The position numbers and the translations under genes were made by a program. Under the pieces are notes generated by a model that saw only the letters and a program-made list of their open reading frames with translations, was not told the DNA's origin and ran no database searches. A DNA stretch of 64,000 nt from assembly GCA_903813345.2 (NCBI GenBank), contig CAIIXF020000005.1:1552001-1616000 (forward strand). Direction: 5' to 3'. Position 1 is the first letter of the stretch, and every line of letters starts with the position of its first letter. The stretch is from Owenia fusiformis (taxonomy: Eukaryota > Annelida > Polychaeta > Sabellida > Oweniidae). Of the stretch, positions 1 to 64,000 are shown in pieces.

Positions 1-2019
1 CTTTCTTGAAGCATATAATAGTAAAGCAGTTTATTAAATGAATAAATGAATGAAAGTACTAGATATATCTTGAACCTGGCCTTAGGTCACAGAGTTTTAA
101 TAAATAGAAATGATTGATGAAGAGAAAAGTTTGGTTAACTTGTAATCAATAAAAATCTATGAAAAATGTCAGTGTTACTGACATCTTGGAAAAGTCATGG
201 AAAACTAAGTTAGATTACTATGACCTGAAAAAGTTGAATTCTGATACTTATAGCATCTTTCAGTTTTCACCTGAAACATCTCAGGGCTGAGAAGAATGAG
301 ATGTCATGGTTTATCATGATGGAAAAGTTCAAGAGTTGCCTAGTAATGGCTAAAATTGGCAGGAAATTTTAGTAGGGCCTACATACATACATTTCGAAGT
401 TTCAAGTTTTACCACTTGAGATGCTGAAGGATGTAGGAATTGTTTAAGACATTGGCAATGAACTCACAATATTTTCACTTGGCACCTTTTGAGGTGGATC
501 CCAGCTATGGCATTAATGGTTGAGAAATAGGGATCGAAACCAGCCATAGTTTTCTCCTGATGACCATTGTGAATTATTGTGTTTTATGGATTATGGCGAC
601 GGCTTTTGTGAATGGATGTTGACCCTTTGAAACGCCTATGGACTTGGATACTGGATTTTATCTATCCCACATCATTTGAGACTGAATGCTCTATCTTGTA
701 TGAGTACTTGTATCTTCAACTATTTTTGAGGTTATGAGTATTGGCTTTCAATTGGCTATCAATTTCTAATTTTTTCTTCAACATGTATTGTAATGACTTC
801 AGTATGAATGAAATGTCCCTTGGTCTTCTGGTCTTGGATTGTGATATTGGTTCTTGAATGGTGGGGGGAAAGGGGGTATTAGACATTGTTTCTTTTCACG
901 TTAGATCATGGTTTTGGGCTATATGGGGTTTGTTTTTCTTGACTGGTATGCACTTAGAGTTTGCTTTTTCTTGCTGAGTTCCATTACAACTTTTGGTCCT
1001 TTCCCTTTGGCACTTGTGCTTATATATTCATGAATGTCAGGCAATGAAAGTCAGTTGGCGAAAATTAACACACACACTGGAAAGATATATAAAATGAGAA
1101 AAAACTGAATGAAAACAACTGAAGCAAAAAACAAGTATCATACCTATTTCTACTTTTATTTATTTTTTTTGTCAATAAGAACACAGCGTTTGGTCATGTA
1201 TTTTCAGAAAATTTCGATTTTAAAATCTTGTTAAAATCAATCAGCTTGGAGCATCCTGTTCTTAACATTAAATGCTGTCTGTTAGTTCATAATATTTGAA
1301 AAAAATCATTTTGAGTTGCGTTGACTGAGGGTTTAAATGCCATTTTCAAATCATACTGGCACAAAAATAGAAAAAGCTCTGTTGAAGAGTCTTTGTAATG
1401 TCTTGATTCATCACATTACATATCTTAGTAAAGCTCAGGAAATACCATGATTAACTTAGAAACATGAATCACAAATTACTAATCTCAGATGAGGCAATTG
1501 TTAGTAATGGAAGCTAATAAAGAATTCAATGTGCTTTGCATCTGAAATGAAGTCTTAATTGTTTGGTTTTTAAACTTCATTTACATTTAATTTCAAAATA
1601 ATTAAATCAAAATATTTGTTCAAAATGATTTAACATTATCTGTCAAATAGAATTTATGTATTAATTATTACAAGTTATTTTAGAGTCATTTGTGTTGTGA
1701 GCACATAGGCCTACAAAATTTCCACAAAATCTCGAAGAAACTTAATGCACAAAATGGTACATGACTTACAATACACCATTTTAAAGCTGTTGACATTGGG
1801 ATTTCAGAAATGATTTTTTTAAAAGCATCTCCCAGTTTTTCACAAGATATACTAGAGATGTTCTTTAAGAATCCAATTATAAATGATTGACAGGTTGTCA
1901 GTTGTTGTTAAAACAGCTGGGATCGTAGTAATAGTTGATCAATACAGTTTAAATATAAGAGTTTAAATATAACTACCCTCTGCCTAGTATAGACTATATT
2001 ACAGTTTAGCAGCCCCGCC
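1..2019. other. AT-rich non-coding stretch
   Basis: I see no coding region, RNA gene or clear repeat here. Open frames are short, start at non-ATG codons and carry no recognisable motif. The stretch could be an intron or intergenic DNA of a gene whose exons lie outside the window. Confidence 0.5.
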
Positions 2020-2255
2020 CCTACAACTGGTGTCCATGACAGCCTGGGTCATAGATCATTTCAAACCTACAGCTCTGACCTTACCAATCAGCAAACTGGA
2101 AGAAACACACGCTAAATGCATGCTCATTAATTATGTGATGGTATCAGAGGAAATGACCATATATAGATTGTTTTCCAATTTCGACGACAAACTCAGATTG
2201 GCTCGTTGAGTTCAGAGATTTAGTGTAAACTGAAAAAGTGAAGATGAAGCTCTCT
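2020..2255 (+). repeat. Diverged dispersed repeat, copy 1 (partner at 61.7 kb)
   Basis: This stretch aligns by eye over roughly 200 bp with 61700-61925 in the same orientation. Both contain a block reading GGTGTC..ACAGCC..GGTCATA, then CTGACCTTACCAATCAGCAA or a close variant, then ATTATGT..T..TCA and CCATATA. Spacing between blocks is similar, but many substitutions and small indels separate them. The family is not recognised. It could be an old SINE-like interspersed element or a conserved non-coding module. Confidence 0.5.
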
Positions 2256-2550
2256 TTTAAGAAGCAAAGACAAATGAATGCAAAGGGTAAAACACTCTTA
2301 TTTGACATGAATAATATGCATATACTTGTACGGAGTACCATTTAAATGACTTCATTTCTTCTAACTGTCATTTCAGGTATTCTTGTTTTGTATTGTTAAT
2401 GTGTCTTATCGGTATGTTAACATTTTTGTTGCTATTGACACTATAAAGACAGTCTTAAAAACAAGACATTGATTGATTGTGTAAAAGAAAGAGATAAGTT
2501 ACAGTTCACTGAAATCTTATTAACCCCAACCATCGCTTAATTAACAATCA

Positions 2551-2753
2551 CAGTGATCTCCCCAGCATTAAAGCAAGTGGGTGCAGCACTCACCTGAGAT
2601 TTTGAAAATAGGCTTGCACCCACATGAGATTTCATTTGCACCCACTTGAAAATGAGGAAAATCATGTAAAATGGGCAAATTTTGACCAAATTTTGACATT
2701 GTGAAAATGAGAATTTTGCACCCACTTGAGACAAAATCCAGGGGAGAACACTG
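2551..2753. mobile_element. hAT-like MITE
   Basis: The ends are an imperfect inverted repeat: CAGTGATCTCCCCAG on the left, and CCAGGGGAGAACACTG on the right, whose complement reads CAGTGTTCTCCCCTGG. CAGTG termini are usual for hAT-type elements. The inside repeats 'GCACCCACTTGAGA'-like words in both orientations and has no coding capacity. I could not find an 8-bp target duplication, so the boundaries rest on the termini alone. The longer element at 25008-26066 has related ends. Confidence 0.6.
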
Positions 2754-3448
2754 AAGGGTGTTACAGATTCATCTTTTTTATTGCATTGAATAATGGGGTC
2801 ATCAGGTAAATATATTAATCATGCTTAGAAGGAGGTCTGGGTTAATCAGATATTCTAATTTTATTGGTTTATTTTCAGGAAACACTCATTGTTGGTAATT
2901 GAGGATTTCCATCAGTTTATCAGGCTTGGAAGTACATGTTGAATCAGGTTTACTCTGTCAATAGTTTAAGTGGCACAATAACAATACACATTTTACAAAT
3001 TGCTCTTTAAAATTGTTGCCTCTTTCCATGCAGTCTCTGTTTTACACAAAATTCCAAAATGGCCAGCTTATGTTTGAGTTGGCAGTAATTTGAAATTTCT
3101 TTAAAGTATGACGTTATTATACTAGAAGATAATAAAATAACTTATTTTTGAGTAGATCAGAATATTACTGTTTTATTTATCTTATTTATGACCCAAAAGG
3201 ATCACCTCATACGAAAATCTTCAAAAATTAAGACCTCTCTTATGTAAGACTATATTATACTATGACACATTTCGAGTTGCAATTTCTAGTTACGCTACTC
3301 TGTAAAATACATTTTATTCATGTAAATATAATGGAAACCTTTACCAGAACCAGTTATTAGATCAGCTGTGACCACCAGAGATACATGCTAAAGTACTGAA
3401 GCTTATCATAAAATATATAAGAACACATTACTTGTAATGAATAGGATT
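2754..3448. other. Non-coding flank of the retrotransposon
   Basis: AT-rich DNA between the MITE and the left end of the tyrosine-recombinase retrotransposon. No gene or repeat structure was seen. Confidence 0.4.
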
Positions 3449-3514
3449 GTACCCTTCCCAAAGTGACATATATACTTCGAACAGTACTTCACATTAAGGT
3501 TTGGGGCAAAATGT
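3449..3514 (-). repeat. Split direct repeat B2 (outer 3' end of the retrotransposon)
   Basis: 66 bp, beginning GTACCCTTCCCAAAGTGACA on the plus strand, identical by eye to 3733-3798. It marks the left boundary of the element. Confidence 0.85.
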
Positions 3515-3679
3515 TGTGTGAAGTACCGATCAGTTTAGATCACATCCATCTATTTCATATGCCCAAACATGGGTGGGTGGGCCGGGAAAATATGTCAATT
3601 ACTACTGTGAGTTAATCACCATATACAAACACTAACAACAACTCCACCATCGGGTACAAAGTCCCTTCCACGAACCCGT

Positions 3680-3732
3680 AAATTACTCGATACTGATTGT
3701 ACTTGGTTTTCATATAGATGTCACTGTGGATA
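3680..3732 (-). repeat. Split direct repeat A2
   Basis: 53 bp containing ATTACTCGATACTGATTGTA and ending TCACTGTGGATA, matching 10600-10652. It directly abuts B1 and is separated from B2 by 165 bp of unique sequence. Confidence 0.85.
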
Positions 3733-3798
3733 GTACCCTTCCCAAAGTGACATATATACTTCGAACAGTACTTCACATTAAGGTTTGGGGCAAAATGT
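3733..3798 (-). repeat. Split direct repeat B1
   Basis: 66 bp identical by eye to 3449-3514. The A2/B1 junction GTGGATA|GTACCC is the predicted circle junction of this element class. Confidence 0.85.
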
Positions 3799-4030
3799 CA
3801 GTTGCGTATGCATATACTCGATATATCATGCATCATGATACAATATGTCACCACTTCTGGTGGTGACATAACATTTTTATTCTCTTCTCTCCTCCCAATA
3901 CTTAAATAACGAAAAATATTTTACTCTCATTTATAACTTTATTATTCCAAACTCAAAATAACATAGTGACATCATTAATGCACTTATTTTACAATACTTC
4001 ACATACACTATTACAAAAACGTTCTACAAT

Positions 4031-5112
4031 TTATTGCTGAAACGCTGGCAGAGATGTAGTATGTTGCCTAAAAATATTTTCTGGCTCGTCATTATTTACA
4101 ACAGCTTTTGCCAACCTACTGGAAACACTCTCAGAATCTTTTAGCAATCCTGCCCGTGTATAATATTGTACGCTTTCATCTGTGAACCAACCTACGTGAC
4201 GCATCACCTCCGAGGAGGATGTTGCAGCCCCGGAAAGCACCATTGTTAACGCACATCCTGCCCTCAAGCTATGGGGGGTCTCCCCTTCATCCAAACCTAA
4301 CGTTGCTAGATAATATTTCAGACAATCATGAATAGCATTATACTTCAACGGTTCCTCCAATATTATACCTGAATTTGACATTGGCCGAAAAAGATACCCA
4401 ACTGATAAATCCACCCCTTCACTTTTCATAACTTGAACATAATCTTCTAATCCCTTTACCCGACACATAATTTTGTCCTCACATTTTCTCAAGACAAATG
4501 TGTTGCTCTTTCCTCCCCTCAATGTTTTACCAAAGCTTCGAGAAATACAGAATCCTGAACCATCGACCAATTTGGTTATTTCCTGAGATTTTAAATGGGA
4601 TAAATCCCCAGCCCTGTCACCCCCTAGAAACTGTAACTTGAAAAACGCCTGGTCTCTCAACAAAATGTATCTCAATTTATTGCTCAAATCTGAAAACTTG
4701 TAGCTCTCGATCAATGAATCCCATGATCTTCTAAATTTTTGACCTGAATATGGGTTTGGCTTGTTTAGGAATAACGTGACCTTTCCCCTGTTCCTCTTTC
4801 ATCATCTTTACATACTGTTTAACATCAGGTGACCTGGCAGGATTTCCATCACCGAGAGCACAATTCCAGGACTCCCCCCTCCCAATAAGGATGAATTCTC
4901 TAGCTAACTGATGTACCATACCCTCTAACGTCCCCGATGCTAATCGTGTAGGGCAACAACAATGTATATCTCCCTTGAGCTTTTTCCCCAAATATGCACA
5001 ACTTGGCTCATGAACTTTTGTCTTTCCAAACGAATCCTTCCACACCAAAAAACTCTTCACTTCATTTGGACCAGCATTATGAACCGATACCCAATACACT
5101 CCCAATACACTC
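4031..5112 (-). CDS. Tyrosine recombinase (integrase) of the retrotransposon, one frameshift
   Basis: This enzyme would integrate the double-stranded circular DNA intermediate by tyrosine-type strand exchange, in place of a DDE integrase. The N-terminal part (5105-4731) carries a core-binding region with RLASGTLEGMV, a GNPA motif and EEQGKGHVIPKQAKPIF, all typical of DIRS/Ngaro recombinases. The C-terminal part (4714-4031) has the catalytic set: Arg in GGDRAGDL (residue 34 of that segment), HSLR (148-151), HVGW (173) and the nucleophile in YYTRAG (184/185). The halves lie in different frames, and one surplus A in the AAAAA run near 4727-4731 accounts for the break. The start is unclear. An 11-bp tandem duplication lies at 5091-5112, a possible acceptor (CATTTCAG) lies just upstream, and an open stretch at about 5171-5265 beginning AWLDGKPIYL could be an earlier exon or leader. 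Confidence 0.85.
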
Positions 5113-5274
5113 CAAAAATGTCTGAAATGTTTTAAACAACTTTGTTGACTTCCTTATATATCCTTGTTCGGACGCATTTTTTCAATTTCCTTAATTCTAC
5201 CATCTATTATACTAAGATATATTGGTTTGCCATCTAACCATGCCTGAAAGCTTACAAGACAGGAAAACGTTTGT

Positions 5275-7480
5275 TCATGACATGGACACTCTGAATGCCC
5301 ACAAATTGAATTTCAAGCCATACTGATCTTTAATAAATCCCCTTTTACTTGGGTACAACAATGCCTCCTTTGAGCCGATTCCTGCCAAAAATATTTTAGA
5401 CACTGAATACGTATTTAATACTGGCCACCAGGGATCTAATGGACATCTCTCAGCCACAACAATAGTACATCTTTGAACCTTTCTCTCAACCAAATATCTT
5501 GTAACTGGAAGTACCATACAGAAAGGAGGAAAGACATAAGGATTAGTCTCAGTCTCTATCTTTTGACTGAATACATCTACCCCCGATGATTTTGGAAGCG
5601 GGGAGGGCGTAAAATGACGATCGACCAAACTATTGGAATCTAATGACATGAGATCTACTGAATGAGGCCCAAAATTGTGTTCAATTATTGCCCAAATTCC
5701 CGGCTGCAACATTGCATCCATGTTTGAGAGCCTTCTTGAAGGCATATCAGCGGGATTGTTTAATGTAGATATTCTGGACAGACTTGGATCAATATTCTTT
5801 TCAAGACAAACCATGAAAATAGATTTCAATATGTCATTCAATTCCAACGATTTACAGCCACCATTATTCCACGACTGGACTACTGACTGGTTATCCACCA
5901 TGATCCTGACTCTACAATTCTGCAATTCATTTGACAATGCATTCACACCGTTTAAAACAGCATGTGCTTCTTTAAGATGGATTGGACGGGAGTCGTCACC
6001 TTCCCAATAATCAGATATGACACCCTGATTTTCTTGTCCTGGAATTGAGTCCCCTAGAACCAGACCATACGCATATAGTGAAGAGTCTGAGGCAAGAACC
6101 AGATTTTTGTGACACTCTTTTCTCCAGGGAACATACCCTTCCAAAAACCTCCAATATTGAACTTCTCTCAACAAGTCATCAGACATTTCGACCAATTTAC
6201 TATTTCTCATTGCTTTAGAAAGTGAATTATTTGCTACTTTTGTGTACATCTTGGCTCCTGGGACTACCAGTATCATGGAGATGCATTTACCTACCCAGCG
6301 TTTTAGGACTTTGATCAACTTTTTCCTTTGATAGTATATAGGACATGAATTCCAAAAACTTCTCCTTCTTATCAGTTGGAAGATGAAAACACATCGACTT
6401 GGAATCGATCAAAAAACCAAGATATCTCAAACACGTTGTGGGCTGAAAATTACACTTTCGTATAGCTAACGTATAACCAAGATCTGACAATATCTTCAAA
6501 AAGGCATAGATTGTACATCTTTGCCTGAATTCAAACTCTTCTTCCACTTCACTAGGTTTCCTATTGACCACAAATAGCCGATCATCAATGTATTGCATTG
6601 TGCATATTTGGAGGGATCTCAAGTATGAGGTAACCACCATCCCGAGTGACTGATATACATACGGACTCAATTTCCAACCAAATGGAATAGTTCTATATAC
6701 CATGACCCACTCCCCAAACACAATCCCAAAATACATTTGAGAACTCTCAGACAGCAGGACATGATCATATCCACTTTTATCGTCACAGCTAAACAATACA
6801 GCACCACTATTGACCATTCTTGGCACCTCCCTAAGTGTTTCTAATGTAAAAGGTATGTCCCTCATCCATAAATTGATATAACGGTCATCGTGGCATAAAC
6901 GTGGTTTTGACGGTTCTACTAACAAAGGCATGACAACATGTGGCATTTGGCAATCCCCAAGTCTTCCCAGAAGTTTAATAGCACCCGTTTTTATTTTATC
7001 TTCCAATGTTTTAGCTATAAAATCCACAAACGGTATACAACTTTCAGCATTTCTAAAGAAATTTCTAGGGGGTGTATCACTATCATATGCTTTCCCCTTG
7101 AAAGAGCCCTTAAAGTGTACAAAGTATTCTGAAATGTCCACTCCATTACACAACCAGTCCATAATATTCGGATCATTCCCCTGATAATTTATTAAGAGTT
7201 TTTCCCATTCATTTCTAAACACTAAGCTGTGTAACATCCCTGCCACAAAATATTCAGGATCCCAAATAGGCAACTCACTATAATCAAACTGGCTGACATT
7301 GCCATCTATAACATTTTCTGCAGATGGTAAATGCTCACGAACTATGTGTGGAGAAATCCCATCATCATTCGAAAGTTTAGTTGATTCTGACGAATTTCTT
7401 ATATCCACTAAATCAGGATGGAAATTAGCCTCCAACTCCCATTGAGGTACAGATCCTCTGCTAAACGAACTTGAATCACT
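5275..7480 (-). CDS. Pol: reverse transcriptase and RNase H of the retrotransposon, one frameshift
   Basis: The RT part (to 6287) copies the element RNA. It has CDDKSGYDHV at about residue 217, IPFGWKLSPYVYQ, and the catalytic YIDD at about 282-285, counted from position 7435. The RNase H part (6318-5275) has the acidic set in LASDSS (D78), LKEAHA (E117), MVDNQS (D142) and NPADMPSR (D191). It is followed by the DIRS-group tail with VDLMSLDSN and NPYVFPPF. The two parts overlap in different frames. One surplus A in the run after TCAAAGG at about 6325-6330 explains the break and would restore a continuous RT-connection-RNase H reading. The frame stays open upstream to 7480, where a pyrimidine-rich tract ends in TTTCTTGTAG|AGTGAT, a good splice acceptor. 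No good ATG is present, so translation probably depends on an upstream exon. Confidence 0.88.
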
Positions 7481-8606
7481 CTACAAGAAATTAGTCAGAC
7501 ATCACTCACCCTCGAATGATAATGAAATTTCTACACACATAGTCCGCGTGAAATAATTTCACTAAGGATCAGTGTCCCATGGACTATACATGTAGTAACT
7601 TCAAGATATAACTATATACAACTAACAAAATACTGTATAAGTGGTAATTTTGCCTAATCATTTAATTTGCCTATTTCCTAATTTTTGCCAGGTTCGGAAA
7701 ATTAAATGTCAGAAATATTGTCTTTATAATGTTATCCAATGGGAGGTTTCTTGTCATTAGGAAAATTAAAATTAGGAAAATGATGAAATTTGACCATTCG
7801 GAAAATTAACCACTCGGATTAAATACCACTTATACAGTAAATGGTATGCCTTTAACAAATCAGTTGATCACAATCACAAAATTATCACTTTAATTACTCA
7901 ACACCATATAATATTATTTCTGAGGCTTTGCCCTTTTCATCGCCTCGCAAGTTCTAATAAGATGCCCTGAAATTCCGCAAAAATCGCATACTTTATTGTA
8001 ATTGTTGTAACTATTATTGAAACGACCAGTTCCCCTCCCCCTACCTCGTTGGCGAGGGAAATAATTTTGTTGGTATCCTGAAAGACCCATCCCAAACATA
8101 GGAAATTGCATTGGCCAGTTTTGCCCTTGCCCACCTTGCCAGATTTGTTGTCCACCTTGTTGAGAATTTTCCCCAATCTCAGACTTGGCTTTAGCCTCAG
8201 AAACTGGTTTTGATTTTTCACTTGCTTTTAAACACTTGGCCAAACTTTTCATTACTTTGTCACCCGAAGAAGACAAATTTGTGATTACAAAATTAGAGAT
8301 ATCCAATTTATCCGAGTATTTGGACGTATACTTTGATACCTCCTCAAAAAGATCATGGTCCTTATGCTTTGTCTTCTTTGCCAGTTCAGTTAGATCGTCC
8401 AATCTTGAAATCAATTCAGAGTTGTTAACTTCCTTCTGCATACACAATTTGCGGATCTTTTTTACCACATCGCTCACCTTCTTCTCTTTTTTCTCCTTCT
8501 CCTTGCCCTCCAATTCTTCTATCTTTCTCTTCAACGATGCTAGATCATTGTCTGCAGACGGTGGCGTCTCCATTCTTGACGTCTCGCTAGATCCCGCACG
8601 ACGTAC
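7481..8606 (-). other. Candidate intron for a Gag-Pol splice form
   Basis: Inside gag exon 3 the minus strand reads CTCCAG|GTACGT at 8607/8606, a near-perfect donor. The acceptor TTTCTTGTAG at 7481 opens the pol frame. Both sides are phase 0, so Gag residues up to RRLQ would join directly to SDSSSF and run into RT. This is inferred from splice consensus and phase only. Confidence 0.5.
7631..7839. mobile_element. Small MITE inside the retrotransposon
   Basis: A perfect 16-bp inverted repeat, TACTGTATAAGTGGTA on the left and TACCACTTATACAGTA on the right, encloses about 209 bp of non-coding DNA. Termini starting with TA suggest a TA target, as for Tc1/mariner-type MITEs. It sits between gag and pol, inside the proposed Gag-Pol intron, and interrupts no coding frame. 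Confidence 0.7.
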
Positions 8607-9537
8607 CTGGAGTCGCCTTTGTCTTTGCTGCCACCTGCAACACATTGAAAATTGAATTAACATAACCCCTCACAGCATCAACATATTTGAATAAGCATAT
8701 TACTATCTATATACTCACATTACTCATGTATGATGTTTTGAAACGTGTGCATGAGACACAAATTATCTCCCTTTGCCACTTATCATTCTAACAAAACTTC
8801 TAAACATTGTACAGCCTCTTAAATATTAAACGTAAACATACACATGTGACGTTCTTCGATCATGTTCATTTCAATTTCTATTCTCACTCACCGAGATCTT
8901 CTGTCCCTTGGGCTGACCTTTATCATTAGCCAATAACACCGCTATCTTAATAGCATTCTTCTGTTCCGCTTCCGTTGCTGTCGGTTTCCCCGCCATTGTC
9001 AACAGTTCACCCAACCCTGGCTCATCACAAAGATTATTCCAGTTTTCTACAAATAACAATAACTCCGTATCATTTAACGTAGACTACACCTTCAATGCAC
9101 AATAGTGACGTGTAAACGTTGTTGTCGACAACCAAATAAAATGAATACGAAAACAAAACATACGAGTCCAAATACACCATCATGCTACTGGCAGAACGCT
9201 CAAATCCAGCAACAAATCAAAACAACGTACAATTCCTCATGATAACATTTCAACTAACAAACATAATTTTTTCCGAAGAAATCTTTTCAGCTCATAATAA
9301 GTATGGAAGCGAGATACACCCGTACTCTAATATATCTCACTGTTATCCTTTATGTAATCAAGTAATCTTACCTTCCAACTGCGCCATTGTCATTGAGTCT
9401 ACGTCCACTCCGCCTTTCTTAAAGAATACCCTTTTTGGCAGTACTTCTGGTTCCACATCCCTCACCCTCTTTATTAAGATGCACAATAAATCCGCCCTAA
9501 TTCCGTGTCTGTCAAGGAGTACCGTATCCTTCGCCAT
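7914..9537 (-). CDS. Gag-like nucleic-acid-binding protein of the retrotransposon, three exons
   Basis: Proposed exons are 9537-9372, 9046-8892 and 8627-7914, giving about 344 residues. Exon 1 starts at an ATG (MAKDTVLLDRHG) and ends GGAAG|GTAAGA. Exon 2 follows TTTGTAG| and the split codon GAA restores the frame, reading MAQLEENWNN. It ends ATCTCG|GTGAGT, and exon 3 resumes after GGCAG| with QRQRRLQ. Both introns (325 and 264 bp) have consensus ends and all junctions stay in frame. The protein has an alanine/lysine-rich N-terminal region and a charged, probably coiled-coil segment (LKRKIEELEGKEKEKKEKK). A Gln/Gly-rich tract, an RGRGRGTGRF basic patch and a C-terminal zinc knuckle CDFCGISGHLIRTC (C-X2-C-X4-H-X4-C) follow. 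It would package element RNA. Splicing is predicted, and no transcript evidence is available. Confidence 0.8.
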
Positions 9538-9699
9538 TCTCTGCAAATATATTTCAAAGTTATGTTTTACCCGGGATTTCAACCTAAACATCACAATTCT
9601 ATTCTTCCATCGTGATGTCTAATAAACAAGTCGTATACATCTGCCAAATAAACTTTGTATTCAGGTTCCATGTATAAAATCTAAAAAATATCGAGAGAT

Positions 9700-10599
9700 A
9701 ACCAAGCAAACTTACCAATATCACAATCGATCTTGAGCTTTCCTACGTACGAAACAATGAAACTCATGTGTCAGTGTGCCAAACACGTGGCAGTCTCATT
9801 CATTGAATTTACTCACTCATGCCAATTACTATGAATACTCCCCTCCAACCAATGAGAGTCGTTTATTTTGTGTGCAATACTTACAATTCAATCAACCCGA
9901 TAAGTCCTTGAGATTTACACCACAATATTGACCTCGTATTATAACGCAAACAACCCATTCATGCGTGTAGATACCAAAATATTATGTCGTCCCAATCTAG
10001 CAAATTACGCACCCAAGAAACATTGCACGATCTCCAATTGCGTGCCATTATCATTGTTGCCTCAAAGCATAATAACTCTCTCTTCAGTTCCAAACATTGT
10101 GCCCTTATGCACCTATTTGCTATGTCCTTACCAAACTTCAAGCATAATCTACCCTCCCAAAGGATGGATGCCCTTATGCATCTCTTAGCTATGACCTTTC
10201 CATGATTCATGCTTCCCAAAAGCAATATCGCCCCCAAGGCATATATCTCTACACACTCCCAAAGCGTGTTCGACCTAGAATGCCCCTTATGGCCTCTAAA
10301 ATTCCATGCGTGCTTCCCAAAAGCAATATCGCCCCCAAGGCATATATCTCTACACACTCCCAAAGTGTGTTCAACCTAGAGTGCCCCTTATGGTCTCTAA
10401 AATTCCATGCATGCTTCCCAAAAGCAATATCGCCCCCAAGGCATATATTTCTACACACTCCCAAAGCGTGTTCGACCTAGAGTGCCCCTTATGGCCTCTA
10501 AAATTCCATGCATGTTTCCCAAAAGCACAGAGGGCCGTCATGCCCTCAAAATAAATTTTTACTCACCAAGCTGCCTGGAGTACGTCATTCACGTTCCAA
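9700..10599 (-). other. 5' leader of the retrotransposon
   Basis: This non-coding leader lies between repeat A1 and the first gag ATG. It holds the 101-bp tandem array at 10205-10527 and a weaker repeat of about 68 bp at 10100-10200 (words GTGCCCTTATGCAC and ATGCCCTTATGCAT). The promoter should lie here, but I could not identify it. Confidence 0.5.
10205..10527. repeat. 101-bp tandem repeat, about 3.2 copies
   Basis: The word GCTTCCCAAAAGCA recurs at 10211, 10312, 10413 and, as GTTTCCCAAAAGCA, at 10514, a constant 101-bp period. Copies differ by few substitutions. The open frames through it in several phases are products of the periodicity and not genes. It lies in the leader of the retrotransposon. 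Confidence 0.9.
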
Positions 10600-10652
10600 A
10601 AATTACTCGATACTGATTGTACTTGGTTTTCATATAGATGTCACTGTGGATA
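10600..10652 (-). repeat. Split direct repeat A1 (outer 5' end of the retrotransposon)
   Basis: 53 bp matching 3680-3732. It ends TCACTGTGGATA at 10652, which I take as the right boundary of the element. Confidence 0.85.
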
Positions 10653-10979
10653 AAATTTCATTTTAAATGAATTGCCTTTTCTATAATTCTCAATCATATT
10701 TATGTCTGACACCAATTCAAATATAAAGAAACTTAAAATCAGCAAAATAAGATTTGATGGGATTTGCTTCATATTGACACTGAATGTGGTTGATCAGTTG
10801 CAACGATGAAATGTCTCCAATCGTAATGCTCTTTCAATTATTTAATCATGATCTTCATTATCCAGATCAATTTGGGATTCCCAAAATGTTATTTCATTGC
10901 AAAGGTGAAATATTCAATATTTTCAGACAAAAAAGTTGTTCTTAGCTTAGCACTTTTTGGTATAAACAAAATTTTCACA
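10653..10979. other. Non-coding
   Basis: AT-rich sequence between the retrotransposon and the next MITE. No motif was recognised. Confidence 0.4.
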
Positions 10980-11470
10980 TACCGTATTATCTCTATTAAA
11001 TGCACACTCTCTAATAAACGCACACCCGACTTTTTGTCCCAGGCTAGAAAGTCCTGTCCAGATAATATTGAGATCTGATGAAGCTCTAATAAAAAAAACA
11101 TTGTGGGCGATAATAGAGTATTTTCACCGTTCGTTAAAATAATGCATCATGATTCATGACGTCACGATTTCCCATCATGCAACGTAAGAAATTTCTTCAG
11201 GTGTTCGTGTAAATAACACACAATAGTGTATTTATATGCTAAATTTGTCGTCTAGGAGCTCACAATTCAAGGTAAAAACATAACATATAGCATATTCTCT
11301 CTAATAAACGCACATATCTACTATAGGTATTTTTGGTATAGAAGTAAATTTTCACCCATTATCGCCCACCATCATAATGTTTTAGAATTCCCGGGGATTT
11401 AGCTGCTTGAAACCTCTCCCCCACGGGAATTTGCTAAGCGCACTGTGCATTTAATAGAGATAATACGGTA
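10980..11470. mobile_element. TACCGTATT-family MITE, copy 1 (intact)
   Basis: Inverted termini start TACCGTATTATCTCTATTAA and end with the complementary TTAATAGAGATAATACGGTA. A TA at each edge suggests a TA target. The internal repeat CTCTCTAATAAACGCACA occurs twice. There is no coding capacity. Two further copies lie at 17742-18203 and 48586-49359, so this is a multi-copy family within 40 kb. Confidence 0.85.
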
Positions 11471-11809
11471 TCATATCTTGATGACATTGGTAAGACTAAA
11501 ATAAGCCCAAGTGGTTTAAACTTTCCACTTTCCACTAGCATTTTGACAAAAATCATCAGTTCAGGCATTGAAATTTTAGTTGATTTATGCATGAACAAAT
11601 AACATTGAGTAATTCTCAAGATTATTTTAGGAAAATCTTCAGGAATTTAGAATTGAGTGGAGCTACAGTTTTTTGACTCACCCTGTATATTGATTAATGT
11701 TCTATCATGTGTTCAAGCCATTAATCTATAGATGATTTATTTATTTATTTTTGCAGAATTATCCTCTTTTTCAATGTTGCACATTCATGTCAACCACAAA
11801 TGATTCTTA

Positions 11810-12200
11810 ATGATTAATATCACCTATAATGTGGGAGAACAATTCAAATTATCAATTATTGTGTCGAGGAAATATAATAAATAACTATTTTCATTGGTTA
11901 AAAGTCACGATAATAGATAAATTGAGACATTATATTGAAATGAGATAAAAGCTCAATTTGGAACCATGTATAGCCCAATCAGTGAACATTTCTCTCAATT
12001 TAAATAATGAGAATTATATAAGATAAAATACCAACTGTCTTTTTTAAGTATACTTTGCAGTAATGGATGTTTCATGACATCCTCCAATAACAAAATTAGA
12101 AGAGTCATGGAGCAACTTTTCAATCTACATAATGATAGTGCAGGTTTTTTAGTGCCATATTGTTCTTTCTCATGTTATAAATTACAAATAAAAACTGTCG
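11810..12200 (+). repeat. Diverged dispersed repeat, copy 1 (partner at 22.0 kb)
   Basis: Aligns by eye with 22015-22375 in the same orientation. Shared blocks include AAAGTCACGATA, GAGACA..(A)TATTGAA.TGAGATAAA, CCATGTAT.GCC and TAAGATAAAATAC, ending near a region before AAATTACA. Divergence is high but collinearity is clear. The family is not recognised. Confidence 0.55.
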
Positions 12201-12261
12201 TGTCTACTACAGCTCATATCTGGTTTTATGGAGGTCCGTGTTGGAAATATACAACACTGGA

Positions 12262-12466
12262 CAGGCCCGTAGCCAGGATTTGCCGAGGGGGGTTCAATTT
12301 TTGAAAAATTCAAGGGGGGTTCACTTGTGACAATTTTGGTCCAAAAATGGCCAAAATCACTTAAAAAGTGTTCAGAATGGTGAAAAAGTGCATGATTTTG
12401 AAAGATTTTTTGGCCAGGGGGATTCGGTCCAACCCATCGAACACCCCCTGGCTACGGGCATGCTGG
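12262..12466. mobile_element. Short MITE with GGCCCGTAGCCAGG ends
   Basis: The left terminus GGCCCGTAGCCAGG is matched on the right by CCTGGCTACGGGC. The inside is G-rich on the left (GAGGGGGGTTC twice) and C-rich on the right. One terminus of the same type occurs alone near 24764. Confidence 0.7.
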
Positions 12467-12469
12467 ACC

Positions 12470-13550
12470 AAACTCCTACTTTACCAAACTCCTACTTTTA
12501 TCTCATTTTAGTTAAAGATTTGCTTTTTTGTGAAAAGTTCACATATTTGTCAATATATGAGTCTATGAGTATGTATGGTGTTTCCAAATCAGATTAATAT
12601 ACTAGATAGTATGTTGCAGTTCATGTTGGGAAGTATCAGTGTCAATTTCAACTTTCCTGGTTTTTCCGTTTTTTGAGGACTCTTCAAATGCAAAAAGTTG
12701 GTAGAATTTTGCAAATTGTTACACAATGATTTCATGATAAGCTAATTAATTGAATTATTCTATTGGAGTATACATGTTTGGGTTATATGTATGGTAGGGG
12801 ATGTTAAATATTGTTTTTTTTTGTATTTTATATTATTGTTTGGGATCCTGGGGCTTTGTTTTCTTATGACTGCTTTTTATATGCAATAAAAACAGAAGTT
12901 CTCTAAATATTCTCTGATCGTTATGAACCCAACTTTACTCATACAGAGAGCCTTGTACAAATTAGATGAAACTTACTTTTTAAGAAGTGAAATGAAACTA
13001 TTTGAAAAGGTATGTCTTGTAACAACTCTAGCAAGGGCCTTTACGACTTTCAAAGTCAAGTTAACATTTGATGTGTTAAGCTGAGCTGAGCTCTTAGTGT
13101 ACAAGTCCTGAGATGATGTTCTGCTCTTATCACTTTTATAATTGAAATTGCTCTCAGTTCTTGTTGATTTTACGCCCAGTGAACAGTTTTGCTAATAGGA
13201 GCTTTTGTAATAGGATGGATCTGACTTTACTTAGTATTTTGAATAACGATAAAACTTACGCTACGTGTGATTTGTGTTTAAACAAAATACAATTACTTAC
13301 TTTCACTTTTCATGATTGTAATAGTTCTTTATCCAGCAGTTTATCCAACTTAATTGGAAATAAATGGAATTTGTTTCGTTCAACCACTTCCTTGTTTTAA
13401 TTACTTGTGGCTGCGTGCTTCCTCTTTACGAAGATACAGACTAACTTTGTCATTGATCTAATTCAATGATTAGTATTGATTTCATTTGATGATTCAAATT
13501 GATTCAATTGATTATGATTAATATTGATTAAATTTGATGATAAGTATTGC
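12470..13550. other. Non-coding
   Basis: AT-rich DNA with no supported gene. One open frame at 13161-13400 has no homologue I recognise and no motif. Confidence 0.4.
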
Positions 13551-13554
13551 ACTT

Positions 13555-13830
13555 TAAAGAGTAGTATGATCCAATTTAATGATTACTGTTACAATTCAAA
13601 GATTAGTATTACGATTCAAAGATTAGTATTACGATTCAAAGATTAGTATTACGATTCAATGATTAGTATTACGATTCAATAATTAGTATTACGATTTAAT
13701 GATTAGTATTACGATTCAATGATTAGTATTACGATTCAATGATTAGTATTGATTCAACTCAATGAAGAGTATTTATTCAATCCAACGATTAGTTTAACAA
13801 TTTAATGATTAGTAATGATTCAACTCCAAA
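13555..13830. repeat. 20-bp minisatellite
   Basis: Tandem copies of GATTAGTATTACGATTCAAT, about nine well preserved between 13585 and 13760, with degraded copies on both sides. Confidence 0.9.
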
Positions 13831-13834
13831 ATGT

Positions 13835-15138
13835 AAGCAACATGTGCCATTGACCTAGCAATATATTCTTAACCATCTCAAATATAGTATCCCTCAAATG
13901 ATCAGCTGTATTTTGTTAATTTGTGAAGTTATTTAAGATTCAAATTACGTTGTTTGCCATTTTTAGAGAAATGAACATGTTATTATAAAAATCTTTAGTG
14001 TTCCTCAAACAGATTATGCAATTATGCACTATGTTTTTTTAGAAAATTGACATAGAGAATGATTTCAATCCAAAATAATCTAAAGTTGAAGTTATTTTTT
14101 GTTTAGGTTTGCTAGATCTGAAAGAACCTTTATTATACACATTCTCAGGCCCCTAATGTGAAGACTAAACTGGTCAACGCAACCATTTTGACATATTTTA
14201 CTGTTGTCATAATATTTAGGACTTTTTATGTCAATATAACCATAACTTTCCTCTGTCTGGGGACCAAGGCTCTGTATGGCTTCAACCCTGCTAATTACTC
14301 AGATGCGAGTAGGTAGTTACCAGTTTCGCCACCAGGTGGCTGATTCGGGGGAAATAACATGGCAGGGTATTACAAAATTCCCTTAAACTTGAATATGCAT
14401 CAGTTTTAGTGGTTCACTTTCATATTACCCTTATGTATGTGATAGTTATACAAATTAAAATATGTCCAGTAAAAGAAAATATTTTTTGCCCAACACGAGA
14501 AAAGATATTTCACTTTTTGTGATTTTACAACATGGGGTCTATGGGGAATCTCCCCGACCTAGAAGTCACATTTTCAAAGAATATTAAATTTTCAAGGTTG
14601 ATAAACTCTTTTCAAAACCACATTTTAGATGTAATTTTATATGTAGATTCCAAATATGACTGAATTGTGAATTTTTAATGAAGTAAATCAAGATTATTTC
14701 TACTTGCATCTGGGATATTGGATGTATTGATTGGCATTTGACTGACAATGAAGCCTTGCAGATGTTCATGAAGTCAGTGTTGCACTTAATGTTTTAATGA
14801 TAAAATGATCATGTAATTTTCCTGCAAAACATCATTTATTTTATTTTGAAACATAATCAATATGTAGATTACAATTAAATAGAAAGGTCAAGGTCAATAC
14901 CAATTTAAGAGTTGATCGTAAAGCGATGCATTGAATATTTTGCAATTTAAGGTTTAAGTTTTTGTGTGTAAATATTGTTGTATTAAAATTGTATTAAATA
15001 CACTACATAAATCAAATTAATACCACATTTCTATTTAAAAGTATTTACTTACACATTTTAAGTTACATTTTAGATATTTTCCTTAGAATTTATATTTGGA
15101 GATTTTCCACGTGATCTTCATATGTTAAAGTATTTGAT
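13835..15138. other. Non-coding
   Basis: No gene is visible. A single GCCACCAGGTGGC word at about 14329 resembles the vertebrate CTCF core but is unsupported by context. Confidence 0.4.
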
Positions 15139-15817
15139 TACGGTATTCTCTGTAATTAGCACCCGGGGCATTTAGAAAATTGAAAATAGATCCCTCAGAC
15201 CATTCTAATAAGTACCCATACATAAAAGAAGTCAAAAACCCCGGGAATTTTATGCGCTGTAATTTTTCTTGCCAAGAATGCCTTATTTGCAAGTTTAAAA
15301 GGAAGTTACAGCATATTTTTACATTAATGCTATGTATTGTTATTGGAGAGATAACGGTAAAGATTGCTAAAATGAAACAAGGATCATGCAAGAATCTAAC
15401 TAGAGGACATGGGGGATTCTCGGACAAACCCTTGGTATCAGGTGAAAATCTGGGGTATTGTTAGATTTATTACAATATATATCACCACATCAATTATAAT
15501 ATATGTCTCATTTGAAGTTTCAATAAAGAAACCATATAAAAAAATAATTATTGAAGATCGTCCGACAATGCCTGTGTCCAGGATTACTGCTATGTCCTCT
15601 AGACAATGTTGACAGTGAATGAAGAAATTGCCAACAGAGCCCCTCGAATAGAACAAATTGTTTTACAGCAGTTTAGTGTAAGTACTCAATTATCACCCAC
15701 TCCAATTTCTTTAGAAATCTGATTTTTTTCTGATATATTTGTTTATATTTCTTGAACATTTGTGAAGCGGGGTAGGCGCTTATTAGGTGGTGGGTGCTAA
15801 TTACAGAGAATACGGTA
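15139..15817. mobile_element. MITE with 26-bp inverted termini
   Basis: The left end TACGGTATTCTCTGTAATTA (continuing GCACC) is mirrored at the right end by GGTGCTAATTACAGAGAATACGGTA. The TA at each edge and the TACNGTATT start resemble the TACCGTATT family, so both may use the same transposase class. The 679-bp interior has overlapping open frames on both strands with no recognisable domain. Confidence 0.8.
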
Positions 15818-16435
15818 AACTGAATTCTTTACCATCTGTTGAAAGGGACTTTTTGGTGTATGTTGAAATAAAAACTTCAAATCCCAAAGGTTTTCTTTAA
15901 CATGGTACTTTGTTCATGTTAATCTCCAGTGCCATGACTTGTAAAGGAAATAAACCTTGTTCCAAAAACATGATAGATTCTGTCTAATTGTGATTAATAG
16001 GAGCAATAGTGTGATAAATGATAATCACCCTTTCCAAGGTTCATTAATCATTTTAACATTATCATTTTCTATACTTTGATTTTGCACATTTTTAGATTTT
16101 CGTAGCACTCTCAGAGTGAAGTCTCAATTTATATATCATTTTAAAGCTAATGATCTCAAGTATCCAAAATAATGCATATTGTATCTTTATTTATCCTGTT
16201 TAGAATCAGAGGATGATAATTATTGTACCTGGCTCAGAGCCTAAGTGTATGACAAGAACAAACCCAAACATCCCAAAAATGACTGATATAACCACCCCCC
16301 CCCCCTTTCCCCATCATTCCAAAAAATATTGTTTCAACCCAAATTCTTCAAGACTTATCAGAGTAATATTCTAACATTAGAAATGGATGTGAATACTTAC
16401 TGACATAAGATGGAACATTCAGTCTGAATGTGGGA
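15818..16435. other. Non-coding
   Basis: No supported feature apart from a C10 run near 16297. Confidence 0.4.
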
Positions 16436-16437
16436 TA

Positions 16438-16505
16438 GAAAATCAGATGTGGGACAATCCCCAATCAGATGTGGGACAATCCCCAATCAGATGTGGGACA
16501 ATCCC
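16438..16505. repeat. 22-bp tandem repeat, three copies
   Basis: Unit AATCAGATGTGGGACAATCC plus CC, at starts spaced 22 bp apart (CAGATGTGGGA at 16443, 16465 and 16487). Confidence 0.85.
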
Positions 16506-17029
16506 AAGTGTTGTTTGAATTGTTTGAAGGTGTCTAGTGAAATTCATGAGTTCAGTGCAAATCAATAAGTTTCTTAAACAATTTAGAGATAACTAAGATG
16601 AATTACTGACTTGATAAAGCAATCTTTTGAGATCACATCATGGTCATGGACGTTATTAGGTATCCAATCTCTTGTAATTAAGTTCAATGTCAATATGTCA
16701 TTACAGACCCATGTGAATAAGAGGTGGAGGATTTTATTGACATTTGACACGTCATTTACTGAAAGTTATTTTGAGGAAATCATGATGAAATATATCAGGG
16801 TTACTCAAACTGAAATACCAGTCATCAGAATGGCTAAACTTTTATATATCTAGCATCAGTCAACAAATTTTTGTACAAATGAAGACACCCGCATGTCTGA
16901 ACCAATGTTCATTTCCATTTTATTAGGGTCTGCTGGTAATTTACACCATACATGCCACTTTTGCCTCTGTTTGGAGATGACAGTGTTTTTCTAATATGAG
17001 CCACTGTAGGACCCATTTTCTCCCCTTTG

Positions 17030-17196
17030 GCACTCTTTCATTGATCTCTTCAAGATAAATACGAGTCGTGAACCACTCAGTCAAACACCCAGAATAACAT
17101 AACGCACAAACAAACTTGTCTGAACCGGGAATCGAACCCGGGGCCAAGCGATATTGGTAACCTTGACTCTGCCACTGAGCCATTGCGGGTGGACTA
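17030..17196 (-). mobile_element. tRNA-derived SINE
   Basis: The minus strand begins with a tRNA-like head. Its A-box-like word is TGGCTCAGTGGCAGAG and its B box is GGGTTCGATTCCC, followed by CCGGTTCAGACAAG. A body with CTGGGTGTTTGACTGAGTGG and CGACTCGTA follows. The head cannot fold an acceptor stem, so it is not a working tRNA gene. The body is shared with the insertion at 48818-49138. The 3' end is uncertain. Confidence 0.75.
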
Positions 17197-17741
17197 AATA
17201 CCTTTAACTTTAGAATTTGACTTTCTGGAAATTCAATCTCAATGACATTCTTCATGTCATGTAAAACAATGCCTGAATGAGAAAATTGAAATGTCAAAAT
17301 GTCAAGAAATATAGATTCTCCGGCGGAAGTTCTAATTATAACATAATCCAATAACAATGTAACATCATTCATAATGCAGAACCTTGCGTTGGTCATAATG
17401 GCTTAGAAAATGCATAACTAACATTGGAATGAAATTTATTCACAGTATATGTGCAGTGAGATCACAATAACTTCAAACAATGATTTATTTATGTACTTGA
17501 CTATCATTTTGACCATGGAAAAGTTCAAAGCTGGATTTATCAAACTGATTTTCTCTTACATCCTCTATTCATTAATCATGCCATATGCCATAGCACAAAG
17601 CTCAGAAGTTTGTGCCAGATAAAAATACAATTTCACATGTTTTATCTCTCCAATATCTCATCTCACTTTCCAGTCTCATTTATAGGTGTTAGAAAGTTGA
17701 AAGGCTGACGTTTTTCTTGGAAAAAATGGGTTTGGATATAA

Positions 17742-18203
17742 TACCGTATTATCTCTATTAAACACACACCCGACTTTTTGTCCTTGGTTAGAAAGTCCTG
17801 TCCAGATAATATTGAGATCTGACAAAGCTCTAATAAAAAAAACACTGTGGGCAATAATAGAGTATTTTCACCGTTCGTGATTCATGACATCACGATTTCC
17901 CATCATGCAACGTAAGAAATTTCTTCAGGTGTTCGTGTAAATAACACACAATAGTGTATTTATATACTAAATTTGTCGTCTAGGAGCTCACAATTCAAGG
18001 TAAAAACATAACATATAGCATATTCTCTCTAATAAACTGACATATCTACTATATTTGATCGATTTAAGGTATAGAAGTAAATTTTCACCCATTATCGCCC
18101 ACCATCATAATTTTTTAGAATTCCCGGGGATTTAGCTGCTTGAAACCTCTCCCCCACGGGAATTTGCTAACCGCACTGTGCGTTTAATAGAGATAATACG
18201 GTA
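17742..18203. mobile_element. TACCGTATT-family MITE, copy 2
   Basis: The termini and interior match 10980-11470. It lacks the first CTCTCTAATAAACGCACA unit and a short TTAAAATAATGCATCATG-like stretch, and carries a small TTTGATCGATTTAAGG variant shared with copy 3. The flanking TA is present at both ends. Confidence 0.85.
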
Positions 18204-18848
18204 GTTCTGAGTAGGGGTACTAGTGGTTACTGTTAGTGATGCTGATTTTATGCAATAAAACACCTTCCCCTTTTCCTGTACTGGTGGTGCCAGAGTACAA
18301 GACCAATTTGCATTTGGTGCATGAAATGAGGATCAGACTTATATATGCCAGGTACTCCTCTCTCTAAAAACATTTCAAAGATGAGTGAATGACTTCTCAT
18401 TCAGCTTAACTTTGAGGAGGCTTATAGCAGACTATTTACATTTGTTTTCCATATCAGGCAGATTGAAGGGGTCTTCAAGTTTATTTAGCTCAACTTTCGG
18501 TGGACAACCCATTGTTATATTGTAACAGCAAGTTAGATTAGTATCTTCCACTCACAGTGGTACAAGTATGTTGCACTAAGCATGGATATGGGACATTAAT
18601 GAGATAAAGGGGAAAACGTTTGAATGGTCACCTATGAGAATCTCTTCTCCTGTCTCCAAGCTTCTGATTAATTAGGTGAAAATAATGATTATTTTCTGCA
18701 ACATACAAATCATAAATTTATTCGCAATGTCTCCACCTAAATGATTTGTAGCATTGTCTCGTGACTAAGAGTAATTTCTGCAAAAAGATCTCACGAAAGG
18801 AAAAAGATATTCTCGGAAAAGTAATCTATTATGGGGCTTCTACTCATT

Positions 18849-19446
18849 GGTGGATCCAGGGGGGCATCAGAGACAGGTCCCCCTAGACTAAGATCTTGAA
18901 AATTTTTCATGTTTTGAATTCCCAACTTATTCTGTGAAATCAGATATTTCAGTGCTTTGAAACATGAAACATGCTCATGTTTGCTAGTGATGTCACGAAA
19001 CAAAAGAATCGGAATGGTTCTGTTCGGAACATTTTGCTTCAGAACGGAACAGTTTCGGAAAGGTTCAGAACAGAGTGACTGCATGTATTAGATAGAAATA
19101 AGTTGATTGCCTAGATCTATTTGATAGCGAAAAGCTCTTCCAAACTCTTCAATGAGAAGGAGTGAAAAGAAGGAATGCAAAATATTGAAAGAAAAATACT
19201 GTTTTGTGGCGATTTATGGACCATTAGCTGTCAAAGGGTACAATTTTATTGATCCGGAACCAAACTGAAATGCTTAAATTTTGTTCCTTGTTCCGTTCCG
19301 AGAACGTAATTCCGCGGGTCAGAACAAATTTGGATATACATGACACCTCTAATATTTGCTCTGATATTGATCAGAATGCACCAAATGATATTCTATTTTC
19401 ACCAATTATAACGCGCCTGTCCCTAACACAAAATCCTGGATCCGCG
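18849..19446. mobile_element. MITE with GGTGGATCCAGG ends
   Basis: The left end GGTGGATCCAGG is matched on the right by CCTGGATCCGC. The inside carries CGGAAC/GTTCCG words in opposite orientations. A related terminus, GATCCGCCAGTGGG, occurs alone at about 40413. Confidence 0.6.
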
Positions 19447-21182
19447 GCTGCTAATTCATTTCAAATCTTCATTAGATGAGTGGAAAGACTGAAGAAAGGG
19501 TGACCAGAGAAGTTATATGTAACATAATTCCGTAGAAAATGAGACACCTTCCACTTACAATTGCTTTCAAGTACATCTCCAACTTACAAACTTCTGAGGC
19601 AAAGATATGTCATATGTGTTGAATAAAACCATCTAAAGATTTAGCTACATACCTCTGTATTTCTTTCACCCTATTTGGTGTGAATTTTAAATGCTCTTAA
19701 AATATGTGAATAAATAATTTGAAAATTGATAATTGCCTGTTCTATCCATGTTTATGATTTTTACTTCATATAACTTATATATAACTCACCAAATTCATTC
19801 AACTGATTCTACAACTACTCCTCTTGATTTATTCTGACTTAACAAAACTTAAAGGCTAAGAATTACTCAATGTTATTTTTGCTTGGATTGAGAAATTGAA
19901 AAAGCAAAGACGAATTAATGAGTCCTTGCTTAAGCGCTAGTTTGTTTAAGGAATAAAGAATGAATTATAGAGACCACGCATGGTTGAATAGTTGTATAAG
20001 CAAAGATTTGTGTCAGCAAGTAGCGTCATTTTGGTTGTACAATTACTGTATTCAAATATTTATACTCTGCAGTAATAATGTGATACTATTCTTGTTGAAA
20101 AATCACTTATCCCACAAGATTGGTGGCCATTGCAAGCTATTCTATACTTGTACTGTACAGGTCATGGATGGGCGGGAGCATCTCATTATTTCTTGTCTGC
20201 ACATTTCCAAATTGCCTTACTTGAATCTGTTCCTTTCATATGGGAACTTAAAACTGATTGGTTTTTGGGCATGTTGGGTTAATTTTAGGGAGCCAGTTAC
20301 GATTTTAAGGTACAATCTTGTTTATCTTCTGTCTTGTTGTCAATCCTATTGAAGAATTTATAACAAATGACTCAATCTATCATACACAGGATTTTTATGG
20401 CTGTATGACATATAATGATTGGTAGAATAGTGTTTGCCCATTTGCCCAATCCTTTAGAAGTGTTGAGTGCAAATTGTGGGTTTTTAAATTCTTCTTGAAA
20501 GATGTTCACATGCTGCTGCATATTTCAAAATAACATGGAATTTTTAAACTTTAAGTTCACATTTTTGACATTTTGTATTTTCAAAGGTTGGATTCATGTG
20601 TTAACCTTTTTAAAGAAATAGGTATTATTTTATAAGAATGAAACAAAGAGTCCTACTTGGTTTTACATCCCTTGAGAAAGTCCTTTTTTATTAAACATTG
20701 ACATTTTCAGTATGAACAATGACAATTTCTATCACAATAATTGTCCATTTAAAATACAAAGTGTTGACATCGCTCTGCATTTTCTTTTACTTAGATCTAT
20801 TTTTTAATTAATGAAATGAAATTGAAGAAAATGTTTGATTAAAGGTGCGCTATGGTTCATTGCTCTGTTGTATTATTAATCAGTCTCACAATGGATTAGT
20901 TTAACAGAATGTTCCATCCTCTGCTGTATGGTTTTTTATGTTATCATTTTATTATGCCATATTGAGGCACAGTTATTTTGTTAACTTTTTATTAAAACAC
21001 AACAAAATACAAAAGTTAAGGGCGTCCTTAGGCTGAAAACTAGCCTTAAGCCAATTTTATCCTCAGGGATTTTCTCCGGGAATTTTCTCCGGGAATTTCC
21101 CCTTGCTACAGAAATCCCGATTCTTAATATTGTAACATCTCACATTATGTGTTAAGTATATTTAAAAACTGACTTCCAATCA
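19447..21182. other. Non-coding
   Basis: AT-rich DNA. An open frame at 19960-20352 has no recognisable domain and ordinary non-coding composition, so I do not call it. Confidence 0.4.
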
Positions 21183-21192
21183 TTCTCCTTCT

Positions 21193-21732
21193 GTATGAAC
21201 CTGTATTGACCCGTATGAACCTGTATGGACCCGTATGAACCTGTATGGACCTGTATGAACCTGTATGAACCTGTATGGACCCGTATGAACCTGTATGGAC
21301 CCGTATGAACCTGTATGGACCTGTATGAACCTGTATGAACCTGAATGGACCTGTATGAACCTGTATGGACCCGTATGAACCTGTATGGACCTGTATGAAC
21401 CTGTATGAACCTGAATGGACCTGTATGAACCTGTATGGACCCGTATGAACCTGTATGAACCTGTATGGACCTGTATGAACCTGTATGAACATGAATGGAC
21501 CTGTATGAACCTGTATGGACCCGTATGAACCTGTATGGACCCGTATGGACCTGTATGAACCTGTATGGACCCATATGAACCTGTATGGACCTGTATGAAC
21601 CTGTATGAACCTGAATGGACCTGTATGAACCTGTATGGACCCGTATGAACCTGTATGGACCTGTATGAACCTGTATGAACCTGAATGGACCTGTATGAAC
21701 CTGTATGGAGCTGTATGAACCTGTATGAACTT
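21193..21732. repeat. 10-bp minisatellite, about 54 units
   Basis: An uninterrupted array of CTGTATGRAC in near-perfect 10-bp phase over 540 bp, with a higher-order alternation of GAAC and GGAC units and rare GAATGGAC variants. Because 10 is not a multiple of 3 and the minus strand of the unit has no stop in any phase, all three minus frames read through. The resulting V-H-T-G-S/P-Y-R-F-I-Q repeats are not evidence of a gene. Confidence 0.95.
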
Positions 21733-22014
21733 GACATTTACAGATATTTGTTGTTTAGTTGCAGCATCTGTTGTCTCATCCGCTATTAAAGTAAAGTATT
21801 TACTATTGACAATGTCATTGGAGATTTTGGACTTTATTTGATTTGCACATGTTGCAAAAATAAAAGGACAACTCTGTCATAAAACGAAAAAATTGACTCA
21901 TTCTCGGTTTTATCTCGGTGATCATGTACTTCTTATAATTTTACCAGTCAATATTTTAAATCTAAAGATTGACTTTTTTCAATACGTCTATTTCACATCA
22001 ACAGAATTCATCTA

Positions 22015-22375
22015 CGTGATAAATATCACAAAGAGAATAGTTCTAATTATAAATTACCATGACAGTTGAATACAACAAATGACTGTTTTCAGTGGCTGAA
22101 AGTCACGATATTGGTTAAATGGAGACAATGTATTGAAGTGAGATAAAGGTCCATTGGGAGCCATGTATCGCCTTAAAGTACTCTACAAAGGGAGATTCCC
22201 CTCAAACAACAATGAGAAATATGTAAGATAAAATACTAATCATGGGTTTGCCTTGTTAAAGTACTACACCTCATTTAAAAACAAAATTGGAAAAGTGGGG
22301 GAGTGACCTTTTTTATCTACAAATATCAGTGCTGCTTTTTGTGTTGAAATATTCCTTTTTTGTGTTAAAAATTAC
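22015..22375 (+). repeat. Diverged dispersed repeat, copy 2
   Basis: Collinear partner of 11810-12200 (see there). Shared words include AAAGTCACGATA, TGAGATAAA, CCATGTAT and TAAGATAAAATAC. Confidence 0.55.
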
Positions 22376-22379
22376 AGTC

Positions 22380-25000
22380 CTACTCTGATGCTATATATTA
22401 CAAATTCTTTTCTCATGGGTGTTGCATATTACAAATCCCTTTCTTACACATGTATTTCAGATATATTCCAAATTGTCAACTACTGTCTTTCTTTTTCAGA
22501 ATCCCTTTCTTTTGGGTATGTAACAAACAAAATATCATTCGTGAATAACTAATGACAGGTGGATGATTGGTTGAATGTCAAAAACATGGCTCAATTGTCA
22601 AACGAATGTCACAGATAGGTCACACAGATGATTTGGTTTGTTACTAATGCATAACATGATTAGTTGAAGGCAAGCATGAGTGCCACATGGTTGGAAAGCC
22701 AGAACAGAAACTCAAGAGAGGTCAAGAGAACTTTGATTAAGGAAGGCTACAATCTTCTGGTGTATTGCCTATAATGTAATAGTATTCCACCTCCTGCTAA
22801 TATTTACATAGACCCAAACATTGAATGAACATTTGAAATGATTATTAGTATTTATGGGTATAAGTATATAAAATATCTACAAATATAGAAACAGGATTTT
22901 AATGTCGGAATTCATTTTAATACTGATTGATTAACAAGAAATAACAAAATGTTTTAAACCACATTTATTTTCTTACTCACCAGATGCAACAACAAATTTG
23001 ATATTTTCATTTTATACGATATTTTACAAACTGTGGTGTTTTACTAATGGTCCATTAAAATTGCAATACAGTGATGACAAACTGGAGAGATATCCATCTT
23101 TTCAGTACTTTATATCACCAAGTAAAGAAAAATATTTTTTTCAACTTAAGATGTAAACTTAAACTTAATTTGAAGATGCTTATAAAGTCATCTGAAACAT
23201 GTCATTGCCAGCTGTTAACAGCTAATATATAACAATGATTTTTAGCACATATAAATCGTACCTGATTTATTATCCATTATATTTGTTTTTTATAATCTAC
23301 TGTTAAACAAGCTGGTAGGTTTCATAGGGGTTCTGTTTGTGTTAATGAGGTAATGGCAGTATAGAAAGACATACATACTGGTAGATAACAATCATATCTT
23401 TAGCATCAAATACTATTCATACAGTTTTATTTTAAGTCATTCAAATCATGAAGATGTTTTTGTATATCTTTTCATACACAACAGTTTTAGCACTACATTG
23501 AATCCCCAATACAGTCATCTCCCAAATGATTTAATTTAAGATTCATAACAAGTTGGGGTTTTGTATGAGACTACCTATCATTGAAAAGATAATATGCCTT
23601 ACAGTTATTTAACATATTAACTGTATGTAGTTTGCGTTCATCCTTGCATGTACACCTGATTTACTGTTTGTTCAAATGTATCATAAAACATAGTTTAATT
23701 AAATGATACACACAACATTTTATTCACTGCAAATATACTTTCATGTTATATCCGTAGATCAAAGCAATGAAACCAATGATAATTATTTTAAATATGTCAT
23801 ATACATGAGAATCATCTGCTTTCAAATGACAACAATTGTTCAAATTGATTTTATTGTAACTAAACAAAACTTTCATCTAAAAGCTAGTTTTTATTACAAC
23901 AATGGATTATAGGTCAATATGATACAAAAGCTCAATCAGTTGATCAGATTGTCTTATTGGTGCTTTTCAAATTTGTCTGGAGACATTTAATGTTTTCATT
24001 CTAGAAACACTGACCGATGAGATTGTATGATTGCATTATCATTGATAATATTGGTTGAACTCAGAAATGACATTAGTATTTTAGTTGGATATTAGACCAT
24101 TACATTCTATTTGTTCAATATAAGATTTTTATTGAAATATGTGATATTATTATAACCCAGGTAATTTTCACGATACCAGAAAGTGTGTTTTTATCCAATT
24201 ACTTTACTTTGGATACAAACAAAGGCTGAACATCTTACTGGATCGCTTTTGATCCCAAGTTATATTTTGTGTGCATTTGTATATTTGCCATATGTGCTTT
24301 CAGATGGTATATTCAGATATGAATTTTGCATACAACATATAATATATTTTACAACCACCTAATATATTTATTTCACAATAACAACAAATTATATAGAACT
24401 GTGAATATTTGATCCTTCAGCAGCTTAGCTATTTTATAGCATACCAACCAAAAACAATTCTCATCATCTATATCTAACATTTTTTCAAGCTATACTGTTC
24501 AAGAACAAAAATATTTATATTTTGATACATGTATATTACATATAATTCAGCAAACATTCACAGACCAGTCATTTAGCAGAGTAATTTAGAGCTGTTTCAA
24601 AAACCAATTATTTTGCTGATATGTAATTACTGTATTAACCATTTTTATATTATAAGTACAAGGTTTGCCATTCCTTTACAAAAGTAAGGAAAATGGAAAC
24701 ATACTAATTAACAATTGAAAATGATAATATTGTTGTTATGAACTACGAAAAGTGCGTAGTGTTCAGGCCCGTAGCCAGCTTTTGCCAGGTAGTCAGGTTT
24801 TAAAAAATTCCAGGCCTGCATGTAAGGAGACAAACAATACTGACTTACTGATCATCAAATAAGAATCATCTACAACTTTTTGATTAGCATTATTTACAAT
24901 AATTTGGGTGTATTTACATTTATATTGATTCACAAAACCTTGCGTGAAACTTCCTTATGATTGTATTTGATTATGTATTTGTTAATTGTTATATTATAAA
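22380..25000. other. Non-coding
   Basis: Strongly AT-rich. No gene or repeat was recognised except a lone CAGGCCCGTAGCCAGC terminus near 24764, a relic of the MITE family seen at 12262. Confidence 0.4.
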
Positions 25001-25007
25001 TGTATAT

Positions 25008-26066
25008 CTGGGTTCTCCCCAGAATCTAATTGCATGGCGCTCCCCCCTGCTCACTCGTTTTCCCCGCCCTGTTCCCCCCCTGCTTGCTTCGCCCGCCCTG
25101 CTTAGCGCCCCGCTACTTCAAAACTTACGTACATTATTTTATTCTCCTGGATATTCGACGAAATCACATAAAATTCAAAAAATTTTCAAAAAGTTTTTCC
25201 CGATTTGCCATTCCGAAGGCCGAATCTTAAATGTCTTCTGATTGGCTCAAAACTCATGATTAGTTACGAAATATCCAATCAAATTATCTATTACTAATCG
25301 TGCGTCATCGACATAATTTGCCCCAGGTTCGGTTCGATCACCTGATTTGACTACGTATGCGCATGCGCCCAAAACATTCTAACCTATCAAAATCGTTCAT
25401 TTGATGCGTGCGTTCAGAAAATTAGAAAAAGTTAACAGTTGAACATGGCGCAGATTACCCCTATACTGCAACGCGGAGTGATATGATCACCGATCATCAA
25501 AATCGCCAATTTGGAATAAAACAAACATAAAAACGACTAAAACTACAATTTGACAATGAAGTATTATTTTTTATTAATAGTTATTATAATTGCGAACGAA
25601 TTAATGTTCAAATCTTGCTTTTGATGGTTGTCATGATAAAGAAGTTCGACTTCCGGTTCTTTATGCGGGAAACTCAAAAAAAATGGGTAAAATTAAAAAG
25701 ACTTATCTAAAGAATAGAATGAAAGTAGAAACAGTGGACAGGGTCCTCAACATTATCATAAATGGACCAAGGTAAGAGGTGTTCGATTTTGAGGCAGCAT
25801 GGGGGAGGTGGTTTGACATGCACCCCAGAAGATGTAGGGACAGAAGACTTTAAGGAAACACAATGAACAATGAATACTCATGACACTAGGCTACAAGCAT
25901 ATTATCATGTATTGTTAAATAAAAGGTTTTCTAAATGAGAATTGGTGTTTATATAGCGAGCGAAGCGAGCGGCAAAAATTGGCACAAAAATCATGCGAGC
26001 GAAGCGAGCGACGAAACTTGTTAAAAAATCCCCCCCTGCTATGAAAAAATCCTGGGGAGATCACTG
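25008..26066. mobile_element. hAT deletion derivative with transposase scrap
   Basis: The left end GGTTCTCCCCAG and right end CTGGGGAGATCACTG form an imperfect inverted repeat related to the MITE at 2551. The interior has a C-rich left arm, GCGAGCGAAGCGAGCG twice near 25957 and 25998, and a plus-strand scrap at 25683-25772 reading GKIKKTYLKNRMKVETVDRV and ending INGP. That scrap resembles the C-terminal dimerisation region of hAT transposases and is followed by a donor-like AAG|GTAAGAG. No complete transposase remains. Confidence 0.6.
25683..25772 (+). pseudogene. hAT transposase C-terminal remnant
   Basis: Thirty codons, with RMKVETVDRVLNIIINGP resembling the hAT C-terminal 'LSVE-VD-LLRI-INGP' pattern. 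It ends at a GTAAGA donor-like site, so it may be a former exon. Too short for firm assignment. Confidence 0.45.
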
Positions 26067-26261
26067 TATATAATGGGTAATTAATGATTATTGCATGACA
26101 TTAAATGTTGTCTTATTGTTATTATTTGGTTATCATGGAAGAGTATCAAATGCAATTAATCAATAGTAATAATATACTTATTATAAATGTACTTTTGCTT
26201 ATTCAAATATAGTAAAAATATCAATCTTCTATAAAAACAAATTTTTAGTCTATTTTTCTGT

Positions 26262-27491
26262 TCACATACTGGACGTTGTAGTAATTGGGCTCCCAGACTT
26301 TCCCTTAGGTTTTATACGTCCCTCTCCATTTGGCACAAGCTTAAATCCTTCATTCTTCAAACAGTTTGGTTTACTAGGACAACAAGCAGAGAACACCTCA
26401 ATGAATGTGGTCCTGAATTGTCTTGACATAGTGCAATAAAGCACAAAGTTGACAGAGTTATTGATAAGTGCTAGAATGTCAAAAACATCACCGAGAGGTG
26501 CATACACCATTTTGTAAAAGTTGGTAATGAATATGTTACAGACTGTAAGTATTCCATGTGGTAATTCTGTAATAAGGAACAATACAACCACAGCTAAGAG
26601 CATCTTTGTGGTACGATTGTTCTCGTGTGATCGGTCGGATTCATTTTTCTTGCCTTGAGACTTCAGTCTCATTCGCCGTTTGCTTGCCTCATTCATGGCA
26701 ACAATAAGTACAATGGTTAGTACAGTTAGCAGAATACATGGGATGATTTTGATGAACAATGCTTGGATCCAGTAGTTCAACCTTATCAAAATAGGTTGTG
26801 CTTTCGCTAAGTTGCTGTCGAGGATCGTCCAAATATTTTCATGGATTGTCACATTTGTACCATTAATCTCTTTCACTGATGTGTAGAACTTTGGTCCCAC
26901 ATTGGCTACAGCATTACAAAGAAAGTTTGGGACGCATATACATACAGTGATTATGTAAACTAGAGCGATACTTAGCTTTGCCCTCTGTAGAGAACATAAC
27001 GTCATGCCTCTTGTCGGGAAATAGATATACAAGAAGCGAAACGTTGCCAGAGTAATTGTCAGCCATATTGCTATTGTGTGGCATACAACTGTGTAGTTAA
27101 TATGGAAAAGGAAAAAATGTATCCAAGGAACACTGCGTGTATCAAAGAGTCCCAAGTCAGGTGGCTTCAGGATGTAGAAATGGACAGCAATGGGAAGATA
27201 TGATGTCATCGTCAGCAGATCAGCTACAGCTAACCACAGCAGGATTGTGTTTGTCGAAGAAATCATATTTTTTCGTGTCAGTACAATGATATTTGCGGAG
27301 TTGCAAATTAAGCCAAATATGCATACAGCAACACTTAAGTATCCGTGTACTGAACCATACGCTTCACCAAACTTTTTCAAACCAGATATTTCTGATGAAC
27401 CACCATCATTATTACTTGGCCCGGCTGTACTGTAATTGAGAATCACATCATATCCAGCTGTATAGTTCAAATTGTCAATCTCGTATGCCAT
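26262..27491 (-). CDS. Rhodopsin-class neuropeptide GPCR, DMSR/sex-peptide-receptor-like
   Basis: A 409-residue seven-transmembrane receptor, most likely a plasma-membrane receptor for a peptide of the myosuppressin/FMRFamide/MIP type. Approximate helices: TM1 48-71 (GLICNSANIIVL), TM2 80-105 (LLWLAVADLL), TM3 125-155, TM4 170-192, TM5 240-266, TM6 296-320 (KMLLAVVVLFLITELP) and TM7 333-353 (NNSVNFVLYC). The TM2 LAVADLL, the TM6 RTTKMLLAV...ITELPHGI and the TM7 tail MSRQFRTTF are typical of the SPR/DMSR (Srw-like) group. TM3 ends ATFRFLYI instead of DRY, as this group often varies there. N-terminal NYT and NYS and loop NGT and NVT are candidate glycosylation sites. C-terminal CC and C are possible palmitoylation sites. 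The ATG has a good context (CACAATGG). No intron interrupts the frame. Ligand and exact subfamily are not determinable here. Confidence 0.88.
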   Translation of the reverse strand: MAYEIDNLNYTAGYDVILNYSTAGPSNNDGGSSEISGLKKFGEAYGSVHGYLSVAVCIFGLICNSANIIVLTRKNMISSTNTILLWLAVADLLTMTSYLPIAVHFYILKPPDLGLFDTRSVPWIHFFLFHINYTVVCHTIAIWLTITLATFRFLYIYFPTRGMTLCSLQRAKLSIALVYIITVCICVPNFLCNAVANVGPKFYTSVKEINGTNVTIHENIWTILDSNLAKAQPILIRLNYWIQALFIKIIPCILLTVLTIVLIVAMNEASKRRMRLKSQGKKNESDRSHENNRTTKMLLAVVVLFLITELPHGILTVCNIFITNFYKMVYAPLGDVFDILALINNSVNFVLYCTMSRQFRTTFIEVFSACCPSKPNCLKNEGFKLVPNGEGRIKPKGKSGSPITTTSSM

Positions 27492-30400
27492 TGTGACTAA
27501 TTGTCTTGATGATGTATAATCAATAAATTACGTATTAATATCCTTAAATCTTTTTGTTTTTGTATGTTCACATCTAGTATATCATTTTTTCACTTGTCCT
27601 CCCTGGCCTTATGGTTAGCTTTTGTTTAAAATGCAGATGTACCAATTATATTTATGGATGATTTCAGGATAGCGTTGATCTGAAGTCACTTCCAATCAAG
27701 TCTGTTCATTCAATTTTAATCTGTGTATTGGAAAAGCTAATGATCTCTATGTTTCATGTAAATGCAATTTATTGGAGCATTGATCAGAAACACTATACAC
27801 AACACAAATATTGTTCACTGTTTCCACACCTGGCAATGAAACTTGAATTTTTCACATTGCTTCAATCCAAATAAATATCATGCGCCAATCAAATTGTTTC
27901 CAATATTCTTAATTATCAAACTATGATGCTGATTTTTCACCACTTTCATTTTTCAAAGCACTGAGGTAAACTTTGTTAACTCTTTCTGCAGTTTATTGCT
28001 CTTCTTGTGATGTTTACATATGTCTTGCTCATAAGTAGATTATACAGGATGTTGGTGGCATTTATATTATATTAATTTTTCAGTCAAGTCATAAGCTACT
28101 TAAATGGGTCTCAACCTTCCCTTCTTCGCCCTTTCTTCTATAAGACTTCTATGTATATTTCTGTATTGCCATCATAACACCCCAACTGTGATTCATCACT
28201 AATATACTATTATGTCTAGGAAAATACACATCATGTAGCTATTCATCAACACCTATGATATATTGATCTCTCTGGAACCAAAACTATACTGTGTCAGGAT
28301 AACATTGCCTGTTTTACGATAATGTATAGTTTTGTTGCTTCCCCTTGCCTCTAGTAATTGTCTTAATTGTTTAAATTGTCTGCGTCCATATCCCAGATCA
28401 TTTACGGAATCATTAGCATTAAAATATCATGTTTATAGCTGTTTTGTAGTGTTTATGTCAAAGTCTTCTCTCAAGGGTGAATTTAACCAAAATAGTGGAG
28501 CTTCAATCTCAGACAGCAGGCTCTATATCATTAAATTTTATGATAGATATTTCATAGAAGTTATGATATAGTTTCTCTGATCTTTAGATTTGTTTTTGAA
28601 ATTGGAACTTATTTTTAGATTAGTTTTGAGTATACCTTATAATGATTGCTAGCTTCTAATCTAATATAGTAGACTGTTGGTGGGTTGTATACTTGATTCC
28701 CTAGGGAAATATGGCCCTGGAGAGCTTCAGATCATAGTGCTGTTAATCGGAGATCCTAGCTTAAAAGGAAATCCTTTTTTCAGATTTCATCACAGAATAC
28801 GCCTTGTTACACAATCAATGTTCAGAGAGATCAAATTCGTTTTCCAGCCCAGTGGTTTTTTGCGTTGTCGATCAATGTTTTCTTGTTATCGGAGATTGTT
28901 CCATTTGTCTTTCAGTTTGTCATTTACATATTTAGTGTTCATCTTAATCCTTACTCATCTGTTCAGATTGTCCATACCGGAATCTTTATCTAAAAGGATG
29001 TGTAGGTGATATGTAATTCTCTTTTTCTTTGTTGTACATTTGTTGTTGAATCCTGCATGTCTGAAAATATAAACACATTTGGATTATATCATACATTTAA
29101 TAATTATCCTATAACAATGACACAGATATATTTTTCCCAGACAATTCTAGTACAGAAATGCAGTGAAGAAGATATTAGCTGATGTCGGATTTTAATGATA
29201 AAACCCATCATAAAAGATTTATTGCAACATTACATGGTTGTATACTCGAACACATGATTTATTAGAACCCTTTTTATGTACAAGAGGCATAAAAACATGA
29301 GGAAAAATATCAGCCAGACCCCTAAAAACCATAAGAAAACAGCCCAGAAAATTTGATTAAAAATAAGACATATAAAAGGTCATGATACTCTTAGTGAGGA
29401 ATATAAGGCACCATCTCCAGATGTTTTCCATTTTGGTGTACATAATTAGATTAGAATTAGAAAGCATTAAACTCATTAAGCACCCATGAATTTAGCCCCT
29501 CCTCAAGCATCTTTCAACTCTAGCAGGTGATCTGCCTTTAATTACCATCAGCACATCATCAAAATGTCTCTCTAACATAGAGTATTTAGAAATATCTTAG
29601 TTCATAATTATTATCAATCCTCGTGATAGATGAGTGTAGATCAAATATTGACCATACTGAGCTATCTAATATATAATTGCTGCAATGTTCTCATTTATCT
29701 TGTGAATTCCAATTGGTAATCCCTCTATTACTATTGTACTTCATTTTCCATGTGATATGTATTATGATTTACGTAATCAGACTAGATGCAATTAGCGAAA
29801 CTGAAGCACAAAAAAACATGAATCCCATTGTAACAGTTATTGATATTCTTTATGCAGTCTCCTTTGACTCAAAGGTAGGCACAAAGAAAAAATTGGTGCC
29901 AACAATTTAAAATGTTTTACCACTCATAGGATTGTTTACATTCTTCAAAGTCCCTTCCCTTAGAACTTCCAGAACTGCACTTGTAGTGACACTGCTCAAT
30001 TTATTATTAGTATTCTTCTTATTATTTGCATCTAACATATACATACATGTATATTCCCTTCCCTCATGTTTTTTTCATTTTGGATGGCCCTATTAATGAC
30101 TCTTCCATTCACTCTCTACTATATTATGTGCCACTTCTTATTTCCATTGTTTAGGAGTCACATTTGCTGTAAATTATTCCTGGAAGTCATTGCAATTGAC
30201 CCTGGATATATCATACTATGCTGATTTTTATGCACCCAGGCACTCAACACACATGCTTCATTGGTCCAATTTATCTCTGTGGAGGAATTAGTTTTTGTTA
30301 ATATTTGTTCCCATGGGCAATTATATCATCAGCTTATCGAGGCATTCATGTAAAGGTTATGAAAGTATCAAGGGTTTTATTCAGATTCCTCCCCTTAAAT

Positions 30401-30570
30401 GTATTTGGAGTGCATCAAACATTAGTTTGTATTATATTGAGATGTCTTTCATTAAGACCACAGTAATATGGAGGAAATTATTAATAAGAGGCTTGTGTAA
30501 CCTTTCTAGAAATGTCATCATGCCTATGCTAGAAATTCAAAGTGAAATGAAGCATACACTTGAATAGTTA
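27492..30570. other. Non-coding, upstream side of the GPCR
   Basis: About 3 kb of AT-rich DNA. It should include the GPCR promoter and any 5' UTR exon, but no TATA box or initiator could be singled out. Short open frames have no motif. Confidence 0.4.
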
Positions 30571-30571
30571 T

Positions 30572-31112
30572 ACACTTAAAAATGACGGGAATTTTTCGCA
30601 AAAATCTTATGTTTTTCATTTTAAACCAAAATAATAAAAATAGAATTATTAGTCTATATTTGAAAATTTGGTAATATATTTACAATGTCTGTCTATTTCA
30701 CATATATCCTGTGTTTTTCATCCTGACCCCCAGGGGCTGTGAATGGGGAAACAGAAATTTTGAGATGTTTTTGAAATATAGCTTTATTATACTCAATTGA
30801 AAGGCAATTTAGAGAGTAGATAGCAAATATTTTTACATTACACTCAAATTGAAGGAATTTTAGAATAGATCACAATTGTGGTCTTGTGTTCCTGATTTGT
30901 GCCTCAAAAATTCAAAATGGCTGCCTAGAGTAGGAATTCACCATTACTTAGAGGTATCTTTAAAGTATGGTTACATGATACTACAATGATCTCAAATATT
31001 TATTGAATGGAAGAGTAGATGATAAATATTACAATGTTACTACACAGATTCATGATTTATATAGTGTTCATTGGGGTTTGCTACTCTGTGAAGTTGCCGT
31101 TTTCTAGTTTAT
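30572..31112 (+). repeat. TCYGTC-family repeat, truncated copy lacking the microsatellite
   Basis: Matches the body of 46575-47165 and 53030-54465. Shared words include TCTTATGTTTTTCATTTTAA, TTTGTGCCTCA..AATTCAAAATGGCTGC, ATCTCAAATATTTATTGAAT and a terminal GTTGCCGTTTTCTAGTTT. The head with the GTCT/GTCC array is missing. The family is not recognised. Confidence 0.65.
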
Positions 31113-31720
31113 CTCAATTTAGGCAAAATTGCAAAACTGATTCCTGCATATTCATCAATATACGCATTATTGAAAGAGTTATCATCAAATAAAAAATATG
31201 GATGTGTTTCTGCCCATCGTGTAGTATGTAGAATTATTAAAAGACCTGTGAAATTCTCTATCCATCGATCACAACAATGCCTTAGAGTCCCATCATTTAA
31301 TTATTGAAGGAGGTGAAGAATGTCATATTTCATGAAGAATAGCAGCAGAATTTCTAATTGATAACATTCCAGGTTGTAAATGAATCCCATGTTCTGAGAT
31401 ATTGACATAGATGTCCATGTGGAAATTATTGTTTTTAGATATAAATATAAATTAGTGTATTTTTTCTATGTTACATTTTTGTTGGGATAACCATGCCAGA
31501 TTAAAATTTCACACACAGCCAGGCAAGGTGTGTCTGATTCCAGCTAATCCGAACACAGTATTCGATATAACTGCAGTGCATTATATAACCAATAACCACA
31601 TCCAAGGTCATTCTTTATGTGGTTGTCAAGGTGACAATTTCGCTCTTTAGATTGAAATTGATGCTCTGCCAACGTATATATTTAGTGTGAAATTGTGAAA
31701 ATAATTTAAGCCAAAAACCC
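31112..31720. other. Non-coding
   Basis: AT-rich DNA between the repeat copy and the hairpin. Nothing supported. Confidence 0.35.
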
Positions 31721-31722
31721 TA

Positions 31723-31839
31723 TGCATTGTGGAATGACCATTTCTTTTAGGTGTTGTTTCCTAAAATAAACACTCAATGTTGCATCTCGTGCACATTTTG
31801 GAAAGCAACACCTTCAAAAAATGGTCATTCCACATTGCA
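31723..31839. repeat. Hairpin with about 34-bp arms
   Basis: The left arm starts TGCATTGTGGAATGACCATT and ends AGGTGTTG. The right arm starts CAACACCTTC and ends AATGGTCATTCCACATTGCA. Pairing is nearly complete around a loop of about 50 nt. It may be a tiny MITE or a foldback transcript source. Confidence 0.7.
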
Positions 31840-32184
31840 TTGAGTCCAGGCCTTACATCCTTATGTGATTCATACAGTTTAATTAAAATCTAGAAAAAGT
31901 AAATTAATTTACATTGCTGATATCACCCTACATCATAAATAACTTATTTTCGAACAAGGCAATGAGATTTCCTGTAATACACTTCAATATCCCAAAACCA
32001 AAATGTTCAGCCTGGGTCCCTAGGTAAGTATTATCAAGTAAAGAGCATGCTAGGAAGATAAGATATTTTTCCCCAAGGCCATAATTACACTGCCGTTCAG
32101 ATGTTACTTTCAATTTCGATCAGACTTCATTTACTCAGAAGGCACAACTTGCCTTTTATTGTTAAGGAAATGTATGATGTATAT

Positions 32185-32510
32185 CAGTGGCATAGCGTTG
32201 GTCTTTTGTAAGTGTATGCCATGGGTGAGGGTAGCGAATGACCTTTGAGGGGGGTTTGGGGGATCTTCCCCAAGAACATTTGAAAATGAGATTGCATTTG
32301 AAGCATTCTGGAGCGTTTTAAAATACAAAGTTTCGACTAATATGGATTAATAAAATGTAAATTATTGGCCATGATAAAATGTAATTTATAGGTCATTCTT
32401 CAGAATATCCAGTATTTTTAAAGTGTGGGGCAATTCAATATTAAAAAACTTTTCTCTAAACTTTGAAAGTATGCCATGGCGTTCTATGCGTATATGACGC
32501 TATGCCATTG
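32185..32510. mobile_element. MITE with CAGTGGCATAGCGT ends
   Basis: The left end CAGTGGCATAGCGT is matched by ACGCTATGCCATTG on the right, with a second internal ATGCCATGGCGTTCTATGCG near the right end. The CAGTG-like start suggests a hAT-type element. Both flanks are TATAT-like, but no clean 8-bp duplication is seen. Confidence 0.65.
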
Positions 32511-32699
32511 TATATGATTGTATGATATTTATACATACATGTAGTTGTAATTTTTGTGGATTGTGTTTGACAGTTGGCATTCAGTGGTCAGCATTTGAAG
32601 TTTATAACAAATGGTAGGTGGTGACTTTTTGTATGTTAATTCTCTGTCAATTAATTATGTAATATTTTTTTCGATTATTTGTTTTATAAGATCTCTTAT

Positions 32700-33215
32700 T
32701 GACATTGTGAGGATGGGTTGTCATAAAAGTCTGAATCTTCTAATTGCAATCATGTTCATAAATTGACATTGTCAGGATGTGTTGTCATAAAAGTCTGAAT
32801 CTTCTAATTGCAATCATGTTCATGAATTGACATTGCAAGGATGGGTTGTCATAAAAGTCTGAATTTTCTAATTGCAATCATGTTCATAAATTGACATTGT
32901 GAGGATGTGTTGTCATAAAAGTCTGAATCTATTAATTGCAATCAAGTTCATAAATTGATATTGCGAGGATGGGTTATCATAAAAGTGTGAATCTTCTAAT
33001 TGCAATCATGTTCATAAATTGACATTGTGAGAATGTGTTGTCATAAAAGTGTGAATCTTCTAATTTCAATCATGTTCATAAATTGACATTGCGAGGATGG
33101 GTTATCATAAAAGTGTGAATCTTCTAATTGCAATCATGTTCATAAATTGACATTGTGAGGATGTGTTGTCATAAAAGTGTGAATCTTCTTATTGCAATTA
33201 TGTTCATAAATTGAA
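32700..33215. repeat. 64-bp tandem repeat, eight copies
   Basis: The word GACATTG (or GATATTG) recurs at 32701, 32765, 32829, 32893, 32957, 33021, 33085 and 33149, exactly 64 bp apart. The unit contains GTTGTCATAAAAGTCTGAAT and CTTCTAATTGCAATCATGTT. Confidence 0.95.
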
Positions 33216-34540
33216 CAGTTATTTTTATTTTATTGTCTTCCTCTCAGACAATGTCTTGTTTCCAGTATAGATAAATGGTAGTTATGATTTATCATAGATA
33301 TTTCTCTAGTTCTAGGTCAGCAGTGGATTACATGGTATTGACCATTGTATTGACCATATGCTTATTTCACATCTTATGAATGTAAGATTGTCATTAGATA
33401 TACAAGAGCTACCTTTAGATTTGATTGAAACATCGATTTTGTTTTGTTTGATGTAACAAACAGTTTTGTACACTATTGATTGTTTTGTAATTCAAAGAAA
33501 TACTTATTGTGTATTTGATTATTATTATCTCAATTTATTTCCTTCTTTTCCATTACGCAAAGTATAAATATAGAATACTTGATGAATATTGAATAATTTA
33601 ATCAATTACTAGTCTACATATTTCCTTATTCTCAATATTGTTAGTTATATTGAATTTGGGTGTTAAGTGCCCTTTTGTTTTGTTAAACATGACTTCACTT
33701 TGATTGAAATGCTCATATTGTGATAAAAGTTGTTTGATGGTAAGGGGTCCTTTGGCACTGTTTCAATGATTTAGCTCATTGGTCGTTAGGCTAGAGTTTA
33801 CTTCCTTGTAAAGAGTTGTACTTTTTGGTGGCCTATTTTGTTATTGTGCTTCCTTAATACAATACTCTGTCATTTTTCTATGGCTGTATGTAATATATTA
33901 TTGCTATTGATGTCTGCAGTTGTGTGAAATATTCACCATTTGAAAGTATATACATCATTTGAATTCAGCCAAAACCAAGATATTTGGTACCAAGTGTGAT
34001 ATATCATTGGAAAGGTCTTCCAAAGTTACGTTGATTGGCATATATCTGACACATGTCAATCAATCTCACAAATTTTTACATTGTATCAATTGAGGTGACC
34101 ATAGGCCTAGAAACATGGTAATTTGGCGTATTTGGCAGGATTTTAAGAATCGGGTATAAGAAAGGTCAAAGGACCAAAAGATGACTAAATATGTATATAG
34201 CAATGAATTTAACCAATTGCTGGATAGGGTTAGATGTGTAGAAAATAGAGGTGCAAGGAAAGTGGTGAAAACCTTTTTGTAACAATTGTGGAATGCAAAA
34301 AAGATTAACTTTTTGACATTTTTCTGAGGTGATATCCTTGTCATTTTGACGCAAAAAGCTGCTTAAAGGAGGGCACGTTAACCATAAAGGACATCATGAA
34401 AATATAGGTAAATTTCATCCAAAATACTTGGGAGTCGGTGAGTTAACATAACTTTAGATGATCTTTCTAATGGTATAACACAAAAGGTACCATCTATTAA
34501 GGTTTTAGCTGTAGCAGGGGGGACAGGACTTATTTGACAC
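33216..34540. other. Non-coding
   Basis: No supported feature. Minus-strand open frames at 34066-34354 overlap each other in two phases and show no motif. Confidence 0.35.
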
Positions 34541-34544
34541 CCTG

Positions 34545-34705
34545 TACACCATTTGAAAGTATGAATGCCATTTGAAAATATATACACCATTTGAAAGTAT
34601 ATATACCATTTGAAAATATGAATACTATTTGAAACTATATGAACCATTTAAAACGATATACACAATTCGAAAGTATGAATATAAGTATATACACCGTTTG
34701 AAAGT
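34545..34705. repeat. Degenerate 20-21-bp tandem repeat
   Basis: About eight diverged copies of ACCATTTGAAAGTATATA, with variants CCATTTGAAAATATGAAT and CAATTCGAAAGTATGAAT. Confidence 0.75.
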
Positions 34706-36610
34706 ACATATAAGAAACTATGTTTTGTAAGGATAACACATTTTCTGTTGATATTTTGAAATGTTCCCTTTGTTTGCAGAAATGTTATCAGCATGTGGCA
34801 CTTACCTCAAATTAGTGTGATTTAGATTGGAATGAAATAATTAAGTAATCAATTAATATTGATTACAGGGGACTTAAAGTTCATCGAGAAAATCCCATTC
34901 CCTAAATATTCTCTCCAGCTTCATAACTTAACTGATGGCAAAATCCAGATTTCAATTACAGATTTATTTATTAATTATGACAAGTGAATAAAATTCTTCA
35001 TCAAGATTTCTTTTAATATCTCATTATGTCAACAAAGCATTGAATGTACTTAGTGAATATTTATTTATGATATACCAAAAAGTATTTGAACTTTTGATTT
35101 TAAATATAGCTGAACTGTTTTCATCAGAATCTAATATTTAATTTGCAGACAGTAGAAGTCTGCAATTGGATGATTGAAGTATGCCATGAGTTTAAATGAA
35201 TGCACAAAGTTTATAGCTGACAGTTAAATCTGTTATAGATGCTTTATGCCATACATGTGTGCATTGGATGTAAATATGAATTGTCATATTTACATTCTAA
35301 TTTCATATAAAATTTAATTGAGAGAGATATAATTGGCTATTTCGCGTGATGTATGTCCATAAATGTAACATGTTTTGTATGTTTTAATTGAATGGTCAAT
35401 GGCCAATGCAGCTGCACCATTTCTATTTAATATTATTCTTTGCAGGAAAAATCAAAACAATTGGAATATATGTATGAATTACTTTATTTCCATTATTTTT
35501 TATAAATGTTATCACATAGTCAGCATGGGTAGTAACATTTATCTACCATCTATCTGCTTTTGCAGATCCTCAATCATAGTAAGATATTTAAAATATGAGA
35601 AATTATGGAAAAGAATTGTCTAAGATGACAGTTTTTCTTGAAAATAAACACCAATATCCCCAAACTAAGATCAGACATACAAAGAAGCAATGTTTAACAT
35701 TTCTACTATTCAGGAATTTGTATCAATATTCAAAAACATAAATACCATGAAATAGATTCAAAAAAAAAAAGATTATTATTAATTATTTATTTATTTATTT
35801 CATTGATACATTTCAAAATACATCTCAAAAGAAAACAAAGAAGTGATAATACATCATTCGAGGGTATTTTAGCCAAATTGACATTTCATACTGTGCAAAC
35901 ATTGTTTATTCATAAATGTGTGGTTAATGTCTGTAGAAACACCTGAATATACAGGTAGAACTATGAAATGATGACATGTATTGTTGATGTTATGCTCATA
36001 CGTATTGCTCTAATCGACAGTTGTGTAAATATGAGAATTAAACAATCAGGAGTTAAGTAATATTCTACTCTTGTCAAAAGTTTGGTTTGTTTCTCTTAAA
36101 AGTGAGGAACACCAACATTATTTGGATGAGAGAAAATACATTTATCCTGATCTTACTGGATCATAAAAAGGATGATTAAAAGTCATATTCTGAACTAATA
36201 TCAGAATTGGAAAAACATTTATTCATTTAAACATTTATTCGTTGATACATCTTCGGTCTTCACTTCGACTGACGAGAGCCGAGTGAAAGAAGAGGTCATT
36301 GATTAGTAGTATAGGTATTTATTACTTATTCAATTTTCTTTAGGTTATTATTCAGCATCAAAATTGTAATATTGTCTACCTTTTCCAGAGGGTAATACTC
36401 ACAACTATTATCTTGTTCTCAGGGTACTTATATTATTATAAGTTATAACCACACATGTTGAACAAGAAATAATTCTAAAGTCACATTGATCTTTGGCTAA
36501 TTGTTTCAATTGTTTCATTAATCAATGACTACTATGATGGTATTCCACATTATACATGAAATTGCTACTTAAAATGACTTGGTTTAATTATCAAGTTGTT
36601 AAAGTGCAGG
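34706..36610. other. Non-coding, with a probable LINE 3' scrap
   Basis: Mostly featureless. 35760-35860 contains an A11 run, then TTATTTATTTATTTCATTGA and TTTCAAAATACA. This closely resembles the tail region at 40303-40335, so it may be a minus-strand LINE 3' end truncated near its tail. Confidence 0.4.
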
Positions 36611-36611
36611 G

Positions 36612-37168
36612 TCTCAAAATTGACCCCAAACCTACTCAACCCATGTTGACTCTACCCCAAATTTACTCAACCCATGTAGAGTGGACCCCAAACCTACTCA
36701 ACCCATGTTGACTCGACCCCAAATTTACTCAACCCATGTAGAGTGGACCCCAAACCTACTCAACCCATGTTGACTCGACCCCAAATTTACTCAACCCATG
36801 TAGACTTAACCAAAAATGTACTCAACCCATGTAGAGTAGACCCCAGATATACTCAACCCATGTTGACTCAACCAAAAATGTACTCAACCCATGTAGACTC
36901 TTCCCCAAATTTACTCAACCCATGTAGAGTAGACCCCAAATCTACTCAACCCATGTAGACTTGACCAAAAATGTACTCAACCCATGTAGAGTAGACCCCA
37001 AATCTACTCAACCCATGTTGACTCGACCAAAAATGTACTCAACCCATGTATAGTAGACCCCTTTACTCAACCCATGTAGACTCGACCCCAAATTTACTCA
37101 ACCCATGTAGAGTAGACCCCAAATCTACTCAACCCATGTAGACTGGACCCCAAATCTACTCAACCCCA
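36612..37168. repeat. 31-bp minisatellite, block A (about 18 copies)
   Basis: The unit GACCCCAAATCTACTCAACC plus CATGTAGAGTA is tandemly repeated in 31-bp phase, with alternating variants GTTGACTC and GTAGAGTA. It is related to the arrays at 40853-40975 and 41085-41428. Confidence 0.92.
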
Positions 37169-37169
37169 G

Positions 37170-38104
37170 TCATATAAACCCAAAATCCAGATCTCTGAAA
37201 ATATGTAAGACATTAAATGTGAGAAAAGAAATATATCTTTTTCAAGTTCAAGGAGTTGTTAATGAGATGTTTAAGGGTCACTTCTCACGAGAGACCCTTA
37301 AGGGTATTGCCACTAAAAATATATCTTAACTATCTTTGAAAACCTGCCTTCTGCAATAACATAAGTGTTTTAAGGATCTATTATAAATCATTATCATAGA
37401 AACACTGTTGCTCATTTATGTAATAATTTACCTGACAACGATCTCAAGGAGACCTGTTTGAAAAATACATAAATACTAAAAAGAATATCTCATTTTATCT
37501 GACCAAACTATGCGTTCAGTATTAGGCAATAAAATGCATATTAGTATAGCATTAAAGATCTGAAATTGTAGATTATTCCATGAGTTAAATTATATGATTA
37601 TAAATACTAGAAGTGTACATGTACATGTAGTTCCATGATTATTACATCAGAATAATTAACTGCTTCAAAGGAATTTTTAGTGCTTTTAAAGGTTGTTTTG
37701 ACAGATATAAAATGTGGAATCTCGACCCATGTCTGTTATTTTACTTATTCATGTCCATTTTCCATTTTACAAATTTCAGGAAAATATTTTCGGTGTTCGT
37801 TATCTTTAGTCTATTTGTTACAGTCAGCTTCATGCTCAAGATTTGACTCAAGTAGTCGTGAAAATAATCATATCGTTCTATCTTTTCTCCTCTCTCTCCC
37901 TCATCAGTATCATATAATACTTTTAGTTTCATTGGCCAATAGTTCAGTATTTGTTCATATTTTACATCATATATACACTTAGTTGGCATGTCTTTTAAGA
38001 AGAGCATTTTTTGGAATTTATATAATATATTGTCTGAGGGCTTTATTTCATTAATTTCAGTAATATCACAAAGTCATCCTATCAATAGGGACAGTATTTT
38101 TTTA
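37170..38104. other. Non-coding
   Basis: No gene was recognised between satellite blocks. Overlapping opposite-strand open frames at 37680-38007 lack motifs. Confidence 0.35.
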
Positions 38105-38310
38105 ATTCATTGTCTGGTGAGTCAGGTCAACTCAACCTCAGTCTGTGTCATCTTAACCCCAAGTATACCAAACGTGTGTGATTAGTATCAATGTCACTAT
38201 GAATTTACTTTGATGTCAGGTCATTAGATTAACTTGAATCTATTCAATCTATGTCAGCTCATCTCTGAATCTACTCAATTCATGACATCTCATCCATTTT
38301 TTTATTGTTA
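38105..38310. repeat. Degraded 31-bp satellite remnants
   Basis: Words such as CAACTCAACCTCAGTCTGTG and TCTACTCAATTCATGACATC echo the 31-bp units of the neighbouring arrays, with heavy divergence. The block ends at the Helentron-like insertion. Confidence 0.5.
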
Positions 38311-39139
38311 TTATTAGACTCCAGATTGAAAATCTGGAGTCTATTGTTCTCGTCAGTTTTCTTATTCTTCTTCTTATTATTATTATTCTAAACCAGTTTT
38401 CTCAATAACCATAAGGTTTTCAGTAAAGTCAGTCATTTGGTCAATTTAGGTCCAGAATCTAGTTCCTCGGAAATTGGGTCAAATTTTTAGCTAGGTCAAA
38501 GGTCAAGAACTAGGTCAAATCCAGTACTTTGTCACTTTTTTCGATTTTCTCGGTCGTCCTTCAATATTTTCGATCCGGGTTTTTTTCATTGTGTTCCTTA
38601 TAAAAAAGTAGAAAACCTAGGGTCGATTTAGTTTTTTGATATCTCAAACCGATTTCGAGATATCAGTGTCCGAAAACAAGGTCCAAAAAAAAGTTCTCCG
38701 AATCAAATGTCCAGGATATTAGTCATATAGGAAATTTTCTCAGGATTCCGAATCTGAAAACCAAATTTAGATCGGACTTCCGGTTCAGAAGTTATGGCGT
38801 TTTGAAAGCTCAAAAATCGCTAAATTTGGTGCCCATGTTAAGTCAATGGGAAAAAAGATTTTTTTGAAGTAAAAAATATGAAATATAGACTGAGTTTAGC
38901 TAAATATAATGAAAGCTTTTAAAAGAATGGGACCTCAAAAGCCATCTAGCTTCAAAATTTGGACACCAAAATGCCTAGGTCAAAATCTAGGTCAAATTCA
39001 AAGTTTTTCCTTATTTTTGCGATTCTGACACTACAGATTAATTATATTCTTCGAAATTTTGTATACATGTAGCCAAGAGTACGCTAATAGTGTTAGCCTT
39101 TTGCCGTCAGAAAGTATTTTGACCCACTTTTGAGATATG

Positions 39140-39905
39140 GTGTCCGAAAAGTAGGTCAAAATAAAAAGTTCTCCAAATTTAACGTTTGAGTTATGAATTA
39201 AAAATAGAATCTTCTCAGAAATCCGAATCTGCAAACCAAATTTCAATTCGACTTCCGGTTCCGAAGTTATGGCGTGTCCGAAAAGTAGGTCAAAATAAAA
39301 ATTCGCCAAATTTAACGTATGAGTTATGAATTAGGGGTAGAATTTTGTCAGGAATCCGAATCTGCAAATCAAATTTCGATCCGACTTCCGGTTCGGAAGT
39401 TATGGCGTGTCCGAAAAGTAGATCAAAATAAAAAATCTCCAAATTTAACGTATGAGTTATGAATTAGGTATAAAATTTTCTCAGGAATCCGGATCTGCAA
39501 ACCAAATTTCGATCCGACTTCCGGTTCGGAAGTTATGGCATGTCAGAAAAGTAGGTCAAAATAAAAAATCTCCAAATTTAACGTATGAGTTATGAATTAG
39601 GGGTAGAATTTTGTCAGGAATCCGGAACTGCAAACCAAATTTCGATCCAACTCCCGGTTCGGAAGTTATGGCGTGTCCGAAAAGTAGGTCAAAATAAAAA
39701 ATCTCCAAATTTAACGTGTGAGTTATGAATTAGGGGTAGAATTCGGTCAGGAATCCGGATCTGCAAACCAAATTTCGATCCGACTTCCGGTTCGGAAGTT
39801 ATGGCGTGTCCGAAAACTAGGTCAAAATAAAAAATCTCCAAATTTAACGTATGTGTTATGAATTAGGGGTAGAATTTTGTCAGGAATCCGAATCTGCAAA
39901 CCAAG
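39140..39905. repeat. 133-bp tandem repeat
   Basis: AGTTATGGCR occurs at 39265, 39398, 39531, 39664 and 39797, each 133 bp apart. Each unit carries GATCCGACTTCCGGTTCGGA and CCAAATTTAACGTATGAGTT. A more diverged unit lies near 38770. It is internal to the Helentron-like element. Confidence 0.93.
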
Positions 39906-39989
39906 TTAAAGCGTTTTGAAATTTCGAGAAAAATCGATCTGATGGTATCCTGATAGAAAGTCAAGAGTAGAGAAGAAAATATTGAAAAA

Positions 39990-40195
39990 TTCATCCATCC
40001 TTCCTATCTCATCCTATCCTATCCTTCCTATCTATCCTTTCTTCATATCTTTTCCTTCCTATCCTTCCTATCCTATCCTATCCTTTCTTCCTATTCTATT
40101 CTATCCTATCCTATCCTTCTTTCTTATTCTATCCTATCGTTCTTTCCTATTCTATCCTATCCTACCTTCCTTTTTTATTTATCCATCTCTTTCTA
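39990..40195. repeat. TCCTA-rich microsatellite
   Basis: Imperfect (TCCTA)n with TTCCTATC and TTCTATCC variants. The open frame through it (a Y/P/I/L-rich peptide) is an artefact of the repeat. Confidence 0.9.
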
Positions 40196-40302
40196 GATGA
40201 CTCAGCTTATTCTGGATGACTCGGCTTATTCTGGATGACTCGGCTAAAAAAAGTCTAGATCTGGAGTCTGAAATTGAACTTCGTTCAATTTCCAAAATCT
40301 AG

Positions 40303-40855
40303 TTATTTATTTCATTGATATAGTTTAAAATACAATTACAATAGCATCCCTAAATCGCCCCCACCCCCCACCCCCCCCCCCCCCACCACAGCCCCCCAGC
40401 CCCCCTCCCCAGATCCGCCAGTGGGACAACAGGATACCAAAGAGAGAGACATGCTGGAGGGAATTCGCTATTGTCTGTAATGAAGTCAGCTATCAGTGAA
40501 ATGGCTTTAGAGTTTACTTAAGTAAAGGCTTCCTGTTTTCTAAATGGAGATAAAATCATACTGGGGAAAATTATTATTGAGAGAAGGTTCTAAATCAGCA
40601 AGTTTATCCCAAAGATCCTGTCTTACTAAGGTTAAAAGGTTGCACTGGAAAAGAATATGATTTAAGGTTTGAGAGCTGCCACAAGCACAATTAGGGCTGT
40701 CAACAGAGTTAAAATTATATGGGCATAAAATTGAGCTCTTTATTAAGCACTATCTCATGCCGTCTAGAAAGATTGAGTTGGCTTGTGGTCAAAATTTTAG
40801 AGGGATTTTGGAGGAAAAGCCGTTTGTGTTTTTCGATATTATGAAGAGTTTTCTA
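40303..40855 (-). pseudogene. LINE reverse-transcriptase 3' fragment
   Basis: The minus strand encodes a broken C-terminal region of a non-LTR retrotransposon ORF2. LTTSQLNLSRRHEIVLNK is followed in another frame by LCPYNFNSVDSPNCACGSS and then a His/Cys motif, NHILFQCN. The C-A-C-G...H...C pattern is the RT-distal zinc-like domain of Jockey/L2-type LINEs. It is truncated at about 40855 and its 3' side runs through a poly-C tract (40365-40400) to an AAATA-type tail at 40303. It sits inside the 31-bp satellite region. Confidence 0.65.
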
Positions 40856-40975
40856 CTCAACCTATGTGAGCTCATTCCCAAACCTACTTAACTTATGTTA
40901 GTTCAACCCAAATTTAATGAACTTATGTCAACTCAAATCCCAAATCTAACCCCAAATCTACTCAACCTTGAAATT
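40853..40975. repeat. Degraded 31-bp satellite block
   Basis: Words CTACTCAACCTATGTGAGCT, CTACTTAACTTATGTTAGTT and CAAATCTACTCAACC are diverged units of the 31-bp family. The block begins exactly where the LINE fragment ends. Confidence 0.7.
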
Positions 40976-41084
40976 AAAATGTCATTGTAGAAATATTTGT
41001 AATGTCACATTATTAGATGGATTTCAAATACAATATCATCCTGAAAGAATTTTGACTATAAATCATAAAAGTCAAGATTATTTT

Positions 41085-41428
41085 TCTGGCATATAAGTTA
41101 CTCAAACCATGTCAGCTCAACCATAAGTTTACTCAAACCATGTCAGCTCAACCACAAGTCTACTCAAACCATGTCAGCTCAACCACAAGTCTACTCAAAC
41201 CATGTCAGCTCAACCACAAGTCTACTCAAACCATGTCAGCTCAACCACAAGTCTACTCAAACCATGTCAGCTCAACCACAAGTCTACTCAAACCATGTCA
41301 GCTCAACCACAAGTCTACTCAAACCATGTCAGCTCAACCACAAGTCTACTCAAACCATGTCAGCTCAACCACAAGTCTACTCAAACCATGTCAGCTCAAC
41401 CACAAGTCTACTCAACCATGTCATCTCA
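41085..41428. repeat. 31-bp minisatellite, block B (about 10 copies)
   Basis: Very homogeneous units ACTCAAACCATGTCAGCTCA plus ACCACAAGTCT. The same 31-bp length and shared core (TACTCAA.CCATGT..) make it a relative of block A. All three plus frames are open, giving repetitive peptides that are not genes. Confidence 0.93.
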
Positions 41429-41429
41429 A

Positions 41430-44400
41430 ATTTATGAAGATTAACCTAATAATTATGATACTATCATCAATCATATATAATATTGCCTCGCAAACCATAG
41501 GGCATTAAATAGATTTCCTATGTAAAATACTCAACTCATTTTGAATATTCGTTTAGGTTATATTCTGCATTCTTCGGAAGAGCTTTTTCTCATATAAATA
41601 CCCGCAGTAGATGAACAGTCTGTCATGTTATTACAATGTAAAACAGTTATATATATTTATTGGTATTGACACACTTTGTTTTAACATAAACAATATGCTG
41701 AATGAGTTCTTAATTATGCATTGTTATTTGTATTATGGTTTTCGAAGCTAGAAAATGATTTTAATGGGTCATTATATAATGTATAGAAATATTCTAAGAG
41801 ACTTTGAGATCTTGTATGATATTATATTTTGCAATAAACAGAGACAGAGAAATCAGTTTCAAGAATGTTATTGCGTCTGTAAATCCACCAGGTATAGAAA
41901 ACATGATTTATCAATATGTTACTATCATATTAGGGCTTAAATAATTTTCCCTTATGTAAATAAAATGGAGTCTATGAATGAGGCGCTGTTTTGCTATCTC
42001 TCTCAGCTCAATTGAAGCTTACAACCCCGTATCTTTTTCAAGCTATGAAATCTCTTGTTGTTGTCATCGTATATCATATTTTGGATCATTTCACATTGGC
42101 AATTTTTTTTCCCAAGTTAGTTTTCATAATATGCACCATAAATATGATGTTTCGTATGATATATGGTGTTTGAGGTTAAATTGTAATTACAGTCTGAGAT
42201 TTTTTCATAAGTTTGTTGTTCAGTCGAGTACATTATTTCTGAACTACTCTCTAAAGACTCATCCATCTTGCAGCAATTTTATATAATGTTTATTTTAGAT
42301 TAAACGATGAGTTTTTTGGCATTTTATTGAAAATGTAAGGTTAGCATAACTGCATGGTATGTATTGGGAATTAGAAGTGCTCCATTTGTCTGGCAGTTTG
42401 ACATTCCCCTTTTAGCAATTAAACTCTTACATCAACATCTCTGAAGCCAGATTTAGATTCAGATTTAATATGGGTCCCAAATTTTTAACCATTACCATTG
42501 TTGTCTATCCATTTAACAGTAAATATAAATTCCATTTTGATGAATGAAACCATTGAATATTTGAAAGCAATGTTCAAATGTTTCGGATCCTTTGACATAG
42601 TGAGAAATAAAATGATATGACTTAGTGAAGAATAAAATTTAAATGTGATCAGAAGAGTATTCCATTGGCAAATCAAGTTTCGGGAAATTACGAAGTGATG
42701 AAATATACAAAGCTGACTCTCAATGGAAGATCATGTGTCAATTGTGTGTCTCGTATTGCACTATTTAATCCACTCACTTTTTGTTCTGAAAGGCATAGTA
42801 ACTTCTCAACCTTTTACTATAGCTACAGAACTCATTGCCTGTTTATCTTTTTAATCTTTATTTTTTAGGATTTGTAAGTTGTAACACGTTGTTACGTATT
42901 TGTGTGTGCTTTTTATTTGAAGCTTCTAGCTCAATTATTAAGGAATTTACATGATTTTTCTAAAATTCAAAACAATTTTTTTATAACTCAGGGATGAAAC
43001 TCCTAAGAGTTCTGAGCTGTAAGGGAACACAGAACACGTCAGCTGATGATAAATATAAAATCCAGCTCCCTTGAAATAATGATATTTATCATAGGCCCCA
43101 GTCTCCAGATATAATATGAATGGCTGTTTTGCTTGTAAAATATAATCTCAGTTGTAAGGGACCAGCTGGCAAAAAATGGGTAAACATTGATAAATGATCT
43201 TCCCCTTAATCTGATTAGGTGTCGTTGTACAAAAATTTAACTTTTCTAGAGTACTATAGTAAAGGTTAATTTCATTATGCTCAAAATGAGTCTTGGCCTA
43301 TTGTTGTAAAGTGAGCTTTTTCTTAATGAGAATTCTATGAAGCAAAGCCTTAGATATTAAACTAATGTCTGTTTAGTAATCTTGCATTTAATGAAGAGCT
43401 GTTTTTCTTCATGTTTTGGGCAGGGTTTTCAATTGTATTGTTAATAGATCTCCATTTGCCAAAATTGGCAACATTTCAATTCCCATGAACATGACCGTGG
43501 TAAGTGATACATCATAAATGATCCTAAACAGAATCAACCCAGGAATTACTAAGCTATATTTAGGTATTTTCTTCTCCAATTAACTTCTTTCTTTAAGAAC
43601 TGTTATGCACGCAATGTATGTTGTTATGCATTCAATGTTAGCTATGGTATCACATGTTTGTGAGTTACTTTCTCAGATGTTACATTCATATAGATTTATC
43701 ATTAACAGTTATCATATCACATTGTCTTTAAAAACACAATGAGATTTCAATGGAGATAAATGGAGTAAATGAAAGAGTAACATTTGAAATAGAGTAGTAA
43801 CGGCATGTATGATTACTGAGGAGCAAAACCACAGTGTTTGTGTTTTATTGAATTCCTTCTTAGCTATCCAATACATATCTACCACACAATTACATCTTCC
43901 TGGAAGACTATAATAAAAAATTGTCTTTATTCTTTAAATATCAGTTAGACTCATCATTAGAAAGATCCATACAATGGTTACCGCAACACCATTTATTATC
44001 CCGTTTTATTGTATGACGTAAAATGTTTATTCATTTATTCGTAACTTTCTACCTGCCGGATCTATTTGGAAAATCATTCTTAGAAGTTACCAATTTTTCT
44101 TTCTCATTAAACATTAACAATGTCGCTATGACTTTATTTTGATGAGCTTGTTCTTGGTATTCTCACGATTTTTAAGCATTCTACTCAGTAGACAGTTGTA
44201 AATAAATAATGCCATCATGATTTTCACAAAATATTGGCTCCCTTATTTTGTGGTATTTGAATAAATAAAAAAATTTGAAGTTTGAATTTTTACTACTTGC
44301 TTAATTTTCTTCCCAGCATATTTTACTATATTTTTGCTTTTTTCCACTGTCATGAAACAGTTCCAATGGCATGTTGCCATAGATACGTACTAAATCCATA

Positions 44401-46510
44401 CGATAAATCTATACATTGCATTAGTTTATCACAAACTCCATACGAATTATAAGAAAGTCGATTTGAATTTTCATGAAAAACAAGGTTATTTAGTATTTTT
44501 TCTAAGTTACACAAAAATATGCCAAGTTTTACAACCATCAATATTCTGAAATTGTCAAATTTGCCACCAAATTTAACCAGTTTGCAATAAGACTTATTGA
44601 AGGATTTTGTTATAGTTGCATTGAGCCGTAGCGGAGAAATAGTTATATTTAAAAGCTTATGGTTTACTTAATGGTGCCATGCACCTAGATAATAGATATT
44701 GCATTTTATAATTTCTAGATTTGTTACTGTCATTCTGATGATTGTATGGAGGTAGGACAATATATAGATCTTGTAGGGATATGGGCCTGGATAAGACTTG
44801 AATGAATGCAGAGATTATACAGAATTAGAAAATAGAATCTCAAGTTCAATGGTAAATAAGGAGGATTTGAAATGCACTATCAGTTTTGAATAGCATTTTC
44901 CAATAATAGTTTTATATTTCAGATGCTTTTGTATATAGGATAATGAAAAACATATTTCTAACTCAACTTAAACAAATTTCCTTTCTAATACTAGCTAGAG
45001 AGGATCTGGAATATTGATGTAAAGCTTTGCGTTCATGTTAATTGATAACTGTAACTTCTGAGTACCCCAAGTCTACAAGTGCCATAGGGGAATGATCAAA
45101 AAGTATCGAAAAACAAAGGTAGGAAAAGAAATTGAGAAAAAAGTACAACCAATAATATTGAAATAAGCTCCAATATCAAAAACAAGCGTCCAACTAAAAA
45201 AGAAACAGTGGCTATTAAGTTGCAGAAGTTTGCAAATTCTTCAAAATGAATGAAGTGTAAAATTAACTTAAATCTTAAAAACTGTTTTGATATAAAATTA
45301 AGTTTGAACACTTTATGAACTTTAAGTTTTTAGAAACAGGCAATGAATGATGTAAGTCTAAAATAATCTGAAGTAGCTTGATATCGCTAATTCTGTACAT
45401 GTATATGATATTATATTTAATTGCTACACCTGTTTTGAAATCAAATATTGAATACAATGTAGCGCATTTCATGTTACATTGACATTTGATTGTTCGCAAA
45501 TGTTCATTATTGATAATAATTTTATGGCTGTTTTATGGCATGTTTAACCTTAAATGGATTTACAAAACATTTTTCAAATTAATGCCATATACCATCATTG
45601 ATTATATTTCAACTTTTATTGGTGACACATTGAAATACAATCCACTTATCAGTATAAAAAAATCAAGAACACAACTTTTTAATGACAGAATTTACAATAA
45701 AATAAACACTGTGTTTTAATTTTTTGATCTGAAGTTATAGTAATTATTACTTATCTTAATAATATTGTTAATCTGTATGCCATTTTTATGTGGCAATATT
45801 ATTCACGTCCCATGCATGGCTGAATTTATGTACTCACAGGGCTTAAAATGTCATTGTGTTAAATCAAAAAAACATTCATCAAACTGATAAACGAAAGTTA
45901 ATTATTTTCCCATTTATCAAAGCGTCACTTACATGATGTTTTTTGAGTCCTGCAGGTTTCCAAAAATTCCAAATCACATTTGTATAATATTGTGTATAGT
46001 TGTAAAAGTGAACACTGTCTCACATTTCTCTCCTCGCCTGTCTGTCTCTCTCTCTGTCTATCTATTGATTACAAGCTAACCGCTGCTCCTTTATATAGCG
46101 CTGTAGATTTCTCAATCCCTATATCTCAATCAATTAATCCTAAACATAATGCTGCCACTGTGTGACTGTAGTAAATATGACTAATAGGGCTACTCTCTTG
46201 TACAATCGTCAGACTCCCTGAATTATCCTTAGGATCAGATGGTTTGCAGTAGATTATTATTTTTGATAATTGAGGATAAAGTATCCTAATATGATTTAGG
46301 GTAAAATGTCCATCATACTTTGAATTATCATAATGGTGTTAAAGGTAAATTATCCCTAAGATTAATTAGGGTAAATAATCTGTAAGATGATTGGAGGTTG
46401 TTGTTTTATTTACCAGGTCATTTTGCACCATTCCTCAAGGCTCTGCTCTATGTGTCTTATCTGAATCTAACATAATTGATCAATAAATATTATTTAAATG
46501 AAAAAGTTAA
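41430..46510. other. Non-coding
   Basis: Five kilobases of AT-rich DNA with no supported gene, RNA or repeat. Open frames are all near 60-100 codons and lack motifs. It could be a long intron. Confidence 0.45.
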
Positions 46511-46574
46511 ACAATTCCTATGTAAAAGAGTGTATGTGATGAGGGTATGGCAGATTGAATAAAGATTAAGAAGT

Positions 46575-46600
46575 TCGGTAGGGATATAGTGAAGCCCTCC

Positions 46601-46687
<87 letters not shown>

Positions 46688-47165
46688 AATCAGTCAGTCA
46701 GTCGGTCAGTCAGTCCATCCGTCTGTCCATCCAGAAGATAACTCGAATACTAGTAAACAGATTTTCTCCATATTTGATAGAAAGATGTATATTGGTAAAT
46801 AGTTTTACACAAAAAAATGTTTTCAAGATGGCCGCCACGTTAAAAATGGTGAGAATTTTTGCACAAAATTCTTATGTTTTTCATTTTAAACCAAAATAAT
46901 AAATATTATTATTATTTGAAATTTTGGTAGTATATTCACTTTCTTTCATATTCAGAGTAGATCACAATTATGGTATTGTTTTTTTGATTTGTGCCTCAGA
47001 AAATATAAAATGGCTGTGCCTAGAGCAGGAATGATACTCCAGTGATCTCAAATATTTATTGAATGGAAGACTAGATGGTAAATATTACATTTTGACTGAA
47101 CAGATTCATGATTTATACAGTGTTCGTTAGGATTCTCCACTCCGTGGAGTTGCCATTTTCTAGTT
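46575..47165 (+). repeat. TCYGTC-family repeat, copy with (GTCT)n head
   Basis: The head TTCGGTAGGGATATAGTGAA is followed by GCCCTCC and a (GTCT)n array at 46601-46687, then GTCAGTCGGTCAG variants, AACTCGAATACTAGTAAAC, CAAGATGGCCGCC, and a body matching 30572-31112 ending GTTGCCATTTTCTAGTT. The microsatellite is an integral part of the family, since 53030-54465 has the same layout with GTCC units. Confidence 0.75.
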
Positions 47166-47756
47166 CATTTTAAGAATTCAGAAAATCCTTCAATTATTTG
47201 TTGCTATGATTTATTGACATAACAGAAATAGACAAGATACTTTCCCATGGTTGGGTTATTGGGACTGTTTGCAATTAGCTGGTTCAGTTAATTTGCTGGG
47301 ATCATTCTACTATATTTAGTACATGTATATATTCAACCCAGATATGTAGATTGCCAATTTAAAGTATTAGTAAGAGATAATATATCGCCTTGCATTCTAA
47401 GGTATGAAAATCAAGGTGGTTAGCAGGTTAGAATAAATAGTTTAAAACAAGGGCACTGTAACTTACTTTTTAACAAAAATAGGTAATTTCAGTGTTGATT
47501 TTGAGTCTCTAAGCAATTGGTTTAAAATTTGAGTCTACAGGAAAAATTATCGTTAAATTAATGATTGCTAAATATACATTTTTTCTTTGAAAAACAAAAT
47601 GTAGTTATCTTTATTTAACATAATAGATAATTATGCAATCAATTTACACATTTCAGACACTCTATTTACATGTATAGAGTAATTAATTCAATCATGTCTA
47701 TGATAAGTTACAGGAATCCAGTCTCCTCATCTATCATTGTTGATAATTGACTCTAT

Positions 47757-48100
47757 AATTATCCCATCGAACAAAGTGTAGAGGGATAAAAGGAACACCC
47801 CCGTCCATCTGTCCGTCCTATGTACGTACGACGTACATACGTCCTTCCGTCCATCTGGGCAGTAACTCAAATACCATTCGCCTGATTTTGTTCATATTAT
47901 GTACACATATACCCTATGGAAGTTTTGCTCGAAAGCCAATTTTCAAAATGGCCGCTCATTATAAATAATGGCCATTTTAGTGCCGATTTTACAGTAATTT
48001 AGGTACAATATGTAAAACTGTAATGATTACAGTTATAACTTTTATGATTTTTGCTGTAACTTGAAAAGTAGTGGAGTGATCTTGTTCATATTTGGTATGT
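47757..48100 (+). repeat. Related TCYGTC-type repeat, diverged
   Basis: Starts ATTATCCCATCGAACAAAGT and has GTCCATCTGTCCGTCC, a short palindrome GTACGTACGACGTACATAC, then AACTCAAATACCATTCG and CAAAATGGCCGCTC. Same order of parts as the copies at 46575 and 53030 but only loosely similar. Confidence 0.55.
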
Positions 48101-48585
48101 GAATACTCATAAGCATGGCACACCGTCTAATGACACTTTCATCAAAATGGTGGTCATTTTTTGTGTGTTATCTTACGATTGGCTGTTCGATAGGATTTGC
48201 TACGCTTTGGCATTGCTGTTGTCTAGTTGTCTCTGATTGGTTCAGGTCTCATAAAAATATTACCTTGACCTCAAGGAGTAATATTACAGTAATTTTTTTA
48301 ACATAATAAGTTGTAGGCACTATCATATAGTCAGGTTCAAAACAAAATATATCAGTCTCTATATATCAGACCTCTTAGACTTCCACCAACACAAACATCA
48401 GTTCTGACCTCGCGAACTATGTTCCTTGCACCATGATTCTTGCATCGCGAACATGAAATCCTTAGTCGTGCACCACCGTTTCCTCGCTCCCAAACATATT
48501 TCTCCACTCGCGCACAGAGATCCGTGCTCGCGAACCACACACCTGATCGAAAAAAAGTCCGTAATTTTATTCATATTATTACACA

Positions 48586-49359
48586 TACCGTATTATCTCT
48601 ATTAAACGCACACTCTCTAATAAACGCACACCCGACTTTTTGTTCCAGGTTAGAAAGTCCTGTCCAGATAATATTGAGATCTGACGAAGCTCTAATAAAA
48701 AAAACATTGTGGGCGATAATTGAGTATTTTCACCGTTCGTTAAAATAATGCATCATTATTCATGACGTCACGATTTCCCATCATGCAACGTAAGAAATTT
48801 CTTCAGGTGTTGGTGTATTTTTATTGTATTTTGTTTACCACCAATGAAGGTGAGCAATACCTCTTGGGTATGTCCCGTATATATACGGTCGTAATTTACG
48901 TAATTAACATGGAAGATAGACCCAGAAACCCCTTCTTGAAGGAGCCCTGTGTTCTTTTATGTGCACTTATACATAGACATACAAGTACACACCACAGCCT
49001 TTTGTACGAGTTGCGGACCACTCAGTCAAACACCCTGAAGTACTTCACGCAAACAAGCAAATTTAGTCTTGCCTGAACCGGGGATCGAATGCGGGACCTA
49101 TTGCGTAAGAGGTACCTGCGCTACCACTGAGCTACAGGGGTGTAAATAACACACAATAGTGTATTTATATACTAAATTTGTCGTCTAGGAGCTCACAATT
49201 CAAGGTAAAAACATAACATATAGCATATTCTCTCTAATAAACGCACATATCTACTATATTTGATCGATTTAAGGTATAGAAGTAAATTTTCACCCATTAT
49301 CGCCCACCATCATAATTTTTTAGAATTCCCGGGATTTAGCTGCTTGAAACCTCTCCCCC
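48586..49359. mobile_element. TACCGTATT-family MITE, copy 3 (interrupted, right end lost)
   Basis: Starts TACCGTATTATCTCTATTAA and follows copy 1, breaks at a SINE insertion (48818-49138), resumes with AAATAACACACAATAG and continues to GAAACCTCTCCCCC. The last 50 or so bases, including the right terminus, are missing. It cannot be mobile as it stands. Confidence 0.85.
48818..49138 (-). mobile_element. tRNA-derived SINE with target duplication
   Basis: The 321-bp insertion is flanked by GGTGTA at 48812-48817 and 49139-49144, a 6-bp target duplication that interrupts the MITE. On the minus strand the head has TGTAGCTCAGTGGTAGCGC (A-box-like) and CATTCGATCCCCGGTTC (B-box-like). A body with CAGGGTGTTTGACTGAGTGG and CAACTCGTA follows, and an A-rich end is seen on the plus strand as TTTTTATTGTATTTTGTTT. 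The body is shared with the SINE at 17030. Confidence 0.85.
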
Positions 49360-49594
49360 CTCAAGTCCATATAACTCGGAATCCCAAATACCTGAATACA
49401 CTATGTACAAATTGTTCACGAGCAGTGATCTCTGTGCGCGAGTGGAGAAATATCTTCAGGAGCGAGGAAACGAATGATGGTGCGCAACATTAGATTTCAC
49501 ATTCATGATTTGAGAATCATGATTCCAGTACAAGGGACGTAGTTTGCGATGTCAGAACTAATCTTTGCATTGGTGGAAGTCTAGGAGGCCTGTA

Positions 49595-50527
49595 TATTGT
49601 AGAACTCATGTTTCTATTTGTCTAGTTGATTGATCATTTTTTTATAGATTAGGATCTTGATCAATGAAAAGATTCTTTTATCTTAAAGCCAAGCCTCTAA
49701 AGGTATCATTGTTAAGTTGATTGGTACTAGCCTCGAAATTGATATCTTGTTTACTGCCTATGATACAACCTTAAATGCCTTCATTGACGTGCTACATGCT
49801 TTATATACAGTAGATACTTTCAGAAGTGTCCAGATACAAGGATCTATGGTTCAATCAATGTGTCAAAAAACAGTGTCGATTGTACCAGAAGATTTATGAA
49901 GATTTAACTTGATTGAATGAGAAGGTAGATCAGGGTGGATTTTATGTCCCCTTTGGGTAAAGCACATAAAAGTTGAACACTGCCTAATTAATTTGAAAGC
50001 CTACTCAACAATTTGGTTTGATTAACCATTAATTGTTAAGACCTGGATATGGTTGGTTTCTTTTACAAAGCACTTTGCATGAAGTAGTTAACCTAAATAT
50101 TTAACTGATCCATACATCTTCTTTTAATATAAATTATGAAGACATTTTATTTTATTTTGATTGTAATTTGTTGGTGGGATAGGTAGAAAATATGGGATTA
50201 AGTGCTTTGGAAAGGGATATATATGTTTTTGAGTATCGTTTTCATCGGTACATTTACGACACAATGTCTTAACTCTTTGATTTACACATATTTGAACGTA
50301 ATGTTATATCACTTTTACCTTTGTTTAATTGAGTTTTATATCAAATCTATAATGGGTGATATAAATTTACGATAATTTACAATAAAACTAAAAGTTATCT
50401 TGCGTCATGTTTCTTGAGTAAATACGTTTTGCTGTTCAAAGCGTTTCATGGCAAATGTCACGTAGTCTTGTAGGGCATTTGGTGCTTGTAGTAGTATTGC
50501 TATTCTGCCCTTTGACATTTCATTTAC
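49595..50527. other. Non-coding
   Basis: AT-rich, with no supported feature. Confidence 0.4.
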
Positions 50528-50530
50528 TTA

Positions 50531-51182
50531 TGGCCTAGTCACATAGCCCGGCCGATGAGGTTACGATGAGCCAGCGATGCAATTTTCACCGAACACCGGC
50601 CGGACATCCGTGACGTTTGTTGCTTAAAACCGCATCGGTGGTAGCTCGGTGAAATTTTAACTTCGGAGTTAAATTTCACCGGGCTCTCACCGAGCTCCCT
50701 CATCATGTCATCGCAGCCCCATCGTAACCACATCGGAAAACACGTCGGCCGGTGCACGGCCGAGTATCGGCCGGTGTCCCGTGCATCTGAGACAACCAGA
50801 GGACGAGGTTTTTTAACGGACAGCGGCCGAGCTCCGGCCGATGTGGGACTGAGCATCGGCCGGTCACTGTTCAAAGCCCGTTAACAACCCGGCCGGTGAT
50901 CGCACGGTGTCCTGTTACCTGCTCGGGTACCAGCCGTATTCCTTCCGATGTCCGGCCGACCTCCGGCCGGTAGTTGCTGCCACATCGGCAGAAAAAAACT
51001 ACCATTTTGAGACAGACTCTGTACTGTCACCGGCCGGTGTTCGGTCGGTCACCTGAAGATGTCCGGACGGAGTCCGTTCACGTCACCGAGCTCTGCTTCC
51101 GATGAGGAGAGCTCGGTGGCACCAAAAAAATCCACCGAGCTCTACCGATGCCGGACATCGGCCGGGCTATGTGACTAGGCCA
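50531..51182. mobile_element. PIF/Harbinger-like GC-rich MITE
   Basis: A perfect 27-bp inverted repeat begins TGGCCTAGTCACATAGCCCG and is mirrored by CGGGCTATGTGACTAGGCCA. It is flanked by TTA on both sides (50528-50530 and 51183-51185), the target type of PIF/Harbinger elements. The 652-bp interior is much richer in GC than its surroundings and packed with CGGCCG, CATCGG and CACCGAGCTC words in both orientations. A minus open frame across it is a by-product of composition. Confidence 0.88.
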
Positions 51183-51185
51183 TTA

Positions 51186-51785
51186 CATTGTAATTTGAAA
51201 GACTGCTAGAGTTATGTTCATTCACAATTATAGTAAATTATTTTTCCTTTCATTCCAAAGATATGGTAGCATTGAAGAAAAAAAGACAGTGTCAAATGGG
51301 TTTATTAGAAATAATATAAAAAAACATGAATGTTTTTCAAATAAAGTTGGTACAATTCAAATGATAACCATTGCATTGACTATGTTTAATTTTTTCAGAT
51401 TTTTTTTCGATAAATGGTTTAAGAGAAAAAATATTGAATTTAGTTCACCAAACCACAACCAGTCCTTTAAAAGCATGAGTGCATGTACTAACCCATACGT
51501 TTAATCCACAACGGTGGAACCCGAGTACATTTTCAGAATGGGTTAGTACATACTTGAATACTTTCATATCCAATAAAGAATGATACAGGGTTCTTTACTG
51601 CAATTAAAATATATATATGCACAGTCCAGTTCTTTATGAAACCACAATGCACTATGGTGGCAGGCCCATGCTGAGTTGACCACTTGCATTAATGCACTGA
51701 AATACTCTAAGCGGATTGGCTGAGACACACTTGGCATATCTGAATATTTAATATATAGAATACCTCTCAACCCAGGTGATTCAAG
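51186..51785. other. Non-coding
   Basis: No supported gene. The open frame at 51214-51504 is lysine/asparagine/phenylalanine-rich with no motif. Confidence 0.35.
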
Positions 51786-51787
51786 GG

Positions 51788-51942
51788 CAGTCTTCATGCC
51801 CTGACTGGAAGTCTTCATGCCCTGACTGGAAGTCTGCATGCCCTGACTGGAAGTATTCATGCCCTGACTGGTATTATTCATGCCCTGGCTGGTAGTATTA
51901 ATACCCTGACTTGCAGTCTTCATGCCCTGACTATCACATGAG
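51788..51942. repeat. 21-bp minisatellite, about 7 copies
   Basis: Unit CATGCCCTGACTGGAAGTCT plus T, with a later ACTGGTATTATT variant. Because 21 is a multiple of 3, the minus frame gives a regular seven-residue SSQGMKT peptide. Without any flanking gene structure I treat it as non-coding. Confidence 0.9.
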
Positions 51943-53010
51943 CTAAAGCAGCTTGTCGTACAATTGGTTCATACATGTAGCAATGTTTTAGCAGAGATAT
52001 TTTTTGAGTAATTACCTTGCAAAACAAACAACTTATCTTTTCATTCAATAGGCAAGATAAAAGAGAAATGTTTATATGTAAGTAATGATACCATTGTCTA
52101 GACAAACAATTTATCTTTCTATGTAATGTCTATTCTCTCTTGACATTGAATGTTTATTGCATTTAGGACGTACTTTTCCCTTTTCTTACCCCCATGTACA
52201 AGTTGTACACAATCGGAACCCTACAATTTACATCACTTTAATATATTTAATAATTGATGAATATCATTCTTATATCAGATATCATGAGGAATTTCTGATC
52301 AACTTGATTTAGTGTTAATGGTTCCTGTCATGGCATTACATTCAACAGTGGAGGTACAACTACAATGCCACTTACGTAAGTTAATGGCCTAGAATTATGT
52401 GATGGGAATCCATTGATAATTTCATTGTCTGAAGAATTGTATGTTTATCTTTGCAAATTACAGTAATATAAGGAATTGTAGAGGATTTATTGTGCAGTTG
52501 AGATCTCTTGCATGCTGCTTTGAAGTACAAATTTATTTTGAAAGAGAAATTAAGAAATCAGAAATATGGCAATATAAACATATTGTTGATCTTCATGGCA
52601 CAGTAATTATTGAATGGGAATTGGGAAAAGCAGTGTTGCATTTTGAAAAATAAATCTGTACAAATATTATGAATAATAATAATATATAATTTTATAATTT
52701 TGAAGAAATCAGATGTTACAAATTCTTGGTGTCTTTACAGAAGGTTTATTATGTTTGCAATAATACAAGAATAAAAATGAAATTTGTTAATTGATAAAAT
52801 CAATTTCCATCTCAGGAACTACATAACATCCTTGGCTGAGATCTGATCTTTAGAAACTCTATAGTCCAATTCAATATAATATTCTTCATGAATGTATATC
52901 AAATATCTTGCACCACTGAGATAAAGTTATTGACTATTTTATGAATTCCTTTTGGCTACTCCCCAACATAAACACTTGAGTAAGTCTACATGTTACAAAA
53001 GACTAATTGA
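51943..53010. other. Non-coding
   Basis: AT-rich, with no supported feature. Confidence 0.35.
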
Positions 53011-53014
53011 TCCT

Positions 53015-54465
53015 TTATTATCCCAACGAATGAAGTTTGGTAGGGATATAGTGAAGCCCTCCATCCATCAGTCCGTCTGTCAGTCAGTCCGTCCATCCGT
53101 CCGTCTGTCCGTCCGTCCGTCTGTCCGTCCGTCCATCCATCCGTCCGTCCGTCCGTCCGTCCATCCATCCGGAATATAACTCAAATACTAGTTTGCTTCA
53201 AGATTGATGGAAAGATGTATATTGGTGAATAGTTTTACGCAAAAAAAAATTTCAAGATGCCCACCGCTTAAGAAATGGCGGGAATATTTAGGGAAAATCT
53301 TTAGTTTTTCATTTTAAACTAAAGAAATGAATATTATAGTTTGAAATTTTGATAGTATATTCACAACATCTATCTATGTAACATATATTTCGAGTTTTTT
53401 AGCCTGACTCCAAGGGGCTGTATATGATGAATACGCGTGGCAAAATATCAGGCACATACATCGAATGTAGTATTTTTCAAAGTACAGTACTTACGCTTGT
53501 GGTCCAGTTGAAGGTCTCTTCTTTGTTTGTGACATTTTAATAATATTGTCTGCTCTCTTTGGGCGATAAAAGGTAAAGGAAGTAGTATGTATACAATTGA
53601 AGCATTATACGGCAACTGCCGTATGGTACTTAGGATGGAATATCATGAAATTGAAACACTATACGGCAACTGCCGTGAGGTACGTCAAATGAAATACCAT
53701 ACGGCAATCGAGCTCAGCAAATGTTGTATCGTTTTCTAATTTGGGACTCATAATAGTCAAAATGGCAGCCTTGCGTTTGAATTTCGCAATAATTTTCTGA
53801 TGTTTTCAAAGTATGGCTATATTATACTCAAATTGAAGGACATTTAGAGTAGATCACAAATATGGTATTGTTTTTCTGATTTGTGCCTCAGAAAATTCAA
53901 AATGGCTGCCAACAGGAATTTGCGTCAGTGTTGAGATCTTTCTGAAGTATAGCTTTATTATACTAAAATGAAAGGTAATTTAGAGAAGATTGCAAATATA
54001 GTATCATTTTTCTGATTTGAGCCTTGTAAAATTCAAAATGGCCAACTTTTGTGGGATTTCGCATTAATTTCTTCATAGTATGGCTATATTATACTCCAAT
54101 TGAATGAAATATGGGGTAGATCACAATTATCATATTTTTTCTGATTTGTGTCTCAGAAAACTCAAAATGGCTGCATAACAGGAATTCGCTGTTACTTAGA
54201 GGTTTCTTAAAATTATGTTGACATGATACTTTATTAGATCTAAAATATATTGTCTTCATTATTTGTGGCTTTGAAACTCTTAAATAGTCACCAAAATGCT
54301 TAAATGGGTGGAAATTCTGATATACCCCTAATGTAATTTAATATCTACCAATTATATTTCAAGGGAAGGGTAGATGGTAAATATTACAATGTGACAAATG
54401 CAGATTCAGATATGTTAAAGTGTTTGTTGGGATATGCTACTCCCTGGAGTTGTTGTTTTCTAGTT
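53015..54465 (+). repeat. TCYGTC-family repeat, longest copy
   Basis: The head TTATTATCCCAACGAATGAA is followed by GTTTGGTAGGGATATAGTGA, a (GTCC/GTCT)n tract (53068-53170), ACTCAAATACTAG and AAGATGTATATTGGTGAATA. Several tandem-like body modules follow, each built around TTTCTGATTTG.G.CT and AATTCAAAATGGC, then a terminal GGAGTTGTTGTTTTCTAGTT. The body module TATTATACTCAAATTGAAGG recurs at roughly 120-bp spacing between 53820 and 54130. A piece around 53440-53720 with paired TACGGCAACTGCCGT palindromes may be a separate insertion. Confidence 0.7.
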
Positions 54466-54790
54466 TTTGTTACGTTGCATAGTGCTAGCAGTTTTGTTTT
54501 GTGCTAATTGCAATCTCTATCTGCTTCCTGTTACCCTTTATATGCAACAAAATCTTTACTTTGGAAATCAGTACATGGTGGGTGTCCATAAATTCCTAAG
54601 CAGTATGATATACATTGTAGTAAGTTATCTGTTAATTGAGGTAGGAGAGACGGTGGAAAAGCAAATCAAACATTGTTCATTCTGAGCAGTAATACCCTCC
54701 TTTATTACATCAGTTGTACATAGAGCATTGTGAAAATGTAGAAACTGTAGGTAATTCTATGATTATTGATTGCTTGTTCAACTTATCTCT
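54466..54790. other. Non-coding
   Basis: Open frame at 54467-54685 lacks recognisable motifs. Nothing supported. Confidence 0.3.
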
Positions 54791-54794
54791 CATG

Positions 54795-55150
54795 GATGTT
54801 ATTGATGGTGTCAAGACAATCATATATGTTATTGATGGTGTCAAGATTATCATGGATGTTATTGATGGTGTCAAGACAATCATGGATGTCATTGATGGTG
54901 TCAAGACAATCATGGATGTTATTGATGGTGTCAAGACTATCATGGATGTAATTGATGGTGTCAAGACAATCATGGATGTTATTGATGGTGTCAAGACAAT
55001 CATGGATGTTGTTGATGGTGTCAAGACAATCATGGATGTTATTGATGGTGTCAAGACTATCATGGATGTTATTGACAGTGGTAACACAATGATTATTGAT
55101 TGCTTATCTCTCATCGATGTTATTTATGGTGTCAAGACTATCATGATTGG
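54795..55150. repeat. 30-bp minisatellite, about 11 copies
   Basis: Unit GTTATTGATGGTGTCAAGAC plus AATCATGGAT. Thirty is a multiple of 3, so regular ten-residue peptides appear on both strands. The flanks (ATGATTATTGATTGCTT at 54759 and 55089) are themselves a diverged repeat pair bracketing the array. Confidence 0.92.
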
Positions 55151-56847
55151 GTCTACTAGATGGTTGATAAGTTAACCCCCACAGTGTTTGAGCATTTATA
55201 TAAAAACATGCTGTTGCTACTGTGATAGATGATTGAACCTTGGAACAATGGAATTACAAGATAAACATGATATTTACTAAAGGTTTTTTGATGGACACTT
55301 CACTTACGCAACTTCATATATCCATAGTCAGTGTTCATTTTAACGCTATCTTCATAGCGCTCTGAATATTAATAAATAAAATATATTTTTCCCTATAGTC
55401 AGCCTAACGTAATCCATTTTGTAAGGTGCCAACTAGACACAAACCTTGAAAGCGTTGTGAATTATTGAAAATAAATCTTAGAGTGACATTGATGAAGTGC
55501 CAAATTTAGATCAAGCATACTCGTAGTAGAAGCACTCCAATCTCAAATGATTGGGATATAACTATAAGAACATGAACTGCAAGGGCTTTGCAAGACCATA
55601 TTGCATGATATCAATAAACATGCCTTTCATTTTAAGATCTGCTTTATAATTTTCAAGAAATTGAATTGTGCTGATCAATTATATTCTGGCATCAGCCAAT
55701 TAAATGAAATGAACTGTGCAATTCTCAATATTGTACCAATCATCTCTGATGCAGTTTTGAACTAGTGTCACATTTATATGTAAATAACAGTTTGGGAGTG
55801 TCAGTTGTGATAAATGGCCTTAATGTTACTTTCACTACTAACAGTATGTGCCAAAACTAAAAAACAATCACAGGTCAGGTTAAAACATTGATTTTCCATC
55901 AAATGAATACGGTAATTATTTTTCATTTGGAGGCTATACAATAAAAACATTTAATTTTGTACCAGAAATGTTTTGTCATATTCTTGGTTGATATTCAATA
56001 TAATATGTAGTTTTGGTCCAACATAGTCAGTGAGTACATGCATATAAAAAGTAAAACTGCTTTTGATATTAAAGAAATATATTGTATGCATGTATCAACA
56101 TAAAATCAACAGAATATACTGTCAAAATTTAATGCAATTTGAGCTTTCTGTCATCGTAGGGAATTCCATTACGTGATGCAAGTGTCATCAAGTGACCTGA
56201 ACACAGGTAGCCAATGAGATTCAGAGCAGGTTTTTGAATTTCTTTTCAATTTTCTGACTGTTAACTTGATAATTCATTTCTGCGTACAATCCTGAAATTG
56301 ATAACGTAAACTTTGAAGTCAATACCTGACAGTTGGATGAACCTGTTTTGCCACTCCTAATGCAAAAATATGTACTCCCATTAGACACTGCCTCTTTAAG
56401 CATGTGTTATTGAAACCTTAAAGGTGAAAGCTTATGAAAGGTTTCATACTTTATTTACCCATATACTGTACACGCTGAAAAATTTGAGTGATCTCTATTG
56501 GCTCCAAAACGTTTTCTTCACCCATCTGTTATATTATTTTAGAGAAACCTTGAAACTGATTTTCTGTTATATTGAAGCCCATATACTGCTTATAGATCTC
56601 ATTTGCTAAGATACCAGTGGCAATTTTTTGATCAAACTGATGTTTGTCCTTTTCATTGCCATTTGCCTACATTGTCTCCATCACAAACTATCTGCCCAAT
56701 ATTGACTGTTTTACAACTTTTACAATTGCATTATGAAATAATAAAAAGATAATCTATCTGTAGTATAAAGTGATATATATGTTTTTTATGATCCATAGAT
56801 CAATTTAACCGTTTTCATGATCTTGGTTATGATCTTTTTGTGTCTCA
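55151..56847. other. Non-coding
   Basis: AT-rich DNA without a supported gene or repeat. Confidence 0.4.
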
Positions 56848-57454
56848 ATTTTTTTTATTTTTTTTTATTTATCATGTTTTATTTAATACAATAATATATG
56901 TTAAAAGAAAATTTCCAAAAAGGCGACTTTGTTTAACATTATAAGTCGCAGAAAATTATTATTTAAAAAAAACAAAAATAATCCATTTGGTGAAGCAAAT
57001 TGTAAATAAATTAAGCATAGAAGGTTTGATTATTGCTGCTAACACTTACACACTTCTGGAGAAAAGAGGCACTAGTTTAAAAAACAGTTATATTTGTAAC
57101 GTAGTTAAATTTTGAGCTGCCAAAAAGAAAAAAATTCAATTTCTCTTGTTGGGTCTTAAAATTCTTTTTATATTGGATTTCAAGGTTATTTAATTTAATT
57201 TCGAAGTCAGTTAGGAGGGTCCTACGGAGTCTGCAGTTAAAGATGGCATGCTTGGATGTTTCACTTTTGAATCCACACTTACATTTTGGTGTATCAGCTA
57301 GAGTAAAGTTGTGGGCATGAAAATGAGATTGAAAAATCAAGTCGACTCTAGTCCTATTAAGACTGATTTCCTCTGGTCTAGGTAAATGCAATGAGGTAGA
57401 TGATATGATAAATGAGAAGTGTCAATTTAGATTTGAAAGTACTTCAGTTCTTAA

Positions 57455-58094
57455 CCCTAGAAGCCCTAAGGGGGGTCAAAATGACCCCCCTGTTAAGTTT
57501 TTTCCCCATAACGTTTTATTGGCATCTGGTAGGGTCTTCAAATTTTCAGTAGCTGAAGCCACAGATATAAGACATGTTTGATTCAAAAAATCAGCAGAAT
57601 TGTACATAGGGTTACTGATTTATTATGATGTAATCATCAGCTGCAATAGACAAAATCGGAAAAAGCTAGCACTATTTCTACCATACGTGTTATCTTTCGA
57701 ATAAGATTACACAATCTTCCATCATCATAGTTGTTAAAGTTATTACACCAAGTTGTAGATAATTGAATGAAGTATATTTTGGTAAAAGTTTGAACATTCT
57801 AGCTTTACTAATTTGTTATTTATTTATTATGATGTAATCATCAGCTCCAATAGACAAAATCAGAAAAAAGCTAGCACTAATTCTACCATACGTGTTGTCT
57901 TAAGAATAAAATTACGCAATCTCACATCATCGTAGTTGTAAAACTTTTATACCAAGTTGTAGATAATTGAATGAAGAATATGTGGAAAAAGTTTGAACAT
58001 CCTAGCTTTACTAATAAAAATTTTACAAGGGGGGTGCCCTTTTGACCCCCCCTTAGGTGTTCGTGTGACTATTTTTACCTTAGGGCTTCCAGGG
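57455..58094. mobile_element. piggyBac-like MITE
   Basis: Flanked by TTAA at 57451-57454 and 58095-58098. The ends are CCCTAGAAGCCCTAAGG and, on the other strand, CCCTGGAAGCCCTAAGG, matching the TTAA target and CCC-start habit of piggyBac elements. Subterminal palindromes of GGGGGGTCA/TGACCCCCC type lie at each end. The interior has a direct repeat of about 200 bp (57616 and 57826 onward, TTATGATGTAATCATCAGCT). It splits the LINE C-terminal domain between ISEWNKLPKQLQE and the RTRVDL segment. Confidence 0.88.
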
Positions 58095-58251
58095 TTAAGT
58101 CTCTTGGAGTTGTTTGGGTAGTTTGTTCCATTCTGAGATAGCTGTAAAAATGCATGTTTTCTTTAATATCACAGATTTTTTAGAGGGCAAGACAAATTCA
58201 GTTGGATTTCTCAAATAGAGCTGCCTTGTAGTAGAGTTGGTCAATGCGTTT

Positions 58252-59192
58252 TTATGTCCCCACCACATAGTGTGGGGCCATATTGTCGGCCTAGGCGTGT
58301 CCGTCTGTCCATCTGTCTGTCCGTCTGTCTGTCCGTCCGTACGTCCGGCAGTTTTCTCCAAAACCGCTACAGATATCACCTTCAAATTTTCAGGGATAAC
58401 TTATGAGTGCATACAGATGTGGATGAAAAAAAATTAACTCGATACCTACTTCCTGTCGGCCATTTTGAAGTTAAATGCTAAAATCCTTGTCTGCAAACTT
58501 TAAGAAAAACGGCTTCACAGTTGCCTTTAAAACTTGAACATCTTGTTCAGCTCACTTCATTCTAGATCTGATTAGGTTTTGGACCTGTTAGCTCAGTCAT
58601 GTCAGCCATTTTGAATGTTTTAAGAAAAGTTAGCGCCCGATAATACTTTGTATCATATTGAATGGTGTTTTTCAGTTTTCATACTTTAACTTTTTAGTAG
58701 CTTTATAAATAATTTCAGGTGTACTTTGTTGTAAAAGCTTATGTTATTGTTAACAGTAGTTATATGTGATAATTTTGTAAAAAGATTTCAGCAAAAACTC
58801 ATAATCACTTTTTTATTGTCGGCCATTTTGGATTTTTCCGTCCTAAAATCTTGTCTGTAAAGTCTTGTCTACGTGTTTTCAGGTGAACCGTTTGGTAGAT
58901 CGATTTCAAATTTTCAGGGATGATTCTTAGTATGAGAATCTAGATCTGATTAGTTTTTTGGCATTCTGGGTAAATGTCAAGGCAGCCATTTTGGATTTTC
59001 CGTCTTAAAATCTTGCCTGTAAAGTCTTGTCTACGCGTTTTTTAGGTGAACCATTTGGTAGATCAATTTCAAATTTTCAGGGATGATTCTTAGTATGAAA
59101 ATCTAGAACTGATTAGTTTTTATCGCACTTTGAAAAAGTGCTATATTGTCGTCGTCTTGTGCTGTTGGGCGGGCGGGCGGGCGGGACATAAA
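58252..59192. mobile_element. Insertion of unknown family within the LINE
   Basis: Bounded by TTATGTCCC and GGGACATAA. Contains a GTCCGTCTGTC tract near 58300, TGTCGGCCATTTTGAAG, and two near-copies (58826 and 58987 onward) with CATTTTGGATTTTYCCGTC and GTGAACCRTTTGGTAGATC. The right end has TCGCACTTTGAAAAAGTGC, TATTGTCGTCGTC and (GCGG)n. LINE coding resumes on both sides, so it is a secondary insertion. It recalls the TCYGTC repeats in style, but direct similarity is slight. Confidence 0.6.
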
Positions 59193-60735
59193 CCAAATCT
59201 TGTAATTTGGAAATATCTGCACATCCATAGAGGATGTCGCAGAAATCAAAATGTGGTACGATAAAAGATTTGAACATAAGATTTAGATGGTTTCCACTAA
59301 GTTTTTTACTTAATGCTTTAAGTGGATTTAAAACTTATCAATTTTCTTTGCAAGATGGGTAATGTGGAAATTGAAAGATAATTTAGAGTCAAAGATAAAG
59401 CCAAGGTGTTTATGTGAAACACACCTAGGTATGGATTTGTTTATAGAATTTAGATCAGATTGGAAGGTGTTTATACATTCAGGCATATTATCATGGCTGA
59501 AGGGCTGATAAAGAGAAGTGTCATCTGCATACAGGAAACACTTGCTTAAAATGTCATCAGGTAAATCGTTTATGTAAACTAAAAATAGCAAAGGTCCTAA
59601 GATGGACCCCTGGGGAACCCCCGAATTGATATAGTCGCTGGCTGACCATGGAGATTCATGTCCGTCAATAAGCACTCTTAATTTTTCAATTGGTAAGATA
59701 AGATTCAATAAGTAGCATTATATTTGGACCAAAACCGTATGCATGTAGCTTCTTAAGTAAAAGCTTATGGGGTAAAGTATCGAAGGCGGCCGATATATCA
59801 AGAAAGACTGCACGAACATCATTACCATTATCCATATTAGAAGTTAAAAAATCAAGAATACTTAGTAGTTGGTGTTGTGTACTGTGACCTGGGAGAAATC
59901 CACTTTGAAAATTAAATAGAAGATTGTTTGTTAGCAAATGGTCAAACATCCTTTTAAAAATAACTCTCTCAGCTACCTTTGAAAGGCAGCTTAATTAAGT
60001 TATTGGACGGTAATTAGAAACAAGATTTTTGTCACTTTTTTTATGGCATGGGATAATATTCCCTAGTTTCCAGGAATTAGGAAATTTTCTCATTTCAAAC
60101 ATCTTATTGAGAAATTTTGAAAATAATTTTGATAAAGATGGAGCTGCTTACTTGAGCATTTTATTACTTAGTTTGTCAAGACCTAAAGCTTTGCTAACAT
60201 CGAGTGATATAAGAATTTCATAAATCTCTCTGTCATTTGTTGAAAGGATGTTTAAAAAAGAATCAGTTCTAAGGTCAAATTGAACACAGAAAATTCTACG
60301 GAAATATGGCAGTTCCTTCACTGTACCAATAAATGAAGTACAGACTAGAGTGCTGTGGTCAGTATTTCCGATTGGAGGTGTAACATTTGAAGAGGATATA
60401 AGATTTGGTTGATTAGCAATAAGAAGATCAATGCAGGATTGGCTTCTATTTGTGACACGAGTTGGTTGGTCAATTAACTGTGAAAGACCCAGACTTTGAA
60501 GATGGTTATTAAGCTCATTTCCAGTAAAGTTTTCATTGTCAGCGTCCCACCAAATTTTGTTGCGAGCATTAAAATCCCCATTAATGACAAGCAGGTCAGC
60601 ATTGGCATTAGTCAAAATGTTGGAGCAGGTATCATAAAATCTTTTAAAATATGCTTTAGACTGTTTAGAATCTTGGGAAGGGGAATGGTAAAAAACTCCA
60701 TATATAATGCTCAATAGTCTCTGAGATCTCTACAG

Positions 60736-61699
60736 TATGTCTTAAAATTGGGACTACTTTATAAATGTTGAAGCACTGGGTTGTATTTTAGTTTTATATC
60801 CAGTCAACCTTCCAATAGCAATAAAATGTTATGCCTGGCTACATTGTCATTTGCATTCTGCCTTTTGTTATTTAGTTATGCACCATTTGATACCAATAAT
60901 TACTATTATTTGAGGCAGCCTGCCCCTGTTCCAATGTCATTCTGCTTGTGATGTCAAGTTATCACAATATTTGTATAAGGAATCACTATGTGAACTTAAT
61001 GAATGGTGCCATTTTCACAATTGCAGTGTTAAAGACCACATGTGTCAATGACCTCGACATCCTCATTTTCCTTGCCTTATATTTATGGCATTTCATCAAC
61101 AGATTGACTATTTGTTTGCTAATTAAGCTTTCATTCTGTTGCCTTCACCAGGAAAGATTGAAATTACAGATTCCAATCAAATCACTGATCTATATTGTAA
61201 TCTTCTAATTACATTATATGCTTCTTGTCAGCAGCTCTCTTAAGCCATGTCCTCAATCGTCCAATTGATTGGGTCAAAAGAGAAAGCATTGAAGTACTTA
61301 CAATCAAGCCTTAATGAGACCTTATCGAATCAGCAGGTATTATTGGCTTTTCTGACATGCTAAAATGCACCGTTATCTATGGACCTAAAAATCCTAAAGG
61401 CCATTGCATCTTAAGAGATTAACCTACACTAATACAAGTAATAGAATTACTGTTTGTAAATGTCTGTAAAGATTGTAAATTGTTGACCACTAGAGTAACT
61501 GCCAAATTGAATAGTTTCACCATAAGTAAAATACATTAGATTGTAGAACTATTGAATCTTCTATTTCTTTTTTATTACATGTTTGGTCATGCATTTCCCA
61601 ATCTTATCAAAATAATTACCATAAGCACAAAGTTTAGTTTTTAACATACATCTGAATGGTTTTGCCAATTTTTTCAGTTCAGCCACTGCAACTTAACTG
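60736..61699. other. Non-coding
   Basis: No supported feature. Confidence 0.35.
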
Positions 61700-61925
61700 C
61701 AGGTGTCTGTTACAGCCAAGGTCATAAATGAATTCAAATCCACCACACTGACATATACTCAACCAATCAGCAAGCAGAAAGGAAAAAGTTTCAATAATCT
61801 TTTAATGTGGATACTTGCCTGATTATGTCATCAAAGGTAATTGCCATATAGAAAAACATTCTTCCGACGTGACTGGTTGCCTTGTTGATTCAAGAGGTGT
61901 ATCTTAAAGAGTGTAGACGAAGCTA
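61700..61925 (+). repeat. Diverged dispersed repeat, copy 2 (partner at 2.0 kb)
   Basis: Collinear with 2020-2255. Shared words include GGTGTC, ACAGCC, GGTCATA, CTCAACCAATCAGCAA (partner TACCAATCAGCAA), ATTATGTCATC and GTGTAGACGAAGC (partner GTGAAGATGAAGC). Confidence 0.5.
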
Positions 61926-62002
61926 ACTCAATTTAGAAACCAAGTCAAATAAATGTTGAGGGTACAAAATAAATTATATATGAATTTTTCTGTGGGATAG
62001 TT

Positions 62003-62460
62003 AGTGTCACTCTTATTGGTAAACTAAATAGTCATTTGAGAATGTCACTCTTATTGGTAAACTAAATAGTCATTTGAGAATGTCACTCTTATTGGTAAAC
62101 TAAATGGTCATTTGAGAATGTCACTCTTATTGGTAAACTAAATGGTCATTTGAGAATGTCACTCTTATTGGTAAACTAAATGGTCATTTGAGAATGTCAC
62201 TCTTATTGGTAAACTAAATGGTCATTTGAGAATGTCACTCTTATTGGTAAACTAAATGGTCATTTGAGAATGTCACTCTTATTGGTAAACTAAATGGTCA
62301 TTTGAGAATGTCACTCTTATTGGTAAACTAAATGGTCATTTGAGAATGTCACTCTTATTGATCAACTAAATAGTCATTTGAGAATGTCACTCTTATTGAT
62401 CAACTAAACAGTCATTTGAGAATGTCACTCTTATTGGTAAACTAAATAGTCATTTGAGTC
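62003..62460. repeat. 38-bp tandem repeat, 12 copies
   Basis: The unit TGTCACTCTTATTGGTAAAC plus TAAATGGTCATTTGAGAA repeats in exact 38-bp phase. Central copies are identical and edge copies carry AGTCATTTG or TTGATCAAC variants, the usual pattern of homogenisation from the middle. Confidence 0.95.
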
Positions 62461-63270
62461 AGGTATCTGTTGCTCTGGTTGTAGACCAATTGCAAAGAAC
62501 AGTGTGAATGAGTATGAAAATATCCTTTGGGTATACGTATTGAAGGATACTGTACAATGTATAACGTATCTGATAGTAGTGAGGTGACCTATGGACTTGA
62601 TATTGACTGTCAGATTCCTTTCTTGGTCCCTAGATTCAGCTAGTTGTTTTGTCTTGAAAGAAAGAAATTGACTTTAGGGCTTCTAACGATACATGGAAAT
62701 CATGTTTCGTATCCTATTTCATGGAACAAATCATGAAACTGTTTGACATATACTATATTATATTTCAAGCAATTTTTAGTGTTAAAATCCAATATATTCT
62801 TAAGAACAATGAGTCTCCTTGAAGGACTAATGTAGCTTATATTCCCTTGAGTGGGAGATGATATTACAATGATCATAGTTTAATCCGGAATGACTGGTCA
62901 GTGAGCAATGAAGAATATAGTCATGGAGGTGTGTGTCCTAATTGTATGGATATTACAGGAATTCAAGCAGTGGATTTAGATTCAAAACCAAAATGAATGT
63001 AGTGGAATTAAATTAGCAAGAGCGGAATGATGTGAGATTTAATTACTTGAAATTAAAGGAGAGACTTAACAGACAAATCACAATGAACAATGAGCCTTAA
63101 CTAAAGCTAGATCCAGGAAATTACTTCAGCTTCAATAGCCATCTAATGCATTGAAATTGGTGAAGTTCTGTCTTATGCCTTTTCTTTCTCATATTTGATA
63201 TAACATCTTTCTTCTTGAAAAGTTCTCACTGGAGATTTAGTTGATGTGGCTTACTATGGATATTGATTGT
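62461..63270. other. Non-coding
   Basis: No supported feature. Confidence 0.35.
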
Positions 63271-63274
63271 TTAT

Positions 63275-64000
63275 GCTATTGAACCATGAGGTCTAATGTC
63301 ACCACTCATCACATATATGTTGTCGATTGATTGTATAAGTTATTGAACCACCAGGTCCATGTCACCACTCATCAAATAGATGTTGTTGATTGATTGTATA
63401 AGTTATTGAACCATCAGGTCCATGTCACCACTCATCAAATAGATGTTGTTGATTGATTGTATATATAAGTTATTGAACCATCAGGTCCATGTCACCACTC
63501 ATCAAATAGATGTTGTTGATTGATTGTATAAGTTATTGAACCATCAGGTCCATGTCACCACTCATCAAATAGATGTTGTTGATTGATTGTATATATAAGT
63601 TATTGAACCATCAGGTCCATGTCACCACTCATCAAATAGATGTTGTTGATTGATTGTATATATAAGTTATTGAACCATCAGGTCTATGTCACCAATCATC
63701 ATACAGATGTTGTCGATTGATTGTATAAGTTATTGAACCACCAGGTCCATGTCACCACTCATCAAATAGATGTTGTTGATTGATTGTATAAGTTATTGAA
63801 CCATCAGGTCCATGTCACCACTCATCAAATAGATGTTGTTGATTGATTGTATATATAAGTTATTGAACCATCAGGTCTATGTCACCAATCATCATACAGA
63901 TGTTGTCAATTGATTGTATAAGTTATTGAACCATCAGGTCCATGTCACCACTCATCAAATAGATGTTGTTGATTGATTGTATATATAAGTTATTGAACCA
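63275..64000. repeat. 63-67-bp tandem repeat running off the window
   Basis: About eleven copies of a unit with TATTGAACCATCAGGTCCAT, GTCACCACTCATCAAATAGA and TGTTGTTGATTGATTGTATA. Copies are 63 bp or, with an extra TATA, 67 bp long, and a variant with CATACAGATGTTGTC recurs. The array is cut by the window end. Confidence 0.95.

What the first reader, a model, noticed from the sequence alone, without database searches (positions are those of the whole stretch)
7481..8606. In-phase alternative splice that could make a Gag-Pol fusion
A near-consensus donor CAG|GTACGT lies 21 nt into gag exon 3, and a strong acceptor lies just before the open pol frame, both phase 0. Pol has no convincing ATG. 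Using this donor would remove most of gag exon 3, including the zinc knuckle, and join the Gag N-terminal region to RT. That would be splicing in place of frameshifting as the Gag/Pol switch.
Basis: inference. Interest (0 to 1): 0.75.

Follow-up and report, generated by a model that had tools for sequence, protein, structure and literature searches.

The report
Retrotransposon that may splice Gag to Pol
A jumping element in a eukaryotic genome appears to make its copying enzyme by splicing a shared starting piece onto different downstream pieces, instead of by the usual slip of the ribosome; the exact splice site first proposed is probably not the main one, and no RNA has been examined.

Summary
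The described sites are real: donor CAG|GTACGT (8607|8606), acceptor TTGTAG|AGTGAT (7481|7480), both phase 0, and no ATG before pol residue 82. The element (minus strand) carries the ALOG recombinase domain of a known class of DIRS1-type retroposons. I compared it with relatives in the same genome, counted as seven families. In six, pol could be read: its open frame begins at, or 18-54 nt before, a phase-0 acceptor. In four of the five families sharing the first conserved pol motif no ATG precedes it; L023 has one, 9 nt before its acceptor. In three families the acceptor AG completes an in-frame TAG stop. A short Gag leader holds the start codon and ends near a phase-0 donor; the zinc-knuckle part follows a separate acceptor. 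L024, a young copy with identical repeats, shows the same layout. Phase agreement exceeds chance (P about 0.006; 0.02 under a stricter count). Splicing in place of frameshifting is thus fairly well supported for the clade. The finding's own donor is not: it lacks a counterpart in four other families measured. The likelier donor ends the leader (8892|8891), skipping the zinc-knuckle exon. Splicing as a Gag/Pol switch is known (Ogre); this layout looks new. No transcripts were available.

The parts
10600..10652 (.). A1, 5' copy of the A split direct repeat (53 nt, identical to A2)
9541..9715 (-). probable 5'UTR intron: donor ATATTG|GTAAGT 9716|9715, acceptor TTGCAG|AGAATG 9541|9540
   Evidence: sites located; inferred, no RNA
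9372..9537 (-). Gag leader, coding exon 1 (ATG 9537-9535; ends phase 1, GGAAG|GTAAGA)
   Evidence: homologous exon in L023
8892..9046 (-). Gag leader exon 2; ends phase 0 at donor TCG|GTGAGT (8892|8891), the donor favoured here for the joins to gagC and pol
7914..8627 (-). Gag C-terminal exon (gagC) with zinc knuckle and stop
8606..8607 (-). the finding's donor CAG|GTACGT
8607..8634 (-). alternative 28-nt micro-exon (TTGCAG|...|GTACGT) that would make the finding's donor part of a 55-nt gag intron (8606-8552)
   Evidence: inferred
8477..8478 (-). further phase-0 donor inside gagC, AAGAAG|GTGAGC, score 7.6
7629..7840 (.). dispersed ~212-nt repeat with complementary ends inserted between gagC and pol; absent from 3 near copies
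7480..7481 (-). pol splice acceptor TTGTAG|AGTGAT; its AG completes an in-frame TAG stop
6287..7480 (-). pol, reverse transcriptase part; frame broken near its 3' end in this copy
5275..6408 (-). pol continued in another frame (RNase H-like by eye; no Pfam match)
5243..5244 (-). candidate phase-0 acceptor CTTTCAG|GCATGG before the recombinase
4031..5153 (-). ALOG-domain tyrosine recombinase, broken (ORFs 5153-4731 and 4798-4031)
3728..3798 (.). B1 split direct repeat
3680..3732 (.). A2 split direct repeat
3444..3514 (.). B2 split direct repeat, 3' end of element

Best explanation
This is a damaged copy of an ALOG-domain DIRS1-type retrotransposon whose proteins are made by alternative splicing. 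A short Gag leader carrying the start codon (exons 9537-9372 and 9046-8892) ends at a phase-0 donor (8892|8891). Joined to the zinc-knuckle exon (8627-7914) it makes Gag. Joined past that exon to the pol acceptor (7481|7480) it makes a leader-Pol protein. A phase-0 acceptor before the recombinase (5244|5243) suggests the same for that protein. Shown: the layout, the phases, the missing pol start codon here and in three other families, and recurrence of the layout. Inferred: that the joins occur, and that their ratio sets the Gag/Pol balance.
For: (1) The motif [VIL]P[DEQ]WE near the pol start is found in 5 families (window, L021, L022, L023, L026); in 4 of the 5 no in-frame ATG lies between the upstream stop and the motif. 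The next ATG is residue 82 after the acceptor in the window and 182 in L021. (2) In 6 of 6 families with readable pol a phase-0 acceptor at or above the 90th percentile of AG sites lies there; in window, L022 and L026 its AG completes an in-frame TAG. (3) A phase-0 donor ends the leader in window, L023, L024 and L044 as the best-scoring GT, and in L022 and L027 as second best. (4) In 22 open intervals (pol 6, gagC 6, recombinase 3, leader 7) the best-scoring site is phase 0 in 14. With the null measured on random intervals of the window (acceptor 0.359, donor 0.332) P=0.0058; acceptors alone 10 of 15, P=0.015. (5) gagC has no ATG up to residue 71 in L024 and in L044, and its first 67 residues are under purifying selection between them (dN 0.18, dS saturated). 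(6) L024 has identical terminal repeats (65/65 and 66/66), so its layout is unlikely to be decay. (7) Of 8 other loci with related RT in this genome, 6 have gag and pol overlapping in different frames, 1 has RT in the same open frame as gag, and 1 has an ATG as second codon of pol.
Against: No RNA and no related species. L023 has an in-frame ATG 9 nt before its acceptor, and L027 has one further up, so pol could start there. In L024 an ATG at residue 36 precedes most of the similarity to other families. gagC has in-frame ATGs before its conserved part in 4 of 6 families (window, L021, L022, L023). Several sites are weak: L022 leader donor CAG|GTACCC scores 1.6; window gagC acceptor is at the 78.7th percentile; in window and L021 the top-scoring pol AG is out of phase by a small margin, and so is the top gagC AG in window, L023 and L024. 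Pol alone (4 of 6) is P=0.10, leader alone (4 of 7) P=0.17. A TAG stop at the interval boundary itself supplies a phase-0 AG; without the two intervals won by it, 12 of 20 gives P=0.019. L021 has lost its leader donor. Between window and its 3 near copies the pol segment before the first ATG shows no purifying selection (dN/dS 1.07-1.21, few changes). The window copy is broken in pol and recombinase.
Confidence: 0.55

Rival explanations
1. One reading: the leader enters a 21-nt mini-exon (8627-8607) and its donor 8607|8606 is joined to the pol acceptor 7480.
For: Strong donor, 99.8th percentile; phase 0 and in frame; kept in 3 of 3 near copies.
Against: Needs the weak acceptor 8628|8627; a better acceptor 7 nt upstream is out of phase. 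None of the 4 other families measured (L021, L022, L023, L024) has a donor scoring 2.5 or more in the first 45 nt of gagC; L022 has one of 3.2 at 48 nt. Near copies are too close for their conservation to count.
Confidence: 0.12
2. The donor 8607|8606 serves a short intron inside gag: a 28-nt micro-exon (8634-8607), a 55-nt intron (8606-8552), then gagC from 8551, all in frame. It has nothing to do with pol, which is still joined from the leader. Compatible with the best explanation.
For: Uses the two best acceptors of the interval (97.7th and 93.5th percentiles) and is in frame; the resulting gagC start lies about as far from the conserved LKRK as in L021.
Against: Micro-exon and intron are unusually short; no RNA; one near copy (L007) has a change in the CTGCAG acceptor.
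Confidence: 0.12
3. Pol is joined from another donor inside gagC, such as 8478|8477 in the window.
For: Score 7.6, phase 0; L023 has a phase-0 donor scoring 6.8 in the same region. Donors scoring 6 or more in phase 0 occur 3 times in 3.1 kb of gagC (5 families) and 0 times in 24.7 kb of the other frames counted.
Against: Positions are not homologous between families, and Lys/Glu-Val codon pairs can produce such sites (inference); the near copies have a deletion at this site.
Confidence: 0.08
4. Pol is entered without the Gag leader: its own start codon in some families, a separate first exon with an ATG, spliced-leader trans-splicing, or a non-AUG start.
For: L023 and L027 have in-frame ATGs before the pol motif; any donor ending in phase 0 would fit the acceptors; the recombinase frame has an early Met shared by L024 and L044.
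Against: The window, L021, L022 and L026 have no such ATG. The leader ends in a phase-0 donor that needs a partner. The host, and any trans-splicing in it, were not determined.
Confidence: 0.14
5. Chance and decay: the sites mean nothing and missing ATGs reflect damaged copies.
For: The window and its 3 near copies are damaged; the phase excess is modest under the stricter count, P=0.019.
Against: Same layout in diverged families and in L024, whose repeats are identical and whose frames are open.
Confidence: 0.06

Closest known systems
ALOG-domain DIRS1-type retroposons (Iyer and Aravind 2012, PMC3537659; passages read)
   Same: Recombinase with ALOG domain, Gag with zinc knuckle, RT; reported from several marine animals and Ectocarpus.
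   Different: The words 'splic' and 'intron' do not occur in that text, and metazoan copies are described as inactivated by stop codons and fragmentation. Here part of the fragmentation is read as exons.
Ogre LTR retrotransposons (passage in PMC6317226; the experimental papers it cites were not read)
   Same: Splicing of a subset of transcripts joins the upstream ORF to the RT ORF: a splicing-based Gag/Pol switch.
   Different: In Ogre the region between two whole ORFs is the intron, so Gag-protease is kept. Here the zinc-knuckle exon would be skipped.
copia and BARE (PMC3735527; passages read)
   Same: Alternative splicing sets the Gag/Pol balance.
   Different: There one ORF encodes both, and splicing makes a Gag-only RNA. 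Here splicing would be needed for both.
Foamy virus Pol (PMC8003144; passages read)
   Different: Foamy Pol is made independently of Gag. Here pol of the window has no ATG and would carry a Gag-leader N-terminus.
MLV P50 / SD' RNA (PMC10496198; passages read)
   Same: A spliced RNA whose protein carries Gag-derived and integrase parts.
   Different: An accessory product; MLV still makes Gag-Pol by translation (recalled).

Membership tests
ALOG-domain DIRS1-type retroposon | ALOG domain at the N-terminus of the tyrosine recombinase | tested here: met
   Window ORF 4731-5153: PF04852 E=1.5e-15; 10 ALOG loci found in the genome
ALOG-domain DIRS1-type retroposon | tyrosine recombinase catalytic domain | tested here: met
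   Window ORF 4031-4798: PF00589 E=3.6e-8
ALOG-domain DIRS1-type retroposon | reverse transcriptase | tested here: met
   PF00078 E=1.1e-11
ALOG-domain DIRS1-type retroposon | RNase H and inactive adenine methylase | tested here: inconclusive
   No Pfam match for ORF 5275-6408; methylase-like stretch noted by eye only, from recall
ALOG-domain DIRS1-type retroposon | Gag with zinc knuckle | tested here: met
   L024 gagC PF00098 E=1.2e-4, above cut-off; in the window only E=0.0087, below cut-off
ALOG-domain DIRS1-type retroposon | direct terminal repeats | tested here: met
   Split direct repeats A1/A2 53 nt and B1/B2 71 nt; same arrangement in L024 and L031
Classical frameshift Gag-Pol | pol frame overlaps gag in another frame | tested here: not met
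   Gap from gag stop to pol acceptor 433 nt in window (about 220 without the insert), 198 in L021, 289 in L022, 90 in L024
Ogre-type splicing switch | intron lies between two whole ORFs so that full Gag is fused to Pol | tested here: inconclusive
   No donor scoring 2.5 or more was found near the gagC end in window, L021, L022, L024; L023 has one of 3.9, phase 1, at its stop; RNA is needed
Foamy-virus-type spliced pol | pol has its own start codon | tested here: not met
   No ATG between upstream stop and first pol motif in window, L021, L022, L026; L023 (and L027) do have one
Alternative splicing of the element | spliced transcripts exist | not testable with these tools
   No transcriptome is held

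The most novel reading that the evidence does not exclude
One Gag leader with the shared start codon is spliced alternatively to three in-phase downstream exons (zinc-knuckle Gag, Pol, ALOG recombinase), so that all three proteins share an N-terminal domain that could bring them into one particle. The exon order can change, as in L024 and L044, where the recombinase comes first, without breaking expression.
Probability: 0.4. Interest if true: 0.72.

Novelty: new variant of a known kind. Interest (0 to 1): 0.5.

Why it matters
If true, a clade of retrotransposons has replaced the ribosomal frameshift by nuclear splicing of a shared leader. That would help explain why animal ALOG elements look fragmented, and it predicts that some copies taken for dead are read as exons. 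It also raises a testable question: how unspliced RNA escapes splicing to be copied.

Tried and rejected
One search showed otherwise (L023, L027, gagC of four families), and a measured null raised P from 0.0035 to 0.0058. I lowered the best explanation from 0.60 to 0.55 and the three-exon reading from 0.42 to 0.40, and raised the rival without leader from 0.10 to 0.14 and chance from 0.05 to 0.06. The 8 control loci were first called recombinase families; that was untested. In one search only 3 of the 8 (L037, L039, L040) have a listed recombinase match within about 3 kb downstream; the list is incomplete.

Junction copies: I looked for genomic copies made from spliced RNA, with leader and pol adjacent. 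Leader DNA of L022 found only its 3 known copies, and that of L024 only itself and L044. The window interval found 3 near copies besides 36 matches to the insertion repeat. No junction copy was seen; leaders of L021 and L023 were not searched as DNA.

Cross-species search: RT alignment A1 against viral contigs and genome contigs gave no relative. Host identity by COX1 gave no match, so host and trans-splicing remain unknown.

The near-copy 442-nt deletion (8310-7869), which removes the zinc knuckle, was considered as a trace of splicing and rejected because its ends are not GT...AG (by eye).

dN/dS between the window and its near copies gave no support.

One search used wrong coordinates: the L022 leader was meant and the gag-pol gap was searched. 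Its answer was kept as the observation on L025.

Literature: nine searches listed no paper whose title or abstract start concerns splicing in DIRS or ALOG elements. In PMC3266345 'intron' and 'splic' occur 0 times. Passages of PMC3212892 and PMC5890265 (12 of 16 and 12 of 24 places shown) said nothing on it. Of the other listed papers I opened only those named under Closest known systems. Most subscription papers are not held, so this is not proof of absence.

Rows dropped before counts: L025, L027 and L031 are near copies and not counted as families; L027 was used beside L021 in the leader intervals, so the 22 hold 2 of one family. Of L026 only pol was readable; L043, fetched to look upstream of it, was only listed for ORFs. 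L042 was left out of the interval count. Recombinase intervals of window (broken frame) and L021 (no clear start) were left out. The two leader exon 1 donors (both phase 1, inside the leader) were not part of the 22. L035 and L036 among the controls are near copies.

Full report
What is there. The finding lies inside a retrotransposon on the minus strand of the window, from about 10652 (A1 repeat) to 3444 (B2 repeat). Its repeats have the split direct arrangement A1 ... B1-A2 ... B2. In sense order it has a Gag leader in two exons, a zinc-knuckle Gag exon (gagC), pol with reverse transcriptase (PF00078, E=1.1e-11), and a tyrosine recombinase with an ALOG domain (PF04852, E=1.5e-15; PF00589, E=3.6e-8). 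The ALOG domain places it with the DIRS1-type retroposons of Iyer and Aravind (PMC3537659, passages read). The genome is 498 Mb in 525 contigs and unnamed. The window copy is damaged: its pol and recombinase frames are broken.

The observation. Donor CTCCAG|GTACGT (8607|8606) and acceptor CTTGTAG|AGTGAT (7481|7480) are as described and both phase 0. The donor is at the 99.8th percentile of 6710 GT sites and the acceptor at the 90.2th of 6538 AG sites. The first pol ATG is residue 82 (7237) and reads AGG in 3 of 3 near copies. The frame before the acceptor ends in TAG, whose AG is the acceptor's own.

A nested insertion. Window 7629-7840 is a short dispersed repeat: of 46 matches listed for the interval (731 first-look candidates, 40 scored) 36 are 94-100% matches to this part. 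The 3 near copies lack it. They share a 442-nt deletion of the zinc-knuckle part and several smaller lesions in gag.

Other families. RT searches and an ALOG search (10 loci) led to relatives at about 36-52% RT identity: L021 and its near copy L027, L022 and its near copies L025 and L031, L023, L026, and L024 with the decayed relative L042. A leader search found L044, a sister of L024 at about 68% DNA identity. With the window's own family this makes seven, counting L044 apart. The pol frame is open for 754 residues in L021, 711 in L022 and 899 in L024; that of L024 ends in a GDSL-like hydrolase stretch (PF13472 E=8.7e-6, below cut-off).

The pol start. In six families pol could be read. Each has a phase-0 acceptor: window TTGTAG|AGT, L021 TTGCAG|GAA, L022 AATAG|GAT, L023 TTACAG|GGA, L026 TATAG|GAT, L024 TTTCAG|GAC. 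The open frame begins at the acceptor in window, L022 and L026, where its AG completes an in-frame TAG, and 18-54 nt before it in L024, L023 and L021. Five families share the motif [VIL]P[DEQ]WE near the start. In window, L021, L022 and L026 no ATG lies between the upstream stop and the motif; the next ATG is residue 82, 182, 32 and 18 after the acceptor. L023 has an in-frame ATG 9 nt before its acceptor, and L027 has one further up where its frame is longer. In L024 the first ATG is residue 36, ahead of most of the similarity to other families; L042 does not keep it.

Gag is split. The leader carries the start codon and ends at a phase-0 donor: window TCG|GTGAGT, L023 AAG|GTAAGC, L024 and L044 CAG|GTCAGT, each the best GT of its interval; L022 CAG|GTACCC (weak) and L027 ATC|GTGAGT, each second best to an out-of-phase GT; in L021 it is lost. 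The zinc-knuckle exon follows its own acceptor. In L024 and L044 it has no ATG up to residue 71, and its first 67 residues are under purifying selection between them. In window, L021, L022 and L023 in-frame ATGs do precede its conserved part. The L024-L044 DNA match ends near the leader donor and resumes near the recombinase acceptor.

Statistics. In each of 22 open intervals I took the best-scoring site regardless of phase. It is phase 0 in 14 (pol 4 of 6, gagC 3 of 6, recombinase 3 of 3, leader 4 of 7). Against one third P=0.0035. A null from 4000 random intervals each in window 10700-64000 gave 0.359 for acceptors and 0.332 for donors, and P=0.0058; acceptors alone P=0.015, donors alone P=0.17. 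Leaving out the two intervals won by an AG inside a TAG stop, 12 of 20 gives P=0.019. The window itself is a weak case: its best gagC and pol AGs are out of phase.

A young copy. L024 has identical repeats (A 65/65, B 66/66), so its layout is unlikely to be decay. Its order is leader, recombinase, gagC, pol. L042 has recombinase, gagC, pol, and L044 has leader, recombinase, gagC. In L024 all three exons after the leader have phase-0 acceptors, though before gagC an out-of-phase AG scores higher.

Contrast in the same genome. I fetched 8 other loci with related RT (L034-L041; L035 and L036 are near copies). In 6 the stop-to-stop gag and RT frames overlap in different frames (182-392 nt in L037-L041, longer in L036). 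In L035 the RT lies in the same open frame as gag. In L034 pol has an ATG as its second codon, about 78 nt after gag. A recombinase match is listed near 3 of the 8. Splice sites were not examined in these.

Which donor. A second phase-0 donor (8478|8477, score 7.6) is at least as good. Another use of 8607|8606 is a 55-nt gag intron after a 28-nt micro-exon, in frame and using the two best acceptors of the interval. The donor that recurs is the one ending the leader, so the most likely join is 8892 to 7480. Against this, donors scoring 6 or more in phase 0 are over-represented in gagC (3 in 3.1 kb against 0 in 24.7 kb of other frames counted), so an internal donor cannot be excluded.

Known relatives in mechanism. 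Ogre elements splice an intron between Gag-protease and RT in a subset of transcripts (PMC6317226, passage). copia and BARE splice to make Gag-only RNA (PMC3735527, passages). Foamy virus makes Pol from a spliced RNA (PMC8003144, passages). MLV makes P50 from a spliced RNA (PMC10496198, passages). The present layout would combine these in a new way: a shared leader, a skipped zinc-knuckle exon, and perhaps a third alternative exon for the recombinase.

Limits. There is no RNA and no other species (searches found none), and the splice matrices are recalled. dN/dS between window and its near copies in the pre-ATG pol segment is about 1.

Noticed in passing
window 7629-7840: Short dispersed repeat with complementary ends, 36 listed matches at 94-100% in the genome, inserted between gag and pol.
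   Followed up: partly
L024, L044, L042: Sub-clade with the recombinase ahead of the zinc-knuckle Gag and pol, unlike the window's order.
   Followed up: partly
L032:3-989: Pol of L024 ends in a GDSL/SGNH-like hydrolase stretch (PF13472 E=8.7e-6, below cut-off).
   Followed up: partly
L002-L007 (C11 twice, C1 once): Three near copies share the same set of gag lesions, so a gag-defective form was multiplied by transposition in trans or by duplication; flanks not compared.
   Followed up: no
L025: About 1 kb inserted between gagC and pol of this L022-family copy, the same gap as the window's insertion.
   Followed up: no
window 3444-3798 and 10600-10652: Terminal repeats are nearly identical (53/53, 99% over 71) although the coding frames are broken: a recent insertion of a defective copy, or assembly indels.
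   Followed up: no
window 10205-10527: About three 101-nt tandem units just inside the element's 5' end.
   Followed up: no
window 10979-11471: Perfect 28-nt inverted repeat with 437 nt between the arms, perhaps another small transposon.
   Followed up: no
window 21145-21876: Repetitive stretch open in several frames, coding for HTGSYRSIQV-like units.
   Followed up: no
window 26262-27527: 421-residue open frame that looks like a peptide G-protein-coupled receptor (by eye).
   Followed up: no
window 60148-60729: Looks like a fragment of a non-LTR retrotransposon (by eye).
   Followed up: no
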